Assembly: GCA_945900945.1 (NCBI GenBank)
Contig: CAMDKL010000055.1
Location: 1 to 35,389, forward strand
Length of the DNA: 35,389 nt
Direction of reading: 5' to 3'
Origin: Pirellula staleyi DSM 6068
GTDB taxonomy: Bacteria; Planctomycetota; Planctomycetia; Pirellulales; Pirellulaceae
The notes under the pieces were generated by a model. It was not told where the DNA came from, ran no database searches, and saw nothing but the letters and a program-made list of their open reading frames with translations. A program made the position numbers and the translations under genes. Of this stretch, positions 1 to 35,389 are shown in pieces. Within the stretch, counting starts at the first letter, position 1, and every line of letters begins with the position of its first letter.

Positions 1-704
1 GACGCAATCAATTGATTTCCGAACGCGTTCCAATCGTGTTCTGGGTAGGCAACATGATGGGCGTTGAAATTGCCTGTTGCGCCACCAAACTTGGCCGAGA
101 ACGGGATTTGTTCCAGCAACCGCTGTTGCTGTTGAATGCGTTCGCAGAAGACGCGGATCTCTTTGCCAAGTCGAGTGGGCGAGGCTGGTTGTCCATGCGT
201 TCGGGCAAGCATCGGAACAGCATCCCACTCGACTGCCCTGGCATTCAATTTCTCCCTCACCATTCCCAATGCAGGAAGAAGCACCGAGAAATGCGCTTCC
301 TTGAGCAGCAGAGGCGTTGCCGTGTTGTTGATGTCCTGCGAGGTGAGTCCGAAGTGTACGAACTCTTTGACTTCGGATAAACCAAGTTGGTCGAGTTTGT
401 CTTTCATGAAGTACTCGACTGCCTTGACGTCGTGGTTGGTAGTGCGTTCGATTTCCTTTATTTTCTCAGCGTCGGCTTCCGTAAAAGTTTCGAAGATAGT
501 GCTGCGGAGTTTTGGGAAAAGAGCCGGCGATACGCTACTTAGCTGCGGTAATGGCAAATTGCATAAAGCGATCAAGTATTCTGTTTCGACTCGAAGTCGA
601 TACCGGATAAGTGCGGCTTCAGAAAAAAAAGGGCATAGTTCTGTGGTTTGATGGGAATAGCGACCATCGATAGGAGAAACAGCCCAAAGAGCGTGTCGAG
701 TCAT
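1..704 (-). CDS. purB: Adenylosuccinate lyase, N-terminal part (runs off the left edge)
   Basis: Adenylosuccinate lyase cleaves SAICAR to AICAR and adenylosuccinate to AMP in purine synthesis, in the cytoplasm. Reading the minus strand from an ATG at 704-702 gives a protein beginning MTRHALWAVSPIDGRY, the usual PurB opening. It continues with ERTTNHDVKAVEYF (the conserved TTNHDVKAVE block), HFGLTSQDINN, LARTHGQPASPTRLGKE (the THGQPA block with the catalytic histidine) and GGATGNFNAHHVAYPE. The pattern matches the longer E. coli-type PurB. About 234 codons are present; the C-terminal half, including the signature loop, lies beyond position 1. No strong ribosome-binding site is seen upstream. 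The gene diverges from the lipoprotein gene at 920. Confidence 0.95.
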   Translation of the reverse strand, partial: MTRHALWAVSPIDGRYSHQTTELCPFFSEAALIRYRLRVETEYLIALCNLPLPQLSSVSPALFPKLRSTIFETFTEADAEKIKEIERTTNHDVKAVEYFMKDKLDQLGLSEVKEFVHFGLTSQDINNTATPLLLKEAHFSVLLPALGMVREKLNARAVEWDAVPMLARTHGQPASPTRLGKEIRVFCERIQQQQRLLEQIPFSAKFGGATGNFNAHHVAYPEHDWNAFGNQLIA

Positions 705-875
705 GAATTTGGCGGGTGCAAGGGAATCGGATCAATCGACAATTCATCCAATCTAGCGGTTTCTCAGTCGATTGGAAATTGCTGTAGACGTCAAGTTGAG
801 AAATCTGCGACGATCGATTCGTCGTAGCTCACGCTGTCCTCCGTCGGACGTCGTCCGAGACGATAAGAGTGAATT

Positions 876-897
876 GTCAGCCTGAGGTCAGGCTGAC
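876..897 (-). repeat. REP-like hairpin, copy A
   Basis: A perfect 8-bp inverted repeat (GTCAGCCT / AGGCTGAC) around a 6-nt loop. It is followed on the plus strand by CTACGTGA, so the minus strand reads TCACGTAG and then the hairpin. The GTAG tetranucleotide next to a palindrome is the hallmark of REP elements mobilised by RAYT transposases. Same architecture as copies at 1386, 9268, 9319 and 13803. Confidence 0.75.
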
Positions 898-919
898 CTA
901 CGTGAATGAGGTTGCGATC

Positions 920-1369
920 GTGAAGATTCAAAAACTATTGCTGTTATCGGCCACTTTGTTCCATTTTGGGGCCTGGTCGGGATGCGCGAGCAAGAGTGCA
1001 TGCCCACCTTACCCACAGCCCTATCCACAGCAGCAGCCCTATCCACAGCAGTCCTATCCACAGCAGCAGATTCCACAGCAGCAGATTCCACAGCAGCAGT
1101 ATTCGCAACAGTTTCCTCAGCAGCCTTACCAAGCGTATCCCTATCCAGGACAACCAGGACAGCCAATCCAGCCGAGTCCGAATGTTGGCGTGCCACTTTC
1201 TTCAAATGGGGCCCAACCTGGCCTTGGCGTTCCACAGGGCTATACCGCTCCACCCGCTGGCTATGTCCAGGGCCAGCCTCCCGTGTATCCAATACCGCAG
1301 ACCGGCCAACCCAATCCTTACTATGCCCCTCAGACTGGGCAAGCGAGCAAGCCCTTTATTGGGCGTTAG
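920..1369 (+). CDS. Pro/Gln/Tyr-rich putative lipoprotein
   Basis: A 149-residue protein. The start chosen is GTG at 920, because GAGG lies about eight bases upstream and the translation then begins MKIQKLLLLSATLFHFGAWSGC, a signal peptide ending in a possible lipobox cysteine. The lipobox is weak (W-S-G-C). An upstream in-frame start at 869 would lie inside the REP hairpin and spoil the signal peptide. The mature part is low complexity: repeated YPQQ/IPQQQ units at about residues 30-75, then a PGQPGQP- and PPxGY-type tail. At DNA level the first part holds near-identical 15-bp units (ATTCCACAGCAGCAG). Function is unknown; such proteins are commonly found in planctomycete envelopes. REP hairpins lie immediately on both sides. 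Confidence 0.75.
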   Translation: MKIQKLLLLSATLFHFGAWSGCASKSACPPYPQPYPQQQPYPQQSYPQQQIPQQQIPQQQYSQQFPQQPYQAYPYPGQPGQPIQPSPNVGVPLSSNGAQPGLGVPQGYTAPPAGYVQGQPPVYPIPQTGQPNPYYAPQTGQASKPFIGR

Positions 1370-1385
1370 ACGAACCTACACGCAG

Positions 1386-1407
1386 GTCAGCCTGTACCCA
1401 GGCTGAC
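1386..1407 (+). repeat. REP-like hairpin, copy B
   Basis: Arms GTCAGCCT and AGGCTGAC (perfect) with loop GTACCC, preceded by CTACACGCAG, where GCAG stands in the GTAG position. A further half arm, CCAGGCTGAC, follows at 1414-1423. It sits 17 bases after the lipoprotein stop codon and could also act as a transcript-end hairpin. Confidence 0.75.
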
Positions 1408-1463
1408 AATTCCCCAGGCTGACATTTATTTCGCCAATTGCTATCAAAAAAAAGGATGCTGAC

Positions 1464-2015
1464 ATGACACGACAGCTTCTTCTTATGCGTCACGCGAAAA
1501 GTGATTGGAAGGACTCCGGACTTGGCGACAAGGAAAGACCGCTCAATTCCCGAGGCCGATCGACCGCCCCAATCATGGCACAATGGATTGTAGAGCAAGA
1601 TCTTCTGCCAGATATTGTGCTTTGTAGCAGTGCGATCCGAACACAACAAACGCTCGACTTGATGCTGCAAAAGTGGGCCACGTTGCGGAAAGCAACCCCA
1701 ACACTTGCACTGCCCCAAGTGAGCATCGAAGACCAACTGTACCTGGCCTCTGATTCGCTCATTCTGTCTATTGTCCAAAGCAATGCAAAAGTCTGTTCAT
1801 CCGGAAACGGTGTTATGGTTTTAGGGCACAACCCAGGCATGGAAATATTAGCTAGCAATCTTGCTGGGTGTGAGGTAGCGATGCCTACGGGTGCATTAGC
1901 AATTCTGACTCCTTCATCGCCGGATGGAAAGTGGCCGGACGATTGGGCGAATGTAAAGTTATGGAAGTGGCGAGGTTTGGTTAAGCCGCGAGAGCTAGGT
2001 ACAGAAACAATCTAG
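1464..2015 (+). CDS. SixA-like histidine phosphatase
   Basis: A 183-residue protein of the histidine phosphatase superfamily. MTRQLLLMRHAKSDW carries the RHAKS motif (phospho-accepting His10, Arg9) typical of SixA phosphohistidine phosphatases. The second conserved histidine is in VLGHNPGME, and RPLNSRG and CSSAIRTQQT also match the family. SixA removes phosphate from phosphohistidine carrier domains in E. coli; the actual substrate here cannot be read from sequence. ATG 1464 is supported by AAGGA at 1452-1456, seven bases upstream. The length is typical for the family. It stands alone between a REP hairpin and the thioredoxin-like gene. Confidence 0.85.
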   Translation: MTRQLLLMRHAKSDWKDSGLGDKERPLNSRGRSTAPIMAQWIVEQDLLPDIVLCSSAIRTQQTLDLMLQKWATLRKATPTLALPQVSIEDQLYLASDSLILSIVQSNAKVCSSGNGVMVLGHNPGMEILASNLAGCEVAMPTGALAILTPSSPDGKWPDDWANVKLWKWRGLVKPRELGTETI

Positions 2016-2143
2016 AAAATTGCCTAGTCCTTTTGTTGGACTTGCGCAAAGTGTAACGATTGATTGGACGATAGAGTTATTCGTCACATGCTTGAGTGAG
2101 GTTGTTCGGCAACGCAATATCGAACGAAAAAGGAACTAGGTGA

Positions 2144-4213
2144 ATGAGTCAAATTAGCAAAGTACAATTGGGACGATGGATTGCTACAGGCGTTCGATGG
2201 GTTTCGTCCGCGAGCATGGTCGGCACGATCTGTTTTAACACGATCTGTCTGACCACTGGCTTTGCATCAGAGAGCGATCCACTCGCGGTCAAGGGGTTGG
2301 GTTATTCACCTCGCCAAAGCAACGTTGCCTATGACAAAGTAGCCGAAGCGGATGTCGATTCGTGCACGAGCAAGTACGAAACACGAAAGGGGTTTGAGGG
2401 GCTAGTCATCTACAGCCCGGATGGCCAACCGCTTCGTCGTTTTGCGGACCGGAATGGCGACCAGCAGGTGGATCAATGGTGTTATTATAAAGACGGAATC
2501 GAGGTCTATCGTGACATCGACAGCGATTTCAATGGTGCCTCAGACCAATACCGTTGGCTAGGCACATCAGGTACACGCTGGGGAATAGATCAGAACGAAG
2601 ATGGCAAAATTGAGCTTTGGAAAGTTATTTCTGCTGAAGAAGTGACTATGGAGATCGTCGAAGCGATCAAGATGCGGGATGATGAGAGGTTTAGAAGGCT
2701 CCTCGTATCGGACGCAGAACTCAAGATACTTGGGTTGGGTGAGGACAAAGGGGATCAGCTAACAACCCGGCTTGATACGGCCAAGAAGGGCTTTGCGGAA
2801 TTCGCGAAGAGCCAAAAAATGATCAATGTAAGTACCAAGTGGGCGCATTTCGCAGCTGACAAACCTGGGATCGTGCCGGCTGGTACAGAAGGGGCTTCGC
2901 AAGACATCGTAGCCTATGAAAACGTCATCGCGATCGTTGACAACGAGGGAACCAGCCAGCAGCTAATGATTGGAACACTGGTTCAAATCGAAAACGCATG
3001 GCGTCTCGCCGATCTTCCTCGTACGATCAGCGACGGATCTGTTTTGGCGGATAGCGGATTGTTTTTTCCCGCATCAGCGAGCAATCGAATTGGCAACTCG
3101 ACTTCGGAGAGCGGGATGTCGCAAGAGGTACAACGGCTTCTCACTGCGCTCGAAAAAATCGAAGGCGAGATCAAAGAGGAGACTGGAGACCGAAGCCGGC
3201 TTCATGGCGATAAAGCCATCGTATTGCAAAAGTTGGTAGCAGCTACCCAAGGGACGGACCAAATGGAACTCTGGGTCCGGCAATTTGCTGACTCTATTAG
3301 TTCAGCGGCACAGGCAGGAGAATATCCCGAGGGAGTTGCGAAACTGCGACAACTTGAATCCCAACTTGGCAACCTGCCCAAGGGGAAAGAGCTTGTTCCG
3401 TACGTGGCCTATCGACTACTGAGCACCGACTACACCCTCAAGAGCATTGGCGAAAAGGTCGATTTTGCGAGACTCCAAGTGGAATACATGGCGAAGCTTG
3501 AGGATTTTGCCCGCGACTATCCCGATAGCAGTGACGCCGCCGATGCCATGATTCAAATCGGACTAAACCACGAATTGGCAGGTGACGAACCCGAGGCAGA
3601 GAAGTGGTACAACAAGGTCGCGTCAAGGTTTTCGAAAACCATTCAAGGCAGGAAAGCTAAGGGAGCCATCGACAGACTCAGTCTCGAGGGACGACAATTT
3701 CGGATATCAGGAAAGACGCTTGATGGCAAGCAAATTGATACCAAGAGCATGGCGAAAAGCCCCATCCTCGTTCACTATTGGGCATCTTGGTGTAGCCCTT
3801 GCAAGGCTGATATGACGGAACTAAGAAAAATCCAAGCCAAGTATGCAAAACAGAATCTGCAGATCCTTGGTATCAATCTAGATACCGATGCGCGGGTGGC
3901 TGCTGAATTCCTGCAAAGCGGCAAGTCCTTTCCATGGCCTCAAGTTCAAGAACAAGGTGGCTTTGAAAGTGATTTGGCGGTAGGGCTTGGAGTACTGAGC
4001 GTACCAGTCACGATCTTGATCGACGGCGATGGCAAGGTTGCAAAGCGGACATCGCATTTTAGTAAAGCGATGGAAGACGCACTTGATGAGTTGCTTGCGA
4101 AACCCGCTCCGAAACAGGCGACCAGGGCGCCAGCACCCACGGGGCAGCCAAGCGCTAGGAAAGCACAACAGCCTACACCACCAGGAAACGCCAACGCAAC
4201 TCGCCCTCGTTAA
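2144..4213 (+). CDS. Secreted protein with C-terminal TlpA-type thioredoxin domain
   Basis: A 689-residue exported protein. Residues about 12-40 form a signal peptide or anchor. Residues 100-160 hold three Asp-rich stretches, DRNGDQQVDQW (102-112), DIDSDFNGASDQYRW (124-138) and DQNEDGKIELWK (149-160), resembling calcium-binding loops. The middle has helical tetratricopeptide-like segments (about 440-525). A TlpA/ResA-type thioredoxin fold starts near 535: HYWASWCSPCKADM gives redox cysteines Cys550 and Cys553, and the cis-proline segment is VLSVPVTILIDGDG. The tail after about 660 is Ala/Pro/Gln-rich and low complexity. TlpA-type proteins reduce disulphides outside the cytoplasm; the partner is unknown. 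It converges on the SNF2 gene with 23 bp between stop codons. Confidence 0.85.
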   Translation: MSQISKVQLGRWIATGVRWVSSASMVGTICFNTICLTTGFASESDPLAVKGLGYSPRQSNVAYDKVAEADVDSCTSKYETRKGFEGLVIYSPDGQPLRRFADRNGDQQVDQWCYYKDGIEVYRDIDSDFNGASDQYRWLGTSGTRWGIDQNEDGKIELWKVISAEEVTMEIVEAIKMRDDERFRRLLVSDAELKILGLGEDKGDQLTTRLDTAKKGFAEFAKSQKMINVSTKWAHFAADKPGIVPAGTEGASQDIVAYENVIAIVDNEGTSQQLMIGTLVQIENAWRLADLPRTISDGSVLADSGLFFPASASNRIGNSTSESGMSQEVQRLLTALEKIEGEIKEETGDRSRLHGDKAIVLQKLVAATQGTDQMELWVRQFADSISSAAQAGEYPEGVAKLRQLESQLGNLPKGKELVPYVAYRLLSTDYTLKSIGEKVDFARLQVEYMAKLEDFARDYPDSSDAADAMIQIGLNHELAGDEPEAEKWYNKVASRFSKTIQGRKAKGAIDRLSLEGRQFRISGKTLDGKQIDTKSMAKSPILVHYWASWCSPCKADMTELRKIQAKYAKQNLQILGINLDTDARVAAEFLQSGKSFPWPQVQEQGGFESDLAVGLGVLSVPVTILIDGDGKVAKRTSHFSKAMEDALDELLAKPAPKQATRAPAPTGQPSARKAQQPTPPGNANATRPR

Positions 4214-4236
4214 CGTCTCGGCACAGCCCACTGGGA

Positions 4237-7200
4237 CTATCCGTCGAAACGGATCAATCGCATTAGCTCTTCGGCGCTCAACTTGCCAGTGAGCTCGGTG
4301 CCTTCCAGCAATCCGTCCGCCAAGTCCCGTTTTCTTGCATGAAGCTCGAGGATACGTTCTTCGATCGTTCCTCGACAAACGAAGCGATAAATCGTAACCG
4401 GGCGTTTTTGGCCCATGCGATGCGCACGGTCGGACGCTTGGTCTTCGACGGCCGGGTTCCACCACGGGTCCATATGTATCACATAGTCGGCGGCGGTAAG
4501 ATTCAATCCTGTACCACCCGCCTTGAGGCTGATCAAAAACACATCGCCCTGGCCCGACTGGAACGCATCGACTCGGACTTGCCGATCTTTAGCCGGCGTG
4601 CTCCCGTCAAGATATTGATAAGCGACCTTCTTGCGATCGAGTTCTGCTCGCAGGATCTCTAGATGACCAACGAACTGACTAAACACTAGCACTTTATGAC
4701 GATTTTCGATTAGCTCGTCGATCGTTTCCGAAAACTGAGTCAGCTTGGCGCTGGCTATTTGGCTGCCCTCGAGTACCAATTGCGGATGGCAACAGGCTCG
4801 TCGTAGCTTCATGATCTCGGCTAGCATTTGCAAATACTGCGATTCACCGCGTTTGGCCGTATCTTGAGCCTCGGCAAGTTTCTTCACGGCTCGCTGCCGG
4901 ATCGCTTCGTAGAGCGCTTTCTCGTCTTCACTCAACTCAATATGCACCGTGACTTCGGTCCGCGACGGCAGTTCATCCAGAACCTGGGTCTTGGTTCGTC
5001 GAAGAATAAAAGGTTGAATTAAGCGTTTCAAGGCTCCTTGCGTCGCTCGACATTGATCGCGTTCAATTGGGATCGCGAATTGCTTTTGAAATTGTTCGTG
5101 GGAACCTAACAAACCTGGATTAATAAAATGAAAGAGGTTCCAAACCTCTCCGAGATGATTTTCAAGAGGCGTTCCGGTCATGATGATCCGAAAGTCAGCT
5201 TGTAAGTTCATAACCGTCTGCGATCGTTTGGTTGCGAAATTCTTAATGGCTTGCGCTTCGTCGAGCAACAATGTGTGCCAAGGCTGTTTTTGAAAGCGTT
5301 CGGCTTCCGAATTGAGCAAACCGTAACTGCAGACCATGAGGTCGCGGGGGCCGAGATTGTTGAAGAAAGCGTCGCGATCTCCGCCTCCAAATTGCCTGAC
5401 ATTCAAGGTCGGTGCAAAGCGATTGGCTTCGCGTATCCAATTAAAGCAGACAGAGGTCGGTGCCACGACTAAAGCGGGACCATCTGCGGCTCGATGCAAA
5501 AGCAATGCCAATGCCTGGATCGTTTTGCCGAGCCCCATGTCGTCTGCTAGGCACGCGCCGGCCCCCCAGGCCGCCAACCTGCCCAGCCATTGGAATCCCT
5601 CCAATTGATAGTCTCTCAACTCGCCTTGAAACGTATCCGGCAAGGTTAGAGTCAGCGCATTGGAATCCTTCCATCGCTCAACGCATTTCTTCCAATGCGC
5701 GTCGGCGCGAATCGAAAAAACCTCGTTGATATCTTCCAGGGCTGCTATTCGAATACTCGGAAATCGCAGCTTGTCTTGACGACGTTCGGAAAACATTTTA
5801 AGTTGATTGAGCTTGCGCCGTAGTTCATCCGTCAACGCCAAAAATTGTCCATCGTCCAACGCAACAAACCGCAATGGACTAGATTCAATGAGCTCGATCA
5901 ATTTCATCATGTCGACCGTCAACCCCTGGTCGACCTGAAGCAAACCTGAGACCGCAAACCAATCTCTATCCTTCTTGATATGTAATTGCATCATCGCAGG
6001 CGATGCTTCCTTGGATACGCGAATGCTCTTTCCGTGAGGCCAGTAGACGGTCACCTGTTGCGAATCGACCAGCGGCTTCAGTTGCAGCAAGAACTCCAGC
6101 GACTCTTCGATAGAACCCAGTTCGAAGTCGAGTTGGATGCTAGTCTCTGACTCAAGGATTGGGCACCATTCGAAAATCTTGTGAAGGCACGCAAGCTCGT
6201 CCTTGAACGATCGCTTAGTCGACATGGTTTTGCCTTGGATCTCCGTCATGAGATTTTTGCTGCCAATGCCAGGACGGTAATACGGTCCATCCGCACCGAA
6301 CGGCTGTACATGCATCTGAATCGCCATTCCATCTCCTTTGCGGGAAAGATGCAAATGCGTGCGAGGATCCGCCTCAATTGCTTCGCCTGATGCCGCCATC
6401 CCGCTGATTTCCGAATGAATCGGTATCAGGGTTGCAATCGACTGGAGTGTTTCCACAACCGCCGGTAAACCTTGATCAGGCAACAGAAGCTCATTTCCAA
6501 TAATGCGATGTATTTCTCGATGCCGAGGCGAAAAGATGCATAACCCTACGCGATTCGGAGCCTCCGGAATGAACAGAACATCGCTTTCGTTGGGCACCGG
6601 CTCTAGGCAAATACGAATCATTCCCTTGTAACGCTGCACCAACATATTTGGCTCGCGTTTGACAATCTCGATCTGTTGATTCCGATCGGTTGCCGAGAAG
6701 ATCAGCGGATGACCGATCAACGCTTCGGCAGCGGGTCTTGTTTTAAACTCGTAAGTGGTTTCAGGATATCGATCATACCTGTCGAATTGCGATTTCGGCT
6801 GGAGTGTCAGAATGAGCGCACGGTCTTGATCGGTAAGGCACGCGAGGGGCGTTGCAGCCGTTTGACTTTCATAGAGTCTCTTGAGCGATACCCTTTGTCC
6901 AACCGTCCAGCCCAATTTGCTTTTCTTTTGGATAAACGGAACAAGCTTGAAATCGCTCACGCTCGACTGGAATTCCCAGACGAGACGCTCGTTGGAAACG
7001 TTTGTCGTAACGGTGTTGGATTCTACAAGTTTTCGAAGTGCGGAGAGCGGTCTAAGCCAAACCGGCTCTGCTTGAATCATTTCCAGCAACGAAGGCCGCT
7101 GACTAATCTCAAGCGCTAAGGCAACCTCTTCGGGCGTCGTCGCTGAGTTGATCGAGTTCGTCGGAACCGCGTTTAACAAGGCAAGTTGCTTTGTTGCTTC

Positions 7201-8418
7201 CGATTGTAGCCAATAGAAGCCTAGCGAACGATATTTACTTTCCATCTCTTGCAGGTCTTGCACCTTGACGGGGCAATTGGACTCAGGAACGAGCCAACTC
7301 CAAAGATAGAATGCGACCAAGTTTGTCAGGAGATTCGTTCTCATGGATACTCGATCAATTAGCCACACCGAGAACGTATTCGAGGATTGAATGCCTTCCT
7401 GGAATTTTATTGCGGACCTTAGCAGACTGCCCAGGTTGTCGTATTCATCAGGCCAGTCCTGTATCATGACGTCAGCAATGTCTGAAATTTTTTTGCGATT
7501 AACAGTCGACTTCTGAGAGAAATAGAGCAGAGCATGCATGACTCCCGGTAACTGATCGATCGCGATTTTCCGCCTACCTGTCGTCTTACGAATCGACTTG
7601 ATTGCGATTTCGAACTCGATCAAAGCCTGGCCCCAATTCCCGGCGAGCAAAGACTGGCAAGCTATCAGCTCCAGATACCTCCCGTTGGTCTTGCTCGCTA
7701 GTTCTTGCAAGGCCTTGGAATCTCCGGACGCCAAATAGACAGAACACAACATCGAGACTAGTGGCCCGTCTGCATCAGTTAGCTCAAAGGGAAAAGCCGC
7801 AGCTAACTGAACTACTTGTTTGTCTCCGAACCCAGATACATAGCTGTTTGACAATACATCCTTGAGATAGGAATTCTGGAGCGTCGCCGCTAAGCCACCG
7901 AAGATCTCCTGGTTGAACGGATTCAGTACGTTGCACGAATGCTCAGACCCTGCCAAATCAACTGGGGTTAGGAGTTTGGCCTTGCCAATCGCATCAACGT
8001 CATTCCTGTAGAATGCGATTCGCAAATCCCTTATGCGACGCCCCCAATATCCATAAGTTTGAAAACTCTGGTAAGAAACTCTGTCACTTTGAACGAAGGT
8101 AGCGTATGGTTCGAAAGTCTTGTCGCGAATGGAATCTTGGACGACATAGTCCTGTAGGTCTTTATGGACGACCATCCCAGCCATCTTGGGATCGAAGAGA
8201 AGTCCGTTGCTGATCAGAGAAGCAACAACGGCGTTTATGTCTTTGAACTGGAGGCAAAACTCCTTGGAAACCTGATTGTTCAGATGAGGAATCAGTTTTG
8301 GAAATTGGTGCCGCCCAATGGGTTCATGGTGGATGGACCAAAACTGCAACGTACGACGGGTTGTCTCTGGTAAAAGTCGATACTGTTCGATAAGCGGCGA
8401 ATTCAAATCCCACTCCAT
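4237..8418 (-). CDS. SNF2-family ATPase (DEAD/DEAH helicase superfamily 2)
   Basis: A 1393-residue protein. The C-terminal 450 residues are a complete SNF2 motor: LRDYQLEGFQWL (motif Q-like), DDMGLGKTIQ (Walker A, Lys965), VVAPTSVCFNWIRE (Ia), LLLDEAQAIKN (Walker B DEAQ, Asp1053), MTGTPLENHLGEVWNL (III), KVLVFSQFVGHLEIL (IV), ISLKAGGTGLNLTAADYV (V) and DQASDRAHRMGQKRPVTIYR (VI). Such bacterial proteins translocate on double-stranded DNA and, as in RapA, can remodel nucleoprotein complexes. The roughly 900-residue N-terminal region has no domain I can name with confidence; its first part looks helical and repeat-like, and SNF2_assoc-type or SWIM domains should be searched for. The start ATG at 8418 lacks a clear ribosome-binding site. 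No methylase or nuclease partner flanks it. Confidence 0.93.
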   Translation of the reverse strand: MEWDLNSPLIEQYRLLPETTRRTLQFWSIHHEPIGRHQFPKLIPHLNNQVSKEFCLQFKDINAVVASLISNGLLFDPKMAGMVVHKDLQDYVVQDSIRDKTFEPYATFVQSDRVSYQSFQTYGYWGRRIRDLRIAFYRNDVDAIGKAKLLTPVDLAGSEHSCNVLNPFNQEIFGGLAATLQNSYLKDVLSNSYVSGFGDKQVVQLAAAFPFELTDADGPLVSMLCSVYLASGDSKALQELASKTNGRYLELIACQSLLAGNWGQALIEFEIAIKSIRKTTGRRKIAIDQLPGVMHALLYFSQKSTVNRKKISDIADVMIQDWPDEYDNLGSLLRSAIKFQEGIQSSNTFSVWLIDRVSMRTNLLTNLVAFYLWSWLVPESNCPVKVQDLQEMESKYRSLGFYWLQSEATKQLALLNAVPTNSINSATTPEEVALALEISQRPSLLEMIQAEPVWLRPLSALRKLVESNTVTTNVSNERLVWEFQSSVSDFKLVPFIQKKSKLGWTVGQRVSLKRLYESQTAATPLACLTDQDRALILTLQPKSQFDRYDRYPETTYEFKTRPAAEALIGHPLIFSATDRNQQIEIVKREPNMLVQRYKGMIRICLEPVPNESDVLFIPEAPNRVGLCIFSPRHREIHRIIGNELLLPDQGLPAVVETLQSIATLIPIHSEISGMAASGEAIEADPRTHLHLSRKGDGMAIQMHVQPFGADGPYYRPGIGSKNLMTEIQGKTMSTKRSFKDELACLHKIFEWCPILESETSIQLDFELGSIEESLEFLLQLKPLVDSQQVTVYWPHGKSIRVSKEASPAMMQLHIKKDRDWFAVSGLLQVDQGLTVDMMKLIELIESSPLRFVALDDGQFLALTDELRRKLNQLKMFSERRQDKLRFPSIRIAALEDINEVFSIRADAHWKKCVERWKDSNALTLTLPDTFQGELRDYQLEGFQWLGRLAAWGAGACLADDMGLGKTIQALALLLHRAADGPALVVAPTSVCFNWIREANRFAPTLNVRQFGGGDRDAFFNNLGPRDLMVCSYGLLNSEAERFQKQPWHTLLLDEAQAIKNFATKRSQTVMNLQADFRIIMTGTPLENHLGEVWNLFHFINPGLLGSHEQFQKQFAIPIERDQCRATQGALKRLIQPFILRRTKTQVLDELPSRTEVTVHIELSEDEKALYEAIRQRAVKKLAEAQDTAKRGESQYLQMLAEIMKLRRACCHPQLVLEGSQIASAKLTQFSETIDELIENRHKVLVFSQFVGHLEILRAELDRKKVAYQYLDGSTPAKDRQVRVDAFQSGQGDVFLISLKAGGTGLNLTAADYVIHMDPWWNPAVEDQASDRAHRMGQKRPVTIYRFVCRGTIEERILELHARKRDLADGLLEGTELTGKLSAEELMRLIRFDG

Positions 8419-8870
8419 TTCGTATTAATAAGGACAATCGTGTTCACCGAGAAGTCTCATTAGTGGAGCTGGCTAAGACACAATTGAGACGTTAACTTCT
8501 GCTTGAGCAAGGGCCCCGACCAATCCGCCTTCGGTTTTTTTTGTGTGCTGACTGGCACAGTCTTGTGCTCTTCTCAGTCACACCTGTCGCACTCGTCAAA
8601 GCGATCGTTGGCAATCTAAAAATCTCGCTTAAGCATCGTAGGGAAAACAAGTGTCGCCTTTTGCTCGACGAAAGTGGCGTTTTTTCATTCTTTCGCGGTT
8701 TTCATTCTTTCGCGGAGCCAAATAGCGCCAGCGACCCAAAGCGAGCGATGTTGCGATCCTTACAATCGTTAGAAACGCAAATCCATAGAATCCAATGCTC
8801 CCGATTACTTTCAGTTCTTTTGTACCGCGCTAGGAAACCGATCTAGATTTTAATTGACTTCCGTCTAGTT
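8419..8870. other. Gene-poor gap, no confident feature
   Basis: This 452-base stretch lies between the divergent SNF2 start and a doubtful ORF. An open frame at 8541-8846 gives an unstructured, basic, compositionally odd translation and is not accepted. A T8 run at 8536-8543 follows a weak CCGA/TCGG hairpin but no plus-strand gene precedes it. A repeat of TTTTCATTCTTTCGCGG-like text occurs near 8680-8715. The SNF2 promoter presumably lies at 8419-8500. Confidence 0.4.
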
Positions 8871-9254
8871 TTGCTCCGCTTCGGTAATTTCCATGCCGAC
8901 TTCTTTCTGCAAATCCAGCAATCCCAATTCATTGAGTACATGGATGCCCATGGCGAAGCGAACAATGTACGAGGTTTTATCAGTGACGATAGCGAGTTAA
9001 CGTGGGTCTTCCATGATGTCGAGCGAGCGGAACTCTCGCAATGGATACGCGATTCCTTTGCCAAGTTCAATAATGCCGATGCGGAGTCGACATTGGTCAC
9101 GCATACGGCACAGCCGCTGGTAGCTGGAGTGGCATTGGTAAACGCGCCCTTGAAGTCGTTTAAAATCGCTCAGCTTATAGAAGCGGCTTGGCGTTGTCTC
9201 GATGAGGCAACCAACCAAGGAGCCGGAGCGGTAAAGACAATCGAAGTGTACTAA
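8871..9254 (+). CDS. Hypothetical protein or gene remnant, faintly GGDEF-like
   Basis: A 127-codon open frame with codon use like the surrounding genes. The first possible start is TTG at 8871, without a ribosome-binding site, so the 5' end is uncertain and the frame may be a truncated remnant. The C-terminal part (VAGVALVNAPLKSFKIAQL, then IEAAWRCLDEATNQG) is laid out like the end of GGDEF domains, where an SxGVA strand is followed by a helix carrying a DxAxYxAKxxG pattern. No GG[DE]EF active-site loop is present, so cyclic-di-GMP synthesis is not expected. The opposite strand also has an open frame here, which adds doubt. A REP pair starts ten bases after the stop. Confidence 0.4.
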   Translation: MLRFGNFHADFFLQIQQSQFIEYMDAHGEANNVRGFISDDSELTWVFHDVERAELSQWIRDSFAKFNNADAESTLVTHTAQPLVAGVALVNAPLKSFKIAQLIEAAWRCLDEATNQGAGAVKTIEVY

Positions 9255-9267
9255 AGCACTCACGTAC

Positions 9268-9289
9268 GTCAGCCTGTCCTCAGGCGGAC
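9268..9289 (+). repeat. REP-like hairpin, copy C
   Basis: Arms GTCAGCCT and AGGCGGAC (one mismatch) around loop GTCCTC, preceded by CACGTAC, so GTAC replaces GTAG. It forms an inverted pair with copy D 29 bases downstream, like the paired REPs in bacterial BIME elements. Confidence 0.75.
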
Positions 9290-9318
9290 ATTAGATTTTC
9301 AGCAAAACAGCTTAGCAT

Positions 9319-9340
9319 GTTCGGCTGAGGACAGCCGAAC
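9319..9340 (-). repeat. REP-like hairpin, copy D
   Basis: Perfect arms GTTCGGCT / AGCCGAAC with loop GAGGAC, followed by CTACGTGAG. On the minus strand this reads CACGTAG, hairpin, loop GTCCTC. The stem bases differ from copies A-C but are compensated on both arms, so the hairpin itself is conserved. Confidence 0.8.
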
Positions 9341-9473
9341 CTACGTGAGTCGCCGATCGCGGTTTGGGTACCGTTCACTCTTTTGGTGGATCATGCTAGG
9401 ATAACGAGCCTTTTGACAGGCTTGCTTGTCAGAGTTTTAGGCAGATCATTCCACCAACCTTCGACATCGCCCC

Positions 9474-10928
9474 ATGGAAAAATCCCTTCATTCGCTGTCA
9501 CTGCAATTCGGGACATCTGAGCAAACGGGAAAAACCAAGCAAACCGAGCTCATATCCAGCAAACTCATGGCCGATCCGCGAATTGGGAAAGCCAAAGAGT
9601 TGCTTGCCGCTGCCTTAAAGGAATACAGTTCGACGATTGACGCCGTGCGTTCGGCAGATCCCGTACTGGTGCCGCAATATCAAGAAGCGTTAGCGCGGCT
9701 TGCCGTTGCTCGAGGTGGTGCTCCCTATTTCCCCTACATCACAAGTGGAATTGGCAACGGACCTTTTGTTGAACTTGGAGATGGTAGTGTCAAGCTAGAT
9801 TTCATTGTTGGGATTGGAGTTCATGGGTTGGGGCATAGCCATCCGGCAATGTTGGCTGCGACCGTAGACGCGGGTCTCGAGGATACCGTCATGCAAGGCA
9901 ATCTCCAACACAATTCGGGCTCGTTGGCAATGTGTGAAAGGTTGCTTGGACTTGCCAATCAGCATGGGGCCAAGCTCGATCATTGTTTGCTCAGTACCAG
10001 TGGCGCGATGGCAAATGAAAACTCACTGAAGATCGCGTTCCACAATCGTTTCCCAGCTTTCCGAGTGATCTGCATGGACAATTGCTTTGCCGGTCGAAGC
10101 CTTGCACTTGCCCAATTAACAGATCGCCCCGCCTATCGTGCTGGCCTTCCTAAGACGCTCGATGTGGATTTTATTCCGATGTTCCATCCTGCGGATCCCG
10201 AGGGAACAACGCGAGGTGCGATTGAAACGCTAAAAAGGTTGCTGGCACGCCACCCTGGCGAATATGCCTGCCTTTGGATAGAGCTAGTGGCAGGCGAGGG
10301 GGGGTACTATCCAGGCACCAAACCGTACTTTGAGGAGCTATGCAAAATTTGCCAAGCACACAAAGTACTCGTAATCTTTGATGAAGTGCAAACGTTTTCC
10401 CGATTAAGCCAACCATTTGCGTTCCAGCACTTTGGTCTCGACGCCTATGCTGACTTGGTAACGCTAGGCAAAATCACACAGGTTTGCGCAACACTTTACG
10501 GTGATCGATTAAAACCCAAAGAACCGGTTCTTTCTCAAACCTTTACTGGCGCAACGGCATCGATACGGTGTGGACTCGCCATTCTAGATGAACTGGAATC
10601 GAAGAAGTGCTTTGGTCAAAATGGCTGGAATGTGCGTCGCCATCAATATTTCAAAAGCAAGCTCGAACAATTGGCAAAGAAGTATCCTGGCAAACTTAGT
10701 GGTCCGTACGGCGAGGGAATGATGATCGCATTCACGCCCGGGGACGGTGAAGCTGACGTTGCGAAAGACATGCTCATGCGACTCTATAATTTAGGCCTCA
10801 TGGGCTTCTTGGCAGGCAGCAATCCAAACAGAATTCGGTTCTTGCCGCCACCAGGTGTCACAACGGAACAGCACATCGATTCTGCATGCGGAATCATCGA
10901 GCAAGCGATCAGGGAAATGGGGGAATAG
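9474..10928 (+). CDS. Class III PLP-dependent aminotransferase
   Basis: A 484-residue cytoplasmic aminotransferase of the acetylornithine/ornithine fold. Visible features are GIGVHGLGHSHPAM (glycine-rich cofactor-site segment), STSGAMANENSLKIA (the SGxxAxExAxK block), WIELVAGEGGYYPG, VIFDEVQTFSR (Asp303 for the pyridine nitrogen, Gln306) and TLGKITQ with the Schiff-base Lys333. The substrate cannot be fixed: the family covers acetylornithine, 4-aminobutyrate, ornithine, lysine and diamino acids. The first 35 residues are poorly conserved in type and an internal ATG at residue 32 (MADPRIG) is an alternative start. It converges on the methyltransferase gene with 32 bp between the stops. Confidence 0.9.
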   Translation: MEKSLHSLSLQFGTSEQTGKTKQTELISSKLMADPRIGKAKELLAAALKEYSSTIDAVRSADPVLVPQYQEALARLAVARGGAPYFPYITSGIGNGPFVELGDGSVKLDFIVGIGVHGLGHSHPAMLAATVDAGLEDTVMQGNLQHNSGSLAMCERLLGLANQHGAKLDHCLLSTSGAMANENSLKIAFHNRFPAFRVICMDNCFAGRSLALAQLTDRPAYRAGLPKTLDVDFIPMFHPADPEGTTRGAIETLKRLLARHPGEYACLWIELVAGEGGYYPGTKPYFEELCKICQAHKVLVIFDEVQTFSRLSQPFAFQHFGLDAYADLVTLGKITQVCATLYGDRLKPKEPVLSQTFTGATASIRCGLAILDELESKKCFGQNGWNVRRHQYFKSKLEQLAKKYPGKLSGPYGEGMMIAFTPGDGEADVAKDMLMRLYNLGLMGFLAGSNPNRIRFLPPPGVTTEQHIDSACGIIEQAIREMGE

Positions 10929-10960
10929 GAATGGGCTTGTATTGAGCGAACCCTCTGCGG

Positions 10961-11848
10961 CTAATGAATAATCCGAGCTATCAAATGCCGGATGGCTGGT
11001 AAGGAAAGTGAATTACCAAGCAAATGCCATTGCCTTTGAATAGATAAAGTATCGGGCAAGTGAAAATTATCTTGAAAGCCGAGCAAACGAGCTACTTCGC
11101 GAGGAGAAAATCGCCGGAAACCGGATGGTGTTTCCAAATACGAGCCTGATCGCACGATGGCTTTGCCATAAGAGGACGCAAAGCAAGCGGTCATAGCCGA
11201 TTCGTTCGCCATAGAGACTCGATCCATCGCATCGAAATAACGATCGACGGTTTTCGTTTCGAGCCAGAGGGTTGCGTGCGTTTCGGGCGTAATGTTTTTG
11301 TCGACGATCTCTCTTAGCGATCTTGGCGCTAAAATCGGCTTTGGTATTTCGGGGAGGCTTTCTAATGATGCGATGCAATAGACGCGGGGTCTACGATTGG
11401 GCCAGCCGAGAGCTGACGGGCAAATCGTGTATGTATGTAGATGATAACCGACCTGCTGCCATCGATCATGCAAATGTTGATACGTTTGGGACGTTTCAAA
11501 ACCGATCACGTTCTCTATACAAACCAAAGGAGGACGGAGCGAGGCAACAACATGGATCAGATGCCGAATGGCATCGGAACGTGGGTCTTTTAGATCGCGC
11601 CGAGCGCCACGTTGGGTAAACGGAGTACAGGGAGGGCTCATCCACCAAAAGTCGGCACGGTGGCATGAGAACCATTCCAAGGGGAGACTAGCAATCTCTT
11701 TAACAGAGTAGCAGTGCTTGAAATTCGCCGAGTAAACTTCCCGTGCGCTCTGGTCGATGTCGATGGCTTCGACAATTTCAAGATCTGGAAATGCTGCCGC
11801 GAATCCCCCGATACCAGCAAAAAGTTCTAGGACTCGCACGTGAACCAT
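10961..11848 (-). CDS. Dnmt2-like cytosine-5 methyltransferase
   Basis: A 295-residue AdoMet-dependent C5-cytosine methyltransferase. Motif I is LELFAGIGGFAAAF (7-20), motif IV is WMSPPCTPFTQRG with catalytic Cys74, motif VI is IENVIGF (Glu112), motif VIII is NRRPRVYCIA, and motif X is LLGNSLSL (276-283). The text around these motifs follows eukaryotic Dnmt2/TRDMT1 rather than restriction-type enzymes: MSPPCxPFT, ENVxGFExSxT, SPTSLGxPNxRxR-like ICPSALGWPNRRPR, CFxxxYG (CFASSYGKA, 222-230), RRFSPREVARLLGF, and GNSL instead of GNAV. The protein is short because the target-recognition region is small, as in Dnmt2. Dnmt2 methylates C38 of tRNA-Asp in eukaryotes, and a Geobacter homologue is known to act on tRNA-Glu; RNA rather than DNA as substrate is my inference. 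No nuclease gene is adjacent. Confidence 0.88.
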   Translation of the reverse strand: MVHVRVLELFAGIGGFAAAFPDLEIVEAIDIDQSAREVYSANFKHCYSVKEIASLPLEWFSCHRADFWWMSPPCTPFTQRGARRDLKDPRSDAIRHLIHVVASLRPPLVCIENVIGFETSQTYQHLHDRWQQVGYHLHTYTICPSALGWPNRRPRVYCIASLESLPEIPKPILAPRSLREIVDKNITPETHATLWLETKTVDRYFDAMDRVSMANESAMTACFASSYGKAIVRSGSYLETPSGFRRFSPREVARLLGFQDNFHLPDTLSIQRQWHLLGNSLSLPAIRHLIARIIH

Positions 11849-11885
11849 TTTCGATAAAGAAGCATGGCCCTGGCCTGATGAAAAT

Positions 11886-11944
11886 ACTAACCCGACGCGT
11901 TAGCGATGGCTTGAAACTTTCCCTCGCTAACGCGTCGGGTTAGT
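11886..11944. repeat. Long perfect inverted repeat upstream of the methyltransferase
   Basis: Arms of 21 bp are perfectly complementary: ACTAACCCGACGCGTTAG... at 11886-11906 and its reverse complement at 11924-11944, with a 17-base spacer. Outside it, CTGATGAAAA (11875-11884) pairs with TTTTCATCAG (11976-11985), giving a nested outer stem. It lies between the DUF1080 stop and the methyltransferase start, both on the minus strand, so it may end the DUF1080 transcript or belong to a dispersed repeat family. The element at 19289-19312 shares the CTAACGC...GCGTTAG ends. Confidence 0.85.
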
Positions 11945-12006
11945 GGAAAAGCCATTAATCAACTGGGATACGCGGTTTTCATCAGACCAGCAAGAAACGC
12001 AAGTAT

Positions 12007-12744
12007 TTAAGGCAAAACGCGAATTTTGATATCTTTGAATTCAACCGGAGCCCCTTCGGATTCAAGGCAAAGGAATCCTTCGGCCGGCGAAGCGTCACTG
12101 CCGCCAGAAACTTCATGGCCATTGACCCAAAGTCGGACTTCGCCATTGATTGCCCTAACATAGTAGTGATTCCAAGCCGGCGAACTGAGGCTATGGTTCG
12201 ATTTAGGAAAGCTTCTCGAGCCGTCGGGTGACAAAGGAGGGAATGGTTTCAGCTTGGATTTTCCGACTGGAAAGATATCCCCGTTTGTTGAAAACCAAAT
12301 CGCTTTTTTGCCAGAAGATTTTTCATATTGCTGAGTGTACCCGTTGTCGAGTACCTGGACTTCGATCCCGGCTCCTGGAAGTTTATTGGATGGTAAATCG
12401 ACAAGCACTTCTTCTGGTGTCCAAAGAAAGAAACCTGAATTACCAGCAACCGACAGATGCCGCCAATGGGCCACGAATTCAATGTTCTTGTACTTCTTGG
12501 CTGAACGGAGTACTCCAATCGGTTTGCCAGTGCAGTGAACGGTCGAACCGTCCCAAACCCAGGTGTCTTCGTTGCAGTTTGCTCTAACAAAATCTTCCTT
12601 GCCAAGCGAAACCCAATCGGGCCCGTTGCCATCAATCATGGCAAACGAAACGGCTTTAGGCTCCTCCTGTGCAGCAGCCAGCCCTAGAAAACCGACGAAC
12701 AAACCTTGTAAACAGAGTACTCGAATTGCAAACTTGTGAACCAT
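12007..12744 (-). CDS. DUF1080-type secreted protein (3-keto-disaccharide hydrolase-like domain)
   Basis: A 245-residue exported protein. The start chosen is ATG at 12744, giving MVHKFAIRVLCLQGLFVGFLGLAAAQEEP, a signal peptide with an AAA-Q cleavage region; AAAGG lies about ten bases upstream. The body fits the concanavalin-like jelly-roll DUF1080 domain: W..GSTVHCTGKPIGVLRSAKKYKNIEF, GNSGFFLW, LPGAGIEVQVLDNGY, WNHYYVRAINGEVRLWVNGHEV and GFLCLESEGAPVEFKDIKIR. These proteins are greatly expanded in planctomycetes and are linked to carbohydrate processing; the substrate is not readable. The gene starts seven bases after the radC stop and its ribosome-binding site lies inside the radC end, so the two are probably co-transcribed although unrelated in function. 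Confidence 0.85.
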   Translation of the reverse strand: MVHKFAIRVLCLQGLFVGFLGLAAAQEEPKAVSFAMIDGNGPDWVSLGKEDFVRANCNEDTWVWDGSTVHCTGKPIGVLRSAKKYKNIEFVAHWRHLSVAGNSGFFLWTPEEVLVDLPSNKLPGAGIEVQVLDNGYTQQYEKSSGKKAIWFSTNGDIFPVGKSKLKPFPPLSPDGSRSFPKSNHSLSSPAWNHYYVRAINGEVRLWVNGHEVSGGSDASPAEGFLCLESEGAPVEFKDIKIRVLP

Positions 12745-12751
12745 AATTAAT

Positions 12752-13699
12752 CTACCTTTCTGCCATAATGCTTCGACCACGTTCTTTGGCCACGATGATA
12801 TGGTCTAGAACACGGATACCGACGACATCACCTACTTGTACTAATCGATCCGTTACCGCCTTGTCTTCACGACTTGGGGTAGGATCGCCGGACGGGTGAT
12901 TGTGAACCAATAGAATAGCAGATGCGGAGTCGCGAATTGCGGCTCGGAAAACTTCTCTTGGGTGAACAAGACTCGCATCGAGGGTTCCAACCGTGATCAA
13001 ATGGGAGTTGATTGGCCCGTGTTGTGTGTCCAAGGTTACGATGTGAAATTCCTCTTGCTTGCCATCGATCGCAAGACGCCTAAAGACCCGCATGCAATAT
13101 CGAATCGCATCGTCAGAGCCTTGAATGCGGTCCGGCGGTCGCGGTTGCTGGTCTTGAATCAGGGCAACTCGCCGTCCAAGTTCAATGCCAGCCATGACTT
13201 GAGCGTAGCTGTCTTTTCTAATGGTTTTGCTAATATCTCGCAATTCCGCCAAGCTGGCGTCAGCCAATTGAGGGACGCGCTGGTCTGGGAATCGATTGGA
13301 AAGCTTTCGCCCAGCTTGGATTGCGGACTCGCCGACGACGCCTACCCGAATCAGGATTGCGATCAGTTGCGCATCGGTTAGTTTGGCTGCTCCGTCTCGC
13401 AATAGTTGTTCACGCGGTCGATCTTGTTCCGGTGATTGCTTGATTTGCTCACCGTAGACTTGGCTATCGATCCAGTTGTCCGGGGTGCATGAGGGGTTGC
13501 TGACCCACCGAAAAAACTCTTGCTTGTCTCTTTCTACGCGGCTGAGCAATCCGTCGCGTGTCAACTGATTTAAGACCTTGGTAACATAGGCAGCATTCGC
13601 ATCGCGACATACCTGCTTTGCCCCCTCCGACGAAAAATCAACTAGTTCGCGGATAGCGTAAAGAATGGACTTCAGTTTTCGTTTACGCTCGTCGCTCAT
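12752..13699 (-). CDS. radC: RadC/JAB-domain protein with N-terminal winged-helix-like extension
   Basis: A 315-residue protein from ATG 13699 (MSDERKRKLKS). The C-terminal two thirds are RadC-like: PREQLLRDGAAKLTDAQLIAILIRVG (helical start of RadC), then EVFRAAIRDSASAILLVHNH and PSGDPTPSREDK, which supply the JAB metal site (Glu249, His266, His268, Asp279). RadC proteins have been implicated in DNA metabolism but their biochemical role is unsettled. Residues 1 to about 75 (ILYAIRELVDFSSEGAKQVC, then VTKVLNQLTRDGLLSRVERD) look like a winged-helix DNA-binding domain, which ordinary RadC lacks. A TTG at 13783 would add 28 residues in the same frame, but that DNA contains REP-like text, so the ATG is preferred. 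Confidence 0.85.
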   Translation of the reverse strand: MSDERKRKLKSILYAIRELVDFSSEGAKQVCRDANAAYVTKVLNQLTRDGLLSRVERDKQEFFRWVSNPSCTPDNWIDSQVYGEQIKQSPEQDRPREQLLRDGAAKLTDAQLIAILIRVGVVGESAIQAGRKLSNRFPDQRVPQLADASLAELRDISKTIRKDSYAQVMAGIELGRRVALIQDQQPRPPDRIQGSDDAIRYCMRVFRRLAIDGKQEEFHIVTLDTQHGPINSHLITVGTLDASLVHPREVFRAAIRDSASAILLVHNHPSGDPTPSREDKAVTDRLVQVGDVVGIRVLDHIIVAKERGRSIMAER

Positions 13700-13802
13700 T
13701 TGCAGGAAGCCCTTTTTCGACAATTTCTTCGGTTTTTTATGAGCGAGGTAATGGAGCAACACGTAGGCTGACGTAGCCAACAAGGGTGGAAAACTGCTTG
13801 TT

Positions 13803-13824
13803 GTCCAGCTGAGGACAGCCGGAC
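13803..13824 (-). repeat. REP-like hairpin, copy E
   Basis: Arms GTCCAGCT and AGCCGGAC (one G:T-type mismatch) around loop GAGGAC, followed by CTACGTGAA. A second partial copy, TGTCCTACGTGAA, follows directly at about 13835-13847. On the minus strand it reads TTCACGTAG then the hairpin. It lies in the divergent gap between radC and the prc-type protease. Confidence 0.75.
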
Positions 13825-14079
13825 CTACGTGAACTGTCCTACGTGAATTTCCATGATACTAACTCCGTTTGCCACAGGGTGTGGGGGCTTGAGGAACGAC
13901 ATTTTAGGCATATTTAGATCCATGTTGCCTTCCCAACACGGATTTCCTACCATTGAGTTGTGATAAAGTAAGGCGGTTGGGCAGGATTTATGCAACCGAT
14001 TTCGCAGGACACCGGCGAAATCCGGCGTCTGCCTTTCGCACTTTTTGATCCAAATTCAAATCCTAGCAAGAAATTTATT

Positions 14080-16170
14080 ATGCGCACGCGAATTCAGAGC
14101 ATACGAAAAAAGGCCAATCGGAAAGCGTTTTTGGGGATTCTATGCACCTCGATTTTGGCCGCAATCCCTGCAAACCTCTTCGCAGACGAATTACAACGCG
14201 TATCGCAATTGAACGAGCCACCCGCCATTACGAAATCCGTCGTCCGAACGGTAAGGATGCTTGTCGAACAAGCACACATCTTGCACCCAAAGTTTAATGA
14301 CGAAGTTTCCGCCCACGGATTTGAAATATTTCTCAAAAACATTGACCCAATGAAGTCCTATTTTCTGGCTTCGGACATCGAGGAGTTTAAGCCCTACGAA
14401 ATGAAGCTGGACGATCTTCTCAAGGCCAATAACATCCAGTTCGCTTACAGCGCCTACAAGCGATACCTCGAACGACTTGAACAAGTCATGCCGATCATTC
14501 ATCAGCAAATCGACACTCAACATGATTTCAAAGTGGCCGAAACCATCGCAGCAGATGCAAAAGAAATCGGCTATGCCAAAGATCTAAAGGAAATTACCGA
14601 CCGATGGCGAAAGACCATCAAATTGAGCATTTTATCGATGCGCTCCGATGGCAAGACCGAAGACGAGATCAAGGAAGCACTACATAAGAGGTATCGAACA
14701 CTCTACAATATGAAATCTCAGACCGATGTCGACGAGTTGCTCGAACTCTATCTGACTTCACTCACCAATGCCCTTGATCCGCATACGACGTACATGGCTC
14801 CGCAGGAGCAAGAGGACTTCACCGTCCATCTCAAACTGGAACTCAAAGGCATCGGTGCTACTCTTCGACCGGACGACGGTGCAACGGTTGTCGAGACCCT
14901 CGTTCCGGGTGGCGCTGCCGATTTGGACGGACGAATCAAGATAGGAGATCAGATCGTTGCAGTTGCGCAAGACGATGGCTCCTCGCCAATTGAAACTCAA
15001 GATATGAAACTAAAGGACGTCGTCAAGATGATCCGCGGCGAAGCTGGCACGCGAGTTAAGTTGCACGTCAAAACGAAAGCAGGCGGTGACGTCCAAATCT
15101 ACGAAATCACGCGAGCTTTAATCAAGCTCGAGGACTCCGCTGCCCGTTCCGAAATTATCGAGGACGGTACGAAGCTAGATGGCACACCATACAAGATCGG
15201 ATATATCAATTTGCCCAGTTTCTATCTGGACATGGACGGTGCGAAATCGGGCAAGGCAAATTTTCGAAGCACAACTGCCGATATGAAGTCCATCCTCAAA
15301 AACTTCCGAGAATCCAAAGTGGATGTGGTCGTTTTGGATCTAAGCCGAAATGGAGGTGGATCGCTGCCCGAATCGGTATCCACCACAGGACTCTTTATTG
15401 ACCAGGGGTCCGTGGTTCAAGTCAAGTCGCCGGACGGAAAGGTCGAGTCACTCGATGACGAGGAACGAGGTGTCTCCTGGGATGGGCCGCTCGTCGTCAA
15501 GATCAGCCAGATGAGTGCCAGCGCTAGCGAAATTTTTGCCGGAGCGATTCAAGACTATGGACGAGGAATTATCGTAGGCGACCCAAAAACACACGGAAAA
15601 GGCACGGTACAAACACTGATGGACCTCGCACCCTATATGTTTGGCCCCAATTCCAAAAAATCCTATGGAGCCCTGAAACTCACGATTCAACAGTTCTATT
15701 TGCCCGACGGCAGATCCACTCAATTGGAGGGCGTTTCGTCCGACGTCGTCTTGCCATCCATTACCGCTAAGCTCGATATTTCGGAAAGCGACCTCGACTA
15801 TCCGCTACCAGTGGACAAGGTTCCTGCTCGACCACACAAAAACTATCGTATGGTCGATAGTGCTATGAAAATAATGTTGCAACAAGCCGCCGACCAACGT
15901 ATCGCGAAAAGCAGTGAATTCGAAAAACTCCTTTCCAAAATTGATGCGTATGTTAAACAAAAGGATGACAAAACGTATTCGTTGAAAGAATCCGATTTCC
16001 TGGCACGCCGCAAGGAGCTTAATTCGGAAAAAGAAGAAGACGACCAAGTCGAGGCCAAAGCCGAACGAAATAAGATTTACAATCCTAGCTTCTACAATCA
16101 GGAGGTTATCAACGTCGCACGCGACTACGTGGATGCTCTCAAGCTCACCAATAAATTGATAGCGAAGTAA
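14080..16170 (+). CDS. prc: C-terminal processing peptidase (S41 family, Prc/Tsp type)
   Basis: A 696-residue periplasmic protease counted from ATG 14080, where MRTRIQSIRKKANRKAFLGI and the following hydrophobic stretch to ANLFADE make a clear signal peptide. An in-frame ATG at 13990 would add 30 poorly structured residues and is the alternative. Domain order is the N-terminal Tsp helical domain, a PDZ domain at about 235-315 (ELKGIGATLRPDDGATVVETL), the peptidase core, and a C-terminal DUF3340-like helical domain. The catalytic dyad lies in SASASEIFAGAIQDYG (479-494) and GKGTVQ (Lys507), as in E. coli Prc. Prc trims or destroys periplasmic proteins with exposed C-termini, including peptidoglycan hydrolases. 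The next gene starts on the base after its stop codon. Confidence 0.93.
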   Translation: MRTRIQSIRKKANRKAFLGILCTSILAAIPANLFADELQRVSQLNEPPAITKSVVRTVRMLVEQAHILHPKFNDEVSAHGFEIFLKNIDPMKSYFLASDIEEFKPYEMKLDDLLKANNIQFAYSAYKRYLERLEQVMPIIHQQIDTQHDFKVAETIAADAKEIGYAKDLKEITDRWRKTIKLSILSMRSDGKTEDEIKEALHKRYRTLYNMKSQTDVDELLELYLTSLTNALDPHTTYMAPQEQEDFTVHLKLELKGIGATLRPDDGATVVETLVPGGAADLDGRIKIGDQIVAVAQDDGSSPIETQDMKLKDVVKMIRGEAGTRVKLHVKTKAGGDVQIYEITRALIKLEDSAARSEIIEDGTKLDGTPYKIGYINLPSFYLDMDGAKSGKANFRSTTADMKSILKNFRESKVDVVVLDLSRNGGGSLPESVSTTGLFIDQGSVVQVKSPDGKVESLDDEERGVSWDGPLVVKISQMSASASEIFAGAIQDYGRGIIVGDPKTHGKGTVQTLMDLAPYMFGPNSKKSYGALKLTIQQFYLPDGRSTQLEGVSSDVVLPSITAKLDISESDLDYPLPVDKVPARPHKNYRMVDSAMKIMLQQAADQRIAKSSEFEKLLSKIDAYVKQKDDKTYSLKESDFLARRKELNSEKEEDDQVEAKAERNKIYNPSFYNQEVINVARDYVDALKLTNKLIAK

Positions 16171-17883
16171 ATGATTTCGCCTGTCCAAAACTTGACGGAT
16201 GGCAAAATCCCAACTGAAACCGAAACGGCCTATGGTAGGCAACCCAAACGGTTGCCTATCTCACTGTGGATTACCGTGAGTATTTTCGCCCTGGTGCCGT
16301 TGGCTAGATGGTTTCTTTTTGACACGGACCATCAACTTGCCAACATCGCAGGACTCGGTATCTCGTTCCTTGGTTGCATCGTCGCTTACGTGAGCGTTTG
16401 GATTCACTTTGCGAAGACGGCGACAAAAAAAATTATTTTTCTTTTCACGCCGATTGCGCTCGCAGCGATTGGATGGTCGCTCTTTGAGTTTGTTGGGTTT
16501 ACGGGCGAAACGCTACCCGTCTTTCGTTCAAAGTTTTGGTCCAGAAAGCCAACAATCGACGTTGATGCTGAATCGAACCGATCCAGCAGCGTTGTCATTC
16601 GAACGCGAGATTCGGTTTCTATCCCATTCGAATCGACTCAGTTTTTGGGCTCGGACCGCAATGGAATTATTCGAAATGATGAGTTCTCGGTCGCGTGGGA
16701 CCTGCAACTGCCTACGGTACTTTGGAAAATACCCATCGGTGCTGGCTGGTCGAGTTTCGCGATTCTTAGTGGTCTCGCTATTACACTTGAACAAATCGAT
16801 GACCAAGAGAGTTTGACTGCATTCGAACTAGCCTCTGGCAAAGTGGTATGGAGGCACAAATCGCCAGGAAGGCATACGCAAGCTTTTGGTGGCCTGGGGC
16901 CGCGATCGACACCAACCATCTATGGAGGAAAGGTACTCGCTCAGACGGCAATGGGGATCGTAGCCTGTGTCGAGCTGCAGACGGGGAAGCTCATTTGGCA
17001 ACAAGACCTACTGAAGCGTGCTGGTCTGGATCAAGAGACTTCCGAAAAAGCAATATCCTGGGGTCGAAGCGGCTCGCCGCTCGTTTTTGACAACCAAGTG
17101 GTCGTTCCTTTTGGAGGGAAATCCACCGATCGTTCCCTAAAATCGTTAATTGCATTTGATTTGGAAACCGGCAATGAGATTTGGTCCGGAGGGGATCAGC
17201 AAATCGCTTATTCCTCCCCTGTGCTCTTAGATCTTTGCGGCGTGAGGCAAATCGTCAGTGTCAACGAGGGTTCGGCAACCGGACACAACGCCATGAATGG
17301 CCAAGTGTTGTGGTCGACTCCTTGGCCGAGTAAATCCAACGGCGACGCATCTTCGTCGCAACCGGTGGCAGTAGATGACCGTCGATTGCTATTGGGAAAG
17401 GGCTATTCCGCCGGCTCCAAGTTGATCGAACTGGTTTACAGCGGCACGACTGAAATAAACGAATCGGATCCGACGTTTTGGAAAGCGGAGACCGTCTGGT
17501 CGAGCAATCGCGTTCTAAAGACAAAATTCACAAGCGCTACTGCGTTCGACGGCCTGCTCTATGGGCTAAGCGATGGAGTTCTCGAATGCATCGATCCGAA
17601 AGACGGGTCGCGAGTATGGCGAGGGAAACGCTACGGTCATGGACAGTCCATTATCGTCAATGGCCACATACTGTTGACAACCGAAGATGGCCGTGTCGTT
17701 CTTGTTCCCGCAACGGCCAATAGCCAAGGGCAAGCGATTGCGGAAATGTCGGTTTTAGAAGGGGTAACATGGAACGTACCTGCTGTCGCGGGGCCCTATC
17801 TTCTGGTGCGCAATGCGGAGTTTGCGGCTTGTCTCGTTTCAAAATATTATGCGGGGCATGATGCCGGATCCAGCTCCCAATAA
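16171..17883 (+). CDS. Membrane-anchored PQQ-type beta-propeller protein
   Basis: A 570-residue protein starting on the base after the protease stop, so translation is probably coupled. Three hydrophobic segments (about residues 29-47, 56-79 and 86-108) anchor it. The rest is a WD/PQQ-like propeller: LGSDRNGIIRNDEFSVAWDL, VLWKIPIGAGWSSFAIL, ALTAFELASGKVVWRHKSP-type blades, CVELQTGKLIWQQDLL, AFDLETGNEIWSGGDQ and CIDPKDGSRVWRGKRYGHGQ. No haem or dehydrogenase motif is seen, so a binding or scaffolding role is more likely than PQQ enzyme activity. Such PQQ-binding-like beta-propeller repeat proteins are abundant in planctomycetes. Its end overlaps the start of ruvC by about 26 bases. Confidence 0.85.
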   Translation: MISPVQNLTDGKIPTETETAYGRQPKRLPISLWITVSIFALVPLARWFLFDTDHQLANIAGLGISFLGCIVAYVSVWIHFAKTATKKIIFLFTPIALAAIGWSLFEFVGFTGETLPVFRSKFWSRKPTIDVDAESNRSSSVVIRTRDSVSIPFESTQFLGSDRNGIIRNDEFSVAWDLQLPTVLWKIPIGAGWSSFAILSGLAITLEQIDDQESLTAFELASGKVVWRHKSPGRHTQAFGGLGPRSTPTIYGGKVLAQTAMGIVACVELQTGKLIWQQDLLKRAGLDQETSEKAISWGRSGSPLVFDNQVVVPFGGKSTDRSLKSLIAFDLETGNEIWSGGDQQIAYSSPVLLDLCGVRQIVSVNEGSATGHNAMNGQVLWSTPWPSKSNGDASSSQPVAVDDRRLLLGKGYSAGSKLIELVYSGTTEINESDPTFWKAETVWSSNRVLKTKFTSATAFDGLLYGLSDGVLECIDPKDGSRVWRGKRYGHGQSIIVNGHILLTTEDGRVVLVPATANSQGQAIAEMSVLEGVTWNVPAVAGPYLLVRNAEFAACLVSKYYAGHDAGSSSQ

Positions 17884-18397
17884 AAGCCGAGTCATATTGG
17901 GTCTAGATCCTGGATTAGCCATTACCGGCTATGGAATCATTCGGAGTGGAGCAAAGATACAACTCATAGAAGCGGGCGTCATTCGAATTCGACGCGACCA
18001 GCCCTTGGCGGTACGACTCAAGGAGCTCTATGTCGGAATCATGGAAGTGTTCGAGAGTCTTCCGATCGAAGAAGTCGCAATCGAGCAGCTCTATTCGCAC
18101 TACGAACGTCCTCGAACCGCGATCCTAATGGGGCATGCACGGGGCGTATTATGTTTGGCGGCCGCCAATTCTGGAAAGTCGGTGCATTCGTATGCACCGA
18201 CCAAAGTGAAGAGCCTGCTAACCGGAAACGGTCGGGCCCCTAAGTCGCAAATGCAACTAGCCATCCAACAGCAGTTGATGCTAAAAGAATTGCCGGATCC
18301 ACCGGACGTTGCCGACGCACTTGCGATTGCGTTGTGCCACCATTTTGCAACAGGTCCTATCGCTGAACTACTCAAGAAATCCAGGAAATCACTTTGA
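17858..18397 (+). CDS. ruvC: Holliday junction resolvase RuvC
   Basis: A 179-residue endonuclease that cuts Holliday junctions in recombinational repair, acting with RuvAB. The acidic catalytic residues are Asp17 (ILGLDPGLAITGYG), Glu76 (VAIEQLY), Asp150 and Asp153 (DPPDVADALAIALCH), with spacing close to that of E. coli RuvC. The start is chosen at the ATG-ATG pair at 17858/17861; in-frame starts further upstream lie deep in the preceding gene. It overlaps both neighbours, the PQQ-repeat gene upstream and ruvA downstream (TTGA), so the three are surely one transcript. ruvB is not in the window. Confidence 0.95.
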   Translation: MMPDPAPNKSRVILGLDPGLAITGYGIIRSGAKIQLIEAGVIRIRRDQPLAVRLKELYVGIMEVFESLPIEEVAIEQLYSHYERPRTAILMGHARGVLCLAAANSGKSVHSYAPTKVKSLLTGNGRAPKSQMQLAIQQQLMLKELPDPPDVADALAIALCHHFATGPIAELLKKSRKSL

Positions 18398-19026
18398 TCA
18401 CCAAAGTCACGGGACAGCTGCTAACACTCGCCGATGATTGTGCGACGTTGAACATTCCGCCTTTCGAATACGAGGTTGCGATTCCCGAGTACACGCGGCG
18501 GCATCTGCAGGCGGAACTCGGTAAAAGCATTTCGTTGCATACCATTCACTACATTGATGGCAACGCAGCTCAAGGCGGTCGATTGATGCCCAAGCTGGTC
18601 GGTTTCCTTACTACGATTGAACGCGATTTTTTCGAATTGTTTTGTTCCGTCGATGGTGTTGGCGTAAAGAAAGCCTTGCGAGCTATGGTTCGACCCGTTC
18701 AAGACACCGCCATCATGATCGAACAACAAGATGCCAAAGGGCTCTCGACGTTGCCCGGAGTAGGGCCGGCAACTGCCGAAAAGATTATCGCAACACTCCG
18801 TCGCAAGATGCCAAGATTCGCTCTGCTTGTTCGTCGCGAAATGCCGGGTGCTGAGGTCCAGAAGCCGGGCGTAGTTGACGAAACATTTCAGGCTTTGTTG
18901 GTGCTGGGCCACAACGAAGCGGATGCTCGTCGGTTGATCGAACAGGCGCTCGTCGGTTCGAAAAAGTTCAAGGACACGGAAACGATGATCCAAGCCATCT
19001 ACCAACGGCAAGCATCGGGCGGTTAG
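18394..19026 (+). CDS. ruvA: Holliday junction branch-migration protein RuvA
   Basis: A 210-residue DNA-binding subunit of the RuvAB branch-migration motor. The N-terminal OB-fold domain is [20 protein letters not shown] to about residue 65. The helix-hairpin-helix domain has [20 protein letters not shown] and [19 protein letters not shown]. Domain III, which contacts RuvB, is [20 protein letters not shown]. The start is a TTG overlapping the ruvC stop (TTGA), backed by AGGA eight bases upstream at 18383. Size is close to E. coli RuvA (203). Confidence 0.95.
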
Positions 19027-19360
19027 TAGCCCATGGTGCTTATTTTACTGAGCCGCAGGCGACCGACGCTGTCTATTTCGATCCGACACACCCGATGAAT
19101 TTCGGCTGCCCACATTGCCTGCTCGGCTATCCCTAACATGGTTGTGTCCCCCCAGAGCCTTGTTCTGCTTGACCGTGCGCGTTCAAGTAGAGCATACCGA
19201 AGGTAAAAAGAGAATGATTTTCCGAGCCTATGCCTCCCAAGTCTGCCCCCGCGCGAAGCCACCTGACATTCGCGTGGGGAAATAGCTGCTAACGCGGCGC
19301 AAGCGGCGTTAGGTTACAATCGGAGCATCGAATCAATTGGCAAAATACAGGATAGGAATC
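19027..19360. other. Intergenic stretch with a palindromic repeat
   Basis: No supported gene lies in these 334 bases; the minus-strand frame at 19023-19262 has an implausible Arg/Ser-rich translation. At 19289-19312 there is an inverted repeat, CTAACGC / GCGTTAG, with a GC-rich spacer, resembling the larger palindrome at 11886-11944. Confidence 0.6.
19289..19312. repeat. CTAACGC-type palindrome
   Basis: Seven-base perfect arms CTAACGC (19289-19295) and GCGTTAG (19306-19312) around GGCGCAAGCG. It sits about 50 bases ahead of the DUF433 gene and could be a dispersed planctomycete repeat or a stem in the ruvA transcript tail. Confidence 0.65.
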
Positions 19361-19591
19361 ATGACTGCTTTAGACCGAATAACGATTGACCCAACCAAAA
19401 TGAATGGTCAACCATGCATTCGAGGGATGCGATTGACGGTTCGTCGCGTACTTGAAGCACTTGCCCTCTATCCTGATCGTCTTCAGTTGGCAAAAGAATA
19501 CCCCGAGCTTGAAGAAGAAGATATTCGCCAGTCGTTGGCCTACGCGGCTGCTCATCTGGATGACAAGGTCTTCGAACTTCACAGCGTCTAA
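19361..19591 (+). CDS. DUF433-family antitoxin
   Basis: A 76-residue protein, MTALDRITIDPTKMNGQPCI followed by RGMRLTVRRVLEAL and LAKEYPELEEEDIRQSLAYA. This is the standard DUF433 signature (I-x-x-DP-x-x-x-G-x-P-x-I-x-G-x-R-x-x-V). The domain is winged-helix-like and is usually the antitoxin next to a PIN-like DUF5615 toxin; it should neutralise the toxin and repress the pair. ATG 19361 is preferred over a TTG at 19337 because the family begins here and AGGA precedes it. Its stop codon overlaps the toxin ATG by one base (TAATG). Confidence 0.88.
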   Translation: MTALDRITIDPTKMNGQPCIRGMRLTVRRVLEALALYPDRLQLAKEYPELEEEDIRQSLAYAAAHLDDKVFELHSV

Positions 19592-19962
19592 TGAAATACT
19601 TACTAGACCAAGGCTTAGCACGTTCGACAGTCGACCATCTTCGCGAGATGGGCATCGAATCGGAACACGTTGGCACTCTTTGAATGGCGGCAGCCAGCGA
19701 TAGCGAAATCTTGGAAGAAGGTCGCACGCGTGGTTGGGTGGTTGTAACGCTCGACGCGGACTTCCATGCGTTACTAGCACGATCAGAAGCATCTAATCCT
19801 TCGGTGATTCGAATTCGAATCGAGGGGATGAAAGGCGATCGAGTGGCAAGCATTATCACCCTAGTTCAAGAGTCAGCGGCAATCGATTTAGCGGAAGGCG
19901 CAGCCGTCACCGTAACCGAACGACGGATCGCGATACGTCGCCTTCCTCTGAGTGCCAAATAG
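19591..19962 (+). pseudogene. DUF5615 PIN-like toxin gene interrupted by an in-frame TGA
   Basis: From ATG 19591 the frame reads MKYLLDQGLARSTVDHLREMG and goes on to SEHVGTL, then TGA at 19681-19683, then MAAASDSEILEEGRTRGWVVVTLDADFHALL and on to RRLPLSAK. The two parts join into a full 123-residue DUF5615 protein. The family normally has Gly at the stop position (HVGEIG..SD.EIL), so GGA to TGA by one G-to-T change explains the lesion. The acidic sites Asp6 and those of TLDADF survive. An ATG directly follows the TGA, so a 92-residue C-terminal fragment could be made by restart, but it would lack the first catalytic Asp. Read-through or a base error are alternatives. Confidence 0.82.
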
Positions 19963-19964
19963 CC

Positions 19965-20374
19965 ATGGACCGAGCAGCTAAAAAATTTTATTAGCTTTGG
20001 GCGTCATCGCTTCGATGGTCGTATTCGTATCGACGTTGGTACTTGGTTCGGCAGCTAAGTGCATCGAACGAAACGCCAATACTGACTACGACCGCAACAC
20101 ATTTAGCCCTAAAAAGTCGCGCCGAGGTTTTTTTAGGTGTTAGCCCAAAAAACGTCGCGGTCCATTGGCACTTGGTCTTGCGTCCACTAATCGATGGGGA
20201 AATGGGCTCGGTCTGGCACAGTTATTAGCGGCAGACGATGTCACCATGACAAGCGGCAAGCAGCCGATGCGACCGGCAATCGATCCCGATAACCCATACC
20301 GACCGCGAGCCCCACTGGGAATATTGCAAAACCGTTTAGGGAGTTCAAGCCACGCAGCCAGTGCGGCAAGATGA
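19965..20374 (+). pseudogene. Possible decayed gene for a small secreted protein
   Basis: An ATG at 19965 starts MDRAAKK and then hits TAG after a run of six A. Adding one A to the run would continue as ILLALGVIASMVVFVSTLVL plus GSAAKCIERN, a good signal peptide followed by a Cys. That second frame then meets TAG at 20141-20143 and goes on in the same frame to TGA at 20372-20374 with coding-like text (LAADDVTMTSGKQPMRPAID, PDNPYRPRAPLG). This fits a gene with one frameshift and one nonsense change. The family is not recognised, and the reconstruction is an inference from reading frames only. Confidence 0.4.
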
Positions 20375-20748
20375 CCTCCGAACTGCTACCAAGTTTGATC
20401 GCATGCCATTTTCTTCAAAAAACGGTACACGTCGAGATCACAATCCCGATACCTTTACAAGGGATTGGAACGTAGGCTGACCAACGTTCACGGACATGTT
20501 ATTAAAGATGTGCTTGCAGGAGCAGAATGCTAATGCATAGGGGACCGCGCTGTGCAAAACCCATCACCATCGTCGTCTCGAGCGTATTCCTTACTATTGC
20601 CGTGGTTCAGACGAAACACCGGATGAGCCTATTTTTTGTTAAAAAAAATTGCGATTGCCTCTTGCAACTATTGCTTTTAGTCCTTCGAGTCCGCCACAAT
20701 CATTTGTTCGAAGTTGTGAGGTCCGGATTTTCCTTACGAAAGTGCAAT
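20375..20748. other. Intergenic region upstream of the lipoprotein/DUF1559 pair
   Basis: No supported gene. An in-frame extension of the lipoprotein back to 20527 has no plausible protein features. AACGTAGGCTGACCAACG at about 20470 resembles a damaged REP half. The AT-rich TTTTTTGTTAAAAAAAATTG at 20632-20651 could hold promoter elements, but no convincing -35/-10 pair is assigned. Confidence 0.4.
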
Positions 20749-21231
20749 ATGTCATCACATGAATTTGCTCAGTCATCGGTTGTCCCTTTCCGACGGTTGT
20801 GGACCGTCGGCTGCTCGGGCTTTCTTTTGTTACTTTGTTTAGATTGTTTGGGATGTGGATCGTCCGATCCATTAAACCGAAAAGCAGTCGCAGGTAAAGT
20901 CACTGTTGACGGTGTTGCTGTTCCGAACGGTTCAGTCAGTTTCGAGCCTCTCAGTACAGGCGGCGTAGGAAGTGGGGCGGTCATTTCGTCCGGGAAGTAT
21001 TCCATCAGCAAAGCAGATGGACTCCCGGCAGGTAAGTATCTGGTGAGAATCACTGGCGACGATGGAGCGAACTTCGCTGTTTCAGCCGGAAAGATGCCGG
21101 GCGATGAGATCATGCCGCCTAAAAAGGAACTCGTTCCAGCAAGCTGGAATTCCAATAGCAAAGAAGAGATTGAAGTCAAACAGGACGGTCCCGCCACGTT
21201 TGATTTCGCAATTGACACGAAGAAGAAGTGA
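20749..21231 (+). CDS. Small lipoprotein with carboxypeptidase-regulatory-like fold
   Basis: A 160-residue protein from ATG 20749. MSSHEFAQSSVVPFRRLWTV is followed by a hydrophobic core and LDCLGCGSSDP, a lipobox-like LGC. The mature domain, VAGKVTVDGVAVPNGSVSFE, then GKYSISKADGLPAGKYLVRI, has the strand pattern of transthyretin-like/carboxypeptidase regulatory domains. In planctomycetes proteins of this kind very often sit next to DUF1559 genes, as here (59 bases upstream), so the pair is probably co-expressed. Function is not known. Confidence 0.82.
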   Translation: MSSHEFAQSSVVPFRRLWTVGCSGFLLLLCLDCLGCGSSDPLNRKAVAGKVTVDGVAVPNGSVSFEPLSTGGVGSGAVISSGKYSISKADGLPAGKYLVRITGDDGANFAVSAGKMPGDEIMPPKKELVPASWNSNSKEEIEVKQDGPATFDFAIDTKKK

Positions 21232-21290
21232 CCCTGGCAATGTTGTCCAAATTCATAAGTTTTTTTTCTTAGTTTTTTTGGAGTACTTCG

Positions 21291-22322
21291 ATGAAACGTA
21301 TCAGATTAGGTTTTACATTGGTTGAGTTGCTGGTGGTGATCGCCATCATTGGCATCTTGGTTGGATTACTTTTGCCCGCCGTGCAAGCAGCGCGAGAAGC
21401 CGCGAGGCGAATGCAGTGCTCCAACAATTTGAAGCAAATTGGTTTGGCTGTGCACAACTACATGTCGGCTTCACAAGAATCGCTACCCATCGGAAGCTGG
21501 CACGGGGTTCACGGTACTTGGCTTGTTGAACTGCTTCCGTACATCGAGCAATCAGCCATGTTTAGTTTGTACGTTAATTCCGGTGGCGTGCAAACATTTC
21601 GAACAGGAGGTATTCGATATGGCGATGTGATAAACCAAGTCGTTACCAAGAAGCAAATGCCCGCTTACTCATGTCCGAGCGATCAAGTCACGGCATCCCC
21701 AAACATTGTCAGCGGTATAACTTTTCACAACTACGTTGCGAACTATGGCAATACAACACGAGGGCGTCTTTCTCCCTATGGTGTGACTAGCACAGGTGCA
21801 GCCAATATCTATGGTGGTGCTCCATTTATCGAATACATCAATGCCAACACCGGAAATTGGGCCAATTACTACAGTTGGATTCATACGGATCTAAACAAAC
21901 TTAAGTTCAAATCAAAGCTTGCCGAGATTACGGATGGAACCTCGAATACCCTTCTTTTTTCGGAATGCCTTCAAGGTCAAGGTGGTGACTTGAGTGGATT
22001 TGCATGGTGGGGTGGCGGCGCACACTTTGAAACCTACCTATCACCCAATACCTCCCAACCCGATGTGGTCGAACAAAGCTGCGCAACGGGAACGGCAAGA
22101 ATTCCAACGAATCCGCCTTGCATCGTTCGAGCTGCCGCAACTGGCAACATCGTAGGGCCGAACAACGCCGAAACACACGCTGCAAGAAGTCGCCACACCG
22201 GCGGAGTTCAATGCACAATGGCGGATGGGTCGGTTCGATTCATTTCAAATTCCGTCGCGCTCGATATTTGGAGAGCATCGGGCTCCTCGGCTGGAGGCGA
22301 AGTGGTGGCCCTCGACAATTAA
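21291..22322 (+). CDS. DUF1559 protein with prepilin-type N-terminus
   Basis: A 343-residue protein. MKRIRLGFTLVELLVVIAII is a type IV prepilin-like leader with processing expected between Gly7 and Phe8 and Glu12 at the +5 position. It runs into the planctomycete DUF1559 start, PAVQAAREAARRMQCSNNLK and QIGLAVHNY. The C-terminus has RHTGGVQCTMADGSVRFIS, the family's H-x9-DG-type motif. Cysteines in the middle (YSCPSDQ, VVEQSCATG, PPCIVRA) may pair outside the cytoplasm. DUF1559 genes occur in very large paralogous sets in planctomycetes; a pseudopilin-like or secretion-linked surface role is suspected but not proven. A TTGGAG ribosome-binding site precedes the ATG. Confidence 0.95.
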   Translation: MKRIRLGFTLVELLVVIAIIGILVGLLLPAVQAAREAARRMQCSNNLKQIGLAVHNYMSASQESLPIGSWHGVHGTWLVELLPYIEQSAMFSLYVNSGGVQTFRTGGIRYGDVINQVVTKKQMPAYSCPSDQVTASPNIVSGITFHNYVANYGNTTRGRLSPYGVTSTGAANIYGGAPFIEYINANTGNWANYYSWIHTDLNKLKFKSKLAEITDGTSNTLLFSECLQGQGGDLSGFAWWGGGAHFETYLSPNTSQPDVVEQSCATGTARIPTNPPCIVRAAATGNIVGPNNAETHAARSRHTGGVQCTMADGSVRFISNSVALDIWRASGSSAGGEVVALDN

Positions 22323-22330
22323 TTCGTCAT

Positions 22331-22359
22331 ATCAGTGCGTCGCCTAGCGCCGCACTGAT
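22331..22359 (+). terminator. Hairpin after the DUF1559 gene
   Basis: A perfect 9-bp stem, ATCAGTGCG / CGCACTGAT, with an 11-base loop, begins nine bases after the DUF1559 stop. The U-tract after it is poor (TCACCTTT), so it may stabilise the 3' end rather than act as a strong intrinsic terminator. Confidence 0.6.
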
Positions 22360-22386
22360 TCACCTTTGCTCTAGGCTAGTATGTTC

Positions 22387-22425
22387 TAGCCCGTTGGGCT
22401 AAAAATCTAGTAACCGTTGGGCTAA
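22387..22425. repeat. CCGTTGGGCTAA direct repeat with palindrome
   Basis: TAGCCC-GTT-GGGCTA (22387-22401) is a perfect palindrome. Its right half, CCGTTGGGCTAA, recurs at 22414-22425. A related GAACGGTTAGCG lies at about 22453. This is a short dispersed-repeat cluster between the DUF1559 gene and the converging membrane-protein gene. Confidence 0.65.
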
Positions 22426-22467
22426 CGATCGCGATGATGTATTTCACCCCGAACGGTTAGCGTTGAT

Positions 22468-23196
22468 TCAATCCGCAACTTCGGTTTCAATTGGTGGCGT
22501 TTTCGAAGGTTGAGGCGTACGAATCTGCGTCACCATGAAAAATATTGTTGCAAACGGAATTGCAATCCAAAGTATTAATGCAACGAAGCCTTTCGGAATG
22601 AGATTCGATGACTCTTGAGTCGTTACGAAAAGCCCGACGATAATGGGGAACAGGAATCCAGCAAGGCCGCCCGCTAAGATCCCTTTAATCGCATTCGATA
22701 AAATCGAGTTCATGCTTCTTGATGTGATCGTGAAAATGAGTCCTATTCCTCCTCCAAGCAGTCCAAATGCAAGCGCCTGTGACGCACCGACGGTTGTAGC
22801 AGAAGGAATCGAACCACGCGGTACGATGAGCGGCTGAGCAATAATGGCCAAAAAGCCGGTAGTCGCTCCCCATATTGCACCCAGGACTAATCCACACAGA
22901 ACTCGTAAGGCCAAGCTGCAACAAGGCCGCCCTACTAAAGAAAGGCAGCCAGCAAGAAGACTTCCTGCAATCGAAAAAACAACCATTGCGTTGGATGCGT
23001 TTACTTGTCGATTTAACGCTTCGAATTGGAGACGCTTCTCATTCGACGCGCCCATCTCCAAATTGAAATCGCGTGGTAAGTGGAAGAACGGGTGTTTCGC
23101 ATGGACTAAAACACTGAGTGCAAATACGCTGGCTGTAATTAGAAGGAGTCCAAACCATAGATTCATTCTGTTTGGTTTCGCGTTATCATTTAGCAT
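22468..23196 (-). CDS. Multi-pass membrane protein of unknown function
   Basis: A 242-residue protein with about six hydrophobic segments: residues 12-32, 70-88, 97-120, 138-158, 166-190 and 203-222. One soluble loop (PFFHLPRDFNLEMGASNEKR, about 36-68) separates the first two. Glycine-rich segments such as GLVLGAIWGATTGFLAII and ALAFGLLGGGIGLIF suggest tightly packed helices. I do not recognise the family and no catalytic motif is visible. Start could be ATG 23196 or the ATG ten codons later (MNLWFG). It converges on DUF1559. Confidence 0.7.
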   Translation of the reverse strand: MLNDNAKPNRMNLWFGLLLITASVFALSVLVHAKHPFFHLPRDFNLEMGASNEKRLQFEALNRQVNASNAMVVFSIAGSLLAGCLSLVGRPCCSLALRVLCGLVLGAIWGATTGFLAIIAQPLIVPRGSIPSATTVGASQALAFGLLGGGIGLIFTITSRSMNSILSNAIKGILAGGLAGFLFPIIVGLFVTTQESSNLIPKGFVALILWIAIPFATIFFMVTQIRTPQPSKTPPIETEVAD

Positions 23197-23632
23197 GGGT
23201 GCTTCCTCTATCTGCTTTCAGCCAACTTCAAGTTTCAGCCAACTTCCAAGACGGTTATCCGAAACGGGTCGTGTACGCAAGCCGTTCCACATCTCATCAT
23301 TGTATACGGAATTCCTTGGAATTCCTTGGTGCCATCCATTCCTTGGCACAATTCCTTGGCAGATTCCATGGGGCCATCCATTTATCATTGCACCCGACTC
23401 GTACACGGATTCCATGGGGCCATCCATTTATTATTGCACCCGACTCGTACACGATCCTGTAGATGGATGGCTCCAAAATCGGTACGGCCCCAAGATCGGT
23501 AGTAGATGGATGGCCCCAAGATCGCCCAAGATCGCCAAGCTACATTGATGGCAACTGGCGGAAGTAGTTAGCTAGAAAGACTCGCATAAGGTGGCCGTTC
23601 GAGCTAGAATGGGGGGTGAAGGAACGACTCAT
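23197..23632. other. Tandem-repeat-rich intergenic region
   Basis: This 436-base gap holds no supported gene but is dense in repeats. AATTCCTTGG-type units occur four times at 23310-23359, a 46-bp tandem duplication covers 23362-23453, and AGATGGATGGCYCCAARATCG occurs twice at 23461-23520. GGGGCCATCCAT in the 46-mers is the reverse complement of ATGGATGGCCCC at about 23505, so forward and inverted copies of one core motif are present. Confidence 0.8.
23362..23453. repeat. 46-bp tandem duplication
   Basis: Copies at 23362-23407 and 23408-23453, directly abutting, starting GATTCCATGGGGCCATCC and ending CGACTCGTACACG. They differ at a single base (TCATT against TTATT). Such near-perfect tandem repeats change copy number easily. 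Confidence 0.92.
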
Positions 23633-24205
23633 ATGACCACCACGCAAAGGGTTTATGCAATGCTCGGCAACGAGTCACTTTGGGAAGTCGCGTCGCGTTG
23701 CCACGATCTGTTCCATCGATCGAACATCGCTTACTCGATTTGTGGCGGCGTTGCCGTCTGCCTGCACGGTTACCAGCGAAATACAACCGATATTGATTTG
23801 ATCATTTGCCAGGCAGACTCCTTCAATGTCAAGGAGTTGCTTCTGGCGGAAGGCTTTCATTGGGACCAGGAAATCAAAGAATTCAGAAGCCAAAGTGGAA
23901 TCGCAGTCCAGTTTTTGATTGCTGGCGAGAAAGCTGGAAAAGGTTCAGAGGTGGTTGTACCAGAGCCGGTCGGCGAATTGAATGTCGAACAGCGAGAAGG
24001 ACTTTCGGTTGTGCGATTGTCGCGATTGATTGAGATGAAACTAGCCAGCGGCCTCGGGAATCTTCGACGGACGCACAAAGACTTTGCCGATGTGGTCGAG
24101 TTGATCGTGAATCGAAATCTTGACGGTTCTTTTTCACGTTGCTTGCACAAATCGCTACGCGACACTTTTAGGGAGTTAGTACGAAGCGCGAGATCGGATA
24201 GCTAG
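23633..24205 (+). CDS. Nucleotidyltransferase-fold protein
   Basis: A 190-residue protein from ATG 23633, with GAAGGA about nine bases upstream. IAYSICGGVAVCLHGYQR then NTTDIDLII is the GG...(R)xTxDIDL core of nucleotidyltransferase-fold proteins, with Asp residues placed to bind metal. Later segments LSRLIEMKLASGLGNLRRTH and KDFADVVELI match the helical part found in AbiEii/DUF1814-like and kanamycin-nucleotidyltransferase-like families. AbiEii proteins are toxins, but no AbiEi antitoxin gene is adjacent, so the role stays open: orphan toxin, tRNA-modifying enzyme or housekeeping factor. Confidence 0.75.
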   Translation: MTTTQRVYAMLGNESLWEVASRCHDLFHRSNIAYSICGGVAVCLHGYQRNTTDIDLIICQADSFNVKELLLAEGFHWDQEIKEFRSQSGIAVQFLIAGEKAGKGSEVVVPEPVGELNVEQREGLSVVRLSRLIEMKLASGLGNLRRTHKDFADVVELIVNRNLDGSFSRCLHKSLRDTFRELVRSARSDS

Positions 24206-24256
24206 TGTAGACCCCTGTGATTTCCCTAAACTATTCTTCCTATAGAAAGCAAATTC

Positions 24257-25300
24257 ATGACAGGTTGGGCCATTGTTGGATGCGGAATGATTGCCAAGTT
24301 TCATGCCAAGGCCATCGCGGACTTAAAAGGATCGAAGCTGGTGGCTTGCCACAGCCGATCTATCGATAAAGCTAATGAATTTTCCAGCACATTCGGTGGG
24401 ACCGCCTATAGCGATTTAGCCATGATGCTGGCCGATCCCGCGGTTGACGTGGTTACCATCTGCACGCCGAGTGGGGCACACTTGGAGCCGGGAGTTGCGG
24501 CTGCACGAGCCGGCAAGCATGTACTGATCGAAAAACCATTGGAGGTGACTACTGCGCGTTGCGACCGATTGATTGAGGCGTGTTCTCGCGCCGGCGTGCA
24601 ACTTGGTACTATCTTTCCATCTCGCTTTCACAAGTCGGCTCAGCTGCTCAAGGCGGCAGTCGAACAAAATCGATTTGGAACGGTTTCTCTGGCTGCGGCT
24701 TATGTCAAATGGTTTCGAACGCAAGCTTACTACGATAGTGGGAAATGGCGGGGTACGTGGAAACTGGATGGGGGAGGCGCGTTGATGAACCAAGCGATCC
24801 ATAGCGTCGATTTGTTGCTTTGGTTAATGGGACCCGTAAAATCCGTTTCGGCCATGACTGCTTTGAGAGCGCATGAACGGATCGAGGTCGAGGATGCAGC
24901 CACGGCTATCCTTGAATTTGAATCGGGGGCGCTTGGAACGATTGAAGCGACCACTGCCGCTTTTCCAGGTTCGCTCAAACGTATCGAAATCGCGGGTTCT
25001 AACGGTTCCGCAACCCTGGAGGAAGAAGCGTTGAAGCAATGGAGTTTCGCGAAGTCGAACAAGAACGACGCTAAAATCGTAGAACAAATGAAAACCAACG
25101 TAACAGGTGGTGGTGCCGCTGACCCAGCCGCTATCGGCCATAAAGCCCATCGCGATCTCTTTGCGAATTTCTTAATGGGAATCAATAAAGGTTTGCCCTG
25201 CTCGATCGATGGTGTAGAAGGGAAAAAGAGCGTCGAATTGATAGCAGCCATTTATAAATCCGCTCGGTGCGGAAGGAGAATTCACCTGAATAGGGAGTGA
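24257..25300 (+). CDS. Gfo/Idh/MocA-family NAD(P)-dependent oxidoreductase
   Basis: A 347-residue enzyme. The N-terminal Rossmann fold has WAIVGCGMIAKFHAKAI (glycine-rich loop, 4-20), and VLIEKPLEVT places the family's catalytic Lys93. The C-terminal domain has LDGGGALMNQAIHSVDLLLWL, with the conserved Asp/Gly segment and His182 (Gx3DxxxH-like). The family oxidises or reduces hydroxyls of sugars and inositols. Planctomycetes carry many members; many are exported with a twin-arginine signal, but this one has none and should be cytoplasmic. Substrate is unknown. It stands 51 bases after the nucleotidyltransferase-fold gene on the same strand. Confidence 0.92.
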   Translation: MTGWAIVGCGMIAKFHAKAIADLKGSKLVACHSRSIDKANEFSSTFGGTAYSDLAMMLADPAVDVVTICTPSGAHLEPGVAAARAGKHVLIEKPLEVTTARCDRLIEACSRAGVQLGTIFPSRFHKSAQLLKAAVEQNRFGTVSLAAAYVKWFRTQAYYDSGKWRGTWKLDGGGALMNQAIHSVDLLLWLMGPVKSVSAMTALRAHERIEVEDAATAILEFESGALGTIEATTAAFPGSLKRIEIAGSNGSATLEEEALKQWSFAKSNKNDAKIVEQMKTNVTGGGAADPAAIGHKAHRDLFANFLMGINKGLPCSIDGVEGKKSVELIAAIYKSARCGRRIHLNRE

Positions 25301-25442
25301 AAAAGCAATCAATCAGATGGATTCAGAAAATACTTTTGAGCATCCTCCCTTTTTTTGCAATGAACAGGTGATTCAGGTCCGATAGAACTACTTTAGCTAT
25401 CATTCCTCGATGCCGATTCAGCTCCCGATAGAGGAGCTCCGT

Positions 25443-26285
25443 ATGCTCAAACCCAGCGCCGTTCAAGCCGATTCTCAATCGATCGATTTTACTCCGGTTG
25501 GTTTCCAGCAAGTTAAGTTGAAACCTACGGACTCCGCATTGCGAGCATTGGACCATGCGTCACAACTGATAGAGGATGCGCAAGAATCCGTTGTCAAAAC
25601 GCCGCAATTGAGTGTTATCATTCCTGCGTACAACGAATCGGAAACCATTCGGCGGGTCGTTGACTCAGTTCTTGACCTGGATATCAGCAAACAAATTATT
25701 GTGGTAGATGACGGCAGTACGGACGGAACGCAAGAGACCATACGTACGTTGCAGGGGCAGCAAGGAATTGAAGTGGTGTTTCACCCGCGAAACCAAGGAA
25801 AGGGAGCTGCGATTCAGACCGGTATTCGGCTTGCTTTGGGAGACATTGTCATCGTTCAAGATGCCGATTTAGAGTACGACCCCCAAGATATATTGCGAGT
25901 GATTCAACCCATAATCGACGGAGAGACCGATGTCGTTTTTGGCTCTCGCTATCTTTCCAATTCTCACCAAGATCAATCTGCCGTGCACCGCCTTGGCAAC
26001 GCACTCCTAACAGGCCTGAGCAACTGGATGACGAACCAACGGTTAACCGATATGGAAACTTGCTACAAAGCATTCCGACGTCAGCTCATTCAAAGTATTC
26101 CTATTGAGCAGAAGCGATTCGGATTCGAGCCGGAAATTACTGCCAAACTAGCACGGAAAAAAATACAGATTCGAGAAATTTCGATCTCTTACAAAAGCCG
26201 ATCCTGGCAGGAAGGCAAAAAGATTGGAATCCGGGATTTGATCAGTACTCTTTGGTGCATCCTACGATATCGCTTTCGCGATTAA
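25443..26285 (+). CDS. Family 2 glycosyltransferase (dolichyl-phosphate mannosyltransferase-like)
   Basis: A 280-residue GT-A fold transferase. LSVIIPAYNESETIRRVV starts the fold, IIVVDDGSTDGT (86-96) binds the nucleotide, RNQGKGAAIQTGI is typical of the DPM1/polyprenyl-phosphate sugar transferase group, and VQDADLEY (Asp140-Ala-Asp142) is the metal motif. FGFEPEITAKLARK is the acceptor-side segment of this group. No C-terminal membrane helices are present, so it is the soluble DPM1-like type. The first 52 residues are an extra, non-conserved leader. ATG 25443 is supported by GAGGAG at 25431-25436, six bases away; an ATG at 25410 is less likely. Confidence 0.9.
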   Translation: MLKPSAVQADSQSIDFTPVGFQQVKLKPTDSALRALDHASQLIEDAQESVVKTPQLSVIIPAYNESETIRRVVDSVLDLDISKQIIVVDDGSTDGTQETIRTLQGQQGIEVVFHPRNQGKGAAIQTGIRLALGDIVIVQDADLEYDPQDILRVIQPIIDGETDVVFGSRYLSNSHQDQSAVHRLGNALLTGLSNWMTNQRLTDMETCYKAFRRQLIQSIPIEQKRFGFEPEITAKLARKKIQIREISISYKSRSWQEGKKIGIRDLISTLWCILRYRFRD

Positions 26286-26302
26286 ATTCCATAGCACGAC
26301 AC

Positions 26303-26479
26303 TCAAAATTTGAACTTGCACATCGAGTTCGGCTTTGGTTCGGCATGAGCCTCTCCGTCCCGGTACAATGAAAACGGTGGCTCGCCCTTATTGCTGTAAT
26401 AGAGCGCATCGGAAGCGACAATGAAGTACGCCTTGTCCCCTAAACCCTTGTGGATATCTTGGACAAGCCCACTTGGCAA
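26303..26479 (-). CDS. Short minus-strand coding remnant, unknown function
   Basis: On the minus strand a 58-codon frame from TTG 26479 to TGA 26303-26305 reads LPSGLVQDIHKGLGDKAYFI then VASDALYYSNKGEPPFSLYR and DGEAHAEPKPNSMCKFKF. The composition and codon use look truly coding, but the only start is TTG, no ribosome-binding site is evident, and a stop precedes it directly. It is probably the 3' remnant of a longer gene or a very small protein. I do not recognise it. It lies in the gap between the glycosyltransferase and hemH, antisense to both. Confidence 0.4.
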   Translation of the reverse strand: MPSGLVQDIHKGLGDKAYFIVASDALYYSNKGEPPFSLYRDGEAHAEPKPNSMCKFKF

Positions 26480-26541
26480 TCAGGTAACAATGCCAGACAA
26501 CTAAAACATCCGTTTCCCCCTAAACAACGAACTCTTTTTCT

Positions 26542-27636
26542 ATGTCCAACGCACCTTCAATACCAACCACACCTGCTGCCCCAACTGCCCCATTGCCACC
26601 GTTGGACGAAGTCCCGATCGATTCTATTTTGATCGTTTCCTTTGGCGGGCCAGAGGGTATGGCCGATGTAATGCCCTTTCTTGAGAATGTCTTGCGTGGA
26701 AAAAACGTCCCAAGCGAGCGAATGCATGAGGTTTTCGAGCACTACAAGCAGTTCGGCGGAGTCAGCCCAATCAATGAACAATGTCGGCAGTTGATTACTG
26801 CGATCCAGCAGGAATGCAATCGCCGAAATTTAGACCTGCCAATCTATTGGGGCAATCGCAATTGGCAACCGATGCTTGCCGAAACACTAAGGACAATGGA
26901 AACACAGGGACGAAAACGAGCCATTGCATTTTTCACATCCATGTTCAGTTGCTACAGTGGTTGCCGTCAATATCGAGAGAACATAGCAGCGGCTCAAGCC
27001 GAGGTTGGCAGCAATGCACCTTGGGTCGAAAAAATTCGTAAAGGCTTCAATCACCCAGGCTTCATTGCCGCCCAAAAGGATTGCTTGGAACAGGCACTCG
27101 CCAAACTGCCAGAAGAAGTAAAGGCGGACACGTTGGTGCTTTTCTGTGCACATAGTATTCCGAAGACCATGGCGGATAATTCGCGGTACGAGGAGCAACT
27201 TCGCGAGGCTGCAAAACTTGTTTGCAACGCTGCGAATCACGGTCCATGGGAGTTAGTGTTTCAAAGTCGATCAGGTCCGCCACAACAACCGTGGTTGGAA
27301 CCAGATGTATGTGACCGCATCGAGCAACTACATACCGAAAAAGGGATCAGGCATATCGTGGTGCAGCCGCTCGGCTTTATTTCAGACCATATGGAAGTGT
27401 TGTTTGACTTGGACCATGAGGCTGCCGATCTTTGCAAAGTAAAGGGAATTCAGTTTGTTCGTGCGGCAACCATCGGCGTTCATCCTCGTTTCATTTCGAT
27501 GATAGTAGATTTAATCGAAGAGCGAATGTCGTTGGATACCGAACGACCATTTATCGGTGGATACGGACCGAGCCACGATTTGTGTCCTGCAAACTGCTGT
27601 CTCTATCCTCAAACAGGACGCAGGCCGGTCCCTTGA
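26542..27636 (+). CDS. hemH: Ferrochelatase, probably coproporphyrin type with Fe-S cysteines
   Basis: A 364-residue enzyme that inserts Fe(II) into a porphyrin in haem synthesis. VSFGGPEGMADVMPFLENVL opens the fold. The catalytic His204 is in LFCAHSIPKTM and Glu285 in FISDHMEVLFDLDHEA. The text CYSGCRQYREN and the Asp-rich DHMEVLFDLDHEA match actinobacterial coproporphyrin ferrochelatases (CpfC). Cys141 (SGCRQY) and the C-terminal Cys348, Cys352 and Cys353 (DLCPANCC) are placed like the four ligands of the [2Fe-2S] cluster in mycobacterial enzymes, though the spacing of the last three differs. The first 24 residues are a Pro/Ala/Thr-rich leader. The stop overlaps the start of the acyltransferase gene (TTGA). 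Confidence 0.92.
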   Translation: MSNAPSIPTTPAAPTAPLPPLDEVPIDSILIVSFGGPEGMADVMPFLENVLRGKNVPSERMHEVFEHYKQFGGVSPINEQCRQLITAIQQECNRRNLDLPIYWGNRNWQPMLAETLRTMETQGRKRAIAFFTSMFSCYSGCRQYRENIAAAQAEVGSNAPWVEKIRKGFNHPGFIAAQKDCLEQALAKLPEEVKADTLVLFCAHSIPKTMADNSRYEEQLREAAKLVCNAANHGPWELVFQSRSGPPQQPWLEPDVCDRIEQLHTEKGIRHIVVQPLGFISDHMEVLFDLDHEAADLCKVKGIQFVRAATIGVHPRFISMIVDLIEERMSLDTERPFIGGYGPSHDLCPANCCLYPQTGRRPVP

Positions 27637-28838
27637 ATATCCAACCGTACGGAACACCCGAAGGCCAGTGGCCCCCTCTCATGACTCCGTGGTGGTTTTT
27701 ACTAACCGGCCCTATGCGTCGCAAGGCCCTGCGGAAACAAAAGATCGTTCGAGTAGAAGTCCAGGGCTTGGAGCATTTAAAGAAAACTCTTGCAAGCAAT
27801 CATGGGGTGATGCTTACGCCCAATCATTCCTTTCATTGGGACTCTTATTGCTTGGTCACGGCAGCCGAGGAATTGCGCACACCTTTCTACATTATGACGG
27901 CGTGGCAAGTTTTCGCGATGAGCAAATGGTTTGAACGCTATTCGATGCAGCGTTGTGGTTGCTTTAGCGTAGACCGCGAGGGAGCCGATGTCCAATCGTT
28001 AAAGACCGCTGTCGATATCCTGCAAAATCGAAAACACCCGCTTTTGATATTCCCAGAGGGTGATGTCTATCACATGAACGATCGCATCACGGCGTTCCGA
28101 GATGGAGCGGCGGCGATCGCGCTGTTGGCAGCCAGAAAATCATCTCGACCGATTTCCATTTTTCCAGTTGCAATCAAACGATGGTATCGGCAAGATCCGA
28201 CTCCAAGCTTGCTACAAACGATTGAGAAATTGGAAAAGCGACTATTCTGGCGACCGCAAACCGATCAGCCCATAACGGAACGGGTCTTGCATGTCGCTCG
28301 GGGCCTTTTATCACTCAAGGAGATGGAACATTTACGAGTCACCCAGACAGGCTCGTTGAGCGTTCGAGTAGAACGCCTTTCCTCGATCTTACTCTCGAAA
28401 AGTGAAAATCGTTACGGACGCGAAAAAAAACTGTCGCTGATTCCAGAGCGAGTCAAGGATGTGCGTCGTGCCATCATTGAAGCCAGCGAAAAAGCAGCTG
28501 GAACCGCTTCCAAGGAGCAAGAAAGGCAATGGGCCGAAGACATGGACAACATGTTCCTGGTCACCCAGTTGTACAGTTACCCTGGCAATTACTTGGAAGA
28601 AAACCCAAGTGTCGAGCGGCTCGCGGAAACACTTGATAAACTAGAGGAAGACGCGCTCGAGGCCTCATATCCTACTGTTCATGCTGAGCGCGAAGTATTG
28701 GTTCGTTTCGATCAGCCGATCGTATTACCGATTGGCAAAGAGAAAAGTTTGATCCCGGCCGAACTTACAAATCAGGTGGGAAATCGCGTTCAGGCCATGC
28801 TCGACGGTATGAATGCCCAACGAGAAAAACAAAGTTGA
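27633..28838 (+). CDS. PlsC-type 1-acylglycerol-phosphate acyltransferase family protein
   Basis: A 401-residue protein if started at TTG 27633, which overlaps the hemH stop as TTGA, the same arrangement as ruvC-ruvA; ATG 27681 is the alternative. LTPNHSFHWDSY carries the acyltransferase HX4D motif (His65, Asp70), GCFSVDREG is block II and LLIFPEGDVYHMND the FPEG block III (140-143). Such enzymes acylate lysophosphatidate or related acceptors at the inner membrane. The C-terminal 200 residues (helical, charged, from about 230) are longer than in basic PlsC and of unknown role. Next gene starts six bases later. Confidence 0.87.
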   Translation: MNIQPYGTPEGQWPPLMTPWWFLLTGPMRRKALRKQKIVRVEVQGLEHLKKTLASNHGVMLTPNHSFHWDSYCLVTAAEELRTPFYIMTAWQVFAMSKWFERYSMQRCGCFSVDREGADVQSLKTAVDILQNRKHPLLIFPEGDVYHMNDRITAFRDGAAAIALLAARKSSRPISIFPVAIKRWYRQDPTPSLLQTIEKLEKRLFWRPQTDQPITERVLHVARGLLSLKEMEHLRVTQTGSLSVRVERLSSILLSKSENRYGREKKLSLIPERVKDVRRAIIEASEKAAGTASKEQERQWAEDMDNMFLVTQLYSYPGNYLEENPSVERLAETLDKLEEDALEASYPTVHAEREVLVRFDQPIVLPIGKEKSLIPAELTNQVGNRVQAMLDGMNAQREKQS

Positions 28839-28844
28839 GGTCCT

Positions 28845-29576
28845 ATGTTTGCATTGAACAACGTTTCCAAATCGTTTGGTTCCCTCCAAGTACTCAAACC
28901 AACGACTGTGGACTTTCGCACTGGGGAATCGACCGTGCTGATTGGACCAAGCGGCTGTGGAAAGAGCACGTTGCTGAGAATCCTGGTCGGTTTGATTGAT
29001 GCCGATTCTGGAACCATCCATTTCGATGGGACTCCGATCACTCACAAAAACATTCAGCAACAGCGTCAACGCATGGGATACGTCATTCAGGATGGCGGCC
29101 TCTTTCCGCATTTGACGGCAAGGCAAAACGTGGGACTGCTAGCCACGCATCTCGGATGGAGTCATGACAAAGTGGATGCACGTGTGGAAGAGCTGGCCGA
29201 ACTAACACGATTGCCTCGTATCGCACTCGATCGTTATCCAACTCAGATCTCGGGTGGACAACGCCAGCGCGTTGGAATCATGCGATCGTTGATGCTAGAT
29301 CCTGCCGTGATGTTACTGGACGAACCCATGGGCGCATTGGACCCACTGGTACGATTCGATCTCCAAGAGGATCTTCGCAAGATCTTTCGAACACTTGGTA
29401 AAACGTCCATCATGGTGACACACGATATGGGCGAAGCGGCTTTCTTTGGCGACCGAGTTATGATGTTGGGTGAGGGGGAAATTGTCCAAGAAGGCCGACT
29501 CGAAGAGTTGATCCAGAACCCCGCCAACGAATACGTCGCACGCTTTATCAACGCCCAACGAATCCCACTCTCATGA
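28845..29576 (+). CDS. ABC transporter ATPase, quaternary-amine uptake type
   Basis: A 243-residue nucleotide-binding subunit. Walker A is GPSGCGKST (Lys40), Q-loop VIQDGGLFPHLT, signature ISGGQRQRVG (135-144), Walker B VMLLDEP (Glu160), D-loop GALDP and switch MVTHD (His193). The VIQDGGLFPH text and the neighbour gene place it with OpuCA/ProV/OsmV-like importers, but it lacks the C-terminal CBS domains some of these have. It energises the fused permease encoded by the next gene, whose ATG overlaps its stop by four bases (ATGA). Confidence 0.93.
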   Translation: MFALNNVSKSFGSLQVLKPTTVDFRTGESTVLIGPSGCGKSTLLRILVGLIDADSGTIHFDGTPITHKNIQQQRQRMGYVIQDGGLFPHLTARQNVGLLATHLGWSHDKVDARVEELAELTRLPRIALDRYPTQISGGQRQRVGIMRSLMLDPAVMLLDEPMGALDPLVRFDLQEDLRKIFRTLGKTSIMVTHDMGEAAFFGDRVMMLGEGEIVQEGRLEELIQNPANEYVARFINAQRIPLS

Positions 29577-31108
29577 AGAAACTCCTCGCAATCTGTTTTG
29601 CCTTCACATGGATTGGTTCCCTTTGCTCCATCACAGAGGCTCAAGAAAAGCCGAAAGTACGTGTCGGCTCCAAGAGTTTTACCGAATCGGTAATTCTGGG
29701 CGAATTGCTTTCGCATCTGGCCATTCAAGCCGGCGCAGACGTCGAACACCTGTCAGAACTGGGTGGCACGCAAGTCCTCTGGAAAGCGCTTGTCAAAGGG
29801 GACATCGACGCCTACGTTGACTACACCGGTACTATCCAAGAGCTGTTGGCCAAAATTGTCGAGCCAGGTGTTGAAGTTCGTTCCGAAGCAGACATGCGAG
29901 CAGCCATGGACCAATTGAACATCGTCATGTCGGACCGCATCGGTTTCAACAACACCTACGCACTGGGAATGCAAGAAGCCACCGCCGAAAAGCTTGGTAT
30001 TAGTAAAATTAGCGATCTTCGCGACCATCCCGAGTTGAAATTTGGGATTAGCGATGAGTTCATGGAACGCAACGACTGCTGGCGGCAATTACCTGCCAAG
30101 TACCGTTTGCCTCACAAGGATGTTCGGACCATGGACCACAATCTTGCTTACCGAGGCATCGAACATAACTCCATTCAAGTTACCGACCTCTATACGACGG
30201 ACGCGGAAATCGAGTTCTATCGATTGCGAGTTCTCGAAGACGATAAAGGATTCTTTCCAACTTATTATTCAGTGATTCTTATGCGCAAGGATTTGGCGGA
30301 ACGTGCCCCCAAAGTGGCCACCTCCTATTTGCAACTTGAAAATGCGATCGATTCCAAAGCCATGACAGGAATGACCGCCAGGGTGAGACTCGATCGACAG
30401 TTAGAAACAAACGTCGCTGCCGCATTCCTGAACGAAAAGTTGAATCTAAAAATCCCCTATCAAGGAATCGGTCCCATGGCAGAATGGAAGCGATTCGTGG
30501 AGCGGTTCACCAAGACCACGTTGGAACATCTCTTCCTAGTGTCCATTTCTCTCTCATTTGCCATTGCAATCGCCATACCGTTGGGAATATTGTCGGCTAG
30601 GAACGAGGCGTTTGGTCAAACGATTTTAGGGGTGGTCGGTGTCATTCAGACTTTGCCGTCGATGGCCATTTTGGTGTTCATGATTCCTGTATTTGGGTTA
30701 GGCGCCTATCCTGCCATTGCGGCGTTGTTCTTTTACAGCCTGTTACCGATCGTGCGAAATACGTATGGCGGATTGACACAGATTCCAAGAGCAATCACTG
30801 AATCCGCTGACGTGCTCGGGTTAGGAAGGCGTGCGCGATTACGACTGGTGGAGTTGCCATTGGCGTTGCCATCCATTTTGTCTGGTATCAAGACAGCAGC
30901 AGTGATCAACGTCGGGACGGCAACCATCGGGGCTTTTATTGGAGCAGGTGGGTATGGCGCTCCGATTCTGACTGGGATACGATTGTCAAGTATCCCGTTG
31001 ATTCTTCAAGGCGCAGTGCCCGCAGCTCTTCTGGCACTGGCTGTTCAGTATGGCTTTACCATTGTGGAGCGTCGCTTTGTTTCGCCAGGTCTTCAGACTC
31101 GTGGCTGA
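29573..31108 (+). CDS. Substrate-binding protein fused to permease, OpuC/glycine-betaine type
   Basis: A 511-residue fusion. Residues 1-23 are a signal sequence, about 27-300 an OpuAC-like binding domain (VRVGSKSFTESVILGELLSH, GGTQVLWKALVKGDIDAYVD, YTGT), and about 315-505 a BPD-type permease with five or so helices and the coupling EAA-like loop ESADVLGLGRRARLRLVELP (410-429). The ligand is probably a quaternary amine such as betaine, choline or carnitine; ergothioneine-type binding is another option in this family. In well-known fusions (OpuABC, OpuFB, EgtU) the permease comes first and the binding domain last; here the order is reversed. The gene overlaps the ATPase gene, giving a complete two-gene importer. 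Confidence 0.9.
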   Translation: MKKLLAICFAFTWIGSLCSITEAQEKPKVRVGSKSFTESVILGELLSHLAIQAGADVEHLSELGGTQVLWKALVKGDIDAYVDYTGTIQELLAKIVEPGVEVRSEADMRAAMDQLNIVMSDRIGFNNTYALGMQEATAEKLGISKISDLRDHPELKFGISDEFMERNDCWRQLPAKYRLPHKDVRTMDHNLAYRGIEHNSIQVTDLYTTDAEIEFYRLRVLEDDKGFFPTYYSVILMRKDLAERAPKVATSYLQLENAIDSKAMTGMTARVRLDRQLETNVAAAFLNEKLNLKIPYQGIGPMAEWKRFVERFTKTTLEHLFLVSISLSFAIAIAIPLGILSARNEAFGQTILGVVGVIQTLPSMAILVFMIPVFGLGAYPAIAALFFYSLLPIVRNTYGGLTQIPRAITESADVLGLGRRARLRLVELPLALPSILSGIKTAAVINVGTATIGAFIGAGGYGAPILTGIRLSSIPLILQGAVPAALLALAVQYGFTIVERRFVSPGLQTRG

Positions 31109-31110
31109 TT

Positions 31111-31124
31111 ACTGCTGTTGCAGT
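31111..31124 (+). terminator. Small hairpin after the transporter genes
   Basis: ACTGC-TGTT-GCAGT, a 5-bp stem, directly after the permease stop. No U-tract follows, so this is only a candidate end of the hemH-to-permease transcript. Confidence 0.3.
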
Positions 31125-31188
31125 CTATACTTCCGGTTTCAAAGTAAACGGTCCAATTGGAATTTCATGAAAGTCAATCGGTGCGTCG

Positions 31189-32952
31189 ATGGTTCGCGGT
31201 AGTCTTCTGTTTCTCCTGTTTTTTTGTTGCTTCCCCACGATCGGTGTCAGTCAACAGTCCGACGGCGCTTTGCAACAGGTGTTCGAGGATTACCATGAGC
31301 AATACTTGATCCTGTTCCCGCTGGAAGCCACTGCATTTGGAGATTCTCGATACAACGATCTATTGTCTATCGATATAGATCAGGGGTTCGCAGCCAAAGA
31401 GACGCAATTCTATAAGCAGATTTTGGGGCGCATTCGAGCAATCGATCGCACCACCGCAAGTGGATCCAAAAGATTGTCCGCCGAGATTCTCGAATACGAG
31501 CTCAACATGAGGTTGGAAGGGATGCCGTTTGATTTTGATCGAATACCCTTCCATCAGTTCGATGGCCTGCCGTTGGCGTTCGGACAAATGGGGAGTGGGA
31601 CCGGCAGTCACCCTTTTAAGACTGTCAAGGACTATGACGATTGGCTCAAACGAATCGATGCGTTTTCTGTTTGGTCGAGAACAGCGATTGAGCGATTTCG
31701 CGACGGCATCCAAGACAACTATGTACTCCCAAAGATACTGGTTGAACGTATGGTCAAACAGATGTTTGACCCCACGATTGTCAGCGACGATCCCGAAAGG
31801 AATCTGTTCTACGGTCCGATCAAGTTGATGCCTGCGCATTTTTCGGCAGTTGACAAGGTAAGACTTACCACCGCGTTCAAGGCTGCCATCCTCGACAAAA
31901 TCGCACCTGCCTACCGCGGCATGGGAGACTTTCTGCGTGACGAGTATCTTCCGAAGTCTCGTGAATCAACCGGCATTATGGATCTCAAGGGAGGACGTGA
32001 ACAGTATCAATATTGGGTGCGTCGTTGGACAACGACATCGCTTACGCCAGACGAAATCTTCAGCATCGGTGAGTTGGAGGTCGCTCGCATTCTGCAAGAA
32101 ATGGAGTCCGTAAAGCAGCAAATGAACTTTTCTGGAACGCTTACGGAGTTCTTTGAGCACCTGCGAATCGATCCAAAATACAAGCCGTTCAAAACTCCCA
32201 ACGAAGTGATTTCATTTTTTGCAGCGATCCAAGCCAGGTTAGAACCGCAACTGGAAAAGGCATTTTTGAATCGCCCTAAAACACCCTTTGAAATCCGTCG
32301 CACGGAAGCCTTTCGGGAAGCGACCGCAAGCGCGGAGTACATGCCAGGCTCAGCCGATGGTTCTCGGCCTGGGATTTTTTACACTCCGATTCCCGATGCG
32401 ACTCAGTTTAATATCACAGGCGGTATGGAATCCTTATTCTTGCACGAAGCCATACCTGGCCACCATTACCAAATCTCCCTGCAACAAGAAAATCAGCAAC
32501 TCCCTCGATTCGCTAGGTTTCTCTGGTATGGAGCGTATGGCGAGGGCTGGGCGCTCTACTGCGAATCAATCGGCCAGGAGCTAGGCCTGTACACAGATCC
32601 AAAGCAGCGAATGGGTGCGTTGGGTGACGAGATGCATCGAGCTATTCGACTGGTCGTCGATGTCGGCATGCATTGGAAAGGTTGGACGCGGGAGCGAGCC
32701 ATCGAGTACATGATGGCCAATGAACCCATCAGCGAGGAAGGGGCCATTGCCGAAATCGAACGCTACATGGCTTATACTGCACAAGCGTTGTCGTATAAAA
32801 TCGGGCAAATTAAGATCAGCGAGCTTCGCAGTCGCAGTGAAAAGCGATTGGGCAAACAGTTTTCGTTGCCATTATTTCACGACCAAGTGTTACGGAATGG
32901 TTGCATGCCACTCGCAATTCTCGCCAAGATAATTGAGCAGTGGAAGCCTTAA
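31189..32952 (+). CDS. DUF885 metallopeptidase-like secreted protein
   Basis: A 587-residue protein with signal peptide MVRGSLLFLLFFCCFPTIGV. The DUF885 core has LFLHEAIPGHHYQISL (His419, Glu420, His425), a gluzincin-like HExxxGH motif, followed by YGEGWALYCESIGQELGLY with the downstream Glu ligand. LTPDEIFSIGELEVARI and the C-terminal YKIGQIKISELR complete the family pattern. DUF885 members are thought to be zinc carboxypeptidase-like enzymes; with a signal peptide it should act in the periplasm or outside. ATG 31189 lacks a strong ribosome-binding site but precedes the signal peptide correctly. It may share the transporter transcript or have its own promoter in the 80-base gap. Confidence 0.87.
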   Translation: MVRGSLLFLLFFCCFPTIGVSQQSDGALQQVFEDYHEQYLILFPLEATAFGDSRYNDLLSIDIDQGFAAKETQFYKQILGRIRAIDRTTASGSKRLSAEILEYELNMRLEGMPFDFDRIPFHQFDGLPLAFGQMGSGTGSHPFKTVKDYDDWLKRIDAFSVWSRTAIERFRDGIQDNYVLPKILVERMVKQMFDPTIVSDDPERNLFYGPIKLMPAHFSAVDKVRLTTAFKAAILDKIAPAYRGMGDFLRDEYLPKSRESTGIMDLKGGREQYQYWVRRWTTTSLTPDEIFSIGELEVARILQEMESVKQQMNFSGTLTEFFEHLRIDPKYKPFKTPNEVISFFAAIQARLEPQLEKAFLNRPKTPFEIRRTEAFREATASAEYMPGSADGSRPGIFYTPIPDATQFNITGGMESLFLHEAIPGHHYQISLQQENQQLPRFARFLWYGAYGEGWALYCESIGQELGLYTDPKQRMGALGDEMHRAIRLVVDVGMHWKGWTRERAIEYMMANEPISEEGAIAEIERYMAYTAQALSYKIGQIKISELRSRSEKRLGKQFSLPLFHDQVLRNGCMPLAILAKIIEQWKP

Positions 32953-33079
32953 AGCTGTGGAAACCCTAACCCTGTAAAGCAACCAGCGAATTCGGGCCCG
33001 GGGATAGCGCCCACCGGTTCACGAAAACACAAAGTGAGTGCCAAAGGGCATAAGCAACTTTTAGAACTTGAGAACCTTT

Positions 33080-34372
33080 ATGCCAGCTCCCGCATCTCGT
33101 AGTCCTTGGTACCGCGTTCTATACATTCAGGTGATCATCGCGGTCGCATTGGGAGTGGCGGTCGGGTTTTTCTATCCGAGCGTCGGCAAGTCCCTGAAGC
33201 CATTGGGGGACGGATTCATCAAGCTAGTTAAGATGATGATTGCGCCGATCATCTTTTGCACGGTTGTGCATGGAATTGCATCCGTCGGGGACTTGCGCAA
33301 ACTGGGTCGCGTGGGAATGAAATCGCTTGTCTATTTCGAGATCGTCTCGACGCTTGCACTTGTTATCGGTCTGATCGTAGTCAATGTGCTACAACCGGGT
33401 GTTGGAATCACGCCCTCTGGTGAAGTCTATCATGCAAACCTAGAGGCAACCGTTTCCAGCAATAGTTATGGGGAAAAGGCAAAAACGCTCAATGAAATTG
33501 ATTTCATCCTCAATATCATTCCGAAATCATTCTTAGGCGCATTCGTTGACGGCGAACTATTGCAAGTACTTTTGGTTGCCATCCTAGTCGCTTTTGCGAT
33601 TGCGACGATGGGCGAATCAGGCCGCCCGATACTGGGAGCCATCGAACAGATTGGCAGTCTGTTCTTTGCCGTCATGAATATCGTCGTCAAGGCTGCGCCC
33701 ATCGGTGCTTTTGGAGCCATGGGTTATACCGTAGGAGCCCACGGACTTGGAACGCTGGGCAGTCTTCTTTGGCTCATGGCAGGGTTTTATCTCACGTCGG
33801 GATTGTTTGTCGTGATCGTGCTGGGCAGTATCGCGTGGTGGTGCGGTTTTTCCATTTTTCGTTTCCTGGGTTACATCAAGGACGAGCTACTGCTGGTGTT
33901 GGGTACCAGTTCTTCCGAGACTGCTTTGCCGGGTCTGATCAAGAAAATGGAGCAACTGGGTTGTTCGAAATCTACGGTCGGACTAGTCGTGCCCACAGGT
34001 TACAGTTTCAATCTAGATGGCACGAACATCTACATGACGATGGCTGCTGTTTTCTTGGCCCAAGCAACGAACACGCCACTCAGCATTATGCAGCAGATCA
34101 GCCTGCTTTTCGTTGCGATGCTGACCTCCAAGGGAGCCAGCGGTGTTTCTGGGGCTGGCTTCGTAACACTGGCTGCGACGTTGCAAGCTGTGCCTGGAAT
34201 ACCAATCGAGTCGCTCGGTTTGCTACTAGGTATCGATCGATTCATGAGCGAATGTCGCGCGCTCACCAACTTTGTTGGCAACGGAATTGCTACAATAGCG
34301 ATCAGTCGCTGGGAAAGAGAAGTCACCCCCGAGCAATTGCAGAGAAATTTCGACCTGCCCCCGTCACTGTAA
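33080..34372 (+). CDS. Dicarboxylate/amino-acid:cation symporter (DctA/GltP family)
   Basis: A 430-residue inner-membrane symporter from ATG 33080 (a TTG at 33068 would add four residues). Family marks are MMIAPIIFCTVVHGIA in the second to third helix, LLLVLGTSSSETALPGLI (serine-rich hairpin HP1), GYSFNLDGTNIYMTMAAVF (TM7, NxDGT), TSKGASGVSGAGFV (HP2) and FMSECRALTNFVGNGIATIA (TM8). The TM8 R-x-x-x-N pattern fits C4-dicarboxylate or glutamate/aspartate transport driven by protons or sodium; the exact substrate is not readable. Length is typical. Confidence 0.95.
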   Translation: MPAPASRSPWYRVLYIQVIIAVALGVAVGFFYPSVGKSLKPLGDGFIKLVKMMIAPIIFCTVVHGIASVGDLRKLGRVGMKSLVYFEIVSTLALVIGLIVVNVLQPGVGITPSGEVYHANLEATVSSNSYGEKAKTLNEIDFILNIIPKSFLGAFVDGELLQVLLVAILVAFAIATMGESGRPILGAIEQIGSLFFAVMNIVVKAAPIGAFGAMGYTVGAHGLGTLGSLLWLMAGFYLTSGLFVVIVLGSIAWWCGFSIFRFLGYIKDELLLVLGTSSSETALPGLIKKMEQLGCSKSTVGLVVPTGYSFNLDGTNIYMTMAAVFLAQATNTPLSIMQQISLLFVAMLTSKGASGVSGAGFVTLAATLQAVPGIPIESLGLLLGIDRFMSECRALTNFVGNGIATIAISRWEREVTPEQLQRNFDLPPSL

Positions 34373-34923
34373 AAGCGGATAGCAATGAAGCCTAGGTTGC
34401 GAATGAATTCCAATGAGTCCGACAATTGATGACCAGGGTGGATCACGTAAACTCAATGCCTCCGGCCAAAAAGTATCGACTGAGGAGTCGAGCGCGTTGA
34501 CCCTCACAGACGGATGTCAAAGGACATGTCGTTCATAAGACGTAAATATTCGGATGAGATCCACACGCCGCTCAGAGTGAGCCGTGTGCACCTGGCGGGG
34601 CAATTTAATTGGGGGCCCCCATCGCTGATTCTCCCTGGCAATATTTTTTATTTTTGTCGAGAATGATGTCGCACTTTTGCAAATGCATGCTGGCGTTGGT
34701 CGAACGAAACACATGTGGAAAACACTACCCGTGAATATGCGAAAGTTTTTGGAATTTATGGAAGGAAGTCATTGCGTTCACAATATGCACCGCTTCTATT
34801 TCAATCCTAACTCTTGATTTGCATCTCGCATTGCATTGGGGAATTTCCGAACTCTACGTTCTTCAAACCATCACGTGTCCTGTCCGTCCGGTTATGCGCC
34901 CGTTCCTAAAGGATTTGTCCATC
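34373..34923. other. Long non-coding leader region ahead of the LEPR-XLL gene
   Basis: This 551-base gap has no supported gene on either strand. It contains several short hairpins: TCGACT-GAGG-AGTCGA (34476-34491), ATGTC-AAAG-GACAT (34514-34527) and the G/C palindrome GGGGGCCCCC (34611-34620). A string GCCTCCGGCC near 34459 recalls one part of the cyclic-di-GMP-I riboswitch, but the other conserved parts are not found. A regulatory leader for the surface-protein gene is possible but unproven. Confidence 0.4.
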
Positions 34924-35240
34924 ATGGTACGATTCTTGCCGTTCTCTCTTTTACGCAATAACGTCTTGCGTATGGTTTCTCTAGCCAGCCGAGAACTGAA
35001 ACGCACTGCATTCCGCCAAGCTATCGTCGAAAATTCTAGCTCGCGATTTCGCAATAATCGATCCATCGTACATCATCGAGCATTGCTCGAGTCTTTGGAA
35101 CCACGTCATCTGATGGCATCCGTACCATTCGCAATGGACGATCCTTTGTACTCAACGCCGATTAGTACCGATCTTGTGATCTCGAGCACTTCTCAAGGAA
35201 TAGTCAACAACGATTTTGAGATCGACAGTGCGGCTTTAGT
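34924..35240 (+). pseudogene. LEPR-XLL surface-protein gene, interrupted after about 105 codons
   Basis: From ATG 34924 (AAAGGA about ten bases upstream) the product begins MVRFLPFSLLRNNVLRMVSL and carries ALLESLEPRHLMAS, the LEPR-XLL motif (58-61) of planctomycete secreted and surface proteins. DPLYSTPISTDLVISSTSQG then IVNNDFEID resembles the opening of a cadherin/Ig-like repeat (..GVLANDxDxD..), the usual start of very long adhesin-like proteins. The frame stops at 35242-35244, in a TAA formed by the GTAAGC at 35241 that looks like the end of an IS66-type element. The rest of the gene presumably lies beyond the insertion. Confidence 0.75.
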
Positions 35241-35389
35241 GTAAGCGTACAGGGGCCACGGTGATTATGTTCCGACGCGACCAGCGATTGCGTTGTAGGT
35301 TTCATGCGTTGTTGTTTCTTCACCAAGCAAACGCAAGGAACTATTTGTTATGTCACGTACGACCGACCCAGCCAAGATTCAGCTCTGGC
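35241..35389 (+). mobile_element. Left end of an IS66-family-like insertion sequence (partial)
   Basis: GTAAGCGTACAGGGGCCACG begins at 35241; IS66-family termini begin with GTAA. About 109 bases later a gene starts whose product resembles the small IS66 accessory protein. The element runs past the window, so the other end and the transposase are not seen. If correct, an 8-bp target duplication of GCTTTAGT (35233-35240) is expected at the far junction. Confidence 0.65.
35350..35389 (+). CDS. Start of an IS66-type accessory gene (tnpA-like), partial
   Basis: ATG 35350 with AAGGA at 35335-35339 begins MSRTTDPAKIQLW and runs off the window. IS66 TnpA-like helper proteins of planctomycetes commonly start with this kind of DPAK..LW helix before a helix-turn-helix. 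Only 13 residues are visible, so the identification rests mainly on context. Confidence 0.55.
   Translation, partial: MSRTTDPAKIQLW

Follow-up and report, generated by a model that had tools for sequence, protein, structure and literature searches.

A Dnmt2-like cytosine-C5 methyltransferase of the Pirellula group, probably acting on a tRNA other than tRNA-Asp

The gene under study lies within a 35,389-nucleotide stretch of DNA (the window) and encodes a protein of 295 residues (Table 1). A sequence-only reading had named this ORF and six motifs in it, all of which are present exactly as written, on the minus strand; the host, which it took for a planctomycete, is indeed placed near MAGs titled Pirellula. 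The only Pfam match is PF00145 (7.7e-37), which covers the whole protein (residues 5–294), and human DNMT2 is matched at about 1e-38 in a search of PDB sequences. The observation of the ORF and its motifs is thus confirmed, far above chance. Since the proteins of relatives begin at about codon 4 of this ORF, corresponding to the GTG codon, the true start may lie three codons further in than the ATG.

Table 1. Features of the gene and its surroundings in the window
Feature	Position	Strand	Basis or remark
Dnmt2-like C5-methyltransferase gene, 295 aa	10961..11848	-	ATG ORF; alternative GTG start at 11839
Motif IV SPPCTPFTQRG, putative catalytic Cys74 (codon 11627-11629)	11606..11638	-	S71, P72, P73 and C74 invariant in a 37-row alignment
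Motif VI ENVIGFETSQT (E112)	11483..11515	-	E112, N113 and V114 invariant in the same alignment
Motif VIII region SALGWPNRRPR (R153, R155)	11384..11416	-	R153 invariant, R155 at least 90% in the same alignment
CFASSYGKA, where Dnmt2 has its diagnostic CFT motif, with Ala for Thr as third residue	11159..11185	-	Sequence comparison; CFT as defined in PMC3227630
Motif IX RRFSPREVARLLGF	11075..11116	-	Comparison with PDB Dnmt2 sequences and relatives
Motif X LLGNSLS	11003..11023	-	G278, N279 and S280 invariant in the same alignment
Perfect 18-bp inverted repeat, arms AACCCGACGCGTTAGCGA	11889-11941		Just upstream of the gene
SNF2-family helicase, 1393 aa	4237-8418	-	PADLOC DpdE 1.2e-191, ZorD 3.5e-111; about 2.5 kb from the gene
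RadC	12752-13783	-	About 110 N-terminal residues outside two Pfam domains; end overlaps the GTG-started DUF1080-type hydrolase ORF by 29 bases

By a crude motif-to-motif measure, the target-recognition region spans 89 residues, against 106 in M.HhaI and 99, 105 and 110 in three eukaryotic Dnmt2 chains, of which the human row lacks a stretch and is truly longer. The region, earlier called very small, is small in this modest sense; two bacterial relatives have 86–88 residues. A search of the window's own genome, which comprises 6.47 Mb in 313 contigs, found no other full-length PF00145 match. A second match is a 43-column N-terminal piece of another C5 methylase (L002, 125–253), located near the end of contig C154 and either decayed or cut by assembly.

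The gene is convergent to an aminotransferase and lies downstream of the DUF1080-type hydrolase and RadC. The arm of the adjacent inverted repeat has 11 matches with at most one mismatch in the own genome (both window arms included) and its reversed control has none; the repeat is a dispersed palindrome or terminator family. Rfam gives no match in the window. Five other loci of the Pirellula branch (L027, L028, L031, L032 and L034) hold the gene after one family and before another, a glycoside hydrolase and a sulfatase in the case of L027, while in L030 and L070 a VWA protein is encoded downstream. An RNA pseudouridine synthase family is found near the gene in 10 of the 22 Obscuribacterales-branch loci examined. 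In the four of these loci whose coordinates were read, it is the next gene, and its protein passes the cut-off of TIGR00093 but not that of RluE. As related genomes have shared synteny, this may be one inherited arrangement. The gene of L037 adjoins an Rsm22-like methyltransferase. A protein without Pfam match (7630–10041 in L040, 804 aa) shares the Obscuribacterales Dnmt2 neighbourhood in L040 and 13 other loci, being shorter in some.

Searched against PDB sequences, the window protein matches five solved Dnmt2 sequences from four species at 9.5e-39 to 3e-26 and M.HhaI at 3.8e-16, so that all five rank above every DNA methylase listed. A profile of 11 same-genus proteins, the window protein included, gives 3.4e-59 to 7.5e-48 for Dnmt2 and 5.8e-27 for M.HhaI, and the ranking is the same when the query is a Dnmt2-like protein of another planctomycete family. 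The order is reversed for a control query, an ordinary methylase of a planctomycete genome, which matches M.HhaI at 5.8e-72 and Dnmt2 at 1.7e-16. The AlphaFold (AF2) model of the window protein has a pLDDT of 95.1, and a Foldseek search with this predicted structure returns Dnmt2 at all of ranks 1–9. In VIA, Dnmt2 occupies ranks 1–4, yet the score of M.HhaI (31.0) is level with those at ranks 4 and 6 (32.0 and 31.0).

A tree of 59 rows (40 bacterial Dnmt2-like, four eukaryotic and 15 ordinary methylases; no Geobacter row) separates a Dnmt2 clade of the bacterial and eukaryotic rows from the ordinary ones with support 100/99. Within the clade, support is 99/95 for the eukaryotic rows and 89/84 for the bacterial rows. 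A repeat that leaves out four rows, namely two long branches plus the pair attached to one of these, supports the bacterial rows at 98/87 and the ordinary side at 100/100. We confidently assign the window protein to a divergent branch of bacterial sequences within the Dnmt2 clade, which, together with the sequence and structure rankings, bears out the Dnmt2 affinity first read from its motifs. Because it has CFA, its sequence is filed as that of a divergent Dnmt2-like branch and not of a canonical CFT Dnmt2.

The 2011 survey PMC3227630 gives bacterial Dnmt2 only for Geobacter and suggests transfer from eukaryotes for that genus. The distribution is wider than this, and the statement that bacterial Dnmt2 is rare needs revising. 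Matches occur in 20 of 40 genomes searched (own included). Dnmt2-like relatives, about 50% identical within one genus, are present in 12 of 25 same-genus genomes (one partial; some assemblies are incomplete). The other eight matching genomes have weak matches (E of 1e-11 or worse) at 12 loci, seven of which were read and are all ordinary methylases, the remaining five not being read by the motif script. A single-protein scan of the genome contig collection found no relative; a profile scan of the same collection found 146. Among the best 80 of these, 46 were read, comprising 38 Dnmt2-like proteins (two partial) and eight others. The record titles of the 38 name Pirellula, Planctomycetota, Obscuribacterales/Melainabacteria, Cyanobacteria, Riflebacteria, Proteobacteria and Actinobacteria, but such titles mislead, as L039 ('Actinobacteria'), L063 ('Proteobacteria') and L041 ('Obscuribacterales') all come from genomes of one order.

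In a search of 392 Planctomycetota genomes, where at most six candidates per genome were scored in the rows listed and misses are possible, eight genomes pass 1e-30. Four of these are Dnmt2-like (the own genome, G313, G058 and G231); three of the other four carry ordinary methylases, judged by motif, at L142, L143, L144 and L146, while L145 is unread. The order of G435, which holds Obscuribacterales MAGs, has a match at 1e-50 or better in 33 of 53 genomes, and 17 of the 21 genomes reached through loci belong to it. Among the matches listed from the open-licence literature, outside which most subscription papers lie, we recognised no survey of bacterial Dnmt2. Dnmt2 and Planctomycetes come together there in one paper, whose subject is RNase P and which has a single mention, and Dnmt2 is absent from the ten papers listed, out of 18, for Melainabacteria or Obscuribacter. 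A topology that places the bacterial rows within the eukaryotic ones is rejected, though weakly (p of 0.040 and 0.015, from four eukaryotic rows and no Geobacter). A phage or plasmid origin finds no support: 205 phage and 110 plasmid records match, all below 60% identity, with the 20 rows listed 24–26% identical and, where annotated, mostly named DNA methylases. A scan of viral contigs found no relative, and the GC of the gene region (about 0.49–0.50) equals that of its surroundings (0.46–0.52).

Scoring of 150 of 319 candidates from the own genome gave 35 tRNA matches, which correspond to 34 distinct genes; the last five of these were inspected visually. C38 occurs in three of these genes, Glu-TTC (ctttcac), Val-TAC (tttacac) and Gln-CTG (ctctgac). 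The tRNA-Asp gene found has the loop ctgtcga, that is, A38, and both tRNA-Gly genes found are without C38. The proposed targets tRNA-Asp, -Glu, -Gly and -Val are thereby narrowed to the carriers of C38, with Glu-TTC and Val-TAC retained and Asp and Gly not supported by the genes found. The suggested check for queuosine genes was made for one gene of the pathway, the tRNA-guanine transglycosylase, which is present (474.7 bits).

Among the relatives, A38 is found in 22 of 23 tRNA-Asp rows, in genomes with and without the gene alike, the exception being G031 with C38; two of the 24 genomes, G013 (a fragment) and G027, have no called tRNA-Asp. Within the order, C38 of tRNA-Asp does not track the presence of the gene. 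A38 is also found in all of five additional tRNA-Asp genes, read in four genomes that carry the gene. In another 24 gene-bearing genomes, of which the tRNA pattern missed tRNA-Asp in seven, C38 is found in 15 (14 by the first pattern and G446 by a looser one); G313, from the window's own family, has A38. Two genomes carry an extra tRNA-Asp copy in a tRNA array, an A38 copy unlike the C38 copy of G431 (L225) and a C38 copy unlike the A38 gene of G430 (L228); both extra copies are perhaps phage-borne. For tRNA-Glu, C38 is present in 22 of 30 rows of the relatives; every one of the 21 genomes with a TTC gene found has one such gene with C38. The rows without it are two extra TTC copies in G025 (A38) and six CTC genes (G38), and G001 and G014 have no tRNA-Glu match. 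C38 in tRNA-Glu is also common in Dnmt2-negative relatives.

PF00145 enzymes generally attack C6 of a flipped-out cytosine through a cysteine and transfer a methyl group to C5. By analogy with them, Cys74 would attack C6 of the flipped-out base, assisted by E112 and R153/R155, before methyl transfer to C5. The protein is probably a tRNA position-38 methyltransferase, by its kinship with Dnmt2, and as its own tRNA-Asp lacks C38 it probably works on another tRNA. The Geobacter Dnmt2 is listed with tRNA-Glu in PMC5372726 and PMC4860778, and C38 methylation of tRNA-Glu, as reported for Geobacter, is our best present guess for the window protein. Since tRNA-Asp has A38 in the own genome, tRNA-Glu(UUC), with the loop CUUUCAC followed by G, would be the likeliest target. 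Taken together, we infer, and consider reasonably probable, that a SAM-dependent cytosine-C5 methyltransferase of the bacterial Dnmt2 branch acts on an RNA, at position 38 of the anticodon loop, most likely in tRNA-Glu(UUC), with tRNA-Val(UAC) and tRNA-Gln(CUG) as weaker candidates. The pseudouridine synthase family near the gene in Obscuribacterales-branch loci and the low dN/dS among Pirellula relatives also speak for this reading.

The enzyme could instead methylate another C38 tRNA of Pirellula (Val-UAC or Gln-CUG), a tRNA missed by the search or a stem-loop in another RNA, which we regard as unlikely. Val-TAC and Gln-CTG have C38 as well, the tRNA list is incomplete, with no tRNA-Met or tRNA-Asn among the genes read, and known Dnmt2 enzymes vary among Asp, Glu, Gly and Val targets (table of PMC5372726). 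However, of the three C38 loops only that of tRNA-Glu has C-A-C-G at positions 36–39, comparable to the CAm5CGCG context quoted for eukaryotic Dnmt2 targets in PMC6409601.

Less probable still, the protein may only look like Dnmt2 and in fact be a DNA cytosine methylase, either an orphan or one tied to defence. PF00145 takes its name from DNA methylases, and the protein scores 98.5 bits against NCBIfam TIGR00675 (dcm), just under the cut-off of 100.65. PADLOC calls it a type II methyltransferase: the best of 50 matching families is MTase_II (2.4e-35), DruM and DrmMII models are lower, and none of the best 25 is named for Dnmt2. Moreover, the nearby SNF2 helicase matches the DpdE and ZorD models. 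Because no other part of the Dpd or Zorya systems is found among the nine neighbours scanned, none of which has a PADLOC match, these may mean merely a large SNF2 helicase; ZorD is described as a helicase plus Mrr-like nuclease, and the match covers the helicase part. Among the 16 neighbouring ORFs of the window that were scanned with Pfam, no candidate endonuclease partner is found apart from RuvC. Nine of ten neighbour proteins of the relatives likewise give nothing in PADLOC, and the tenth, a TPR protein, matches models over its TPR repeats. Against a DNA methylase stands the phylogeny, as forcing the window protein among the ordinary rows costs 21 log units and is rejected (p-AU 0.0094); grouping with restriction-modification methylases was the outcome set in advance as the refutation. 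Dnmt2-like rows also have SPPC with CF[TAG], whereas ordinary rows have GPPCQ or FPCQ without CF[TAG]. As for motif X, used in the original separation from restriction-type enzymes, M.HhaI also has GNS (FGNSV), so that this motif does not by itself tell Dnmt2 from DNA methylases.

The third residue of the CFT site is T in 31 of the 40 bacterial rows (one as CIT) and A or G in the window protein and eight others. Compared with tRNA-Asp, for which 12 of the 40 rows have no read, all 15 rows with C38 have T, while the 13 with A38 (G430 counted as A38) comprise nine non-T and four T. Wherever tRNA-Asp was read, a non-T residue thus occurs only with A38; G006, outside the tree, has CFT with A38. 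The pattern of T, A and G needs at least three changes on the tree, and A38 lineages account for 27% of the total branch length of the Dnmt2 tree. The cube of 0.27, about 0.02, is a rough figure without a formal test, for an association found post hoc. The link between a non-T residue and A38 is suggestive and phylogenetically confounded, as it rests on one large clade and two long branches, and the proposal that CFA bears on specificity is held at this strength. The groups do not differ in protein pI in the way that was expected.

Purifying selection on the gene is indicated in some relatives: five Pirellula relatives, compared in four pairs, give dN/dS of 0.10–0.19. Three of the pairs are of the CFA type, although three are drawn from the same three sequences, and for three dS is close to or above 1. 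It is very improbable that the gene is on its way out, the enzyme left jobless by loss of C38 from tRNA-Asp and the T of CFT drifting: patchy presence, about 50% identity inside one genus and a third residue that varies only in A38 lineages would fit, but C74, E112 and R153 are invariant in the 37-row alignment and these dN/dS values are low. The Dnmt2-like enzyme of the Pirellula group is likely retargeted. For its history we tentatively propose an old bacterial sister lineage of eukaryotic Dnmt2 (Planctomycetota, Obscuribacterales and a few others), with no recent eukaryotic gift. In the Pirellula branch, C38 would have been lost from tRNA-Asp and the enzyme kept under purifying selection and retargeted to tRNA-Glu or another RNA, the T of CFT consequently becoming free to change. 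A lineage that keeps the enzyme without its target base is a natural experiment on the tRNA choice of Dnmt2 and the role of CFT, and the diversity of bacterial Dnmt2 bears on whether the family has a bacterial origin or spread out from eukaryotes.

Compared with known systems, the window protein is 29–34% identical in structural alignment to eukaryotic Dnmt2/TRDMT1 (human 1g55/9hgm, S. pombe Pmt1 6fdf, Spodoptera 4h0n and E. histolytica EhMeth 3qv2), from which it differs in CFA for CFT, a shorter target-recognition region and the absence of the canonical target, C38 of tRNA-Asp, from its genome. With M.HhaI and ordinary bacterial C5 DNA methylases it has in common the PF00145 domain, the chemistry and the overall fold, and with M.HhaI also the GNS of motif X; they lie on the opposite side of the 100/99 branch. 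The Dnmt2 of Geobacter sulfurreducens, known here from the literature rather than from its sequence, is bacterial like the window protein and is reported to act on tRNA-Glu.
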